Below, in pieces: positions 1 to 64,000 of a stretch of DNA of 64,000 bases. Source of the stretch: Cricetomys ansorgei (taxonomy: Eukaryota; Chordata; Mammalia; Rodentia; Nesomyidae); contig JAMJFZ010001089.1 in assembly GCA_026225945.1 (NCBI GenBank), forward strand, positions 3,168,501 through 3,232,500, read 5' to 3'. A program made the position numbers and the translations under genes. The notes below the pieces were generated by a model, which saw only the letters and a program-made list of their open reading frames with translations, searched no databases and had not been told where the DNA came from. Numbering within the stretch: position 1 is the stretch's first letter; every line of letters begins with the position of its first letter.

Positions 1-186
1 TTTTTCCCAACCATTTTACATGTATAATTTAGTAACAATGATTGAGACTCTTTCCAGGATTTTTTTTTTCTTGTCCCAAATAGAAACTCTGTGACCATTA
101 AACAATTTCCTATTACCTGACTTTTAAGCCTCTAGAAATTATGGCATTAATTTCTGTCTCCACAGAAATTTACCTATTCTAGGTAC

Positions 187-574
187 TTTTGCTGGCTATG
201 TTTTATGTCATCTTGACAAAACTAGAGTCATTTTTGAGGAGGGAATCTCAATAGAGAAAATGCCCCCACCAGATTGGCTTGTGGTGAATTTCCTTGATTG
301 ATAGCTGATGTGGGAGGACCCAGCTCACTGTGGGCAGTGCCACCACTGGGCTGGTGGTCCTGGGTACTATAATAAAGCAGACTGAGAAACCTCAGACAGC
401 AAGCCAGTGAGCACTGTTCCGCCATGGCCTCTGCTTTAGTTCCTGCCTCTGATTCCTGCCCTGACATCCCTGGATAATGGACTGTAACCTGTAAGATGAA
501 ATAAGTCCTTTTCCTCCTCATGTTGCTTTTGGTCATAGCGTTTTATCACAACAATAGGAACCCTAATTATGACA
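187..574 (+). repeat. MaLR-like solo LTR
   Basis: About 390 bp that starts near TG, ends in ACA, and carries an AATAAG polyadenylation-like signal close to its 3' end. Similar sequence recurs at about 3697-4088, 7199-7520 and 34735-35153, sharing the 'gacacaagctagagtcat' and 'gggcccagccca' type blocks, so it is a dispersed repeat. The LTR-like ends and length suggest an ERVL-MaLR or related rodent LTR; the exact subfamily name is not certain. Confidence 0.6.
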
Positions 575-705
575 GGGCTTCGTCTAAGTGGAACTGTATG
601 GCATTTGTTCTTTTGTATCCAGATTATATCACTTAACGTAACGGCTTTAAGTCATGTCACATACTACACTTTCTTTTATTTACTTTTTCTTTTTTGTTTT
701 CTTGT

Positions 706-850
706 TTTTCAAGACAGGGTTTCTCTGTTGTAACTCTGGCTGTCCTGGAACTCACTCTGTAGACCAGGCTGGTCTTGAACTCACAAGAGACCTGCTTGCC
801 TCTGCTTTTCGAGCACTAGGATTAAAGGTGTGTGCCACCGCTACCCAGTT
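706..850 (-). repeat. B1 SINE, antisense
   Basis: The reverse complement reads as a B1 element: accaggctggtcttgaactc and the B-box-like core are clear, ending at the 'gacagggtttctctgtt' end. It carries the TTACAACAGAG variant shared with other B1 copies in this window. Confidence 0.85.
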
Positions 851-929
851 ACATATTAAAATTTCATCCTTTTTGAGTCTGAGAAATATTCGATTGTGTG
901 GCTCTTCACATATACATGTAATTCTACAC

Positions 930-1500
930 TAAGAGATATGTATGTAATTTTGCTTATCCATTCACTGATGGACATTTGGCTGCTGAGGGTAATGCCATGA
1001 GCATTGATCTATGGGTGTCTGTTCCCGCCCCTTCTTTCTATTCATTTGATAGAGTCCTAGAACTGGCATTCCTGGGTCCTATTGTGATTTTATGTTTAAC
1101 TTTCTAAGGAGCTGCCATACCAATTTGCATAGGGTCTGGACGATTTTACATTTCCCCCACATGCACAAAAGCTCAAATACCTCCTCATCCTCACCAACAC
1201 TCACATCTTCTGTTGGTGCCACTTGTATTCGCCATCCTAATGGATGAGAATAGTACCTAATTGCCATTCTGATCCCGAGTATCTAATGAAGAATGATGTT
1301 GAGTATCCTATCACATGCTGTGGATCTTCAGGAGGAAAAAACAAATGTGTATCAAGTCCTTCACCCTTGGTGAGCTGTACTGTTTTGTGGCTGAATTAGA
1401 GCTTCTTATCCCAAACACTCATCCCTTAGCAGGTGCATGATTTTTAAATAATTTTTCCATTCTCTGACTTGTCTGTTTACTGACAGGTTCTTCAATAAGC
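930..1500 (-). repeat. L1 ORF2 3'-end relic, antisense
   Basis: Diverged sequence matching the antisense of the L1 ORF2 C-terminal region: 'atccattcactgatggacatttgg' type block, then 'gagctgccataccaatttgc' and 'catcctcaccaacactcaca' in the usual order. No reading frame survives. Confidence 0.65.
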
Positions 1501-1639
1501 AATTTTTTTTTTATTTTGTAAAGTCCAATTTGTTTATTCTTTGTCTTTTATTGCCTGCTGTGGTTTGAACATGACTTGAGTGTCCCCAAAGGTCTAAGTG
1601 TTGGTGTTCAGGGTAGCAGTATTGGTAGGAAGTAGAATA

Positions 1640-2860
1640 ATTGCTTTTTTTTCTTTTTGAGAGTTTCCTACATACATACACTGCAAGTAATTATACTCAC
1701 CCCCATTACCCTCTGATATCCCCTTTTCTTTCTCTCCCTTGTCTTTCCTTCCTGATTTCCTAGTGGCTACTCCATTAGAAAATGAAAACCCCTCTTTTTG
1801 CAAACAACAATAGCTGTAATCTCTCAGAAGCGAAAGGAGTCTCCAATGGGATACCTCCTCCATTGATAATGGAAAGTTGAGGGGCCCAATCTTGTACAGG
1901 TGTCCATAGCTGACGTGTGTTCATGGTCGCAACTTCAATGTCATGTCTGAAGGCAGCTCTTCTCTGACCTTAAACTCTTCCCGTTGTCTCTTTCATGATG
2001 TTCCTGAGCCTCGGTGAGTACTGGGGGGGGATAGAGGTCCTCTTTCAGGCTGAGCAATTATTGATCTCATTTTGACCAGTAACAAGTCTCTGCATCAACT
2101 GTCACTTTCTTCTAAAAGGATCCTCTCTGTCCCAGGCTGAGAACTGCACTAGTTTATGGGTAGAGACTAAGCATTTAGAAAGCGGTTTGACAATACAGTC
2201 ATTTAGAGAAGCCACTGTGGTATGTTCCCCCTTTACATCCATGCCTTCCCCAGATAAACTCCTTTGGCAAGTTTAGACTGTCAGGTATGTATTCCCTCTC
2301 ATGCAGCAGTCTTCAAATCCAATAAAACCCAGTTAGTTGTCCCCCAAGTAACGCAGTGCCACTAATGCAGTGATGGTCACATCTTCCCTGTTGGATCAGT
2401 ATTGTAGCACATATGGTCCAAAGCTGGGTGAGACCGATGATGGATTTTTCTCCACCAGCAGCTTCCACATGAGTGCTAGCCAGCAGGGAGGAAGCTTCTA
2501 CCTCAATTTCTTCTTGATCTCTCTGCGTCCTGTAACTCTTTAAGCCATGAGCCTAGAAGGTCCTTGGGTCTTTGAGGACTTGCCTTTGACAGAGATTGAG
2601 GTAGCTATTATGCAGCCCGTCCATAATTCACAACAAGGTGGATACTCCCCACAACACACATTCTGCTTCTCTGTTTTAGAACTGTATTTAAATGGAAACT
2701 GGAAGTTGTTGGATGAAGCCATCCATCTTTGGCCACGAGCTTTGGTATAAATTCTTGTGGCATGGGCCCAATTACAAAACTCACCTGTCTTCTGAAGAAG
2801 CACGGTTTCTGTAGCTAATCACAAAGGTGACGAATTAGCAAAACAAGGATGGCATGATGG
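1640..2860. repeat. Rodent L1 (Lx-type) 3'-UTR-like sequence
   Basis: Contains blocks typical of rodent L1 3' UTRs (for example 'cagggaggaagcttctacctc' and the preceding 'gccactaatgcagtgatggtcac'), which recur at 7530-8110, 24690-25045, 35210-35470 and 44180-44890. It is heavily diverged, so borders are approximate and orientation was not assigned. A short MaLR-like fragment (1561-1640) precedes it. Confidence 0.5.
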
Positions 2861-3696
2861 CCGGGGAATGACTCTAATGAGGCTAAGACTGACCTGTCTG
2901 CTCCTTTCTACAGTGCTTGTCTTTGTTCAGAACATGCTGGAACCTCAGCTCTGGCTTCCTTAGTTGTTTCACAAATCTGCCCGAGCAGCGTCCATCTGGG
3001 CCCGCGGCGTTGCCCAAGTGGGACTTGTAGGCAGAGGGATCAGTTCAAACGTGCTCGTGCTCCTCACTAGGTGAAGAGTAACAGAGTCCTTTATCTCTGA
3101 CCCAGGGGACTGGTGTCATGAAACAAGCTAACTTGTTCCTTTACAAGTACAATATTGTCTCTGAGTCTTCCTAGTTGTGAAAACACTGGATAAGCAAAAA
3201 TACTGACAATGTAGTGTTGGATTTTATAGCTTGCTTGAGTTACATATGTGCAGTCGAATAAAGAACAAAAACATAAATGGGAATGCACTAATTCAAGTTT
3301 CTTTTGGATGCATGCTGTAATTCCCAAGGAAGCAGTAGCCCATAAAAATGTAACGTTAACCACGAGCACAAGTTACGTAGGACTTCGTGGACTTCTGGCA
3401 GTCATATTAAAAAGCATAAAAGAAATAGCTACAGTCATTTTAGCATCGTATTTTACTTAACCCAGTATGTCCAAGACATTATCATTTCAACACGCAATCC
3501 AAGTGAAAAAGAAATCACTAGTGGAATGTTTTATATTCTGTTTAGATGGAACTCTTCAAAAATTATGCTGTAGGCAAGCCATCAGTCACCCCCATCTCAG
3601 TTCCTTCGGGTCACACTTCAATTTCTGATGTAGTCAATTGCTGTTTCATTGGTCAGTACAACAGCTGACAACATAATTCAGGAAGTATAGCTAAAA
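2861..3696. other. Unique sequence, nothing recognised
   Basis: No coding exon, RNA gene or recognisable repeat was seen. Short open frames on both strands have no family resemblance and no splice context. Confidence 0.5.
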
Positions 3697-4088
3697 AGAC
3701 AATGATGGGGCATGATGGTCAGTATGAATTGTCAAGTTCACGCCATCTAGAATCACCTGGGCCTCTGAGCTTGCCTTTGGAAATTATCCTGATTGCGTCG
3801 ATTGAAGCGGCAAGACTTATCCACTGGGAGTGGCCCCATCCCTTACTAGGACTCTACACTTTACAAATGGAGAATGTGAGCTGAACACTGGCATGCATTC
3901 ACTCACTGCTCTCTGTTGCTAATTGTAGGTATAATATGACCAGCTGTTTCAAGCTCCTGCTGCCTTGACCTGCCTTGCAAAGATATAAGACAATAGTCTT
4001 GAACTGTGAGCTAAAATGAATCCCTTTTCTCTCGGGTTGCTTGTATCAGGATATTTTATCACAGCAAGAGGAAAAAGAAACTAAGACA
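3697..4088 (+). repeat. MaLR-like solo LTR
   Basis: A more diverged copy of the 187-574 family, running from about 'gtcagtatgaattgtcaag' to 'gaaactaagacagg' with an 'aaaatgaatccctttt' signal near the 3' end. Confidence 0.55.
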
Positions 4089-4385
4089 GGAATAAAATAA
4101 AATAGTTTAGAAACAAAATATAAGTGTAGAAAGCAGGAAAGAAAAATCAGCAGAGAGTAGATTGGAGAAATAGCGTGTATAGGTGCGGTCCACTGATCTC
4201 CCAGCATCTCTAAGCTGGCATAGGCATAGATAAAAGCTGGGTGCAACGGCTGGAGTAGCCAGTTCTGGGGGAAGAGACGGAATCTAATATTTGTCCCCTG
4301 CATTTATTCCTGTGCCATGTGGCTCGTCCATTTGTTTACACATTCACTTGGGAAAAGAGAGTTTTGTGGTTAAAGACGTAGTTTG

Positions 4386-4535
4386 GAAGCTGGGTGTGAT
4401 GCTCACATCTGTAATCCTGGCATTGGGAGGCTGAAGTGAGCAGACAGCTGCAAATTCTAGACCAACCTGGACTACATAATGAGTTCTAGGTCAGCCAGTG
4501 CTACAGAATGAAGCCCTTTTTCAGGAAGAAAAACC
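4386..4535 (+). repeat. Old B1-type SINE
   Basis: 'gctgggtgtgatgctcacat', 'aatcctggcattgggaggct' and 'agaccaacctggactacat' are B1 blocks in order. It is strongly diverged from the young B1 copies. Confidence 0.7.
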
Positions 4536-5220
4536 TGGTTTGGATATTATCTGGAGGTTTGAATCTTCATTCTGCCACCAAGAGACCTTGAATGAAGGTC
4601 AAATACCTTCATTCGATAAACTTACATTCTCTGGCTTGTAGCAAAGGTCTTACACAATACCCGTTCAAATCCATTAACTCACTACCTCTAAGGACCATGA
4701 GCCACTATGCAGAGACCATCAAGAATGGACCCTTTGGTCCTGCTGAGAAGCCACATACATGGTATCTAATTGTCTAACTAAATGGCTACTTTGATGACGC
4801 TGCAAGAGCAAAATGTGTAGGGAGCACGAGGGGGAAATAAAAATGTTGCTCCGTAAGCTTTTATGTTGCAGTGTATAATCTTTCTTCCTCGGACAAAACC
4901 ACTAACAGTTCTGTGGCAGCCACTGTATCAATAAATTGTAGATTTTATTCCGTCAATGTATGGACTGTATTTAACATTTATCTAACTCTAAAAAAGTTTT
5001 TCTGTTTGTTTACCAAGATACCCAAATCTTCTGAACCTTGTCCAGCCCTGTCGGGGGACAGTATTCGGTTGATATTTTTCCTCACTAGTATTCCCAGATG
5101 TGTTTGTTCACACTTATGACCCGTCTCCTAACTTCCTTGGTTAGCATTTTTCTCTAAATGACGGCATATTTAACCCCAGCAACAGGAAACTAGACTAAGA
5201 TGGGGCATCAGTTGGTTTTG
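4536..5220. other. Unique sequence, nothing recognised
   Basis: AT-rich sequence with no supported gene or repeat. Two open frames of 61 and 82 codons show no exon features. Confidence 0.45.
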
Positions 5221-5530
5221 TTGGTTTTGTGTTGTTGGTTTTTGTTGTGACCAACAGAAGCAATGCAAGCCAGGAGGGTTGTTTGGCTTACAGTTTAAGG
5301 AGTACAGTCATCACAGTAAGGATGGCAGGGTGTCGAGAAAAAGCGAGGGCTGCTTACATCGTGTGGGTAGCCAGGAAACAGAGAGCTGACTGGAAGTAGG
5401 ATGAAGCTATAAAACCTCAAGGCCCGCCCCAGTGACCCACTTTCTCCAGTAAAGTTCCACCTTCCAATGGTTCCACAGCCTCCCAAAACAAAACCACTAG
5501 GTGGAAACCAATCTTTCAAACATAAGAGCT
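5221..5530 (-). repeat. MaLR-like LTR, antisense
   Basis: 'tttggcttacagtttaagg', 'cagtgacccactttctccag' and the terminal blocks match the antisense of rodent MaLR-type LTRs. Borders are approximate. Confidence 0.45.
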
Positions 5531-6279
5531 TTACAGTGCCATTTTACATTCAATCTGCAACAAAGGGCTATCAGGATTTTAGTGCAAAAATAGCCGGCAA
5601 ATACTCTCCATATGCACTTGACTGAAGCCTGAAAGTACAATTAAGTTTTACGTTTCAGACGAGGGTCTATATCTTACCCCAAGGCACACAGCAGTCAGCA
5701 GTGGGACCTGAAGCCACAGAGGTCTCAGTCCATCACCTTTGCAACCTCCTTCTTAAAAGCCTCCCTCTTCTTGATGCTTTTTTTTGGGGGGCGGGGGAGC
5801 AATTGTTAAGCAATCGTGTTACTATTTGTTTAAGAATAGCAAGTCAGTTCCTTGTCTTTAGTGGCTCTTAACAAACACCTAGAGGTTGCAGAGAGACCAA
5901 GCACCCATGCTGGTAAGTGTTTCTAGTAATCAAAATTGTATTCACTGATGAGACCCAGCAGCTGGGGCAATGTTGCTAAAGAAGTCAGCTTTTCCCACAC
6001 AACTTCTCAGCTAATCATGTTTAACTAGAGAGGGTGATCCAAGCAAATACAGCATCTTATCCCCAGGATTCTTTATTTTTTATGTATTATAAGCATCGTG
6101 TGCTTTATTAACAGTCGGCACTCTGAGTAAGCTTGAGCCTCAAGAAAAATCTCATAGCAGATTTTCTGTTATCGCATCAGATCACATTTACCCCAGGCAT
6201 GAGGAACGCTGTGCAGGAAGGAGGCAATGGTAATGTTTATTGATGGGATTTTCATGGTGGTCTAAATTCCTAGTTTTCG
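5531..6279. other. Unique sequence, nothing recognised
   Basis: No gene or clear repeat was seen apart from a short G-rich run near 5790. Confidence 0.4.
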
Positions 6280-7060
6280 TTTCTTTTCATTTAAATTTAA
6301 CAGAAGAGAAAAAAATCGTCAATGACCATATAAAAGAATTTATGAAAGCAGAACTAGACACGATAAGCCATAGCACTGTGAAAAGATGTTCACGTGTATG
6401 GTTGCTGAAAGAAATGTAAATAGACATAAGGAGACACTAATGTTTTTCTACTAAGTTGGCCAAAAAGAAATCAATAATAATGCATGATTGTTAAATTGCC
6501 CAGTGTTCCCTGGGTAAAACATATGATTGTATGTGTCAAAAGCCTTAAAATATCTGGCAATTCTTTTTACCAAGAACTTTGAAGAATTTGCTCTGAAGAA
6601 ATAATCATTCCCCTCAGCATTAGTGTCTATTATTTTGCTACTGACAACTTGCTGAATGTCTAAAGTATAAACAGATGCAGTTTGTACAGCATTACAATGA
6701 ACACAGTCATTAAGATTATATAATGGCAGGAGGCAAAGAGCCAACATAAGTTGTGTGGTACAGTTATGTGTGTGTGCATGTTCAAATGAAATTTCACGGA
6801 GTCTCAACAATGGCGATTGTTGGACGTTAATGTTACTGGTGTTTCCTTTCCCCGTTTTTTTCAGCTTCCCTACTTGAAAAGTTCTTTTGTTTAAATGCAT
6901 GAGAAACAAAAAAGAGAAAAAAGAAACTGAACTACTTAGAAAAAGATGATGATGCATTTTATTAATTTCTTGGGAGTAAGGGGGGGTCACAGACTCTTTG
7001 GTGAGAAGTCCCTTGTCTTGCTTTACTGGTGATGGCCAATGGAGTCTGGAAGTCTTAGCC
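6280..7060 (+). repeat. Old L1 (L1M-type) 3'-end relic
   Basis: 'accatataaaagaatttatg', then 'gctgaaagaaatgtaaatag', 'aaggagacactaatg' and 'cccagtgttccctgg' follow the order of the sense-strand end of ancient L1 ORF2 or 3' sequence. The antisense strand happens to be open for 203 codons (7062 to 6451). I see no protein family in it and treat it as chance. Confidence 0.45.
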
Positions 7061-7198
7061 ACAAAGATAAGCTCATTGGATCACACTACCTTGAAATTGC
7101 ATCCATGCAATGTAAAATGTTTTATTGACTACTTATTATGCACTGGGCAGTGAGCATACAATAATAGTGAGGGAAAGTATGAACGAGGAAAGATTCTG

Positions 7199-7520
7199 TG
7201 CTGGTTAGTTTTTTGACAAGTTGACATGAACTAGGATCATCTGGGAAGAGGAAATGTCAATTAAGAAAATGTCTCTGTCAGATTGGCCTCTAGGCAAATC
7301 TGTCTAGCATTTCTTGATTAATAATTGATGTGGAAAGATCCAGTGTACTGTGGGCAGTGTTATACCTATGCAGGTGACCATGGGAGATAAGAATGGTAAC
7401 TGAACATGAGTCTGGAGAGCAAGCCAGTAAACAGCATTCCTCCATGGCCCCTGCTTCAGTTCCTGATGCTAAGCTCCTACCTTGGGTTCCTGCTCTGATT
7501 TCTCTCCATAATGATCTTCC
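7199..7520 (+). repeat. MaLR-like LTR, 3'-truncated
   Basis: Begins 'tgctggttagttttttgaca' and follows the 187-574 family to 'cctgctctgatttctctcc'. The expected polyadenylation end is missing. Confidence 0.6.
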
Positions 7521-7529
7521 CTCTTATTC

Positions 7530-8110
7530 ATCAGGTCTCAAGTCCAATTAGAGAGCTGTTGGCTGCTGCTAAATTATTTGTGCCACTAATACAGCCTTAG
7601 AGCAGTAGTGCCATGCTGTCAATTGTTGCAGTTCATAGGCATCATTACTGGGTACGACTGTTGTTGCTTCTCTCCTTTGTAAGCTTTCATGGCCCCTTCT
7701 GGAACCACCATGGAAACTAGTACTCAGGGAGGAAGCTTTCAGGTTAATTCCAGCTCCTCTAGGCCCTTTGTCTGAAGTGTATGGTGTTTTTAACAATAGG
7801 GACTTACCTTCTACCTTTGTGAGGTAACCAGGGGCAATACCAACAGTTTATAATGTTTGGAGAGACACTAGGACAACCCTGACCAACAACTCAAAAGAGG
7901 GCTTCTCATGTCTGGTGTTGGGGTAGGAAGGTATTTTATTCCAGCCATCATCTGCCAGTCCAGCATCATATGCAGTGCAGAGCTGGCTTACATACGGCAA
8001 GCACACCCTATAGTGATATTTGGAAGTTCTGAAACGACCCAGAGACGACCCAGAGTTGGAGGCCCGTATGGAAGCTAAAGCCCCGGGTTCTAGCTGCAGC
8101 ATCTGCTACA
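7530..8110. repeat. Rodent L1 3'-UTR-like sequence
   Basis: 'aagtccaattagagagctgt' is shared with 44762 and with rodent L1 3' UTRs, followed by the 'gggaggaagctttcagg' block seen also at 2480. Confidence 0.55.
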
Positions 8111-8790
8111 TCAGCGCCATCTTCCCTACTACCTGCCACACAACGGCCCTCTCCCCTATTCTTTATGATTCTTTTAGTTTCTCACAGGGGTCCCTCCTTG
8201 AACTTATTGAATTCCTTCCATCTTATCAGTATGAAATCTCGAAAGCATTCTCAATTTGCGGGGCAGAGTTTTAGCTACGAGTTGCTAATTTATCCCGTGC
8301 TATAGAGTACAATAAATATTAGTCCTTTTCAAACGAGACTTCCACAACCTGAATCTCTGAGTAATTTCTTCTGCTTTAATCAGATGCTGCAGTGTGTTGC
8401 CCTTTAAATCATTGGGAAATTGATCTAGCTGATCTATAGTACCCACCTCTTCCCTCAAATAGCAAATACATTCCTCAAACAAAATTTATGTCTGTTTAGT
8501 TTGTTATAGAATTTATAGATCCATTTAGAAATAAAATGCTTTACATATTATGTCCCTGGAATAATTAGACATTAATAATGGTAACAAATGTAGCAACGAT
8601 AACAAAATAAAGAGAGACTGGCATTTCATAGAAGCCTGCTATGGTTAATCCATTAGAGAAAACAGTTAATAGAAAAAAACTTAATGAGCTACTAGTCTGG
8701 GGAAATTTTATACTTTATTGTATGTATGCAGCAGCCAGTGAAATATTTCAGAAAGTTCAGCCAGAGAATCCCTATTTTTGGGTCTTCAAA
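8111..8790. other. Unique sequence, nothing recognised
   Basis: No supported gene or repeat. Confidence 0.4.
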
Positions 8791-8796
8791 CCTCTT

Positions 8797-8955
8797 TTCT
8801 AAGCTGGGAAGGACAGTTTGTGCCTATGATCCCAGCACTTGAGAGGCTGAAGCAAGAGAACTTCTGTGAGTTCAAGGACAGCCTAGGATCCATTGTGCGT
8901 CCTAGACCTAGATGGATACAGAGTGAGAGCCTTTCTAAAAGAAACAAACAAATAA
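8797..8955 (+). repeat. Old B1 SINE
   Basis: 'gatcccagcacttgagaggc', 'gtgagttcaaggacagccta' and an A-rich tail are in B1 order. Confidence 0.75.
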
Positions 8956-8961
8956 ACAGAT

Positions 8962-9110
8962 AGCTCAGCAGCTGAAGGCGATTAGAGCTGAGCCTGACAA
9001 CCTACCTTGATCTCTAGGGCTTACCTGGTGGAAGAAGACAACTGACTGTTGTTGGTTGCCTTCTGACCTCCCCAAGAGTGTGAATGTGTGATGGAGTGCA
9101 TACATGCCCA

Positions 9111-9153
<43 letters not shown>
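8962..9153 (+). repeat. B3/B2-type SINE with (CA)n tail
   Basis: 'gctcagcagctgaaggcgat', 'gagcctgacaacctacc', 'gttgccttctgacctcc' and a terminal (CA)n tract (9113-9153) are the usual B3/B2 arrangement. Confidence 0.75.
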
Positions 9154-9154
<1 letters not shown>

Positions 9155-9518
9155 AATCAATGTAAATACAAATTTAAAAATGTGTCCTTTTCCTCTAGTA
9201 AGCAAGTTTGTACAAAACAAATAAGTTTATTGTTACTTCCATTAAGAAGCATCTAGAAGAATATATGATATCATGGAGATATGATTGTAACAAACATCTG
9301 TTAGATAAATTACCGAGCAAATATAACGTTGACCAAAAGGGGATTTTTCCCCTCCATCATACAGAAAGCAGATGGCTGGTTTCTGAACTGTCAAATGTAT
9401 ACATCTATGACATCAAGAGTCTGAGGAGACATTCTGTGTCTTCCGTGGGGACAATAGGATGGTACCAAGTTTTCAAATAAGAGAAGGTGTCCGGATAACT
9501 ATAAAATACCTACTATAT

Positions 9519-9667
9519 GCTGGGCAGCGGTGGTGGCTCATACCTTTAATCCCAGCACTCGGGAAGCAGAGGCAGGCAGTTTTCTGTGAGTTCAAGGCCA
9601 GCCTGGTCTACAGAGTGAGTTCCAGGACAGCCAGAGTTACAACAGAGAAACCCTGTCTCAAAAAAAC
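9519..9667 (+). repeat. Young B1 SINE
   Basis: A nearly full B1: 'gctgggcagcggtggtggct', 'aatcccagcactcgggaagc', 'ccagcctggtctacagagtg' and an A-rich tail. It carries the TTACAACAGAG variant. Confidence 0.93.
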
Positions 9668-10154
9668 CAAACAAACAAAAAATGCATGCAAGGGATCTGA
9701 TGAACACAAGATGTACAAAGATGATGTTGGAGGCCACCTTCATAAGTATGGTCCAATGTGGACCAATACATGGTTGTGTGATTCTGGACTGTAATAAGTA
9801 CCCCAGGGTGATTAGAAGAGGATGGGCACCACACTGAATACAAATGAGGATGAAAGTGCCATTGCTGTTGAAGCTAGCATTGGTGTTCAGAGCAGCACGT
9901 AAGAGGGAGATAAAACTGACCCAGACCACCTTCCTTGTCCTTAGGAAACTGAACCACTTCCCCAAGGTGCTGCATACCTATGACATTAACCTCGAATTTC
10001 ACAGTAAATTGATACAGCAGTGAACCTCTTGCCTTTAAACACACAGAGAGAAAGAGAGAGGGAGAGGATATGACTTCCTGGATATGTAAGTTGCTCTGGA
10101 GGGGACTCTCACACTGCACAGCAAATGAATTAGAACATGTTTTATTATGTGTTT

Positions 10155-10262
10155 GGGGAGACAATTGTTTTGAGAAAGGATATCACTACGTAGCTCAGGC
10201 TGGCCTCAAAGTCATAATCCTCCTTTATCAGCCTCTTAAGTGCTTAGACTCTGTTCTTAGAT
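10155..10262 (-). repeat. Old B1 fragment, antisense
   Basis: 'agctcaggctggcctcaaag' and flanking blocks read as B1 on the minus strand. Confidence 0.6.
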
Positions 10263-10716
10263 ATCTTTGGCTCATCCTGCGCATGCTTCAGCCCACTCGG
10301 CAGCCACCCTTTCCCAGCTCACCTTGCCTCCCCTCATCCTGCCAGTCCTCGCTGTTTCCCCTCCGTCTTTAGGCAATCTGATTTTCACCCTGCAGGAAAA
10401 GGAGGGCATCACTCCCAATATGACCACTGCGAAAGGAGCATAGTGGGAGACCAAGGAAACAGGCTGTCAAAAAGCAGAGGAGGACTGCAGACAAGAGCAG
10501 AGACACAGCCTTTTTTGCCACAGTTTGCTAAAGGGGGAAGATGATACCAGAGTCTGGCAGAATGTTCGGTTACCATTTACATATACGTAACCATATTTTA
10601 AATAGCTATCATAAGATGATTTGAATCTTATTCTATAGTAAGGAACAGGACATTCTCAAAGAAGTTTTTTTTTTTTTTTTGATTTGTCTTTATAAAGTTT
10701 CTGATGAGAAACTTGT

Positions 10717-11038
10717 CTTAGTCACTGTTCTATTGCTATGAAGAGACACCATGAGGGAGGCAACTCTTACAAAAGAAAGCACTGGGACTTGCTTACAGTT
10801 GCAGGGACTCAGTCAATTATCATCATGGCAGGGAGCACTGTGGCAAGTGGTTGAGAGCCATCCTGATCCACGGGCCTTGAATGGGCTTTTGAAGCGTCCA
10901 AGCCCACCCACAGTGACACATTTCCTCTAACAAGGCCACACCTCCTAATCCTTCTAATCTCTTTAAAGGGTCCCACTCCCTGGTGACTAAGCATTCAAAT
11001 ATCTAAGCCTATGGAGGCCATTCTTTTTCAAATCACTG
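10717..11038 (-). repeat. MaLR-type LTR, antisense
   Basis: Begins 'tgtcttagtcactgttctat' and includes 'atcatcatggcagggagcac' and 'aacaaggccacacctcctaa', ending near 'cctatggaggccattct'. This matches the antisense of a common rodent MaLR LTR. Confidence 0.65.
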
Positions 11039-11043
11039 TGCTT

Positions 11044-11432
11044 GTGTTAGTCAGCTTTCTGTCACTGTGACAGAATGCCTAAGAATAAACAAATAAACAA
11101 ATGAAGGGAGGGAAAAAAAAATCTGTTTTGCCTCGTGGCTTCAGAGGTTCCAAAGCATGGGCACCTGGCCCCATTGTTTTGTGGGTTGTGCATTGTTTTG
11201 TGTTTTGTGTGGAGGGGCTATGTATAGAGGAAATCTGATCATCTCGAGGTAGCTTAGAAATGAAACAGAACAAGGAAGAGGAAGGGTTAGAGTCCCAGTG
11301 TCCTCTTTATTGGCCTATCCGCGGTCATCTAACTTGAAGGCTCCACCACCTCTCAACACTGCCACACACGCTGGTTACCAAGCAGTTTGGCACGTGGGAC
11401 ACTAGGAGACAGTAAACATCCAAACCATCACA
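11044..11432 (-). repeat. MaLR-type LTR, antisense, second copy
   Basis: 'tgttagtcagctttctgtca' at the left and 'acatccaaaccatcac' at the right are typical ends. It sits directly beside the preceding LTR and belongs to a different subfamily. Confidence 0.55.
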
Positions 11433-11892
11433 GAGCTCAAGATGACTTCATTATAAATTGATTTCTGAAACACATGGGCCATATCAGTGGTCAGAGTCAA
11501 GTCCTGGTTCTCAGTGGACAAAACAAGTCAACAGAACCCCTTGCAGGCATGACTTACTCCTTTATCCTGTAAGTGCATTATGTGTTACACAAAATGCCAT
11601 CTGTTATGAAAGAAGATAACATTTTATTGGGAGATCACCTAAATATAAACTGTACATTCTCAGTAAAATGTAATTCATTTCTTCCTGCCAAGGGAAGTAG
11701 TGTTTCCTGTTGCTCTGGGGCCCTGCTAGCCGTGGCCCTGACTCTGATGAACTAAGTAGAGAAAGGTGAAGCTGAGACTGAGTAAGCTTGCTGTCCTAAA
11801 GAAGAACAACAGAGTCCATGGAAGAAAGAATCTTGGCTATGAGAAATGACATCAATGATCTCACCAGTGTCCAATTGTTGAATTAGCCCTAA
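11433..11892. other. Unique sequence, nothing recognised
   Basis: No supported gene or repeat. Confidence 0.4.
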
Positions 11893-12085
11893 GGTTGTGG
11901 GCCAATGAAATGTCTCAGTGAGTTAAAGCTCTTAACTCACAAGCCTGGGATGACCTGAGTTCTGTCCCAAGAGCTCACAGTGAGAGGAAAGAACTGACTC
12001 CTGAAAGTTGCCTTCTGACCCCCACGTGTGCATACAGGCATATATACACAGAGACGACACATTCATATACTAAAAATAAATACGA
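11893..12085 (+). repeat. B3/B2-type SINE
   Basis: 'atgtctcagtgagttaaagc', 'cctgggatgacctgagttct' and 'gaaagttgccttctgaccc' are followed by an A-rich end. Confidence 0.75.
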
Positions 12086-12584
12086 TTGTGTAAGGGAAGA
12101 TCCTACCTTCTAATGTTCTTGGTTCAGAAATGGAAGATGGCTTACTTCTCAGAGTCATTGCCCCACCCAGCTCCAGAGATGCTCTGCAAAGCTCCAAGGG
12201 CAAGGCCCTACCCTTCCGCTCGACAACGTACTGCTGACTCCCACCCCCAACATCAGAGCCAAAGCCAGAAAAGAGTCAAATACAAATGGGACAAAAGCCC
12301 CATTCCGGATTCCAAATGCTAGCATACAACCCTCAAATTGCCAATGCGAAACGTGCCTGCTGGCTTTAGCCGGCTCCGAGTCCCACATAGGGAGCCTCCA
12401 GTGATGCGCATGTGGATGGAGAACACGTGGTGGCAGGAGGCTCACCGTTCCTGGGTTTACGGCTCCGCTGCGGACAGAGACTCTAAGGAGGACTGTTCTG
12501 AGGGTCACGCTGGACATCTTCCCATGGAAGCAAGAAGTCAGCTTTCAATCTAGTCCAGATCTGCACAGGCACGTACATGCCTGT

Positions 12585-12589
<5 letters not shown>

Positions 12590-12644
<55 letters not shown>
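12590..12644 (+). repeat. (CA)n microsatellite
   Basis: Uninterrupted CA dinucleotides about 210 bp upstream of the Ly86 start codon, so length variation could affect the promoter region. Confidence 0.95.
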
Positions 12645-12647
<3 letters not shown>

Positions 12648-12749
12648 CTGCTTCAAGTACGTGAAGATGCTCTGGAACCGTATTCAAATGTCCCTCCTTG
12701 CTTTCTGCCTTTGGCCTCCCACAGTGGATTCCCCAGAGCCTAGTATTTG

Positions 12750-12857
12750 AGAAGTGAAACTGAACATACCACCCCCTTTTTCATGAGGGGGAGAGGAAGA
12801 ACCTTGGAGGCCCTTTCATTGGGTTCGTTTATCACTGGAAACACACAACCCCTCGCC
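12750..12857 (+). promoter_or_regulatory. Ly86: Ly86 promoter-proximal region / 5' UTR
   Basis: The sequence just upstream of the Ly86 start codon. Position 12750-12761 reads AGAAGTGAAACT, one base from a composite ETS/IRF element (GGAANNGAAA). Position 12791-12801 is purine-rich with a GAGGAA core, as PU.1 sites have. No TATA box is obvious. Ly86 is known to be expressed in B cells and myeloid cells, which fits such sites. The transcription start was not determined and function is inferred. Confidence 0.4.
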
Positions 12858-12993
12858 ATGAACGGTGTCACAGCTGCACTCCTTGTGTGGACTCTGACTT
12901 CTCCCAGCAGCGGTGGCCGTGGCAGAGGGGAAGCGTGGCCCACACACATGGCCTGCAGCAGTGGGGGCTTGGAAGTCCTCTACCAGAGTTGCG
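12858..12993 (+). CDS. Ly86: Ly86 (MD-1) exon 1, coding part
   Basis: First coding exon of lymphocyte antigen 86 (MD-1), the secreted lipid-binding partner of the TLR-like receptor RP105/CD180. It encodes the start Met, a hydrophobic signal peptide (MNGVTAALLVWTLTSP) and the mature N-terminus ending in GLEVLYQSC. I recognise the last segment as conserved MD-1 sequence. The chosen ATG has G at -3 (gccATGa). An in-frame ATG at 12783 would add 25 residues before the signal peptide but has a poor context. The exon ends after the first base of an Asp codon (phase 1), followed by donor gtaagg. The protein differs visibly from mouse Ly86, pointing to another muroid. Confidence 0.93.
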
Positions 12994-13154
12994 GTAAGGT
13001 CTCCTAAAATGTCTGCTTATGTTAATGGGGAAATGAAAGCTACAGGAGTGGCGAGCCTGAGCACTGATTTGGTCTGGGTGAGGGACAAGGTCATCAGCAG
13101 CTCGTTGCTTTTTCCAGCTGCAAGGAGTCTTTGAGGGCCATGGGGAGCTCTTAG

Positions 13155-13206
13155 GAGATATGAGGAGGGAGAGGGAGAGGAAGAAGGAGAAGGAGAGGGA
13201 GAGGAA
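13155..13206 (+). repeat. GA-rich purine tract
   Basis: Imperfect (GGAGAG)n polypurine run within 165 bp of the exon 1 donor; low-complexity sequence. Confidence 0.85.
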
Positions 13207-14911
13207 GGCATCCTGCTGAAAATAACAGAGAAGACAAAAAAAAAGAGAAATTAACAGTCTAGATATGGAACCAGGTATAAGGGCTCAGAGCCCTCCCCCG
13301 GACCCCCACAAGAACAAATGGTCAGTGATCTTCCAATAAGCATTTCTTCCCAAATCCTGCACCTGGGCTGGCTTTCCAGGACACTCATTTTGCAAACTGA
13401 ATGAGAGTCCAGTCACTTTCATCAAAAGATCCCTGTTCTTCAGCCGCCTCCTCCACAGGTCTTGTCAAGCTTTGCTGTGCCATCCATTAAAAGCACCGAG
13501 CACTTGGGAAGTAGCGTCCGATGCCAGGGTTTCCTTAGGGCCAAAGACAGCAAAGGGAGGTCCTGCGGTTTGACTGTGTCCTGAAGCATGTAATGGACAC
13601 TTGGTCCCCAGAGCGACTGTTTAGGGCGGGGATGGCACACACTGAGAAGTGTTCAGCTTTCGGGGAGCTCTGCTGTTGGCACCCCCAGCCAGAACTCAGG
13701 GAGGGGTGGGTCGTTATAAAGTCTTAGTTTGGTGCCTCCTCTCATCTCTTTCCTTCTGTGACATTATGACACAATGGGGACAAAAATGAGCCTTGGGGTC
13801 AATTTTCAATGGCAAGAGAAGAACAAGCTTATGAAACGGCAGGCGTTATGAAACCTGGATATCTACAGGGAGATGGACAACTATGGCTAGAGCTGAGGAC
13901 GGTGGGAAGGAGACACAGAGCCCCATCTTGATCCCACCCTATGCTGGGAGTCATGAAAGCAGCTCTTGAGTAAGTAGCTGACTCTGACTTCTGCCACCCG
14001 AGGACCTGGCCTGAGAGACGCAGACCGTCAGTTCAGTCTATTGGTTAATTGGATGGATTTTATTCTGCATTGAAGTGTATTTTAAAAATTAAGAATAAGA
14101 AAAAACTAACTGTCTGGATGGTGAAAGTACTAGCCTCATCATGCTTGCTGTTCTCAGGTTAAAAGGGAGCCTGGGCTGCTGGTGACCCTTTCATCTAAGA
14201 TGTGGGATGACAGCAAGATCTGAGATGGTTGGGCTAGTCAGGATTTGATTCTCCAGGTCATTCAGCCTCAGGTAACTGGCTAGCCCATGTCCAAGATGTT
14301 TCCCCTCAGACTGCAGCCAAGTCTCTTGTGACCTTTCACTAACCTGGAGAAGAGGCGAGAAGATTGGGTCTGTCAGGGAAGGAACAGGGACATAAAAGCT
14401 TCCTCGTCATCTGGGTGGTGCCTCTATCTGGAGGTGGACCTTCTCGGCAGAGTAATGAAATGTCAGAGACTAGCCCTGAGCACTTGGAATAAAGGGGCAG
14501 AGGAAGTGGAGTTTTCATCCAGGAATAGTGGGAAAAATCAGCCAGCGAAACCAAAGGATAGATGCTTTGTGGAAGGGAATTTTCAGATGCAGGTGTCAGG
14601 TACCAGGGTAACTGGAAGGCAATAAGGTTTGGATCACCAAACATAAACTGAATCTTAAGGAATGATAAAAGTAGCTGGACAACATCTCCTACTCGAAGGG
14701 TCTGCCTGTGTGTGTGTCAAGGACGGTGCTTAGTGCTTCATGAGCATGAGTCTTGCTTTACAGATGTGTGAAGGTCAGACATACTAGCTAAGTTCTGAGA
14801 GGCTATCCTGCTAATGTTGTAGAAAGTATGCTCTAGGGGCACAGAGAAGACAAACCACTGAGCAAACATTTGTGGAATTTAACACACTTATCACTGGCCT
14901 CTCCAAATCCA

Positions 14912-15110
14912 AAAGCCGGGTGTGGTAGTGTATGCTTGTAATCCCAGCACTGGGGAGGCAGAGGCATATGTATCCCTGGGGCTCACTCTGTCTCAAAAAC
15001 TAAGGTGGACAGTGCCTGAGAAACAACACCTGAGGTGAATCTCCAACCTCTGCATATATGCACACTTATGGACACAAACACACAACACACATGTGTACAT
15101 ACACACATAT

Positions 15111-15112
<2 letters not shown>
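14912..15112 (+). repeat. B4-type SINE
   Basis: A B1-like left part ('gccgggtgtggtagtgtatg', 'aatcccagcactggggaggc') is followed by an ID/B4-like right part ('actaaggtggacagtgcctg') and an ACAC-rich tail. Confidence 0.6.

Positions 15113-15171
<59 letters not shown>
15113..15171. repeat. (TA)n microsatellite
   Basis: Nearly pure TA dinucleotides following the B4 tail, interrupted once by tgta. Confidence 0.95.
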
Positions 15172-16185
15172 TCTAATGGAGGAAATCACTGTATTTTCCA
15201 GTGTGCACATCTGTTTCTTAGTTCAAGGTTCTTTCTCCATCTTCAGAGACAGCCCTGAAGCATCTTGTTTCAGTCATCACATCTCTTTCCTGTTCTATGA
15301 CAAAGCCTTCTGCCTCCTTCTCATAAGGGGCATTTGTATGAGGACAACCTCCCAACACAAGCTCTGTAACTGCAATGGCAAAGTCTCTGACCACTTACAG
15401 TAGCATTCACAGGTTCCAGAGACAAGGACGTAGATGTTTTTGGTGACGATTTTTCAGCTTACTGCAAGAGGGATAATATTTTACCTCACAGGGGTGTAAG
15501 AATTCAGTGAAGAGGGCTATTGGGAAAGTTGTCCGCATATATTACATGCTCAATAAATGTTTGCTGCTCATAACTTCACATGGTATTATATAATCAATAG
15601 AAATATATCTGACTATAGGCTTCACTGAAGGCAAATCAAACAAGGAAACAACATTTCTAAAACAAACCAGTTTGCAACAAGATTGTCAACTTTTCCTGAG
15701 GTATAACCAATGAGGAAAAAATTTCCCCTGAATAGCTAGCTTCCTGGATGACATGTCTAAACAATGCCACTGTCCCCTTGGTGTAAATGAAGGCCTAGAA
15801 TCAGGACATACTGTGTGGTAGAAACTTCCCTGCATGCAGCACTCAGAGTGCTGGCTTATTTTGAAAGTTCAGGTATTATAGGAATAAATGAGCCATTCAT
15901 TTCCCCCAGGAAATCCTCCATAACTATTGTCATTATGGCTGTGGTGGGGTTTGTTAGTAGATTTTTCACTAGGGTTGGATTGCAGGGTTCTAGGGGGTGT
16001 TTCCTGACAAAACTTGAGAATACACTCCATTTCACATGCTTCTCACATACTTTGCCATCAAAGAGGCAGAGAGGATAGAATCCGTGTCGTGTGCCTAAAT
16101 ACCTTCACGTTCCCTTTTGTTTTATCTGATATTCACAGGCAGCCTTGCCATGAAAGGGATCCTTGGGAATAGTCTGCAGCAGGGG

Positions 16186-16330
16186 ACTGCCAACTGTAGC
16201 CTGCAGGCTGAATCTCACACATGGCCTGTGAGCTCAGAATTGCTTCTTCATTTTTAAAGGACTAAAGAATTCAAAATAAGAATAATACCTATGTTACTAC
16301 GAACAATGCCTGATATGATCAACTTTAAAA
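16186..16330 (+). repeat. hAT-type DNA transposon relic, left part
   Basis: 'ctgccaactgtagcctgcag' then 'tggcctgtgagctcagaatt' resembles the start of an ancient mammalian hAT (MER-type) element. Its continuation is found at about 17095, after an inserted LTR-like block. Confidence 0.45.
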
Positions 16331-17090
16331 AGACAAGTTTATTTTGGCACATTGAGCTGAGGTTTCAGTCTGTGGTTGTTTCTACCCATTACTTTGGGCC
16401 TGTGGCAAGACAGCTTTCCATGCCAGGGGTGAAGAAAACAGTATACCACATAAGAGGGAAGTGAAATGGTGAAAGAAGAGACCAGGTCTCTCAGTTCTCT
16501 CTAAGGGTATGCCCCACAGTGGCCTGTGGGCTTCTATTGACACTATTCCTGGGGAGAGTGGAACAAACTCACCACAGATAGGGAACCGATGACAGACTAA
16601 AGTAACAATGTCACCAAGGTCCAGCTTGGTGAAGCAATGACTGTATTGGGGTTACTTATCTTATAGGAGTGTGGACTCCTATAAGGAGTGAATGACTCAG
16701 AGGTAGTTGCATCACCAAAAACCCACTGCAACACAAATGAGACTCACAAAAGCTAGAACCCTGGATTTTGCACCATTTGTAGGCAACTTGGCAGTTGCCT
16801 TGGCAGGTCAGAGGCTCGTCTTCTTGGGAATCCTTACTGCTTTTAGAACCTTGAGGGACAGGAGGGTCTTCTACATCTGTTAAGTTTCAGGAACTTTCTG
16901 AGATTTTTGAGTTGTCTTCTTCCTGAGTCTTAGGGGGCCTCCCTTTAGATCTTTCTGAGTCTTGATGAGATTCCTTCCATAAAAGAGCCAATTGTAGAAA
17001 ACTGCTATGCAAATTCCTACTAGGCCCCACCTCTTAGATGTTTTACCACCTACCAATAACTCCACATTAGCAAACAAATCTTTGACACAT
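16331..17090 (-). repeat. LTR-like block(s) inserted in a hAT relic
   Basis: 'agacaagtttattttggcac' and 'actttgggcctgtggcaaga' match antisense MaLR-type LTR sequence. From about 16590, blocks such as 'aatgtcaccaaggtccagct' resemble another rodent LTR family. Borders and names are approximate. Confidence 0.4.
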
Positions 17091-17094
17091 GGGC

Positions 17095-17300
17095 CGTTGA
17101 AAGATATTTAAGATCCAAACTAAAGCACTGTGGTACATGAAGACTGCATGAAATTCAAATGTGTGTATCCATAAGTAAGGTTTCATTGGCACACAGCTGC
17201 GTTCATTCTCTTATGTATTTTTGATGGCTACTCATGTGCCATAGCAGCAACGCTGAGTAGTGTGACCTTGACCATATGCCACACCCAGCCACAGATATCA
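17095..17300 (+). repeat. hAT-type DNA transposon relic, right part
   Basis: 'aaggtttcattggcacacag', 'cgttcattctcttatgtatt' and 'gatggctactcatgtgcc' are the internal part of the same ancient hAT family as 16186-16330, in the same orientation. Confidence 0.45.
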
Positions 17301-18859
17301 ATCATCTATATAGACATCTTTATAGTCAAATGTAGGAGAGGATCTCTCAAGATTGTCACTGGATCAGGACCTCAAGTTCTGGGTCTTCTGGGTGATTCTA
17401 GCAGAAGAGTGGCTAAATGAACAAATGAGCCTTAAAACTACCATGTTGGTAAGAAATGTGTAGGCTTCCTCTCAGAGAATCTTTGTTATAATAATCTCCT
17501 TACTACATATTTATAGTCCCAGCTTTTGTTAGTTTCCAGAGGGGTCTAGGGTTCTAGGTCTTTCGAGTCTCCAGAGAGATCTCAGGTTCCAGCTCTTGTG
17601 AGCCTCACTCATGTTGGGGGGATTCTTCTGATGCAGCTGCCTTAGGTATGCTAGTTTTTAAATGAATAGTCACTTAGAATGCCTCATATCATCAAACCCT
17701 AGATGGAAGGGAATGGGAATCTTCATGTCTAGATGTAGAAAGTGCGGCACATACATAGTAGGTAAGCAAGATAATATGCCTGGGCTTAATACGAACCTAC
17801 GTGTTTCAACTCCCAGTCTCCTGGCATTCTACTAGGTAAATATCTAGGAGGAAGAAGAGGAGGTAGGAATTATCTTCTGAGTAAAGAACAGTTTTCCCTC
17901 CCCGAGTCCCTCCTCCCCATCCTCTCCATCTCTTTACATATTCAGAGTTGGCTCAACTTGTCTCTTCTTGAGCAGCCATCAGAGACCTCCAGTAGCTATA
18001 AAGGCAGACCTCCCCACGCTAACATTTGCAATGATGTGTCTCAAGTTGCAAGATCGAGTGTAGAAATGACATCCCCCAAATATAAAAAAAAAAGCCAATG
18101 GGAAATTATTTTCCCAGTAAGAATGGTTCATTGTCAGTCAGGGCCTTCCTGTGCAGTTGCCGTGCTCACTACATAAGGAAGGCTGGCTCCCACACGCAAC
18201 AACAGGCTCCCCTGTGGAGTAGTTAGTGAAGAAAAGAAGGGCAGTGTGCTGTGGGTGATCCCAGGGACTCAGCCACCTCTTGAGAGTTCCCAGGGTCAGG
18301 TTAGGCTGCATCTGATCCTAGAGCTTCAGAGTGTAGTTGATGTCTACTCTCCTGTCCTCTAAGGCAAACAGCCTCATTCACATCTGTTTAAGTAGGATTT
18401 ATAAGCTGTTGAAGTTTGCTTCGGGGTGGGCAAATTACCTGACCTCCAAAATGTCCCTTAATTATGAAAGTCTAAATCTGATCACGCGCGCACACCTGCA
18501 TAATCCATCAAGGTAGTCAAACAGGACAATTAATCAGGCTTTAAGAATGCAAAACAATGCTGGCAAAAATCTCCTGTAGAATAGAGGACAAACTACAAAT
18601 GACCTACCCTCATAGCTCAATGAACACGGGATATGGATAAAGTATTCATCAAAATGTTTTAAGGTGCCCTGGGAGGAAAGGGACGGGAACTGACTGCTTT
18701 CCCAAGAACCCAAGAATTCTGAAGTAAATGGAGCATAAAACCAGTAACCAAAGAAACAACATAATAGCACCAAAAAGAATCACAGGCCACATAGTGGTTT
18801 AGCAATGCTTTCTAGTCCTTTAGAGAGGGGGATGGGGGAGAGGGGAGGGAGAGAGAAAG

Positions 18860-18865
<6 letters not shown>

Positions 18866-18942
<77 letters not shown>
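18866..18942 (+). repeat. (TG)n(AG)n compound microsatellite
   Basis: A pure TG run followed directly by a pure GA run, preceded by a GGGA-rich tract from 18825. Confidence 0.95.
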
Positions 18943-18945
<3 letters not shown>

Positions 18946-20404
18946 AGGGTGATAAGTTTGGGCATGCAGGATGCAGGCTGAACAGCAGACTACCTAGAAC
19001 AGAGCTGGCTTTTTGGTCAAATTTTAAAACAAGTAGTTGACTTAGAAAATAGAAGAGGTTTAGTAATGAGATGCAGATTTTTTAAGCTAGTCTGAACAGA
19101 TGTGAAAGGGAAGCATTCCCTATAGAGAGGTTCCTGGGATTCCACCACCTCTAACGGTTTCATTTAATGAAAACCACTTAAAAGCCAAACCTGCAGGGTG
19201 GTGTGAATTCTCCTGAGCACATTAAAGAGGAGATACTGAGTATGCAGAGGGAAGAAAGCCAAGAGTCTGCGGTTCTAGAGAGCCCTCTTTAGCAGGCAGG
19301 AAGTAAGTGTGTTCTGAAAGGCTGTCCACTGCCCTTTGCAGCCATATGAAATCTTCATGGGCACCTGGCTCTGTTAATGTTTTGGGAGGAGGATCTTGGG
19401 AGAGGTTGAGATAGGGAAGGCTGTCCTCCAGCTCAGCAGCTGGTTTTCAAAGTCAACACCTCCCCAACACCACAGGCAGCACAGGGTCCTGAGCATGGTC
19501 TCCATCCAGGAATGTGCACAGGGCATGGGGCACCAGAGTCTGAAGTAGTCTTCCATGAAAAACCCTTTGAAAGCTCCATCAGCACGGTGATGAAGGAACA
19601 CACAACTGTCAGAGACTGTCTAGACTCTAACGGCAGCATCAGGAAACACACAGCAACAGGGCAGGGCTCTGTATGGGAACAGACGGGTGGCCCGCTCAGT
19701 AACATCATGCACTCTAGGTTGGTAATGTGCCTTTCCTAGGTACCTCCTAAGGTCAGGTTCCAGATCTCTGTGCTGGGGAACTGGAAATACCAAGCAGGTG
19801 CCAGAAGTGTGCTGCAGTCAACCAGGAAGTACATGTCTGCACGTTGGTATGAGGCTAATCAGTGAGCTATGCAGAAAACAATGTGCAGATCTATATGTGG
19901 CAGGAGTTCCTTTGCCTCTTAACCATGAGGATAGAGTGCCCAGAACACCTTTGTATGATAGCTCTCGGTGCTGCCCCTTTTCCCAACAGCTGCGGTTTTT
20001 CTTATCCAAAAGGCCTCTCTGCATGTTAGTGACAGTTTAGACCTCCTTTTACTGTGTTTTAAAATGTCCCTTTAAACATGTGAGCACTCCTTATACAACT
20101 GCTATGCCGCTTTATTCTTTTGACAAGTTTTTGCAGATGTGCACACTGTCCACAAATTTATCAATAGAATTTCCTTAAGTGGTTGGTAGTATACAACTGA
20201 TTTTTCCCTTTTGCTTTAAAACATTGAATAGCAGAGAAAGTCTGTATTAATTATCACAAGAAAATTTCACTACTGTTTTTCTCAAACTTGCTTCAAAACA
20301 TGGACTCTATCGGCCTACTTTTTTTTTCAACTTTGTAATGGCACTTACTCTTTTTCTTTTCTTCTTTTTGTTTTTCTAATTTAATATGAACTCTCACTAA
20401 TGCT

Positions 20405-20480
20405 GCCCAGGGTAAGCTGGATCCCTTGATCCTCCTGCCTCAGCTTCCTGAGTTAACTGGTATTGTAGTTACTCAGGCAG
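20405..20480 (-). repeat. Old B1 fragment, antisense
   Basis: 'gatcctcctgcctcagcttc' and flanks are B1-like on the minus strand. Confidence 0.5.
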
Positions 20481-21019
20481 TGGCACCAACATGATTATTC
20501 TTATCTGTAAGCCTTATCCTTTTCTGCAGTTGTAGAGGTAAGTTTGAGTATTTCTCTGTGTATCTAGCATGTTCCACTTCAAGGAGAAAAGAGCGTCACT
20601 TCTAATCAGCCAAGGTTACATGTTTTTGACTTACTTACTCAGTTGATTTCAGGGCTTGGTTGTCAATCATCAGTCTGAGTTCTCTTGGCACTGATGCTTC
20701 CTGCCAAACTTGAAGACCTCTGAAGCCTTTGCTTCCCGTGAAGCCCTTTCCACTCTGCCACTTTCTCTTTTAAAAATACTCGGAGGTTTGCTGTTTTGTG
20801 ATTGTTTTGTGATTGCACCCTGCCTCCGCTTGAAAGCATATGTCTACTGTCGGCATCTCAACAAAAGAAATCAGGGGGGTCATGTGGAGGAGAAGACGGA
20901 GTTTGTCTGCATGGTTAAGGCTCATCTTTATAAAAACCGAGCTGACTCATTATCAGTATCACTCTGTCTTTCTGCTTGTATATCCTGTGATTGCTGGTCC
21001 CCGTCCTACTTTCTGTTGG

Positions 21020-21105
21020 CTTTGGGGAAGTGTGACTGGGGAAGGAACCCAGCGCGTTGTGTGTGCTGGGCAAGCTCTCCACCATGAACTATACCCTTGG
21101 CCCAT
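21020..21105 (-). repeat. B4/ID-type fragment, antisense
   Basis: 'ggaaggaacccagcgcgttg' and 'ctgggcaagctctccaccat' match the ID-like part of B4 on the minus strand. Confidence 0.55.
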
Positions 21106-22295
21106 CTTATGGATATTTACGTGGGCCCACTTGAGCTGATCCATCCTTCTATTTTTCTTTTCCAAGGCTGTCTGGCTCATTCACAACTCTTTGTCCTCAC
21201 TCCTACTCATGTACAAAGATAGAGAAAACTTCATAGTTCTCTCTGGTCTGTCCATATGGATAAAAACATTCTGAATTCCAAATAACTGAGAACGAGGGTT
21301 CTTGCACATGAAGTGCTTAGGATGTGACCCAGTTTCCTTCCCGTCTTTGTTGTCACTCAGTCATGCATGCTAAGTACTTCCTGGAGACGGAACCATGAGA
21401 CATGAGATCTCAGAGACATCAAAACAGCAGTGCTATATAATTCACCCAGCACCAGCAACTTCCTGGTAGGATGAACGCCACTGACCACAGTCAGCAAAGG
21501 AGAAGACACTGCAGACTTCTTCCTGATCGCTATTCTCTGTCTATCATGCATTGCAACCCACACTAGATGGCCTGAAGTGCAGTCATGGAGGATATTGGTC
21601 TATTCCATCATAATCTCAGTGGAGAGGGGGGAGAGGGGAAGATGCTCCTGCACTGACTAAGGGGCCTAAGCAGCTCTTGGGGATCAGCTCAGCGCTCCAG
21701 AGGCAGAGTCATTGGTTTTGGCAGTCTGTCTATGGCTGCTGCTAGTGAAAACATGGGGCGTGGGGAAATTGTCAATGATGACTAATTCTCCCCAAACTCT
21801 GGCACCCTTCAGGGAGGGTTAGCCTCATGCCAGCCCCTCTGATAGCAAGCTATGAAGTCTCTAGGGGACTGTAATAAAGCCAGGCCATGTAGAACCTTTG
21901 GTATTCGATCTAAATTCCCCCTTGTTGAGAAGAGGAACCTCTGAGCCGGAAAGGCAGCATGCTCTAACATAGTCACCAAGCCAGTCAATGGAAGAACCAA
22001 CAGGATCTGCTCTGGGCGAGCTCAGCTTCCTCTTCAAGCATAAAACCAAGAGCACTCTCCCCAGTTTCAGATTAGAACTACCACATAAACCAAGACCAGA
22101 CCCAAGGTCCCCAAAGAGCAAAATGTCCTCTTTCCAGGCAGCCCAGCTTGTGAAACAGTTTGTCCAAGTCCCTTCCTGTCCAAGACCCTACAAACCTGAA
22201 GCTTTACATTTGCAAATGACCCATAGGACTCCGTTCTAATTGAGAGGAGCAACAATTTTATAAAAGTGCTGTAACTGTGAACCTTACATGGGAAT

Positions 22296-22470
22296 GGCAT
22301 ATGTTAGTTCCCCTTTATCCATGAAGGACACATTCTAAGACCCCAAGAAGATGGCTGAAGTCATAGAGTTCTGACCTTACATATATTTGGTTTTTCTACA
22401 CACACAAACCTATGGCAAAGTTTTATTTATAACTATGCCCAGTTAAAGTGACAACTAGCAACTAATAATA
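22296..22470 (+). repeat. Ancient DNA transposon relic (Tigger-like)
   Basis: 'tagttcccctttatccatga', 'ttctaagaccccaagaagat' and 'tatggcaaagttttatttat' follow the order of an old mammalian pogo/Tigger-class element. The family name is tentative. Confidence 0.4.
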
Positions 22471-23133
22471 AAAATAATTTTGACAACACAACCTAATTTA
22501 AATTACCACTAGCACTTCTTCGAGCCATTACGAAATAGGATAACAGTCATTTGGACTCAGTGCACTCTGATTCCATGGCAACCGGTCTGCTAACTGAGGT
22601 GGCTGCTAAATGACTGATGTGTGAGTCCCAAACGCTGGGTGGACATGTTGGACACATGTGGATCTGAGAGAGATAGCACGGGGGTTCATTGTGCTGCTCA
22701 CAATAGCTCACCATTTACAGCTTAGAAATGGTTCATTTCTGGAGTTTTCCATTTTAATACTATTGGTTCGTGATGGTAACAAATTATAAAACATAAAACT
22801 GCAGATGGGATGCAGCCACTGTATTTTTCATAGAGTATGCAAAGGAAAAATGCTTGTTTGGAGTAAGGGCTGCACCTTCTGTGACAGGAACCTCCTGGGG
22901 AGCCTAACAACTTAAACGCGTACTGTGTCAGAGGAGATCTGTGAAAGTTATTACAGTGACTTGGGCCTCTTGGGCCTGTAAGTGTGACAGCAGAGCCTGC
23001 ACCTTCTGTTCTTTTCTCTGTATATGGAAAAGCTAGTGCTAGACAACCGATCTCAGCCATCAGACCTCTTCCTCCACTGGGGTCATCTGCCTTGGGTCTG
23101 AATCACTAGGTGGAAAGTGTTCTTAGAGGGAGA

Positions 23134-23290
23134 CTAGATGGGGTGGTGGTGGCACACGCCTTTAATCCCACCACTTGGGTGACAGAGGCAGGCTGATCTT
23201 TGTGAGTTGGAGGCCAGCCTGGTCTACAGAGTAAGTCCAGTGAGTTCCAGCCAGAGTTACCACAGAGAAACTCAATCTCAAAAAAATTAA
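23134..23290 (+). repeat. B1 SINE
   Basis: 'ggtggtggtggcacacgcct', 'aggccagcctggtctacaga' and an A-rich tail; carries a TTACCACAGAG version of the local variant. Confidence 0.9.
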
Positions 23291-24689
23291 TTGATTAATT
23301 AATTTTTTAAAAGAAGAGGGAGACTAAGTTCCAGTCAGACCCACACTGGACTGTTTGGAGTCCAAGCATAGTAGAGTGGGCAGGAAGATCATTTTCCAGT
23401 GGCAACGATGGCTTTCCCATCTCACATGTGTATTAAATTTTGAATAAACTGAAGGACATTCATGAACCAATAAGTGTCGATGTTTTCAGAACATACCTGA
23501 GGCGAAAACTGTCAATCACTCTCGGTTTATTTGATCCAGTAGTTAACATAGCACAGCTGGCAGACAAGGAGCAAAGGTCCTTCTAATACTGTGCCTGAGA
23601 TTTCAGAACAAGTCAGCAGAGGGAGCAGGAAGCCCCTATGTGTGTTATCTGATGGCAAGCTTCCAGGAGACTTCCTTCCTGGGGTAGTAAGCCTCCAGAA
23701 AAATAGCCAGGAGCCATAGTCAGAGGAGGTGGAGGGAAGGTCAGAAACATGAATGTCTCCGACTTGATAACATTATGAATGAAACCATGAATTCTGATCT
23801 TTTCCCCATCTAGAGATAATGTGATATGATACCTTTTCCAGTGAAGGGAGGTAGCAGTGAGCTTCGGGTGCCAGTCAGCCCACAGTTACAGGGGAAACAA
23901 TATTCTACACTACACTCTGTTGCTAAGCCAGGGCGTTGATAGGTTAGGATATTATGTCCCTTTTCAGCTTCTGATGATGACGTTATAAAGCTGTGGCCCC
24001 ATCATAAAAAAGGGGTGTATCTGCAACTAATGGAGAGGGGTAATTGTGGTTTACAATGTGAAATCTCTGGCACTCACCTCATCCCCAGTGGGGGTGTTCA
24101 GCTGATGTTCAGCTCTGTCTAATAGTTACGTGGGCCAGTGAGGTCTGTGATGTCTGATTTCCTAATTTTTCAAAAGAAACCAAGACCTAACCCACAGATG
24201 CAGTGTCCTAATTTACATACATGGAAACTACCTGGTTTTGAGCATGACTAGAACCAACATAACACGTCTGAAAGCCACAAATAACACCGGGTGTCACCAT
24301 TCGCAGCTTCGGCCAGAGAGCGAAGGGTTTAGTGGGGTCATGACCTTCTACACCACTCCCTCCCTGCTGCCTTCCCGACTCTGAAGTCTGCACAGCATAA
24401 CACCTTGAGGTCAGCTTAACCACCACACCATCCTTTGTGCCAAGCAGACCCCCCACAAGAACCATCAAGGGGTTCAAACACAAAATAGTTACACATCTCC
24501 TTGTTCAGTTAGCAATAATCTCACCAGCCCAACAGCCAAGTCTTCGAGTGTGTCTAGTTCACGCTAGATCCACCCCACCTGCATACATGGAATTACCAGT
24601 TAAATTTAGTACCAATTTGACCCCAGTCTATTAAAATGCTTCTTGGTACTTACAAATGTCATTAAAACATATCTTTATTTCTTTTTTTT

Positions 24690-25045
24690 TTTACTTTCAT
24701 TTTTTAAATTAATTTATCCCTTGACAATTTTATGCATGTATATAATACATTCTGGTCACACTCAGCCAACCTCTCTTACCCTTCCAATCCTCACCAACTC
24801 TCTCTCCTCCCACTAAGACCCCATTCCATTTGCACACATCTGGTTTGTTTTTGTTTTTTGCTTCTTTTCTCCCTAACCTACCAGGTTTAACAAGAGCCAC
24901 TCTGGTAGGCACAGCTGAGAAACTATGCACTGGGGCGTGAGTAACCCACCAGTAGCTATCATTACTGAAGATGATGACTTCCTCTTCCAGCAGTCTACAA
25001 CTGCTAATCACTCCCCTGGGTAGAGCTGTGCCCGCTGAGCTCATC
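24690..25045. repeat. Rodent L1 3'-UTR-like sequence
   Basis: 'ttttatgcatgtatataata', 'tctctcctcccactaagacc' and 'ggggcgtgagtaacccacca' are rodent L1 3'-UTR-like blocks. Confidence 0.5.
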
Positions 25046-25894
25046 CCCCAACTATGACTGAATATTTGCAGGCTCGGTATTATACAGACCTTATGTAGGC
25101 AACTCCAACTGGGAATTCATGAACGTCAGGACCTTGACATCCCCACAAGACAGCCTTTCCACTTAGCAAAACAAAAGTAGTAGTTTTACCCCTGATATCT
25201 ATAACACATACATACACATCCCCCAGCCATGGGCCTTTGAGGAGGTCCCCAGTACCAGGCAGGAATTCTCTCGTATGGAGAGGGCCTCTGAGTCAACCAG
25301 AAGTCAGCTGGTTTGTTCCATAACCGTGCCACTATTGCATCAGTAAGAATATCTGGCCTGGAAAGTTGAAAGAGCTATAGTTCTTTAAAAGTATAGAAAG
25401 TAAGAAAGTAACCATAAGTTATGCTAGAGACGAAACCACATCTGACTTATTTTAGTACAAAAATACAAACCGAGCACAGCCTGTACTCAGTATGAACTAG
25501 AAGGGTTGGCCTGAATATGGCCGGAAACCGGTGCTCAAACAAGGCACTGAGTACAAACTTGTTTGAAAAATGGTTCCTAGGAAACTGCAGGATGAGAACG
25601 TAGTGATATATGAAAGACAATAGGGCTGATCCAAGTGATCACTGTGAGAAACAGACCTCAATCCTATTGAAGACCTCAAGAAGACCCTGTGAATGATACC
25701 TCAGAATGTCACATCCAAAACAGAAAAGCTGAGGCATTGAACCGTCAACTCCAAGAGTTTCACCCAGAGGGCTAGCTCTCAGCACGTCTACCTTAATTGT
25801 ATGAATGAGACGGGCTTCCTTCCACAACAAGGTATGTATGAGCAGAAAGTAAGAGTTTGCAGGAAGAGCTCTTTGGTGGCATTAAACGCTGTGT

Positions 25895-26400
25895 GCTTTA
25901 GTTTGTTCAAGCTACTAAAGCAAGATCTCTTAGAGTGGGTAATTTATGTGCAATAGAATTTTAATACTTGATTGTAATTTATTTATTGGACTGGGCGTGC
26001 ACTCTTTTCTGTGGAGTGGGCTCAAATCCTCTCAGACATCGATTGGTTACCCCCATCACAGAAATGCCACTATTGTACAAAGGCATATGTTTATTTCATT
26101 CAATTACATTGGTAAAATAGATATATTGACTTAAAATCCAAGCTAAAGGTAAATTTAACAACTGATGAGGGCTTCGTCTCAGCTTCATAAATGCTACCTT
26201 CTGACTTTGCTCTCACGGTGGAAGGTGGAAGGAGCCTACAAGTTTCCTTGGACATCTTTCATAAAGCACTACTAATCCCACTCATAAAGCACTGAATACA
26301 TAACCACCTCCTAGAGACCTTACCCTCCAGTACCACTGCCTTGAAGGTTAGCACTTAGACTATAGCATTCTGCTTCAATGACCTTGAACATTTGAATTGC
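25895..26400 (-). repeat. Diverged MaLR-like sequence, antisense
   Basis: 'tgtgctttagtttgttcaag' with 'gagtgggtaatttatgtgc' and later 'ataaccacctcctagagacc' resembles antisense MaLR LTR sequence. Strongly diverged; borders uncertain. Confidence 0.35.
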
Positions 26401-28449
26401 ATATTGAATTACTGAATACACATGGATATGTTGATGAACAGGACACTGGTAAAAGAGAGATTGACATCATTCGCCAAAAAGATGATCTATACAAAGAAGC
26501 TGTGTGGAGTAGACAATTTCCTGAAAGCTATCCATAGAAATCTGTCTTGCTGGGTGATATCTGGATATAAGGGATGCCATGAGGCAGAAATCATTTTTCA
26601 ATGCATAGCTGAGTTTGTATTAAAAGGGCTAGAGGAGGAGGTCTCCAGGAGCAAAATCAAATACAAAGACAAAACAAGATACAAAAAAAAGAGAGCTAAA
26701 AAAAGGATATTTGACCTTAATACACTCAGAGAAGTGCTCACCTTCCATGGACTAGAACTGAGGTGTTAATGATTGTGCAGTAGTTTGCAACCGTGAACTG
26801 CATCGTGTAAGGCAGAAAGTTAACCCCTCATGGAGATACAGCCTTCTAAGTTCAATAGCCATAAATTTATTTTTAAAGGAGTAAAAAACGAAGTACTTCT
26901 AGACAAGGAAATTTGTCTGACTCTGCCAGGACCCTAGGGAAAATATGGGTTCGTGAGAATGAGCAGCTCTAGATATGATAACACACACTCTTGGGCCCAA
27001 ATGTATATATACTGTCTTTCTTGTCCAAGAAATCCCAGGCCCAGAAATTAAAGTGGTTTTTGATTGGGAACATCTGGACCACATTGGCAGAGAAACAAAC
27101 ACCCTCAGTTTATGTTTCACTGGCTTGCTAAAGATTCCATGCACTCAGAGTCCAAAATCTAAAAACAGAAGGAAATAAATTATAGTTGGCAGAAAACTCA
27201 AATGTGAGAGATATACCTTGAGAGCTATTAGAATTTGGAAATACAGACACATATAGAAATAACAGTATAACTTGTTTAAAGAATTAGAAATGGGAATTTC
27301 AAAATATGAGAGGAAAAAAAAGTAATATTGATAAATATCAGGACGATTTGACAAATAAAGCCCCTTGCGTGGAATATTTAATTGTTGAAATAAAGGATAA
27401 TAGCTAGAGAGGTTTTACTGGACTAGTTGAGAGGTGTATTATTCAACATACAACATAGAGGAATAAAGAGATGGAAAATATAAGCTACTACAGAAGGAAC
27501 TAAGGAAAAAGCTATTTATAAGCAAAAACACTGGACCTTTTCTAGAACTCTGAAAGGTATGCGTTTTCAGATTCAGCCCACACAGCAATAACTAATTAGA
27601 TTCACAAAAGGGATTCCATAGCCTGCCAAAGGGAAACAAATTACCTAACAGCAAATTACAATTAGGCTGAGAACAGACTTATAAATAGTATTATTAACAT
27701 CCCCAGAGAAGAAAGAAAAGAATCACCAGCCTAGAATTTTACATGTAGTTCAATGCCCATCGGTAATGAGGGAGAATTAAAGATTTTTTTTTTTTTTTTG
27801 GACAAACAAAATCTAGAGAGCTTCCCAGCAATGATCCTAGAAGTCAGTTCTGGGGGAAGATGGGTCGTAATAAATAAAAATTGAGCAAATTAATCAGATT
27901 TTTTAAAGAAAATACACAAGAATGCCAGATCGCCTTTTTAAAATGAATTATCTGTCCTCTAAAGGAATCTAAGCTACAGCTCTACTGTGGGTGTTACATT
28001 TAATGGCAGAACATAAAAAAATTTTTGTTTAAAATAAAAAGCAAGGCGAAAATGTGCACCATTGCCTCAATCCAAAATCCCACTGAAAGCCCCTACCAGA
28101 ATAGTGCAATGAAATGTCTGAAGATTTGACAGGTAAACCAAGCATATAAGATTTTATAATGTGCATCCAAGATGATTGTCCACATGAAAAAAACCTGGTC
28201 AACCAATCCACTGTAGTAGGTGAGAGATGATTTCACAGTTTCTCTGGAGGCTAAGTTAGTGCACTCTTCCAGGGAGGCAGCTAGCATGTGCCCGATTTAA
28301 TTATTTCTTGACTGCGGAGTGGATCATTTCGTGTGCATACTACAGTGGATCCTTCTTCTCTCAGTGTGTACTAAGACTGCCCAAGCCGTTGTCCTTATAA
28401 ACTACTGTGAACATCAATTTTTTGTTTCACTTGTTGTTGTTGTTGCTGT

Positions 28450-28560
28450 TGTTTTATTTTGAGATGGGGTCTTATATAGCCCAGATCTTCCTGGAACTTT
28501 CCATGTAGCCCAAGCTTTCTTCAAACGTACGGTCCTCTGTCCTGACTCCGTCTCCCATGC
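28450..28560 (-). repeat. Old B1 fragment, antisense
   Basis: 'gagatggggtcttatatagc' and 'catgtagcccaagctttctt' are antisense B1 blocks. Confidence 0.55.
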
Positions 28561-30184
28561 TCGGCGTGAAAGTGCTATTATATGACTCTTACAACAGAAA
28601 GTGCTTCCCGACCCAGGAATCTGCTTTCTCCACTGTTTCGAGGCAGAAGCTGGAACAAAGGTATTTAGCTGTCGTGACATCAGACCTGTCGACTGATGTT
28701 TCTATACACATTAACAGTTTCTAAACGCTAGGACCTGAAAACGTGAGCGGGTGACAGAGAAGGAAGCACAATATCCAAATAGTTAAAGAAATCGTGTCAA
28801 GGAGGCAACAGAATGTTGTCTAAGAAGTGTCCAGCTCCTTACATCTTGGCTGTGAAGTCAAGTTCATCCCCAACTCCTACTGCGTGATTAAACTTGGTAG
28901 GGGCTCCAAAAGGGTGGGGCTGGAGACTGCAGTCATTCAGCAAGACACTGCTCTCCTTGGTTCACCTGATGCTTGGCTTCCCAGCTTCTTTTCCGTGGCA
29001 GCTTTCGATCTTTCTGTGCAATCCTTTATATATTTTTAGCAGAACCATTTTTCCCTCTAAAGAGGAAGAGAGTGAATAATGATAGGACTTGTTAATTGGA
29101 GAGACAGAGAAATGAGTCGTCTACTTGGTTAGGAATTTATTTTGCTGGCAGAGACGCACAGCCGCCAGCAGTTCTTTTTCCTCCTACAATACAGACTTGC
29201 AGGAGCTCGTAATCCGGTATCACTCGTGCTCCTGGGACCCTGTTCTCCATGCACTCCGCCCCACCAGTGGTCAGATGCAATCAGCAAGGACAGTCTCCCA
29301 GGGAATCATCTCTCCTTTCCGGAAGGAAGAGCTCATTGGCTGAGCCAGGCATCTAGTGGATTCAGGCTGACTTGTTTTCACTGAGATAAGAGATGCAGGT
29401 AGAATTCATTTCCTCTGGTTTCGGTTCCCGGTATCCTGAGAGACATTCCCAGCGGACGACTTTAACTCTCATGGAAAGCTGCACCATCGCTGTAGGAGGT
29501 CTGGGAGTTCCCACCTGGGAGATATCGGACTTATCTGCTATGGAAGTCTAATGCTAATGATCTTCCTCAAATCCAGTACTTCTTGGTAAAAATACCCTTC
29601 TCTTAAATCAGAGGCAGCCATGTTCACAAGCAGTGTCCTCACTGGCCCCACGAGACACGCTAACACAGAAAAGGAGCCTCTCTCTATGAGTCATCTCCTT
29701 CAACAGGACCGCTTCCTGGAAAAAGTGTAAATTGATCTTTTTCTTCCTATGGGTCAGCTGGGGGATTGGAGACAGCAGTGGACAATTCATTACCAGACCT
29801 GTAGAAAGAACAGAAAAACACATCAGGCTGGTCCCATGATAGAAAGCATTTGGGAAACACATCTCAACAATTAACACTCAGTTTTTAGAGCTCGGAGTGT
29901 GGCCAAAATTGTGGCAGGGCCTTAAATAGAACCTCAGGAAGAAAGGAGGTAGTCAACCATTGATGCCAGCCGTCACGGGCACCCTTATTCTGTGCCCTGC
30001 AGTGTTATCAGCCCCACTCCGTGGCACCAGTGGCTTCCCGGAGGCAGTCTTACACGGCTGGCTCTTCAAGAATTGCATGGGCAGGGAAGTTTTCAAGCAT
30101 ACCTCAGACTCCAAGGCTCCTGTAATTTCTCCCTTGGGAGCTCACTTCTCTAGCAAGAGTTTCTTTCAAGTGAAGCCTGCCTGC

Positions 30185-30345
30185 TGGATCTCTCCTGGAA
30201 GCAGAGCTACAAACGCACTGCCACTGTGGAAAGTAGCCAGGCAGTTTCTAAGAGAATTGAACACACACTTGCCAGATGACCCAGAAATCCCATTCCTGGG
30301 CACTTATGCCAGAGAAATGAAAACCACAATACAAAAACCATTATG
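30185..30345 (+). repeat. L1 ORF2 3'-end relic
   Basis: 'gccaggcagtttctaagaga', 'ccagatgacccagaaatccc' and 'gccagagaaatgaaaaccac' are the sense-strand ORF2 end of an old L1. Confidence 0.65.
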
Positions 30346-30639
30346 TGACTTTGTGGTGGATTTATCAGTACTAGGCAAGAAGTAGTCAAAGCCAAGGCCT
30401 CCAGAACCCTCTGGAGGCCATTCTGGGGAACTTTATGGTCACTGTCCTCTGACTATACCAGTCATAATCCTCTTCATCAGAGCAGCTGTGACTAGTTAAA
30501 AGAGACCCTCAAGATCAAGCTTGTTGACAGTCTCAGAGTAGGAGAGACTGAGGCAGGTCAGCAGACCCTCACCTGAGATTCCAGCCATTACTTTCCTACC
30601 CCCCCCTCCAGCGGTACACAATTCTGCCAATCTGCATGT

Positions 30640-30850
30640 GATTTCATCATCTTGGGAAGTGATGGAGTACAGAATGTGGAAGTCCTACCTGAGGGTGGGA
30701 CTCCATTTGTGCAGCTACGAGGAAGCCATCATTCACACTAGAGTGAGACTTTTTGGGAATGTGGCTACTTTAGGGGTCACCTATGCTCCAGTGAGTAACC
30801 CTACAAGTAAGGGTCACACGCTCTGTAAGGAAGCTCAATAAACTAATTGG
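30640..30850 (+). repeat. LTR-like repeat fragment
   Basis: 'ggctactttaggggtcacct' and 'aggaagctcaataaactaat' (with AATAAA) look like the 3' part of a rodent LTR. The family is not identified. Confidence 0.35.
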
Positions 30851-33800
30851 CTCATCAAGAGGAACATTGGTAAAAGCACACTGCAGTCTGTTATTAATGC
30901 CCTACCTTGCCTAAGTTCACACAACAGTAAGTAAGTGTCTAAGCAAACACTACCTACAAGTTGTTCTATATTCAGGGGCCCTGCTGAGCCCTGCAGGTAG
31001 TTCAGGACACTTGAAGATGCCCCAGGCCTCTCCAGTTTGGCTCTGCCAGCCCCTAAGCCTCCCACTCCCACCCACTGCCCCTCTACCTTCTCCACACTGG
31101 GACAGTCTCACAGATGCATCCTGGGCTTCTTCCCCCTTCACCCCCCATTGATTCTCATTACTTCTGTTTTTGGCTCTGTCTTCTCCCTCCCTGGACCTTT
31201 TGTGTTAGGCTTTTCCATAGCTTGTATGATGTTGTTAGAGAGCGGATGTTCAGGAAATAGAAAAAAGGAAAGTTCTTAAGACTGTTTCACAAGAATTTCA
31301 CTTAAGTGGAGCTGTGCCTTTCTTCGAAGAGTTCTAGAGAGGCTGCCTGGGTAATTACTGGGGTCCCAGTGGCTTGTATCTAGCTTGTGCTCCTAGACAC
31401 TGAGACTAGAGGAAACACTGTCTCTCTAGAGACAGAAACTCAAGATGAACAGAAAGGAAGAGAGGGAGCCAGGCACAGACAATGAGTGATCTAGGTGGGA
31501 GGAATTCTCACCTGAAGTTCCTCATATCCTCATAAATCCTACAAATCATGGGATATGGTTTGCAAAGAGATGCATTGGGAATCGATTACAGGGTTAAGCT
31601 TTGAACTGCTGTCAAACATGTTATATCTTATGACTTGTCTGTAAGATTGTACACCAAGGAGATTAGCAAAAAGACCCATATGGCTTAAAACAGTGCTTTG
31701 CAAATGAAATAGGTAATCAAATCACTTGGGGACTGTGAAGAATCTCGGTGTGGAGGCGGCACCCAGACATATTAGGTCAGAATGGCTGAATGGGATTCAG
31801 ACATTGACATCTTCACAGTGATGCTCACTTGGCAGCCATCTTTATTGGGGGAGCACATTCTGAACCAGAGTCATGACCAATGCAGTCTTCTTTAGTTTCC
31901 TCTGATTAAGGAATATGTTCTAGAACCCTCCAATGGATGTGAAGCAACGGAGAATGCTAAATTCCGTGTGCTCGTGTTTCAGTGTTACATAGATCTTAGT
32001 CAGCTCAGCGTGTGATTTGTTTTCCCTGTTAAGAGCACTCATCATTTTATGCAGAAGGACTGTACCACTTCTCTTTGGCACATCTGTTTTTAGCGTTATT
32101 CCTTTTGTGCTTTGGGATCATGATTAAGTCAAATAAGGGTTATCTGAACAGACTGCAATCCGGAGAGAGTACTCCGATAACTAAGACAGATGCTAAACGG
32201 TGGGTTGTGTATACAGGGTGGACACGCCGGAAAAAGAGCCAATTCACCTCCCAAGGGGAGTGTGTTGAGATTCTATCACAGTGCTTGGAATGGCACCAAT
32301 TTGAAAGCTACCTATTGCACACTTGGGGCATTTTCCATTCAATAGCTTTGGACAGTAATTCATCATAGGTAATGACAGCCACTGAAAACAAAACTGCAGA
32401 AGAAGAGGGATCGAGGTGTAGAACACAAGCCACCCCCTCCCCGCTGGGAGAAGCCAAACATCAGTCATTCTGAGGGACTAGATTCTGAGGTCAAAGGGAC
32501 TGTACATTGTCCTCCTCTTTTCTGTCACTAAAAGGCTATTATTAGTGAATTTCACTTATTTTGCAACTGAAAGGAAACTATTGAGGGCTCCTGAATTTTC
32601 CGTCCACAAGCCAAACACACCCTTACACTGGTCACCATTACCAAACAGCCTGCACATCACTGGAGCCCTTATGCCTCACTAACAGTACACCCTGATGGCA
32701 TTAATGCTGTGCAAAGACGCATATCTAAGCACTTGAAGCTCTCAGCTGAAAACACAAGCAACTGCATCAGATGTACAACTTTGAATGAGTAAACTCCCTC
32801 TGAGACACTGGGAGAAGAGACTTGAATGGCAGGCAATAGAACTACTGTTTCTGAAAGTGTGCCACTGGGGCCTTGCTATGCTGGCCTCTAATAATGAAAA
32901 TTGCTATGTGGGAAAAAGAAGAGATCAGGGAAACACAGCTAGAATATGTCCATCGCACTATATCTCCTTCTCATTCTATAGGGCATCGAAGGGAGGAAAA
33001 AGGGGGAGGAGGTGCAGACAACACAGTACCTTCACAAACAGAAAAGATGAAAGCCGGCTTTGAGTGGCCGTGGATAAATTCTAGCAATGGCGTCTTACCC
33101 AAGCCTAACACCATCGTCATCACTGAAGGACCTACCATGACCCTCAAACGAAACCATATGAATTGATACAAGACGATTAAGACCCCAGTCAAAACCACCA
33201 CACAAGAAAGGAAACTTTCAACACACATTAGATTTTAATCAGAAACAGGAACACAGGCTTGCAGAATTGGTAACCAGCCAGCCTAAAGGTCCATTTGTTA
33301 TTATCTGGGAGAAGAATGCTCAAAGATTCAGAGGGATGTCTGCTACATCTGACCTTGGACTACCATTCAAACACCCAGAAACTTCATCTCAAGCACCAAA
33401 GTAAATCTTCCCATTGTTGTCAAGAAAAGTTAATACACTCGAAGCTTCCCGGAGAGCCAAACAGACAGAAGAGATAGCTACCACGGGCCTCACAGCCGAG
33501 CCTTGCATGTAATTGCTGGCACCTATTGAAGTCAAGGCTTGGAATAAAAAGCTCCATTGCCTGACACATTTTGCTCTTGTCAAATTACCGACTTTCTTGC
33601 CTTTTCATCTGCATATCTAACCCACTGATATTCTTGGGCATCTCTACGGACTTGGATACTGTTTATCTGGATGTGAATAGATAAAGCACAGCCCCTAACC
33701 TGTCAGGTTACGGGAGCAGGAGCGTCCAAGTTTTGGACATAGCGACAAAATTCATGTTGGAGGATGGCACAATTGAGTTACAAAATAATTTCATCCAAAA

Positions 33801-34568
33801 AAATCCCATAATGCTTAAATAAATTATGAGTATTTATTGAGCCACACCCACAGCTATCCTGGGCCATAGAGCCTTAACTTCTACATTGATGAAGAATGAT
33901 AAAGATGTGATGGAGACATGCACAACAGGATGCGGGAGACCAGAGGAAGGGCAGACTAGGAACCCTGAGAGCACCCTGGAGCGGCATGGTTAGGCCAGGT
34001 ATGAAGGTACAGACCACAGGAGAGGGATAATCCAAGTTTTATTATGTGGGATATAAAACTTTCACAAATTTACTTAATGGAAATTAGCCAAGCACATTAG
34101 CATCCTTAGCCTTCTTCCCATTAGCATTCTCCTTGGTCAGCCTGTTTTCTGCTAACAGAGCATATACGAAGCAAAACCAGATCTTAAGGTGAGAGCAAAC
34201 ACAAAGGTTAACTCCATTAGGGGAAATGCTGGTGTCTCAGGCCTCAGAACACAGTCAAATATAATCACTGGAGAGAGTGTATAGGGGAAAAGAGAAGGAA
34301 GCAGAGAGAGATCAAGGAAGGCAGGGTAGGAAAGAGGAAAGGAGGGAGAAGAGAAAAAGGGGAGAAAGAGATTGCCTCCCCGGAGCAGGAAGGACAGAAG
34401 CTTGAATCTGGCTTTAGACACAAGCATGAGGAAGGCTGGTGGATGTAAAGTAGGGAGCTACCACCGCTTCTCATGGTGACTTTTAAAAAAAGTTTTTAAA
34501 TCCAAGTAATAGAACTAGAGATAAGGACAGGTCACACCCATATGCAGGTGTGCACATGTGTATGAGCA

Positions 34569-34569
<1 letters not shown>

Positions 34570-34609
<40 letters not shown>
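34570..34609 (+). repeat. (CA)n microsatellite
   Basis: Pure CA dinucleotides. Confidence 0.95.
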
Positions 34610-34610
<1 letters not shown>

Positions 34611-34734
34611 CATGATTGTAAAACTTGGTGTGATGGTAGTTTTAATGTCCATTTGCCACAACTTACAATCACCTAGAGAAAAAAGACTGTTGAGGAATAG
34701 TCTAGATCAGGCTAACCTGTAGACACGTCTGTGA

Positions 34735-35153
34735 GAGTTTGCCTTGGTTTTATGTCAACTTCACACAAGCTAGAGTCACTGGAGAGGAGGAAAGCTTAAT
34801 TGAGAGAATGTGTCAATAAGATCGGGCTATAAGCAGGCATAGGGCATTTTCCTAATTAGTGATTGATATGGGAGGGCCCAGCCCATTGTGGGGGGTGCCG
34901 CCACTGGGCAGGTGGTCCTGGCTTCTATAAGAAAGCAGCCTGTTCAAGCTATGATGAGCAAGCCAGTCAGCATTACCATGTCTCCATGGTCTCTGCATCA
35001 TGTCCTGCCTCCAGGTTCCTGCCCTATCTGAGTTCCTGTCCTGAATTCCGTGGATGATCAACAGTGATACAAACTGAAAGCCAGATAAACCCTTTCCTCC
35101 CCAGTTTCTCTGGTCATGGTGTTTCATCTCAGAGCTAGAAACCCTAAGACAGT
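34735..35153 (+). repeat. MaLR-like solo LTR
   Basis: The best-preserved copy of the 187-574 family, from 'ttgccttggttttatgtcaa' to 'gaaaccctaagacag', with AGATAAACCC near the 3' end. Confidence 0.65.
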
Positions 35154-35209
35154 CCTCAACTGACTCATCCCACTGTGGGTGGCCCAGCTTCATGAGCCAA
35201 GCAATAGGG

Positions 35210-35470
35210 TCCCACCATGTAGTTATGGCGGATAACCAAGCGCAATGACAATAGCCTGTGTTGTTTGTGAGGCCGCTTGGGCATCCCTGATTAATTGTTC
35301 ATAAGGAGCTTTCCCACACCTTGTACTGAAATTTACATTTAATAACCCGTGTCTTCTGGAAGAGCGTCTTCCACCAAGGCAGGGTAGTTCGGCTTGAACT
35401 TTCATCTTTAAGTTATATTTGGAAATTATCTTACTAACTAGTGGTTTCCATGAGGCTTTTTTATACACTC
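35210..35470. repeat. Rodent L1 3'-UTR-like sequence
   Basis: 'gacaatagcctgtgttgttt' is a shared rodent L1 3' block; diverged afterwards. Pyrimidine-rich sequence follows to about 35780. Confidence 0.5.
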
Positions 35471-36187
35471 TTCCTTTTGGTTACCCCACTCACTACCCCA
35501 CCTCTCTCGCACCCTCTCCCCATCCCTACTTGATGCCTTAACCCTCGGTATTTCCCCTCTTTCTTTTCACCTGTCTTCTACTATCCTCCCACTTATTTTT
35601 TTAAGTTGGGTTGTGAGATAGTACATAGACTTCCACGTGGTTTTTGTATCCCCTTCCTTGAGGTTAGTCCTCCAGGCTCCCACGTCTTTCCCTGCTTAAG
35701 TCTTTCTGCCCCCAAGACCCCACCTGACTGCTTCTGCTTCATCTATAATCTACTATCTCCACTCCCTTAACTTTCCCCCCCTCCCTAAAACATTCTTTCT
35801 ACAAGAAAGCAATTCTTTAAGTCAGTGCTTCTCCAGCAGGGGTAAGTTAGACCCCTGGGGGGGGGGTAGGGGCTTCAGCAGTTTCTATCACATGCGTAGC
35901 AGCTAGAGATGCTGAAGACCAACCCGTGCTGCACAAAAGACTGCATGAGACCGAACGACAACAATCACAAAGTTAAGCTATTCTGCTTGAAGATTCTCAG
36001 TGACTTTATTCCAAACAACCTTCAGTATTCATTCTTCCAACAACGATTAGGGAGGTAGTATAATAGTAAGACATGACACCCCTGCTTCTGGGAGCCCAGG
36101 TCTAGTAGAGGAATGACAGAGTGTACAATACACATAATACAGAGCATGCATGCTAAGTTCCCAAATGGAAACATAAGAAAATGCAGA

Positions 36188-36365
36188 GTTGCCGGACAGT
36201 GGTGGCGCACACCTTTAATCCCAGCACTCGGGAGGCAGGGCAAGTGGATCTCTGTGAGTTCGAGGCCAGCCTGGTCTACAGAGTGAGTTCCAGGACAGCC
36301 AGAGGTACAACAGAGAAACCATGTCTTGAAATAAATAAATAAACAAACAAACAAATAAATAAATA
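36188..36365 (+). repeat. Young B1 SINE
   Basis: 'ggtggcgcacacctttaatc', 'tgtgagttcgaggccagcct' and an (AAAT)n tail; carries GTACAACAGAG at the local variant site. Confidence 0.92.
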
Positions 36366-38694
36366 AGAAAAGATAAGAGTATAAGTATGAGAGTGGAATT
36401 GAAGGAAGTGATGTCACGTTTTCCTAGAGGTTGCTAGACTGCATACTTATTTAAAGACATGTTCTTGCATACAAATTTGAGAAAATTGCCAGGGAAGCTC
36501 AGAAAATCCCTAAGTACTTGTAAAATTATCTTCCTGTTTCCATATACATTTCCTTAGAGAGAGGAGACAAACAACCTCCTGATGTCTTCATGACTTTGTT
36601 TCTTATTAAAATTATTTTTCTAACACCAGGCATAGGCCTTATTTCTTCTCTTTTTAGTTTATCCTATGTACAGCTTTAAAATATTGACAACATACCCTGG
36701 AATTCTGTAACTGCTAACTGAGCAATACATGCTTTTTTTCACTTTGTCTCAGATGGCAACTTAAATTAATGTATTTTGAGTGTGTGATTTCTTAAACATC
36801 TGTTGTTCAGTGGCCTCTATTTGTCTTCAATATTGAGCACCGAGTGTGCAGCGGGAGCAATTGCTTCCTTCCTCCACTGCTGCTTTCCAGTCTGAAAGAA
36901 GCCCCAAGACAGCATGATGATGTTTAGGAAGGCATCAAATGAGCATCAGAAAAGAAGGAGATTTTTCCCTCTGAAAATTAAGGAGCAAACCAAAAGGAGT
37001 TTGGTCAGAGAGACACCCGTGTTAGATTTGCCAGGCTGGAATTGTCTGGGGGCCATTTCTATCACAAGCATCAGAGGCAATGGTGTGTGTCGCAGGTCTG
37101 TCTGCACTGTCTGTATCATCACCTTAGGAACTCATGGCAGAAATCAGATATGGAGCTGAGCTACCCAGTGCCATATACCTGCACAGAAAATATCCCAGGC
37201 AATCGTAAAAATGAAGTTAACATACATCTTCTAGGATTTACTTACTGACAGCAATGCACAATACTTATTAAACAGCAAGGTGGTTGTATTTGTGCTTTTG
37301 TGACCTCTGAGTTTACATCTCCACTCAGGCACTTTCCATGCTAGGATCTAGTGAGTTAATACAACCTTTCAGAGTCTGTATGCTGCAATCTGTGAAAGGA
37401 GGAAAGTCACGCCTGCTTTTCAGATTGTTCCTTATTCTACCAGTCTGGGTCCTATAGAGAAAGTAATAACTAATCAGTTAACTTTAATATAAGTAATTTG
37501 ATACAGGGAATTTGCTAATTAACCAAATTGAGAAATTAGACAAAAACGAAAGACCAAAGTGACAGTGAAGAAGAGTCGCCTCCTTGAGGGCTGGGAGAGC
37601 AAAGGGCAGAAGCAAGTGGGATGAAAACCTGGGTGCTCAGAAGACAGAGCTTGTGGTCTGAGGCAGAAGGAGGGGTAACCACTTCTGAGGCTCTGTTTTT
37701 TACAGAAGTCTGGGAAGCCACAGTGCTGAGCTTGGCTGGTTCCAGAAAGGGGCAAAAGAAGCATACATTGGAACCAAGTACCACTGAAACATGATGAAAA
37801 GCTAAAAGCTCGAGTAGACACTGAGAGATTTTGTAAGGCCATACAAAGCAGTTTATTTTCTGCAGGTTACATGCTGACTTCAGGGCTGTCCAATTAAAAA
37901 AACATGGCAGTAGCAAAAGCTGGACTTGTGGGGTCTTTTAAACCAAACAGTGTCTAGGGTATCTCTTTGATTGGTCAGGACCTGAATACTGGATTGGCTC
38001 GTTATATCTTGTGAGGAAGCAAGGGCTTCTTGAAAAGCAAGTACTTGACAGTAAGCAGAGAGGAAAGGTCAGTGCCTCCACCTCCACCTTAGAGAGCACT
38101 GGACCTCTCAGCTCCAGCCTCCATTTCACTCTGGCCCCCTGACGGCATACAGCAACAGAGGAACGATGGCACAGAGGCAGCCTCACAAAGCAAAGTGCAA
38201 AGACATGATGTGGATCTGAAACATGGATAGCTTAATAGAGGACCCATACTCACGCTCATTGTGTATATTTGTGGGGCACCTATCTGACAGATGAGCTGAG
38301 TAATAGAGAGTCTGGAAATGTAGATGAAAATTCTTATAAAGTTCTCAACTCAAGGTGGCTTTCCTCCCTGAGGTCCAGTGAGAAGAAGAATGGAAAAGGA
38401 AATGAAAAATAAAGGACCTCAAAAAATAGTTCCTGCCTTAAAGGAGTCTAAGTTTATGTTTGGTGTTACCCTGTTAAGGTGCAGAGCAAAATACCAAGTA
38501 ATACAGTCATGTTTCTATACCCCCAGTTGGCACACCATCAGATCCAACCAAATGCAGACCATCTGAATGTACTGAGCATGTGCAGATTTCTGCCTTTGTT
38601 TCTTGAACAAAGCAGAATGACATTGATTCACACTGTACTTGCCTTGTATCAACTATTGTAAGTCTCCTAGAAATAATTTTAAAAATTTGTGGCA

Positions 38695-38880
38695 ATTGGA
38701 TTGGGGGGTGCTTTTATACAGAACCTAGTTTTGGTTCCCAGCACCCATATAGCAGCTCACAATGATCTGTAACTACAGTTCCAGAGGATCCAACTCCCTT
38801 TTCTGGCCTCCAGATGGACCAATGTAGTACACATAGATACCTGTAGGCACTCACATATACACCTAAAAAAAATAAATGAA
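38695..38880 (+). repeat. B2-type SINE
   Basis: 'ggttcccagcacccatatag', 'cagctcacaatgatctgtaa' and an AATAAA-rich end match the 3' two-thirds of B2. Confidence 0.7.
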
Positions 38881-38929
38881 TATATACACAGGGCGATTAA
38901 ATAGGTTCCATGAAAACATGATATTTTAC

Positions 38930-39030
38930 ATAAAAAACTTGAGCATCTCTGAATTTTGGTATCCACGGGTTGGGGAGGGGAATTCCTGAAATGGTTTCTT
39001 CATGGATATCGAAGGATGAGTACACATATT
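38930..39030. repeat. Tigger-like DNA transposon relic
   Basis: 'gagcatctctgaattttggt' followed by 'atccacgggttggggagggg' resembles the end of an ancient Tigger-class element. Confidence 0.45.
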
Positions 39031-39584
39031 TACACAGTCTGAAGAGTACATCAGACACAACTGGGTTTCTGAAATTCAGAGAAGCAAAAGACTATTTTCA
39101 AGACTCTGAGGAAGCCTTCACAAAAGGCAAGAATTAACAAGAAGCATTTGAAATGAGAGAAAGTGTACAAGCTAGCCAGGGAGCTGGAGATTTGTAGTGT
39201 GTATGTGCGTGTGTGTTGCCACCTGGCCTCCAGTCCAGAAGACAGACTCAGGGTGTGAAGCACATCTCAGGATTGGGGGGCAGCAGGCTCTTTCTGCACT
39301 TTTTGCTGGTTCATAAGGAGCTGTTTAAGTAAGCAAAACTTACATGTGAAATATATTATCTTCAGCCCCTGACTTGTTTAGCGTAATGCCTTTCACAGAG
39401 CAGAATATTGGGAGGGGTGTTCTGTTGAATGGGGAGGGGTAGCATAAGATAAAACAAAACTGTAAAGGTACATCTTAATTGAGTATCTACATACATCTTC
39501 CATCAGCAAGATTAAGGTTGGGGACTAAAAGAACTTAAGCAACGATGAAAAAATTTAAGTAACTTAAATGACAAACTGGTAGAG

Positions 39585-39797
39585 CAGTGGTTCTCAATCT
39601 TCCTAACACTGCAACTCTTTGATACAGTTCCTCGTGCTGTAGTGACCTCTGACCTTAAGATTATTCTTATTGCTACTTCATAACTGTAATTTTGCTACTG
39701 TTATGTAAATATCTGATATGCCGATGGTCTTAGGTGACCCTTGTGAAAGGTTCATTCAACCCCCAAAGGGGTGGAGACCCACAGGTTAAGAACCGAG
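39585..39797 (+). mobile_element. URR1-type hAT-Charlie DNA transposon
   Basis: About 213 bp with imperfect terminal inverted repeats: 'cagtggttctcaatct' at the left and 'ggttaagaaccg' at the right. The interior includes 'cttcataactgtaattttgc' and 'caacccccaaaggggtggag'. I recognise it as the rodent non-autonomous URR1 family. It lies about 200 bp upstream of Ly86 exon 2. Confidence 0.75.
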
Positions 39798-40004
39798 AAG
39801 ACCAACTGTTATCTGTGGATGAGGCCCTGTGGTTAGCATGAGTTTGACAGTGGCTGTGGAGAGACTGGGAGGAGCTGTCAAAAATGCTGCAGGTGTTCTT
39901 AAGTGTTGGGTACTTTAGTGAGTCCTGGAAAAATCGTTAGTGCAGATTTGGCAGACGAGTTTCTGGTGTACTCATGACAAATCTCTCTGCGTCCTCCTTG
40001 GCAG

Positions 40005-40091
40005 ATCCCTTACAGGACTTTGGCTTTTCCATTGACCAGTGTTCCAAAGCGATCCACCCGAATCTCAACATCAGATTTGGCATCATTCTGA
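40005..40091 (+). CDS. Ly86: Ly86 (MD-1) exon 2
   Basis: An 87-nt exon (29 codons, phase 1 at both ends) encoding DPLQDFGFSIDQCSKAIHPN and then LNIRFGIIL, with the next Arg codon split. The acceptor is a pyrimidine-rich run ending gcag; the donor is gtaagt. This is the beginning of the ML (MD-2-related lipid-recognition) fold after the cysteine at the end of exon 1. It has one cysteine. The conserved FGIIL segment and the phase agreement with exons 1 and 3 support the call. Confidence 0.94.
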   Translation: MPYRTLAFPLTSVPKRSTRISTSDLASF

Positions 40092-41202
40092 GTAAGTAGA
40101 CCTGGACATGGAGCGGAGCGGAGCCGTCTCCTCCTCTGCACACACAATGACATACGCTGACCCACACAACAGGCTGAAGCAACTATCCTGCCTTTGTCTC
40201 TCACAACCCCTCTCCAGTGAATCCCTCCTGCTCATGGAGTGCTGTGCTCTACTAAAGAAACTCCAGATGCTAATTCCAATATTATTAGTCCCTGGCCACC
40301 ATAAACACAAAAAGAAAACAATTGTCTTGTCACTATACAGACAAGAAGCATGCTTATTATTTCTGCCACCAACAAACCTGCTCTACCCACAGTCACAGCA
40401 TGTTCCCTTACTCACATTATTTTGCTTCCAAACAACTAATGGAAAGTCTTACATATTGGCAAAAAAAAAAAAAAAAAAGAGAGAGAGACTAAATCTTCCT
40501 TCCCACCCCAGGTTGTGAGGACACACACTTCCTGGTAGCTTCTTGGATGACTATGCCATTTCAGTAAACCAGTATGTTTGCCATAGCTACTAAAGTATTC
40601 CCCTCTTTTAGAAGATCCATTTTCTCAAAAAGAAAAAAAAAAGGGCAGAAGCATTCAGTAAACCTAGCATCTGGAATCATCCAGAGAAGTGGAAGGAATA
40701 TTCTCGGAGACCAAGAATTCTCACGTGACTGGGTCTTTCTAGAATGTTCCAGAATACCTGGAGTCACGGCATCTGGAAAAACGCTATGGGCAGGGAAACC
40801 AAGAGGAAAAAGAGGAGTGGGCAAAATACAAAAGAAAGGACTGGGAAAGTGGTCAGAAAGAAATGGAAGCGGCTGTCAGAGTTTGCTGGAAATCCCTGGG
40901 AAGTCAAGTACAGTACAGAAGCTACCAGGCAACAGTAGCAGGAACAAACAGGGCCAGCCACACTCCGCTGCTCTCCTGGGAGATAAATAACACTGTGGGA
41001 ATTCTAAAAGCCAGACATTGCACTGATGAGTCAGACCACTGAGCATCAAGAGGCTAGGGCAACCAGAGAGCTGCCTCAAACACTGCTCAGGCACACACAG
41101 CATGCTGGAGGCTGTGAAGGTCCTTTGGATAGTGCTGTTGAGTCTTGAGTGGGTTTGTTGCAAGGGAGACACTCAGAGCTGAAGTTGTGCTTCTCTCTGT
41201 AG
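40092..41202 (+). other. Ly86: Ly86 intron 2
   Basis: A 1,111-bp intron with gtaagt donor and ctgtag acceptor. It contains a poly(A) run at 40462-40479 and no recognised repeat. A 138-codon open frame at 40574-40990 has no known domain and is judged chance. Confidence 0.9.
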
Positions 41203-41331
41203 GAGAGGACATCCGAAAGCTGTTTCTGGACGTAGCTCTTGTCTCCAAAGGCGCTTCTATTCTGAACTTCACCTATCCTGTCTGTGAGGACGACCTGCCC
41301 AAGTTCTCTTTCTGTGGAAGAAGAAAAGGAG
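41203..41331 (+). CDS. Ly86: Ly86 (MD-1) exon 3
   Basis: A 129-nt exon (43 codons, phase 1) encoding REDIRKLFLDVALVSKGASI then LNFTYPVCEDDLPKFSFCGRRKG. It contains two conserved cysteines and one N-glycosylation sequon (NFT). The acceptor is ttctctctgtag and the donor gtaagc. It continues the ML lipid-binding domain, and the last codon (expected Glu) is split by the intron. Exons 1-3 give about 117 codons of a protein of roughly 160 aa. The segment expected next was not found by eye up to 64,000. Confidence 0.94.
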
Positions 41332-42775
41332 GTAAGCCACCTGCCTTGCTGACTGCTTACACTTGACACCAACGTCTGGATAGACTGAGCCCTGGCTCTT
41401 CCTGCTCACCTTTGGGCACCCCACATCCCCTCATCTGCACCCACTTCATAAAAATACCAAGCAATTATGTGGAGAGGATCTCCCCTAGATGGATGTTGTG
41501 AGTGTCAAAATGAAAGAGCCATAGGAGATGGTTCCAGTTGGAGACTTTTTCCACCCATAACAGCAACCTACTCAAAAGACCTGGCAGCAGAAAGAACCAG
41601 TGGTTTCCAAAAATCCATGAGGAGTCAGCCTGTTTCCAGGTTTCCTCTAATGATCTCTGCAGCAGTATGATCTAGTCCATACAGCAACAAACTCAGAAAA
41701 GGACAACAGAACAAGGCTTGCTAAAAGTCACTGCTGTTCCCAGGGGGCTGCTGACCGATGGGGGCACCAGGTAGCTGTGCTCCAAGTAGAGAAGCAGAAC
41801 AGAAGACCCACTGTATGAGCTCCCTTCTCTCCAGTTCACTAAGGTTTGACCATCTGCTAGGCATGGGTCCCTAGGAGCAAAGCCAAGTCCACCCGCCTGT
41901 CCCCGCCTCTCCATCTCCTTTGCCCTCCCCTTGCAGGCCCAAAGATACTTCACTGTTTATGAGAACCTGGGTCTGTTCTGCACTGAGCTCCCCAGAAGTT
42001 GATCTCTGCCAGCTGCTCCTTCCTGCTTGTTCTCATTGGCCATAAGGGGTATAACTGAACCCCAGGCCCAGAAACACCCCTTTGACTCTCCATTCGAGAA
42101 ACTAGACTTTTAAGCAGCAAGGATCCTGTCGAAATGACCCAATTATCCATTTTAAACAAAAATGTAGAAGACATTTGAGTCCCCTTGCTATACCCATGGA
42201 TACAGAGGAAAGCCATTTGTCTGCAGGAAAAGCAGATGGAAATTAAGGGAGAGTCGCCAGATGGAAAGCAAGGACTTTGCACAATGAGCTGCGCTCCACG
42301 CAGAGCCCCCATCCCAGCCTCTCTCTGAGAACATGGCCGAGAGCTCTCTTACAGCCCTTGTCACCACCATCAACCCCACTCATCAAACACACTAGACTAT
42401 GGGGCTGGGCCAGTGTCACACTTAACGTTTTGTTCCCCACACAGCTTTGTCTTAGTGTCTGGTCCTGGAACTCCCTGGGGATGCCAGAACTCTCAGATGT
42501 TCAAGCCTCTCGTACAACGTGGAGAGTGTTTGCATAGATCCCACCCCTACATTAAAGGCTATCTCAGCCATCTCCAGATCACTCGCTTCACCTAATGTAG
42601 TTGTGGTTCTGTATGGTGAGGGAACAGTGACAAAGGTCTGTATGACTCAGAAGGACACTTCCCCCTACACACACAGAGATCTTCTCTTTCCACAGTGGGT
42701 TGAATTTGGAGCTCCAAAGCCTGCAGCTACAGAAGACCAAATGTGTTCCAAATGTGCCCTAGACTTAGGAGGCTT

Positions 42776-43011
42776 GGCACACATTCACACATATACAAAC
42801 ACATGCATACACTCACACACAGACACACACACACAGAGAAGCACACACACAACACATGCACATACACTCACACAGAGACACACTCACACATACATAACAC
42901 ATGTACACACACACATACTCAATGCAGACATACGTTCACAAACACACTCATACATACACTTACACACAGAGAGACATACACACACATACAGAGAGAGAGA
43001 GAGAGAGAGAG
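42776..43011 (+). repeat. CA-rich low-complexity tract with (GA)n end
   Basis: Irregular cacaca, catac and acagag units, ending in a pure (AG)n run at about 42990-43012. It generates spurious open frames. Confidence 0.9.
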
Positions 43012-43442
43012 AGAATGAACCAACAAACACCATCAAGTATAGTACTGGCCACTGATCTAAGAACTTTAGGCCCAGACAACCATTTCCTTGCCAGCCCAAA
43101 GTCATAAGGGGGTGCTACGGATCCTCGCAAACTGTGTAAATACAGAAACTGAAGCACAGAGTTTCAGGGACCTGTGGCAAGTCATAGGCTGGTGAGAGAC
43201 CCGTGGCTGGAACCCAAGGCTATAGCTCCCAAGTCTAAATTTCAGCAAAGAAAACAAATGGTTGAACCAAAGAACAAACAAGAGACGTGGGTATATGTGC
43301 ACATCTTTTGGCCAGGAGCTTATTTAAAATAATCACTTAAGAACTCTGCAGAGTGGTGTGACTGTGTTTTAAATTAAGGTTTCTTTTTCTTACTATTAAT
43401 TGACTATAAAATGGTATCAGTTTTCCTCTTTCAGCTTCGTGG

Positions 43443-43443
<1 letters not shown>

Positions 43444-43487
<44 letters not shown>

Positions 43488-43548
43488 AGTATGCATGCAT
43501 GTGTTGTGTGTGTGTGTGTGAGTGTACGTATGTGTTTGTGTATGTGTG
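43444..43548 (+). repeat. (TG)n microsatellite
   Basis: Pure TG run to about 43482, then degenerate TG-rich repeats. Confidence 0.93.
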
Positions 43549-43564
43549 AACATGTACCACCTTC

Positions 43565-43795
43565 CAGTGATGATCTTCTCCTTCCTACTTGAAATGGGGT
43601 CTCTTGCTGTTTGCTACCAGCTGGACCAAGGCCTTCTGGAGATTCTCCTCTCTCTGCCTCCTATCTCATCACAGGAGCACTGGGGTTGCAGACAGGCGCT
43701 GCTATTCCTGGCTTTACGTGGGTTCTAGGGAGTTGAACATGGCTCCTCGCATTACATAGCAAGTGCTTTGCCCTCTTAGCCCTCACTGTAGCCCC
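43565..43795 (-). repeat. B4-type SINE, antisense
   Basis: 'tagggagttgaacatggctc', 'gcaagtgctttgccctctta' and 'gccctcactgtagcccc' mark the ID-like part, next to a degenerate B1-like part. Confidence 0.6.
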
Positions 43796-43835
43796 TAGAG
43801 ATTTTTTAAACATATTTTTAATTAAAGTAGAAATA

Positions 43836-43982
43836 CAACCAGGCAGTGATGGCGCATGCCTTTACTCTCAGCAATGGAGAAGCAGAGGCAGGCAGGAGAA
43901 TCTCTGTGAGGTCAAGTCCAGCCTGGTTTGCAGAGTGAGTTCCAGGACTACACAGAGAAACACTGTCCTGAAAAAAAAAACT
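43836..43982 (+). repeat. B1 SINE
   Basis: 'ccaggcagtgatggcgcatg', 'ccagcctggtttgcagagtg' and a poly(A) tail. Confidence 0.88.
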
Positions 43983-44094
43983 GCATCACCCCCTCCCTCT
44001 CCTCCTCCAGCTCTTCCCAGCTACACTCTTCAACACCTCTCCTGCCCCCCTGACTCTCAAGTTAATAAGATTATTTTCTTTGATTATTATTGTT

Positions 44095-44134
<40 letters not shown>
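44095..44134 (+). repeat. (TG)n microsatellite
   Basis: Pure TG dinucleotides. Confidence 0.95.
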
Positions 44135-44138
<4 letters not shown>

Positions 44139-44179
44139 TTGAATAAATATAAACAGAACCTACAGAGTCCATTTTTGTT

Positions 44180-44890
44180 GGTGGTGTATATATAGTTTAT
44201 TAAGGTCGACCACTCTGACTGGAGAACCAATAAGGGAGAGACTAATCCTCCTTCTCCCTGCAGTCACTAGTTGTCTGTAGTTCTTTGTCTAGCGGTGGGA
44301 CCCCTTCACATCTTCTCCTTCTACGTTGGCATGTTTACTGATATCGCCATTGTTCCGGCCTTGTGTATGCAGCAGTTCCTAGGACAGACTGCTTCCTGGC
44401 AGACTCCTGACATTCTGGTTCTAACAGTCTCTCTGCCCCTCTTCCTTGATGTCCTCGGGGGGCTATAGATGCAGGAGATGTGGTGTGGATGAATCCACTG
44501 AGCCTGGGCTCTCCCTGATCTGCTGATCATGGAATTGTGCCCAGCTGTGATTTTCTGTGGTGGTTTCCATTCGCTGTAAAGGGAAGCTTTTTTGATCAGT
44601 GGGCATGAGGATAAGATTTAGAATGTACTGAGGAATTATGCTGGTCTAGGCAAAGTGGTGGTAGCAGGTTCTCCTCTACAATCCTTGATCTCATCAGCCG
44701 GGAGACGCTGGCTGGGTTTCCAGTACCAGCTGTGACTTGCCTCCTGTTGGATGAGCCTTAAGTCCAATTAGACGGCTGTTGGTTGCCACTGACAGGTGGG
44801 TGCCACTTATTGCATCTTTATGCTCCAGAGACGTTTGATGAGTTGAGTGCATCTGTGAGTTCCCTCCGCTTGATGAACCCTTTGCATCAA
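44180..44890. repeat. Rodent L1 3'-UTR-like sequence
   Basis: 'actagttgtctgtagttctt' and 'aagtccaattagacggctgt' are rodent L1 3'-UTR blocks; the second is shared with 7537. It probably belongs with the minus-strand L1 pieces that follow. Confidence 0.55.
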
Positions 44891-45079
44891 TCTCTTTTCT
44901 GATTTTTTTTAAAGTAGAAAAGTATTAAAAATCAGGATGCCACAATCTGCAGTACACAGCAGCAGCCAGAAGAGGAGCTCCATCAGGAAGTGAATCCGAA
45001 CAGCAATTCCTAGAAAGAAACTAAGAATTTAAAGTTTCTCACAAATGGTCAGATGCTAATCCAACCAATTAGGACTTTG

Positions 45080-45760
45080 GGAGTTTTAAATAAAGCATAG
45101 ATAGCCGAGAGACATTATTACCCTGACATGGGTCCCTTGCTAGTCTCCTGGGGTCTGCCCTTCCTCAAGTCCGTCAAGATACACATATATAAAAATATTA
45201 GAATTTAAGAGACACACATAAGAGAGAATATGTGAGGTTTATCTTTCTGAGCCTAGGCTACCTCCTTAATATAATATTTCTAGTTCTCTCCATTTTCCTG
45301 AAAATGGCATAGTACTATTTTTCTTTATGGCTGAATAAAATTCCGCTATGTATATGTGCTCTGTTTTTATTATCCATTCGTCTCTTGGCAGACTTCTAGG
45401 CTGATTCCATTTCCAGGATATTGTGAATAGAGCAGCCATAAAAATGGATGTGCAAGTGTCTCTGCAGTAGGATGTAGCATCTTTTGAAGAGATGCCCAGG
45501 AGTGGTATGGCTGGATCATATGACAGTGCTATTTTTAGTTTATTAGAGAAATGTCCCGGCTGAAATCCGTGATGGCCACACCTGGTTATACTCCTGCCAG
45601 CAGGAAATAAATTCTCTTCTTCCCCACATCCTCACTAGTATTGGTTGTCATTTGTTGTCCTGACAACCATTCTGACAGGGGCAAGATGGAATCTCAAAGT
45701 AGACTTGATTGGCACTTCCCTGATAAGGATGTTGAACATTTTTAAAAAGATTGACCATTT
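45080..45760 (-). repeat. L1 ORF2 3' region, antisense
   Basis: 'tttctttatggctgaataaa', 'ggatattgtgaatagagcag', 'cccacatcctcactagtatt' and 'aaggatgttgaacattttta' are the antisense of the L1 ORF2 end, in the standard order. Confidence 0.8.
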
Positions 45761-45785
45761 GTATTTGTTTGTTTGCTGTTATTGT

Positions 45786-45808
45786 TGCTGCTGCTGCTGC
45801 TGCTGCTG
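45786..45808 (+). repeat. (CTG)n trinucleotide run
   Basis: Seven ctg units in a TTG/CTG-rich segment next to a B1. Confidence 0.9.
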
Positions 45809-45819
45809 TTATTGTTTTT

Positions 45820-45965
45820 GTTGTTTGAGACAGGGTTTCTCTGTGTAGCTCTGGCTGTCCTGGAACTTGCTCTGGACCAGGCTGGCCTCAAACTCACAGA
45901 GATCCTCCTGCCTCTGCCTCCTGAGTACTGGAATTAAAGGGTTGTGGCACCACGGATAGGCTTCT
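45820..45965 (-). repeat. B1 SINE, antisense
   Basis: 'gagacagggtttctctgtgt' to 'gaattaaagggttgtggcac'. It lacks the TTACAACAGAG variant, so it belongs to the general B1 type. Confidence 0.9.
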
Positions 45966-46079
45966 ACTTTTTCTTTTTGAAAACATTACTTAGCTCCTCA
46001 ACCCATATTTTAAATTGGGTGGATTGTTTCTTCATTGCTTAGTGTTTTTATTTCTTTGTACATTTTAGATACTAACCCT

Positions 46080-46200
46080 CTATTATATATATATGATATA
46101 ATGGAGAGTTTATATATATACATGATAGAGGGTTTATATATATTATATATATGATATGTATGGGTATGCATAATATATATGTATAGATAGATAGATAGAT
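46080..46200. repeat. AT-rich / (GATA)n low-complexity tract
   Basis: (TA)n, a near-duplicated 'gataatggagagtttatat' type block, and a (GATA)n run at 46182-46201. Confidence 0.85.
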
Positions 46201-46204
46201 AGGA

Positions 46205-47300
46205 AAAAACTCTCATTTTTATTGAAAATAATTTTTCCATGCAATGATTCTTCTCCCAATCTCTTCCCAGATCCATCCCACCTCCCACCCATTCAACTCC
46301 AATGCTTCCTTCTTCTTTTTCTTCTTCTCCTTCTTCTTCTTCTTCTTCTTCTTCTTCTTCTTCTTCTTCTTCTTCTTTCTCTCTTTCTCTCCCTCTCTCT
46401 CTCTCTTTCTCTCTCTCTCCCTCTAACAAATGGGCAAGAATAAAACATAATTAAAAAATAAAAAATAATCAGAGGAAACACACAGAGAGAGACACACACA
46501 GAGAAACAAAATCCATAAAAACACAAAATCAAAAACCATAATATACAAGAAAAAAATCTCCCAAAATACCCTTGAGTTCATTTCATATTGGCCATCTACT
46601 TCTGGATATGGGGCCTCTCTTAAGTCTGGTTAATACACTCAGTGAAACTCCATTGGCAAGAACTAATTTTCCTTTGCAAGTGGATGTCAGAGATAGCTTC
46701 TTGGTTAGGGATGTGAGCTCATGTCCACAGATTTTTGTATGATAATTTTATATCCTGCCACTTACTGTGTTCATTAACTTAAGACTTTTCTGTGTGGAAT
46801 CTCTTTGAGATCTCACGTGTAGAATCACATCATCTGCAAATAGGGATAGTTTGACTTCTGTTCTTTCTAGCCGAATCTCTTTTATTAGTGCCCCTTGAAT
46901 TACTGTTCTAAGACTCCCAGAACTATTTTTAAAACGAATGAGAAAAGTGGGTACCTGTATGTTATTCCTGATTTTAATAAAAACACTTTGAGTTTTTCCC
47001 ATTTAATGTAATGTTGGCTGCAGGCTTGTCAAATATAGCCTTTACTATGTTGAAATATGTTTCTGTTCCAAGTTTCCTCAGGACTTTTATCACAAAAGGG
47101 CGTTGGACTTTGTCAAAAACCCTTTTCTACGTCTATTGAAATACCCGTGTGATTTCTGTCGTTGAGTCTACTATATGATGTGTTGCATTGTTGATTTGCG
47201 TGTGTTGAACCATCTTTGCATGCTTGGGATAAAGCTGACTTGATTGTCAGAGAATGAACTTTCTTACGTTTTCTTAAATTTGATTTATGAGTATTTTACT
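46205..47300 (-). pseudogene. L1 retrotransposon fragment with ORF2 RT remnant
   Basis: The lower part matches L1 3' sequence ('caaatgggcaagaataaaac', 'aaatccataaaaacacaaaa') interrupted by a (CTT)n/(CT)n tract at 46310-46425. From about 46700 the minus strand encodes ORF2 reverse transcriptase. The minus frame 47002-46748 keeps a short stretch with the FADD catalytic motif (SLFADDVILHV). The rest is broken by stops and frameshifts, so this copy is dead. Confidence 0.85.
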
Positions 47301-48297
47301 GAAAAAAAAAAGGTTTTTCATCTAATTTTTTCTATCTGCCCTTGTGTAGGCTAGCCCCAACCCTCATGACCACATTTAGTAGACCCTTCCCTCTGTGTCT
47401 TCAATCCTTTGTCCCTTCCATTTCCTTACTTTTCTCTTCTGTGGTCCACTCTGTCTTCTTTCTTCTTCTGGCTCCATCCCTCTCTTCCCGTCTTTCCCCT
47501 TTACACAATGACTTAGTCCCTTACTTGGTATCAAATGCTCTAGGGAACAGGAGATGAGCCAAGGATCTCTTCTGCCATCTGGGGTATTATTGGCCTGAGG
47601 TGAGGGGTTTATAAAACCATGCTTCAAAGTTACCACATGTAGTGTTTACACTGCACAGGAATAAGCAAAACAGCAGGTCAGCCTGGAGCTAGCTCATCCC
47701 CTTGGTGTTCTGCCTCTGAGAACTTGAACAAACTAGGGAACTGAATAAACAATTGCTTTTCTGCCTGACTTAAAGTTATCTGAATCCTGTTGTACGGTGT
47801 TCGGCTGTAAGTATTCATGTTCGGATAATATTCCTTTGTGTATTTTCTTTATCCACTCACCTGTTGCTGGGAACCTGGGTTCATTCCAGTCTATATTATG
47901 TAATGAGCAAAGTGCATTATAACCTTGACTGTCCCGTCAGTCACATCCTGCCGTACCCCCATTTGTACCTTCAGCATCTCAGTAAAAGGTTACGACTTTC
48001 TGACCACAGCCTGCACATTAACCGCTGCCACGTTCAGTTGGTCCCCTAAACCTGCTTCCATGTAACACTTGCTTCCATGCAGATTTAACCTAATAATCCT
48101 TCCTCTAAACCCAACCAGTTTAATTGCTTCCATCATTGCCAGAGCCAGGGAATGCTGTGGAGGAGCAGAAGGCAGAGATGCTGATGAACCCTTATGGGGG
48201 TTCAGTTGGATAAGAAAAAAAATAACTGAGTGTTTTGTGATGGGCAACAGTTTATGGTTTCTACTTCTGCTATTGGCCTGATCACAGCTTCAGTTTG

Positions 48298-48298
48298 C

Positions 48299-48334
<36 letters not shown>
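48298..48334 (+). repeat. (TG)n microsatellite
   Basis: Pure TG dinucleotides. Confidence 0.95.
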
Positions 48335-48337
<3 letters not shown>

Positions 48338-50399
48338 GAAACTGCACTCTTTGAAGGCGGGAGTATTTCTGGCTTCCTGTCTCTGTGGACATGACAGACA
48401 GAGCTATCACAGAGTAGAGAGATAGTGAACACTTGTTTTGCCAGACTTGGTGTGGACCAATGGTAGACTGGATACAAGGGCACCAGTTCACGTCAGCTGG
48501 GAGTGTGGATGGATGCCTCTGCATCGCTCCACACAGGAGGCTCATCAAATCTTCACATGGAGGAAATTGTCTTGGTCCTCCAAGCTTAAGAGAACCTGGC
48601 TATTTATCCTGTGCGTGACTTTAATAGAACTAATAAAACAGGAGGACTATTGTTCCCTCGAAGAGTCTGAGGAGTCTAAATCTGTTTAGCAGCTCAGAAA
48701 GCTTGCCTTGGACCTATCTGAATGCCGGGCAGGCAGCCCACAGCCATTTACTCCCCTTATTGCTATGGGGACCGTGACTGCAGAGGTAGGCAGGAGAGGC
48801 TGGCATTTGGGGAATTGCCAGGAAATTTCATTTAGAATAAAACAACCAAATAAGGGATATGCAAATGCCGAACAAATGATTATGTAAATTAAATAAGCCA
48901 GAAAAGCGAAATCTTGAAATTCAGAGGCCTCTCGGGTCACCGTGTTTTTTAACCTACTGCAGAAAGGGCAGCTGCGGTGATTAACACTGTGACTGGAAGC
49001 AGCAAGAGCCACCAGGGAGAACCAGTCATCAAACCAACAGAATACGCTGCTGTTTCGGTCAGGCATGGGACGGCATCCCTGGGTCCTTGAGGTTCTTCAT
49101 AGCAGAGAGGGAGGGAAACTTGCTGTCCACTGCGGGTGACCCAGTCAGTCTGCCACCATCTGCAAGTCAGGTGCTCGGTGCTGTTTACCCCACACCCTTC
49201 TGCAAACCGGATCCCTCTGGCTGTTCTCCAAGCCAGAAAAAATAAAATAAAATAACAAATGGATCAGGCTGAGCAAAAATTAATGGATAAAACGTAGTTT
49301 TCTTCGCCTCTGTCCTATCTCAGCCAGCTCGTAAGGCAAGAGGCGCTTTGGAGTAAAAAGTAGCAATCCTTGAGCCCATGGGTTGTCCATCATTTATGCT
49401 TTTGGGGGGACAAATTCTCCTCCCCCGCAGAAAGCTAAGAGAATCCGAAGAGAAACCGCATAGTTCGGATTCAGTGGTGTGTGGAACTGAATGCAGACAC
49501 ACCTCGTTTTTATCCTATCTCATTTCATGGCACTTGGAAGACACTGTGTTTAACGATTCGAGGAGCTGACAGTCCTGTGACCAGCAAGTCTCTTGGCACC
49601 GATTCTCCCATAGCATGTGCTCACGTTGTATTTGTGTTCCACACTGTTTTTGGCAATGGGTATTTTAAAACTAAAGTGCATCGATCTTTTTGTAGACACA
49701 GGCTGTTGCACATGGAACAAACCACAGTATGGTACAAATGTAACGTTTATGTGTATCCAGGCGGTGTAGTCTACAGTCAAACCAGCTGTTTTCAGGAACA
49801 TCTGTACGAAGGTCTAAATCTGAGTTAAACAGACCATCAGGGGATCATGTGATGCCAGCTCTTCCCTTCTTCCCTGAGAGCCCTCAGCCTCTTCTTCGAG
49901 GCTCTGAGCTTAGGGAGACTGAGACCAGGCTCAACGCATCTCTAAACTACTTACTCTGTAGCCTGGGTCACGTTGATTCATTTGCTCTCAGTGCTTTGAG
50001 GCGAGCTATGTATGCTCAGTATCAATATTTAAGACTAAATTGGGGTTGACAGCATGCTCTAAATGTCTAAATGTCTAAATGTCCACACCTTAAGGAGGCA
50101 AGTTGGAGTAGTTCCCACTACATTCAAGGACTGTCACACAGGTAGAATGTCCTGCCCTTGGGTAGATTAGCTTTGGTCTGATCCATAGCCACTCACCATG
50201 GTTACCTTAGCAGATATTAATCTTGGTTACGCTTTAGTTAGACCCCTGGTGTCCTGTGCAGGGATCACAAGCCACGTATAGTTACAGAACAGCTGAAATG
50301 ATACTCATCTGAGCTGCAGTATGCTGTAAGTCTAGAAGTACAGGCCCAATTCTTAAGCAGAATATGAAAGAAAAGCATATTATGTCATTGCCATTGATA

Positions 50400-51265
50400 T
50401 ATATTTGTCTTTGTTTTCTGTTGCTATTACATAATATCTGAGACATAGTGATTTTTGAAAAACTGAAGTTTGTTTTTGCACTGATGGGAAAGAAACCAAG
50501 AGCCTCACTTCTGCTTTACAAGTTCTCTACAGCTTAGAGATGCCAGAACCTGGAGGCTTGCTCATCTGGCTCATGATTCTAGGGGCTGAAAACCCAGTTC
50601 CCACACATCTGTTCAGCATCTGGTCAGAGCCTTCTAACTGCATCAGGACATTGCAGAGAGCATCACATGAGACGATGGAGCAATCTGCTAGCCTGGGTTT
50701 CACCTCTTTTTCTTCTAAAACCATTCATTGTATGGTGAAGACTCCACTCTGTGACCTCACCCAATCCAAATTACCTTCCAAAGATCCCCAACATGCAAAT
50801 GCCATTTACATACAACATCAGAGATTTGATTTCCAGCACACAGAGCTCGAAGCACACAGTCAACCCATAGCAATGTTGAAATCATGTTTGGGATATGACC
50901 GATATATTAGTCACTATCTATTACTGTATCACAGTACCTGAGATAATCAACTCGAAAAGAGGAAAGGTTCCTTTTGGCTCACAGTTTCTGAGACTTCAGC
51001 CCATGGTGGTTGGTTCCATTGTTTGGGGGTCCGTGAAAGGTGGACAGTGTGGCGGAGAGCCTGTGATGGAGCAAAGCTGCTTATCCCATGGTGCCCAAGA
51101 AACAAAAAGACACGGAAGGGTTATAGTTCCAGTAGCCCCTTGAAAGACACAGCCCGCAAAGGCTTAACTTCATCCCAAAGGCTCTGCCTCCCAACAGGAG
51201 CACAGGCTGGGAGCCTTCAATGTGTGGGCACCTGGGGAAAACTTAAGATTCAAATCATAACGCTG
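50400..51265 (-). repeat. MaLR-type LTR sequence(s), antisense
   Basis: 'gctattacataatatctgag' at about 50430 and 'actgtatcacagtacctgag' at about 50925 start two related antisense LTR segments. The second runs through 'ttttggctcacagtttctga', 'atggagcaaagctgcttatc' and 'attcaaatcataac'. Unassigned sequence lies between them. Confidence 0.5.
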
Positions 51266-51371
51266 AGTCAAGTAAAACATATCAATATATTATGTGTTTA
51301 TTAATAAGAATATATTAGCTTATTGTGAAAAATCACTTGCATTTTTCAAACATGACTTCTCAAAAATAAAA

Positions 51372-51592
51372 TTAGGGGACTAGGCAGATGAGTCGGTGGG
51401 TAAAGGTACTTGCTGCCGAGCCTGATGACTCGAGCTCAGTTCCTGAACCCACACCGTAGAAGGCAAAAGCTGACTCCTGAAAGTTGTCCTCTGACCTCCG
51501 CAAGTGTACTGTGACCCATGCGCATCCACATGTGTACAGATACACATGCAATCCATCAGTGTAAAAATCTGCAAAACCAAAACTATGCATCT
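51372..51592 (+). repeat. B3-type SINE
   Basis: 'gatgagtcggtgggtaaagg', 'gagcctgatgactcgagctc' and 'gaaagttgtcctctgacctc' are in B3 order. A TA-rich segment follows. Confidence 0.8.
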
Positions 51593-53024
51593 GATGTTCA
51601 TTATAATGCTGCTGGGCAGGGCTGCCAGTGATCATGTCACATACATTATATGTATTATACAGCATTACTATATGTAGTAACATAATGTAACATTGTCCAG
51701 TCAAACTATAATGAAAGTTATATAACATCACATATAGCATGCAATGAGATGCATAATACAGTCATAAAATATGCATTATATATTATAGAAATAACATTGC
51801 ATATAATGATATTATACAGTATGGATAATATCATGCTATGTATTAACTAGTACAACTATTATATTATATTACATTACCTCCCTCTAAAAGGTCGAGGGTT
51901 CCAACACCTAGAGTGTGCCATAGACCGATTAAATATAAAATCCCTGGAAGTCAAAATCAAGCCAGGTCAGTCCACTCCCTACCATAGCTGAAGAGTACTC
52001 TACTCAGTCCAGGAAGCCATCACAGATAGTAGCCAGCATTATCTTGACTGCACTAGACACCTGTACCAGGATGTTGTGTGTATTAACCAATGTACTACTT
52101 CTGTCTGTCAACCTTAGGACGTGTAGAAGCCTTGTTATTGGCTTCTGTGGGACTGTGGATTACAGTATATGTTCTCTGACTTTGGTTCCCAGCAGCTGAG
52201 AAAATCTTTTGTTCTCATGGTAGTCCTGGACAGAGCTAAGCCCCTGAACTTTCTCTGAGTGACTAGTATCTTCGTCCTACTGATGTCAGTCTTGGTTGGC
52301 TCTGTAGCTGGTTGTCAGAAATGCAAAGTCATATTACAAGCCAGGGACCTTCGATCCCACCCACTTCTATCCTCCGATAAGGCCTGGGAGACTGAGTTAA
52401 TGCCGAATCATGTCCATGTGAGGGGCAGCTCCAGAGTGGCCCTCAAGTGTGGGTGCAGGTCCCTGGAGGGCAGAGCGCACAGAATGGACACAAGCTCTGC
52501 TCAGCTTTCCGTGTAGCCTGCCTGAATGCTCACTTGTATCCTATGTGATACCTTTCAGAACAAACTGAGAAATGGTAGCAAGTATTTCCCTGGGTTCTGC
52601 AAGGTGTTTTAGCAAATTATCAGCAAAAGAAAGGGCTCAGGTGAATCCCTTGTCTGCAGCCACAATTTCAAAGAGGAAGCGTGAATATTCACAGAGCCTA
52701 CTGCTTGCAGTCGGAGTCTGAAATGAAGGAAAAAGCTGGGTTTTGTGGGATTGAGCTCTTAACCTGTGGGGTCGGCACTAACTCAGATTACTGTCAGAAC
52801 TGAACTGAATTGTAGGATGCCAGCTAATACTGAAGAAGTGGATGGTATGGGAGGAACTTTCTTACATTTAGCCGCCAGAGGAATAATATTTTGAGAACAT
52901 AGGCGATGAAATTGCTTTGGATTTTTTTTCCTAAATTTATTTTAACAGATGATGTAGAGCTTCCAGAGAGTTCCCAGAGAGTCCCAACAAGTTAACCCCT
53001 TAGCCACCTGACATACAAAATGTC

Positions 53025-53030
53025 CCCAAA
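53025..53030. repeat. Proviral target-site duplication, left copy (CCCAAA)
   Basis: CCCAAA directly abuts the left LTR, and the same hexamer abuts the right LTR at 61250-61255. Six bp is the duplication length made by betaretroviral integrases. Confidence 0.93.
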
Positions 53031-53343
53031 TGCGCCGCGCCGACCTCGTCCAGCAAGGAAGACACGACACGACTGGTTCCTTCTCAAGGCAGTTTAATCA
53101 GGAAGTTTATTACAAGAGAGAATTGCAAGGAATGGCCCCGAGCCCCAGGAGCGAGCCGCTTATATACCCTGTGGTTCATGCTGATAGGTCACCTCTGCAG
53201 CACCTCATTTGCATAACCGTTTTTGGGCAGTTATGGGTGTGTCTTAAAGGGCCAAGCTGTTCTCAACTGTAGCGCATGTGCAAAGCTATTGTTTACTACC
53301 AAGCTGGCTGAAAACCGGCGCCATCTTGGAATGGCGTCCTACA
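53031..53343 (-). repeat. 3' LTR (313 bp)
   Basis: Begins TG and ends CA in both readings. On the minus strand U3 comes first: a YY1-like AAGATGG at 53321-53327, an octamer ATGCAAAT at 53207-53214, and TATATAAG at 53159-53166. The AATAAA polyadenylation signal is at 53106-53111. R should therefore span roughly 53090-53135, with U5 below it. It differs from the 5' LTR only at 53310 (g here, a at 61216 on the plus strand). Confidence 0.96.
53106..53111 (-). terminator. LTR polyadenylation signal AATAAA
   Basis: Canonical AATAAA on the minus strand about 50 nt downstream of the TATA box; the 3' LTR copy should end the proviral transcript. The 5' LTR copy is at 61012-61017. Confidence 0.85.
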
Positions 53344-53352
53344 TCTCCCCCT
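53344..53352 (-). other. Polypurine tract
   Basis: The minus strand reads AGGGGGAGA immediately before the 3' LTR, preceded by an A/T-rich stretch. This is the standard primer position for plus-strand DNA synthesis. Confidence 0.9.
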
Positions 53353-53681
53353 ATTTTGTATAAAAGACAAAGAAGAATGTATTCCCGATCAAGAGACAAA
53401 CCTCTTGTTGGAGTCAGTCTCGATCAAGGGATTGTTCCAAGCAGAGGGGGAAACAGTGACCTGATCCCTTGTGTTCCCATATGGAAAGAATGAGACATTG
53501 TAATAGGATGTTTGCCCTGTCGGTGCACCAGAGGCCATACCTCCTATACCCGTCTCGATGACCTTTTTTCAGGGGGAGGCATTTTGTGTCATCAAACCTC
53601 CATGCAATCAGGTATATTTCCAGGAAGACCATGTGTCATGTATCCTCCTAGTCAAGTACCCACTTGACTCCCTGGCTGCAA
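53353..53681 (-). other. Proviral 3' region between env and polypurine tract
   Basis: About 330 bp after the env stop. One minus-strand frame (53632 to 53414) is open for 72 codons. I see no known accessory-protein signature in it, and a Rec- or Sag-like role is not supported. Confidence 0.5.
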
Positions 53682-55415
53682 TTAAACATCTTGATTGTCT
53701 TGTAAGGCTGCCAGCCAACATTGGGGAGATTCTCCCTTGTCTAGGGCAGCCAGTGCTTGGTAGACAACAGTCTTATGTCTGTCATGGCTCTTCTTGAGCT
53801 TACACAGCAGCCAAATACAGAGGAAACTACCAGCAAGAAACACAGCCCCAAATAAAAACATTCCCACCCATTCTTTAAAAAAGGAGAAAGCATTAGCAAT
53901 TCGGGAGGTGAAATCTCCAAGGGTGATGGGATCCACTCGAGTTCCATTCAGGGTGGCAATCTGAGAGAGTAAATCTCTGGTCATCTGTTCCGCCTGTTGT
54001 GACCAATTTCCTCTAAGATATTCCGACAATTGATGACTCTGATTAATAAACTGAGAATGGTTAACATGCAAAGGAGTAATGCACAATCCTTTAAGGGAGG
54101 AAACACATGACATTTGCACAATATTATAAAGTTCATCCAATTGTTCTTGTAAAATATTAACTCTCTGGTTGACCAATAAAACGCCTGAAGCAAGATGGGT
54201 ATTAATTTTTTCCTGTGTAGTCAAGGCAGTGGCTGTTTGTAACACTACCGAATTAATAGTTTCAGCTGTTTGAACTTGACTAGCCATAGCAACAGCAGCA
54301 GTAGTAGCAGCTGTCGCAGAAATAACCCTTTTATCTCTCAACAAATTAGTAATTGGAAAATTTCTTGGATCGGCATTCACAGGTATAGGAACAAAAGTGG
54401 GAAGCTTCACCACAAAAGCAAGATCAAAAGATCCATTCCAACATTCAGCCAAATAACAAATAATTCCAGTTTGATTACAATTAATCTGGTCTGTAGTATC
54501 ATTATTGGTTAAAATGAAGAAAAATGGTGGTCTAACACATACACCCTGAGGAGCATATGAAATATTAAACAACGTCCCTTTAGGACGAATTTGTGTAAGA
54601 ACTGGCCCAGAAGCATCATAAAGTCTTACAGCAGATATATTTTTTAATTCAAAACTTTGTCCTTGTAAACCAGCAAAAGCTGATAAACTAGTAAACGCTC
54701 CTGCTTCATTAGATAATATCCATTGATACCAAGGCCATAAATTTTCTCTGCCAGAATTATCATTATCTCTGAGCATATATCTATGTACAGGTGGAGAAAA
54801 TTCAAATCCTTTAGAAATCTGCCTAAGTCTATGTGCTTTGGTCTGACAAGGAGAAAACACAGGAGGAAACTCTAAATAAGGAGCACAATAAGGAAGTATA
54901 CGCCTATTAGTGGAATTTGGAAGGAAAGCACTAGATCTAACAGGCATCGTTCCATTATGAAGTAAAATCAATGTAGTAGTTTTTGCCGTAACCTTATCAT
55001 ACATACTCATATCACCTTTTCCTGTAAACTGTCCCAAATTCTCTCTTTTCATCGTATCAATAATTGTAGCAAAATCATTCCTATTCTTACCAAGAGGATC
55101 TAACCAATGTGCTAAAACTCCTCTTGTAAGCTGTATACATGGCAATTTTGACTTATCATGTTTTATGTGAAAGCAAAGAGTACCAACTAAAGAAAAATTT
55201 GTAGAAGAATAAGATTTCTCCTCTAACGAAGGTATAATACAAGGAACATCTCCAAGGCAGTTAGTAGAAAAGAAAGCCGGAATCGTAGTTGATTTACTAT
55301 GAACCGGCATTGGCACTGGCCATGTTCTGGCCACCGCCCAAAGCTCCAAATTATGGCTCAATTGAATTACCATCAATAAGAGTATCACCATTCGAATCAG
55401 GGAGTGCATCTTCAT
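53682..55415 (-). CDS. env: Endogenous retroviral envelope (Env), intact frame
   Basis: 577 codons with no stop. The start ATG at 55415 is the first in frame; an in-frame TAA lies 24 nt upstream. Residues about 9-20 form a hydrophobic signal segment. SU runs to a furin-type site RDKR (residues 360-363), followed by an Ala/Thr-rich fusion peptide (VISATAATTAAVAMA). TM contains a CX7C loop motif and no CX6CC, as in class II envelopes. A membrane anchor spans about 519-538, with a 39-residue tail bearing a YQAL (YxxL) sorting-type motif. At least ten N-glycosylation sequons are present. It overlaps the 3' end of pol by 65 nt and would be made from a spliced mRNA. Whether it is expressed or functional is unknown. 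Confidence 0.93.
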   Translation of the reverse strand: MKMHSLIRMVILLLMVIQLSHNLELWAVARTWPVPMPVHSKSTTIPAFFSTNCLGDVPCIIPSLEEKSYSSTNFSLVGTLCFHIKHDKSKLPCIQLTRGVLAHWLDPLGKNRNDFATIIDTMKRENLGQFTGKGDMSMYDKVTAKTTTLILLHNGTMPVRSSAFLPNSTNRRILPYCAPYLEFPPVFSPCQTKAHRLRQISKGFEFSPPVHRYMLRDNDNSGRENLWPWYQWILSNEAGAFTSLSAFAGLQGQSFELKNISAVRLYDASGPVLTQIRPKGTLFNISYAPQGVCVRPPFFFILTNNDTTDQINCNQTGIICYLAECWNGSFDLAFVVKLPTFVPIPVNADPRNFPITNLLRDKRVISATAATTAAVAMASQVQTAETINSVVLQTATALTTQEKINTHLASGVLLVNQRVNILQEQLDELYNIVQMSCVSSLKGLCITPLHVNHSQFINQSHQLSEYLRGNWSQQAEQMTRDLLSQIATLNGTRVDPITLGDFTSRIANAFSFFKEWVGMFLFGAVFLAGSFLCIWLLCKLKKSHDRHKTVVYQALAALDKGESPQCWLAALQDNQDV

Positions 55416-57974
55416 CCTGATGATCAGGAACTGTCTTTACGATCCGTGTCAGTCTTTCCGGTACCCAAATTGGATTTTCTTGATTCTGAGGAAAAACACA
55501 AACAGAGCCCCTTGTCCAGGCCAGAGCAGGATCCGGTCCATTCCATTGTCCAGTCAAAACATCTTTCCATTTAACATAACCCTTCTTATTATCATGCCAA
55601 TTAGCATGACGTTCTGCAGAAGAGCATCCATTCACATCTAGTTGTAAAAAATTTAAAGTAAAAAGAGCAAGGGAAACACGTTCCCTCGGGGTACGGCCAC
55701 GACCAATTCCCCCTTTTTGTTTTAATAGGCATTCTTTAAGAGTACGATGTGTCCTTTCAACTATGCCTTGTCCCTGTGGGTTATAAGGCAATCCATGTTT
55801 AAGGGATACTTGTATTTGAGTGCAAAACGACTTAAAAGATGCAGCTGTGTAGCCAGGACCATTGTCAGTTTTCAATTCTTGAGGTTTACCCCAGGCCGCC
55901 CATGCATCTAAGCAATGGCGTATAACATCCCTGGCTTTTTCTCCTGATAAGGGAGAAGCAAAAATAAGACCTGAACAGGTATCTATAGACACATGAACAT
56001 ATTTTAACCTTCCAAAATCAGAAAAATGTGTCACGTCCATTTGCCATAAACGTAAAGGTAACAAACCCTTCGGATTTACCCCAACGTTAGGGGGGTGAGT
56101 ATAAATGCTACAATCTGGGCAATGGACCACAATCTGTCTAGCTAATTCCCTAGGAAGTTTAAATTTAACTTGTAAAGTTCTTGTATTAACATGGAAATTT
56201 TTATGAAATTGAGTAGCCAACGCTACCGGAGAATCTAAAAGATTAATAAAAATAAACTCTCTGCGCGTGGCCATGTTAACCTCATCATTGGCAGAACTAA
56301 TGGGTCCAGGCAATCCTGTATGGGCTCGTACATGTTGTACAAAAAAAGGAAATTTACGATCCCATATCAAATGTTGTAATAACCATAATAAATTAAAAAT
56401 AGGACTGTTTGACTTTATTTTACCAGTAGCTTCCAAAACTTTTAAAACATTTACCACATATAACGAATCTGATATTAAATTAAAAGGTTTTTTAAATTTA
56501 TCAAAAACCTCTATAACAATTTTCAATTCTATAATTTGAGGAGAGGCAGGAGTAAATTGAACCACTATAGGGTCATCAGCATTATACTTATATGATCCAC
56601 ATCCATTTTTGGAACCATCAGTATAAATAATAGCAGCACCAGTTAAAGGGCTACTCTTAGTTATCTTAGGAAAAACAATAGGATGGGATTCAAAAAATTG
56701 TATTAAGGGATGTTGAGGATAATGATTATCAAACTGTGTATTACACGTACATTTCAATATAGCCCAATCATCCACAGTAGTACACAAGATTTGTAATTGA
56801 TTACTAGTAAAGGGTATAATAATTTTGGATGGTTTTACACCAAAAAACTGTAAACACTGGTGTACACCCTCTAAGGCTAATACAGCCACAGTAGTAGGAT
56901 AATATTCAAGAGTTCGGGCTACTGAAATTTTCGGATGAATCCATTTTAATGGCCCACATTGCCATAAAACAGTAGTGGGTTGAACCTTTGTTTTAAAAAT
57001 TAATAATAATATATCCTCTGAGGGTTGATACCGTCGTAAGGATGCTTTTGTTAATTCCATTTTTACCAATTGTAAAGCTGTTCGGCCCTCAGTGGTCAAT
57101 TGTCTAGGTGAATCTAAAGCGGAATCTCCACATAAAATATCATATAAGGGTTGAAGTTGATAATTAGGAATTTTTAAATATGGTCGAATCCAATTAATAT
57201 CTCCTAATAATTTTTGAAAATCATTCAAGGTATTTAAACAATCCAAGCGAATTTCAACCTTTTGAGGCTTGACTTCAAGAGGCTCAATTTTAGCTCCCAA
57301 ATAAGATACTATAGAATCATGTTGAACCTTTTCAGGGGCTATAAACAATCCTTGTTTACGTAAAAGTTTTACTAATAAGGCATAGGCCTCCTGTAAAATA
57401 CACTCATCTTTTGTTGATAATAAAATATCATCCATATAATGTAAACATCTCAGCATAGGAAATTTCAATCTTATAGGTTTAATGGCTGCAGCAACAAACA
57501 ACTGACACATAGTCGGACTATTGGCCATCCCTTGAGGAAGTACAACCCATTCATAACGGGTGTCTGGCTGTTCATGGTTTATAGAAGGCAATGTAAAAGC
57601 AAATCGTTTACAATCTTTATCACATAAGGGAATGGAGAAAAAACAATCTTTTATATCAATTACTATAATGGGCCATGATTGGGGTAATGTAGTTAATAGT
57701 GGAAGTCCACGTTGAATAGGCCCCATAATCTGCATTTGGGCATTAATGGCACGTAGGTCATGTAATAATCTCCATTTTCCTGACTTCTTTTTAATTACAA
57801 ATATGGGAGTATTCCATGGTGACACTGAAGATCTAATATGTCCCAATTGTAATTGTTCTTTTATTAAAGACTGTGCAGCTATTAATTTTTCTGAGGATAA
57901 TGGCCACTGAGGAACCCAAACCGGATCCTCAGTTTTCCAGGTAATAGGTATGCTCTCCTCAGTGGCCCCTAGGA
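55351..57974 (-). CDS. pol: Endogenous retroviral Pol: RT, RNase H, integrase
   Basis: Read by -1 frameshift from pro at 57975-57981; about 870 residues, a normal length for betaretroviral pol. RT has the DIKDCFF motif, LPQGM and YMDD (57427-57438). RNase H begins at YTDGS; its later residues include ISDSLY, but the position of the last catalytic Asp (canonical GNxxxD) reads ANDEVN, with Asn encoded by AAC at 56275-56277. Integrase has an HHCC zinc motif (HxxxH and CPDC) and a DD35E triad: Asp at 56035-56037, Asp at 55864-55866, Glu at 55756-55758, with exactly 35 residues between the last two. The C-terminal domain ends in the env overlap. There are no stops or frameshifts. Confidence 0.94.
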
Positions 57975-58900
57975 AAAACCCAAACCTTGTTGATGTGGTC
58001 TGGGAGAAACTTGAAGTGGACTTGTACGACCCTGTAAAAATTTACCAAGACCATGAGAAGGATGCCATCCCATGTTTTTCATCATAGCTTTAGAGGTGGA
58101 AGAATAACCTTTTTCATTAGTCAATTTAAAATTCATTTCTTTTAAAAGATCTCTTCCCCATAAACTAACAGGTAAATCCAATACAAATGGCTTAATATTT
58201 CCTTTATGGCCTTCTGAATCTATCCAAGGAAGTTCTCTGGCACTCATGTCAGGTGATTTGGCATATCCAAGACCTTGTAATGTTCGTGAAGAAGCCTGAA
58301 TAGGCCAATCAGGAGACCAATCCCTACTAGCGATTATGCTACGATCAGCTCCTGTGTCCAGCAATCCCAAAATAGGCTTTCCATTAATAGTCAATTGTAT
58401 TAATGGACGTTGATCCAAATCAAGAGAAAGAAATACACCATCATGTTTTGAAGAATCAAAATTTTTATTTCCTCTTTTTACTTGTTTTGCTGAAAATGTA
58501 GAATGCAAACTGGGAAGCAACACCAACTGAGCAATTTTGTCCCCAGGAGAAATTGCAGTAATGCCTCGGGGGGATGAAAGTAAAATTTTGACTGTACCTT
58601 CAAAATCCGAATCAATTATACCAGGATGAATTACTAGTCCTCCAAAAGTGGCAGATGCACGGCCAATTATTAAGCCCACAGAATCTGGAGGCAAAGGTCC
58701 CTTAAAATCAGTTTCCACGGGTTGTACTCCCATTTGAGGAGTTAATACGAGTCTGGTGGTGCAACAGAGGTCCAACCCGGCAGAACCGGGCGTGGCCCTT
58801 TTTGGGCTTTTTGACTTGGAATATTGGGAAGTTGTCCTTCTGGATTCTCCATTGCCCCATATATTTGTGTTGGGCCCTGGGGTCGAGGGCCCTGCTGACC
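57969..58900 (-). CDS. pro: Endogenous retroviral Pro: dUTPase, protease, G-patch
   Basis: About 310 codons in the -1 frame relative to gag, entered at the slippery site 58901-58907. dUTPase motifs include AGLDL (58767-58781), GLIIGRAS and HPGIIDSDFEG. The aspartic protease follows with LLDTGADRSI (DTG at 58350-58358) and WGRDLL. A G-patch-like end (MGWHPSHGLGKF) precedes the stop at 57969. dUTPase fused upstream of protease is typical of betaretroviruses. There is no ATG start of its own; expression depends on frameshifting. The key motifs that I can see are present. Confidence 0.93.
57975..57981 (-). promoter_or_regulatory. pro-pol -1 frameshift heptamer G GGT TTT
   Basis: On the minus strand, TTG GGT TTT in the pro frame gives G GGT TTT, fitting X XXY YYZ, six nt before the pro stop. 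The pol frame is exactly -1 relative to pro and open from here. Confidence 0.8.
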
Positions 58901-60664
58901 GTTTTTTGAACGAGCTCCACCATATCCTGGAGTTAGTAGGTTTCCATCAATATCCTTAACGGATCTGTATTCACCAACCCAATGATTTCCCTTTCTGCAC
59001 CTTGAACATATTCCTGGCCTAGGCCTGCCTCTAGATGCCTCCCTTTCAGGGCAATTCTGTTTAAAATGTCCTCGACGTCCACATCCATAACATGTCCCTG
59101 ACTTGTTTCCTTTTCCCTTATGAATCTGTAGAACTGCGGCAGCTAAGCCAGCATTGGATAACGGACCTCCAACTTCCCTACAAGCTTTCATCCACGCTGT
59201 TAACCCCTTAGATTTCCATGGGGTAATAGCTGTTCTACATTCTTTTGTACACTGTTCATAAACTAGCTGTTCAATCAAAGGCATGGCAGAATCAGGATCC
59301 CCAAAAATTCTTCCTGTAGATTCCATTATTCTGGTTACAAAATCTGAAAAGGGCTCTGTTGGTCCCTGAATTATCTTAGTAAGATTACCTGACACTTCTC
59401 CCTTATTAGGTAAGGCTTTCCATGCTTTTATAGCTGCGACATTAATCTGGTCATACACTTGTGCAGGGAACACGGTCTGATCATTTGCCCACTGTCCTTG
59501 TCCCATGAGCATATCAAAATTCCAGGCTGGTTGATTGATAGGGGGCGCAGCATTAAGACGAGCCTGTGTTTGCACCAAATCAGCATAAATTGATTTCCAA
59601 TCCAAATATTGTCCCATTGTCAGACAAGCTTTTACAGTACTCATCCAGTCATTAGGAGTCATGGCGGCCATCGCCAGACGCTCCAATTGTGCTTGTGTAA
59701 AAGCAGCATTTACACCATAAGTTTTTACTGACTCTGCTAAATTTTTTAATTGTTTAAAATCTAATGGCTCATAAATTCTCTGACCTTGAGGGTTAGCATA
59801 CACCGGAAAGGCCAAAGAGGCAGATGAAGCCTCCTTCCATGTCTGAGGACAAAAGGAACATTTAGGCACCGCCTCCACATAGGGAGGGGGCACCGCGGAC
59901 GGTGCCGTAGGGCAGGGCAAAGAAGGCTCCTCCCATTTGGGCGGAGTTTTCTTGTCTCCTTCCTGTTTTTCCTCTGGTCCGTTTCCTTTTCCGGGCAAAG
60001 AAGGCTCCTCCCATTTGGGCGGAGCTCCCTTGTCTCCTTCCTGTTTTTCTCTTAAACCTTTTCCTTTTTCGCCGCCATCTTTTTTCTTTGTCTTAGAAAG
60101 GGCTTTCATTTTGTTTAACAATGAAGCCTCCATCTCATTTAATAGTGTCTTAACCCCTTTTCTCATTTCTTCTAGTTCTTGTTCAGAATCACTAAAGCAG
60201 CTCTTTTCGGAATCACTAGAGCGACTGTCTCCTGTATTACTCTCACTACCACTTTCGACCTTCCGTAACTCCTCTTTTAAGTCTGGATAAAGCTGTCCTC
60301 TCTTTTTCCCCTTTTTTCCGCTCATGGATGACCTTTCAGAACGCGCTTCCTTAACTGCCTCCAATGCCTCAGCAGAGGCTTGTACAGCCTCTCGGCAATC
60401 TTCATCTTCCAAACAACTACGTATCATTTTCCAAACTCTCCTCACTCCTCCCTTTAATGTTTTTTGTTCCCAAGCAAAATCTAAATCTTTTCCCAATTTA
60501 TCCCAACTTGGAATAGTTACTTTGCCTGTAGCTGCAAACCATGGAGCCACGGTATCCACTTCCTGTAAAAACTGAGCTATAATTTTATCTTTTATTTTAA
60601 TTCCGCGAGTGCGGAGAAGTTCTTGTAAAGCCAATTTCATTGGACAGGAAGGTGAGGCACCCAT
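58742..60664 (-). CDS. gag: Endogenous retroviral Gag polyprotein
   Basis: 640 codons starting at ATG 60664. MGASPS fits an N-myristoylation signal, and upstream in-frame sequence has no ATG. Matrix contains the APWF motif. A charged linker holds LYPDL (residues 125-129), a 26-residue tandem repeat, PTAP (252-255) and PPPY (259-262), three late-domain types. Capsid probably starts near Pro287 (PVYANPQGQ) and has a major homology region (QGPTEPFSDF). Nucleocapsid has a normal CCHC knuckle (525-538). The second (553-566) has Tyr566 (TAC, 58967-58969) where the last Cys is expected. The frame is otherwise intact, and the 3' end overlaps pro. Confidence 0.95.
   Translation of the reverse strand: MGASPSCPMKLALQELLRTRGIKIKDKIIAQFLQEVDTVAPWFAATGKVTIPSWDKLGKDLDFAWEQKTLKGGVRRVWKMIRSCLEDEDCREAVQASAEALEAVKEARSERSSMSGKKGKKRGQLYPDLKEELRKVESGSESNTGDSRSSDSEKSCFSDSEQELEEMRKGVKTLLNEMEASLLNKMKALSKTKKKDGGEKGKGLREKQEGDKGAPPKWEEPSLPGKGNGPEEKQEGDKKTPPKWEEPSLPCPTAPSAVPPPYVEAVPKCSFCPQTWKEASSASLAFPVYANPQGQRIYEPLDFKQLKNLAESVKTYGVNAAFTQAQLERLAMAAMTPNDWMSTVKACLTMGQYLDWKSIYADLVQTQARLNAAPPINQPAWNFDMLMGQGQWANDQTVFPAQVYDQINVAAIKAWKALPNKGEVSGNLTKIIQGPTEPFSDFVTRIMESTGRIFGDPDSAMPLIEQLVYEQCTKECRTAITPWKSKGLTAWMKACREVGGPLSNAGLAAAVLQIHKGKGNKSGTCYGCGRRGHFKQNCPEREASRGRPRPGICSRCRKGNHWVGEYRSVKDIDGNLLTPGYGGARSKNGQQGPRPQGPTQIYGAMENPEGQLPNIPSQKAQKGPRPVLPGWTSVAPPDSY
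58901..58907 (-). promoter_or_regulatory. gag-pro -1 frameshift heptamer A AAA AAC
   Basis: On the minus strand the gag codons TCA AAA AAC give A AAA AAC, a classic betaretroviral slippery heptamer in the correct frame. The pro frame is -1 and remains open from this point. A downstream pseudoknot was not modelled. Confidence 0.92.
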
Positions 60665-60745
60665 AGTTTCATCTTTTAAAGTTGTATAACCGCAACAGGC
60701 ACACAGATTCACTATTACCGCCTTTTCGCGACCCTCTAATTAAAT

Positions 60746-60845
60746 CTCTTACCGAGAACTTTAGCTCAACCTCTTTTCGAGGACTTTAACTTAACCTCTG
60801 TCCGAGGACTTTAACTTAACCTCTTTCCGAGGACTTTAACTTAAG
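60746..60845 (-). repeat. Four tandem 25-bp repeats in proviral leader
   Basis: Units 60746-60770, 60771-60795, 60796-60820 and 60821-60845 share the plus-strand core 'gaggactttaactta'. Units 2-4 are nearly identical and the first is the most diverged. Confidence 0.93.
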
Positions 60846-60916
60846 CCTACTTACCTAGGCACTTACCGATCGATCGCCCTGACCGCCAAGAGTTCTGGAA
60901 CCCCGGGACTTCACTG

Positions 60917-60934
60917 TCCCCGTACGGGCCACCA
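60917..60934 (-). other. Primer-binding site, tRNA-Ile type
   Basis: The minus strand reads TGGTGGCCCGTACGGGGA, two nt inside the 5' LTR. Its complement is the 3' end of mammalian tRNA-Ile(AAU) with CCA, matching all 18 nt as I recall that tRNA. Confidence 0.85.
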
Positions 60935-60936
60935 AC

Positions 60937-61249
60937 TGCGCCGCGCCGACCTCGTCCAGCAAGGAAGACACGACACGACTGGTTCCTTCTCAAGGCAGTT
61001 TAATCAGGAAGTTTATTACAAGAGAGAATTGCAAGGAATGGCCCCGAGCCCCAGGAGCGAGCCGCTTATATACCCTGTGGTTCATGCTGATAGGTCACCT
61101 CTGCAGCACCTCATTTGCATAACCGTTTTTGGGCAGTTATGGGTGTGTCTTAAAGGGCCAAGCTGTTCTCAACTGTAGCGCATGTGCAAAGCTATTGTTT
61201 ACTACCAAGCTGGCTAAAAACCGGCGCCATCTTGGAATGGCGTCCTACA
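60937..61249 (-). repeat. 5' LTR (313 bp)
   Basis: Identical to the 3' LTR except one base (61216). The octamer is at 61113-61120, TATATAAG at 61065-61072 and AATAAA at 61012-61017. Proviral transcription from here would run leftward, antisense to Ly86. Confidence 0.96.
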
Positions 61250-61255
61250 CCCAAA
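61250..61255. repeat. Proviral target-site duplication, right copy (CCCAAA)
   Basis: Matches 53025-53030 exactly and abuts the 5' LTR. Confidence 0.93.
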
Positions 61256-61392
61256 GTCTGTTTTTCTTCATGGATAACTCACATCAGGGTACAGACCCCA
61301 CAGCCTAACTTGTAGACAAGTCACCCTACTAGCTTTAAGATCTGATTTATCAACAGTTAAAGAGTCTCTCTCTTCCTCTCCCTCCCCACCCT

Positions 61393-61395
<3 letters not shown>

Positions 61396-61446
<51 letters not shown>
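61396..61446 (+). repeat. (TG)n microsatellite
   Basis: Pure TG dinucleotides 150 bp outside the proviral 5' LTR. Confidence 0.95.
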
Positions 61447-61447
<1 letters not shown>

Positions 61448-61499
61448 CCTTCTCTGTGTTTCTGTGGGATTAATGCTCTTCAATGAGTTTCCTAGAGAA

Positions 61500-61542
61500 A
61501 TTCTCACCATCCTGAGAATTCCCATCTCAGGATGGTGAGAAT
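61500..61542. repeat. Perfect 18-bp inverted repeat with 7-nt spacer
   Basis: Arms at 61500-61517 and 61525-61542 (attctcaccatcctgaga and its exact complement) can form a stem-loop on either strand. No gene or terminator context explains it. Confidence 0.95.
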
Positions 61543-61987
61543 GACATACGATAAATAGAGCCAAAAATTAATTATGGGAATTACTTACCATGAAACTAAA
61601 TTATCTGGGGAGTAGGAAGAGGCACCCTTCATACCACAATCTACCCAAATCAAAAATCGGGAGAAATTTCTCAAAGACGTGTGGTAACTCATGTTCTTTA
61701 TGTAGGACCATGTACCAGTGTGTTTCTCTGCTGGAAATGAACACAGAAACTTGAGTCAAGGCCCAGCCCAAGGTCATGAAGTAAACAATGAGTGCATGAT
61801 TTTTTTGTTTTTCTTATCTTGGAGATAGCTTGCACGTCACTGTCAAAGTTGGTTCCGGCTAAATGTCTGTGTATTCTAGCCAATGTGATCAAATTTGTCA
61901 TTGATCTCACAGCACCAAGTGAATAATGGACCTAAAAATAACTAGCTAAATAAATAAATAGACAAACAAATAATTAAATAAAATTTG

Positions 61988-62135
61988 AAGCCAGGCGATG
62001 GTGGTACATGCCTTTAATCCCAGCACTCGGGAAGCAGAGGCAGGTGGATCTCTGTGAGTTCGAGGCCAGCCTGGTCTACAGTGTGAGTTCCAGGACAGCC
62101 AGAGTTACAACAGAGAAACCTTGTCTCAAAATTTT
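61988..62135 (+). repeat. Young B1 SINE
   Basis: 'ccaggcgatggtggtacatg', 'tgtgagttcgaggccagcct', TTACAACAGAG variant and A-rich tail. Confidence 0.93.
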
Positions 62136-62175
62136 AAAAAAAATTAAAATTAAAATTAAATAAAATAAAAACTCA

Positions 62176-62345
62176 GGGCTAGAGAGATGGCTCAGCAGTC
62201 AAGAGCACTGGCTGCTCTTCCAGAGGATCCTGATTCAATTCCCAGCACCCACATGACAGCTCACAACATTCTATAATTCCAGTTCCAGGGGAGCTGATAC
62301 CCTTATAGTAATGCACATAAATACAATTAAATAAACTTTAAAAAT
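62176..62345 (+). repeat. B2 SINE
   Basis: 'gggctagagagatggctcag', 'agagcactggctgctcttcc', 'caattcccagcacccacatg' and an AATAAA-rich 3' end. A B2 confirms a muroid genome. Confidence 0.92.
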
Positions 62346-62384
62346 AACTCACTATTTAATGAATTGATCTGTGGTTATCTGTTA

Positions 62385-62695
62385 TATCTCGTTGTTATAA
62401 TTTGTTTAAATGTCCCTGAAGGGCCCCTACTTGAAAAGCTCTGTCCTTTGGGTTGTGTTGGGATAGAACCATTAGGATGTAGGGTCTAACAGGAGGACCT
62501 TAGGTCACTGGAGGTGTGGAACCCCAGTCTCCTGGCCATGAGTGACCTGTCTTCTCACAAGCCCAGAGCAGTAGGGTCACCTGATTGTGGAGACTTGAGC
62601 CTCCAAAAACCTGAGCCAAAATAAATGTTTTCTCTTTCTTAGAGGATTAACTCAGATGTTTGTTACAAAATGAATGAAAAGCTACAGCATCCAAC
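62385..62695 (+). repeat. MaLR-type LTR
   Basis: 'ggatagaaccattaggatgt', 'gagcctccaaaaacctgagc' with AAAATAAATG, and 'aatgaaaagctacagca' at the end are typical of MaLR LTRs. Confidence 0.6.
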
Positions 62696-63184
62696 TATTC
62701 CCCAAACCAACTAACATAAAAATTTTAAAATTGGGAGAGGCAAGTATGAGAGTCGTGTGTAAATGCACTGGGTGCACCTGTTTATGTAAAAATGACTCCT
62801 TTGAGACATCTCTGACACCGCACAACACCATGGACACTGAAAGAGCTCAATAATGTCGCTTCAGTGTTAGAATCCTAGCGAGGTGCAGGAGGCTGTGCGC
62901 ACCCACAAGCGCTGCTGCTGCGTGCTGCCTCTGTCCCTGTCCAAGACACTTTCCAGCAAAAAAATATAGGACTTAAATCTATCCCAAAATAGACCAGATG
63001 TGAACATATGTCACTTTGTGTGCTATGTAAGGGACAGGACAAAGCTGAGTTTGGATATTAAATTTATTAACTTTAAACTCATGTGATTGGAAGAAATACC
63101 ATAGGGACACTTCCTGCAGGATGAAGAATTCTTGGGCTTTTAGATTTGTTTGGTTGTTTGTTTAACTGAATGTTGTTTTTTGTA

Positions 63185-63375
63185 ACTGAGAGGTCTCAAG
63201 TATTCCAAGATGGCCTCAAACTCAGTACATAGCTAAGGATGACTTCATATCCTCCTGCTTCTATCCCCTGAGTGCTTGATTTATGCCCAGTGTATGCAGT
63301 GCTAAGGATCAAGCCCAGGGTCTTGTGCGTGCTACACAAGCATCTACCAAAGGAGCCACATCCTGAGTCCCTGAA
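63185..63375 (-). repeat. B4-type SINE, antisense
   Basis: A B1-like part ('agatggcctcaaactcagta') and an ID-like part ('aggatcaagcccagggtctt', 'acacaagcatctaccaaagg') on the minus strand. Confidence 0.65.
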
Positions 63376-64000
63376 TAATTCTTCAGTCTAGAAAATTATT
63401 GCTCTCTGGCTTATCTTCTGCATAAATCAACTTTCCTATTTTTTATTGTTTATCCAATATGGTAAATACACTATAATTACAAGAATTTCAATATCCAGTC
63501 AATCCACTGAGAGCTTTATATAAGCATGATATTGCCCATGGGGCAGATATAAGCCCTGACAGCAGGTAAGGGCTTGGACTTACTGATTGTTTACTGATTT
63601 TACATATGCAAATAAGTCAAAGTGTAAGCACACTAGGGGCTGTCTTCTGACTACTTGTCCTCCATTCCTTTCTGTCCTGAGGATGTTTCCTGATGTCCCA
63701 GTTCCCACTGAGCATCTGTATCTGATGATCTTTAGGGCACCATTAACCTCTAAGATACCTCATCCGCACTGTCTACACCTATCCAAAATTCATCAGGTCA
63801 GAATCCCCTTGCTTGTCTACTGTCTTCATTACTTCTGTTTCAGTGTGCCGCTTCCTGGGATCTATGAAAGAGGGGGTGAGCAACGGGCATGCAATTTATT
63901 TATTGCCTAGATTTGGAAAATTTCCCATTAAGTGCTTTCTGTAAAATGCCTCCTACCTGGACCGTGTAGTAGAAGACAAGGCCAAAACTACCTTCCAGGC

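What the first reader, a model, noticed from the sequence alone, without database searches (positions are those of the whole stretch)
53031..61249. Very young, nearly complete betaretrovirus-like provirus
Seen: the two 313-bp LTRs differ at a single base, an exact CCCAAA duplication flanks the element, and gag, pro, pol and env are all free of stops. One difference in 313 bp (0.32%) implies age about 0.0032/(2r); at an assumed rodent neutral rate near 5e-9 per site per year that is roughly 0.3 million years. It may still be polymorphic in the species.
Basis: partly seen in the sequence, partly recalled or inferred. Interest (0 to 1): 0.85.

Follow-up and report, generated by a model that had tools for sequence, protein, structure and literature searches.

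The report
Recent, still-heterozygous pouched-rat endogenous retrovirus
A pouched rat's genome holds a recently inserted endogenous retrovirus that is present on one copy of the chromosome and missing from the other, and it belongs to a family of similarly young copies that seems to have spread with the help of its own envelope gene.

Summary
In detail: on the minus strand, 53031-61249 is an 8,219-bp provirus with 313-bp LTRs differing at one base, an exact 6-bp target duplication, and gag, pro, pol and env frames without stops. The guess that it is polymorphic is now supported directly. The same assembly holds contig C839, collinear with the window at 99.4-99.9%, with the empty site: 432 of 432 bases identical to the joined flanks, one CCCAAA. 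The host is a Cricetomys pouched rat, judged from a mitochondrial insert. Sister copies are young too: of 34 proviral loci with both LTRs, 18 pairs are identical and 13 differ once. Env is under purifying selection among copies (dN/dS 0.17), which favours env-dependent reinfection over purely intracellular copying. This copy is less intact than stop counting suggests: env has lost 36 bp in frame at the start of the fusion peptide, and one Gag zinc knuckle is non-canonical. The primer site fits tRNA-Ile. Pol falls in a broad class II clade with IAP. It is a new member of a known kind. Polymorphism of the sister loci remains untested.

The parts
53025..53030 (.). target-site duplication CCCAAA beside the 3' LTR
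   Evidence: a single copy in the empty-site allele
53031..53343 (-). 3' LTR, 313 bp, TG...CA
53344..53352 (-). polypurine tract just before the 3' LTR
   Evidence: read from the sequence; naming by recall
53682..55436 (-). env frame, 584 aa stop to stop, furin-like site and GP41-type TM; has an in-frame 36-bp loss at the start of the fusion peptide
55351..58041 (-). pol frame: reverse transcriptase, thumb, RNase H, integrase
57975..57981 (-). candidate pro-pol slippery heptamer G GGT TTT in the pro frame
   Evidence: function not tested
57969..58946 (-). pro frame: dUTPase, aspartyl protease, G-patch
58901..58907 (-). gag-pro slippery heptamer A AAA AAC in the gag frame
   Evidence: function not tested
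58742..60664 (-). gag from an MG start to the stop: p10 matrix, p24 capsid, PTAP and PPPY motifs, two zinc knuckles of which the second is non-canonical
   Evidence: late-domain and myristoylation reading by recall
59915..60070 (-). 78-bp tandem duplication inside gag
   Evidence: an exact 20-base probe occurs twice in 11 of 12 other copies in which it occurs, once in C1096
60746..60844 (-). four 25-bp tandem repeats in the leader; leader length differs between copies, mostly in steps of 25 bp
60917..60934 (-). primer-binding site, 18 nt complementary to the 3' end of host tRNA-Ile(AAT) with its CCA
60937..61249 (-). 5' LTR, 313 bp, with TATATAAG and AATAAA
61250..61255 (.). target-site duplication CCCAAA beside the 5' LTR

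Best explanation
This is a recent germline insertion of an env-bearing class II endogenous retrovirus in a Cricetomys pouched rat, present on one haplotype and absent from the other in the sequenced animal. Integration duplicated 6 bp (shown). The family has multiplied to at least 34 proviral loci with near-identical LTR pairs (shown, a lower bound). Most likely it spread through particles that re-infected the germline, because env variants shared between copies are strongly filtered for protein function (inferred). Reverse transcription would be primed by tRNA-Ile (inferred from an 18-nt match) and Gag-Pro-Pol made by two -1 frameshifts (inferred from in-frame heptamers). This copy probably cannot enter cells with its own Env, because the start of the fusion peptide is missing; it was probably carried in by Env of other copies, or lost the segment in its last reverse transcription or after integration (inferred).
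For: Anatomy. Empty-site allele C839:38089-38520, 100% over 432 nt. C839 is collinear with window 14675-64000 except for the element, 87 mismatches in 41,074 aligned columns; 23 mismatches in 7,759 columns of near flank. Host: cytochrome b insert 97-98% to Cricetomys, next genus Eliurus 93-95%, best 120 of 8,000 hits listed. Sister copies: 75 env matches scored of 1,066 candidates, 35 at 97% or more including the window, 62 of 75 without a stop. LTR pairs at 34 distinct loci: 18 identical, 13 with one difference, 3 with more; 23 differences in 10,577 columns; in the 29-locus main group 0.20% within pairs against 0.93% between loci. Env dN/dS 0.17 over 491 pairs of 32 sequences, pairs with under 8 differences dropped; N/S of shared variants 0.15 and of singletons 0.38 at 29 loci, 0.12 and 0.33 in the main group of 24. 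PBS: 80 exact matches in the genome, 0 for the reversed control; host tRNA-Ile(AAT) gene.
Against: One individual only; C839 could in principle be a recent segmental duplicate rather than the other allele. Env copies were found by similarity to env, and those used for dN/dS had frames of 595 aa or more (plus the window), which favours conserved copies. Copies share ancestry, so pairs are not independent. Env constraint could reflect a few intact source loci rather than reinfection. Four of nine other copies with gag fetched whole have a broken gag frame (C3179, C1096, C1002, C4003), and some of these indels may be assembly errors. Four of 32 loci gave no exact 6-bp duplication by script (C999, C3989, C280, C1607). 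Heterozygosity of the sister loci could not be tested. At one locus, C376/C436, the insertion is on both of two apparent haplotype contigs.
Confidence: 0.82

Rival explanations
1. Old provirus whose LTRs were homogenised by gene conversion.
For: LTR identity alone cannot exclude it.
Against: An empty-site allele with flanks identical over 432 nt exists in the same assembly, and its contig is collinear over about 49 kb. Eighteen of 34 loci have identical LTR pairs while loci differ by 0.93%, so conversion would have to act at nearly every locus, within but not between loci.
Confidence: 0.03
2. C839 is a paralogous segmental duplicate, so the window insertion may be fixed at its own locus.
For: Only one individual and no linkage or read depth was available.
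Against: C839 is a 72.7-kb contig; its first 41 kb are collinear with the window at 0.2% divergence, as expected of an unmerged second haplotype. The assembly also holds other apparent haplotype pairs such as C376/C436, with three markers at near-constant offset. Even so, the insertion would post-date a 0.2%-old duplication and still be young.
Confidence: 0.1
3. The family multiplied by intracellular retrotransposition and env is a passenger.
For: Close relatives by Pol, the IAPs, mostly do so (recall). Internally deleted copies have been copied or formed (5 of 34 loci are 3.8-5.7 kb). The window copy has a damaged fusion peptide.
Against: Env variants shared between copies have N/S 0.15, and env pairwise dN/dS is 0.17.
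Confidence: 0.15
4. The provirus is a somatic integration of an exogenous virus in the sampled tissue.
For: It is absent from the other haplotype.
Against: It is assembled in a 16.9-Mb contig, which needs it in a large share of cells (inference). Another family member, C376/C436, is on both of two apparent haplotypes.
Confidence: 0.04

Closest known systems
IAP and IAPE elements of mouse and hamster
   Same: Class II; Pol 52-53% identical to the IAP Pol record and to Chinese hamster CHIAP34; one 24-row Pol clade, support 100/100, holds both. IAPE is an IAP-type element with an envelope, present at over 200 copies in the mouse (abstract listing of PMC3197615).
   Different: In the Pol tree the window copy sits in a different sub-clade, with rabbit, Dipodomys and Scotinomys elements (99/99). 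Env was not compared with IAPE Env. IAP primer site tRNA-Phe by recall, here tRNA-Ile.
Deer mouse Beta_Pman-ERV_cluster-5 (PMC10089650; abstract and passages seen)
   Same: A recent rodent class II family with intact env, reported about 60% similar to IAP-element env.
   Different: Another host family; sequences not available here, so kinship was not tested.
Uncharacterised Env proteins of Arvicanthis, Rattus, Ictidomys, Marmota, Scotinomys and Cricetulus
   Same: Same Env type, 41-50% identical over 80-99% for the full-length ones.
   Different: No hit above 50% identity among the 25 listed; no close relative in that database at its sensitivity.
Type D simian retroviruses (simian retrovirus 4)
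   Same: Same gene order with dUTPase and G-patch in pro; Pol 48%.
   Different: Outside the Pol clade that holds the window copy.

Membership tests
Class II / betaretrovirus-like ERV | dUTPase at the N-terminus of Pro (marker from passages of PMC1224870) | tested here: met
   Pfam dUTPase 45-166 then RVP 178-275
Class II / betaretrovirus-like ERV | G-patch at the C-terminus of Pro (found only in betaretroviruses in that paper) | tested here: met
   Pfam G-patch 282-323
Class II / betaretrovirus-like ERV | two NC zinc fingers | tested here: inconclusive
   two canonical knuckles in 5 of 7 copies read; the second non-canonical in the window copy and C3179
Class II / betaretrovirus-like ERV | gag, pro and pol in three frames joined by -1 frameshifts | tested here: met
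   overlapping frames and in-frame heptamers; slippage itself not tested
Class II / betaretrovirus-like ERV | 6-bp target duplication and TG...CA LTRs (recall) | tested here: met
Class II / betaretrovirus-like ERV | tRNA-Lys primer site as in exogenous betaretroviruses (recall) | tested here: not met
   tRNA-Ile match instead; the primer varies among class II ERVs (recall), so it bears on the genus, not on the class
IAP/IAPE | Pol inside the IAP sub-clade | tested here: not met
   same 100/100 clade but another sub-clade
IAP/IAPE | Env homologous to IAPE Env | not tested
   no IAPE Env was among the sequences held
Genus Betaretrovirus (MMTV, JSRV, type D) | Pol groups with these viruses | tested here: inconclusive
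   only SRV-4 was in the tree, and it fell outside; MMTV, JSRV and HERV-K were not included

The most novel reading that the evidence does not exclude
A germline invasion in progress: an infectious, env-dependent class II retrovirus using a tRNA-Ile primer is still circulating in, or being reseeded from, pouched rats, so that most of the young proviruses are unfixed, as for KoRV in koalas (comparison from recall).
Probability: 0.3. Interest if true: 0.8.

Novelty: new member of a known kind. Interest (0 to 1): 0.5.

Why it matters
It gives a dated, heterozygous insertion with both alleles in hand, and a large set of young sister loci in a rodent family for which three searches of the held library found no paper on endogenous retroviruses (no hit for Cricetomys with 'endogenous retrovirus'; the other hits judged from title and abstract listing only). 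That makes it possible to ask, by population genotyping, whether a retrovirus is still entering a mammalian germline. It also shows that open reading frames alone overstate how intact a provirus is.

Tried and rejected
Rfam and ARAGORN gave nothing in the window. A viral-contig scan with Pol matched 12 stretches, none of them a relative. The leader fold is not exceptional (z -1.57, 14 of 200 shuffles as stable), so I make no claim of a special RNA structure. Ten other long frames of the window have no Pfam match (10 of 16 frames of 130 aa or more were given). The hint of recombination in env is weak (adjacent-site incompatibility p 0.024) and the env tree is poorly resolved (7 of 27 inner branches starred). 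The deer mouse was my first guess for the host and was dropped after the cytochrome b search. A first reading of the pro-pol slippery site was dropped for the in-frame heptamer.

Full report
Observation. The element lies on the minus strand at 53031-61249. Both LTRs are 313 bp, with one mismatch; CCCAAA flanks it on both sides. The four frames gag, pro, pol and env are free of stops and carry the expected domains: p10, p24 and a zinc knuckle in Gag; dUTPase, protease and G-patch in Pro; RT, thumb, RNase H and integrase in Pol; a GP41-type domain in Env. An A AAA AAC heptamer stands in the gag frame at 58907 and a G GGT TTT heptamer in the pro frame at 57981, within the respective overlaps.

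Host. The strongest cytochrome b match in the assembly is an insert with 7 TGA codons read as stops by the standard code; its best database hits are Cricetomys at 97-98%, then Eliurus at 93-95% (best 120 of 8,000 listed). The genome is therefore most likely Cricetomys; the species is not settled.

Empty site. The two flanks, joined with one CCCAAA, match contig C839 over all 432 bases at 100%; the window's own locus matches as two pieces that overlap by the 6-bp duplication. Positions 1-41123 of C839 (58,000 of its 72,734 bases were fetched) are collinear with window 14675-64000 at 99.4-99.9% and skip only the element. The simplest reading is a heterozygous insertion. That agrees with the LTR estimate, whose own range is wide (about 0.01-1.8 My; both figures by hand).

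Family. An env search scored 75 of 1,066 candidates; 35 are at 97% or more including the window, and 62 of 75 have no stop. The LTR search scored 40 of 545 candidates. I fetched pieces of these copies: 34 distinct loci have both LTRs after setting aside C376, C146 and C3038 as likely second copies of the same insertion. Of the 34 pairs, 18 are identical, 13 differ once, 3 more often; the mean is 0.22% (23 in 10,577), and in the main group of 29 loci 0.20% within pairs against 0.93% between loci. C1454, at a contig end, was not fetched. Six further loci are single LTRs, five with a 6-bp and one with a 5-bp duplication. So the loci carry diversity that arose before they inserted.

Env under selection. 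Among 32 env sequences with frames of 595 aa or more, plus the window, dN/dS is 0.17 over 491 pairs. At 29 loci, variants shared by two or more copies have N/S 0.15 and singletons 0.38; in the main group of 24, 0.12 and 0.33. This is the pattern expected if Env was needed for spread and errors of the last cycle or after insertion were not yet filtered. Ascertainment through env similarity leans the same way, so the result is strong but not clean.

This copy's lesions. Env has lost 36 bp in frame directly after the cleavage site, in the fusion peptide; the 31 other env sequences inspected (28 distinct loci) have the segment. Its second Gag zinc knuckle is non-canonical, as in C3179; 5 of the 7 copies read are canonical. 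Copies without these lesions exist. Open frames alone would have called this provirus intact.

Primer and kinship. The 18 nt two bases after the 5' LTR are complementary to the end of a tRNA-Ile(AAT) gene of the same genome plus CCA; the same 18-mer occurs 80 times in the assembly and its reversed control never. In a Pol tree of 27 rows (26 chosen from the 120 listed of 583 hits), the window copy groups with rabbit, Dipodomys, Scotinomys and unnamed elements (99/99), inside a 100/100 clade that also holds IAP and excludes SRV-4. MMTV, JSRV and HERV-K were not in that tree. Env's best database relatives are 49-50% identical, from Arvicanthis and Rattus.

Papers. PMC10089650: abstract, outline and passages; it reports a recent env-bearing class II cluster in the deer mouse. 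PMC1224870: passages. PMC3197615: passages and listing. The searches for Cricetomys or Nesomyidae with retroviruses listed nothing on this family. In the search for a tRNA-Ile primer in betaretroviruses, the term tRNA-Ile occurred in none of the 20 papers listed of 87; a second search gave nothing to the point.

Verdict. A real, young, heterozygous provirus of a family that multiplied recently; known in kind, new in host and apparently in sequence. What would raise it is evidence that the sister loci are mostly unfixed, which I could not obtain because the search did not complete.

Noticed in passing
G000:C146:9480052, C4237:9395334, C3038:950545: Three contigs of about 10.4 Mb carry the same insertion with the same flank and duplication; C3038 has a 15-nt gap difference in its 5' LTR. 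Three copies are more than two haplotypes would give.
   Followed up: no
G000:C376 and C436: Two 16-Mb contigs look like haplotypes of each other and both carry a family member with 3 LTR differences and identical env, an older insertion present on both.
   Followed up: partly
L073:648-1236 (G000:C999): An LTR-like stretch 84% identical directly abuts the 5' LTR in the same orientation, and this locus has no target duplication.
   Followed up: no
G000:C46, C998, C79, C2376, C280: Five of 34 proviral loci are internally deleted to 3.8-5.7 kb but keep env; they were found through env, so that retention is expected.
   Followed up: no
G000, env matches at 75-91%: Older or parallel env subfamilies, most with frames of about 593 aa, many without stops.
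   Followed up: no
window 60746-60844: The leader carries 25-bp tandem repeats, and leader length steps through about 222, 247, 272 and 297 in most copies (a few at 254-279).
   Followed up: partly
env singletons of 29 loci: G>A makes up 41 of 121 singleton changes, as APOBEC3-type editing might leave; sequence context was not tested.
   Followed up: no
15 of 34 proviral loci: They lie on contigs shorter than 300 kb (lengths), as unmerged haplotype contigs would be; not tested.
   Followed up: no
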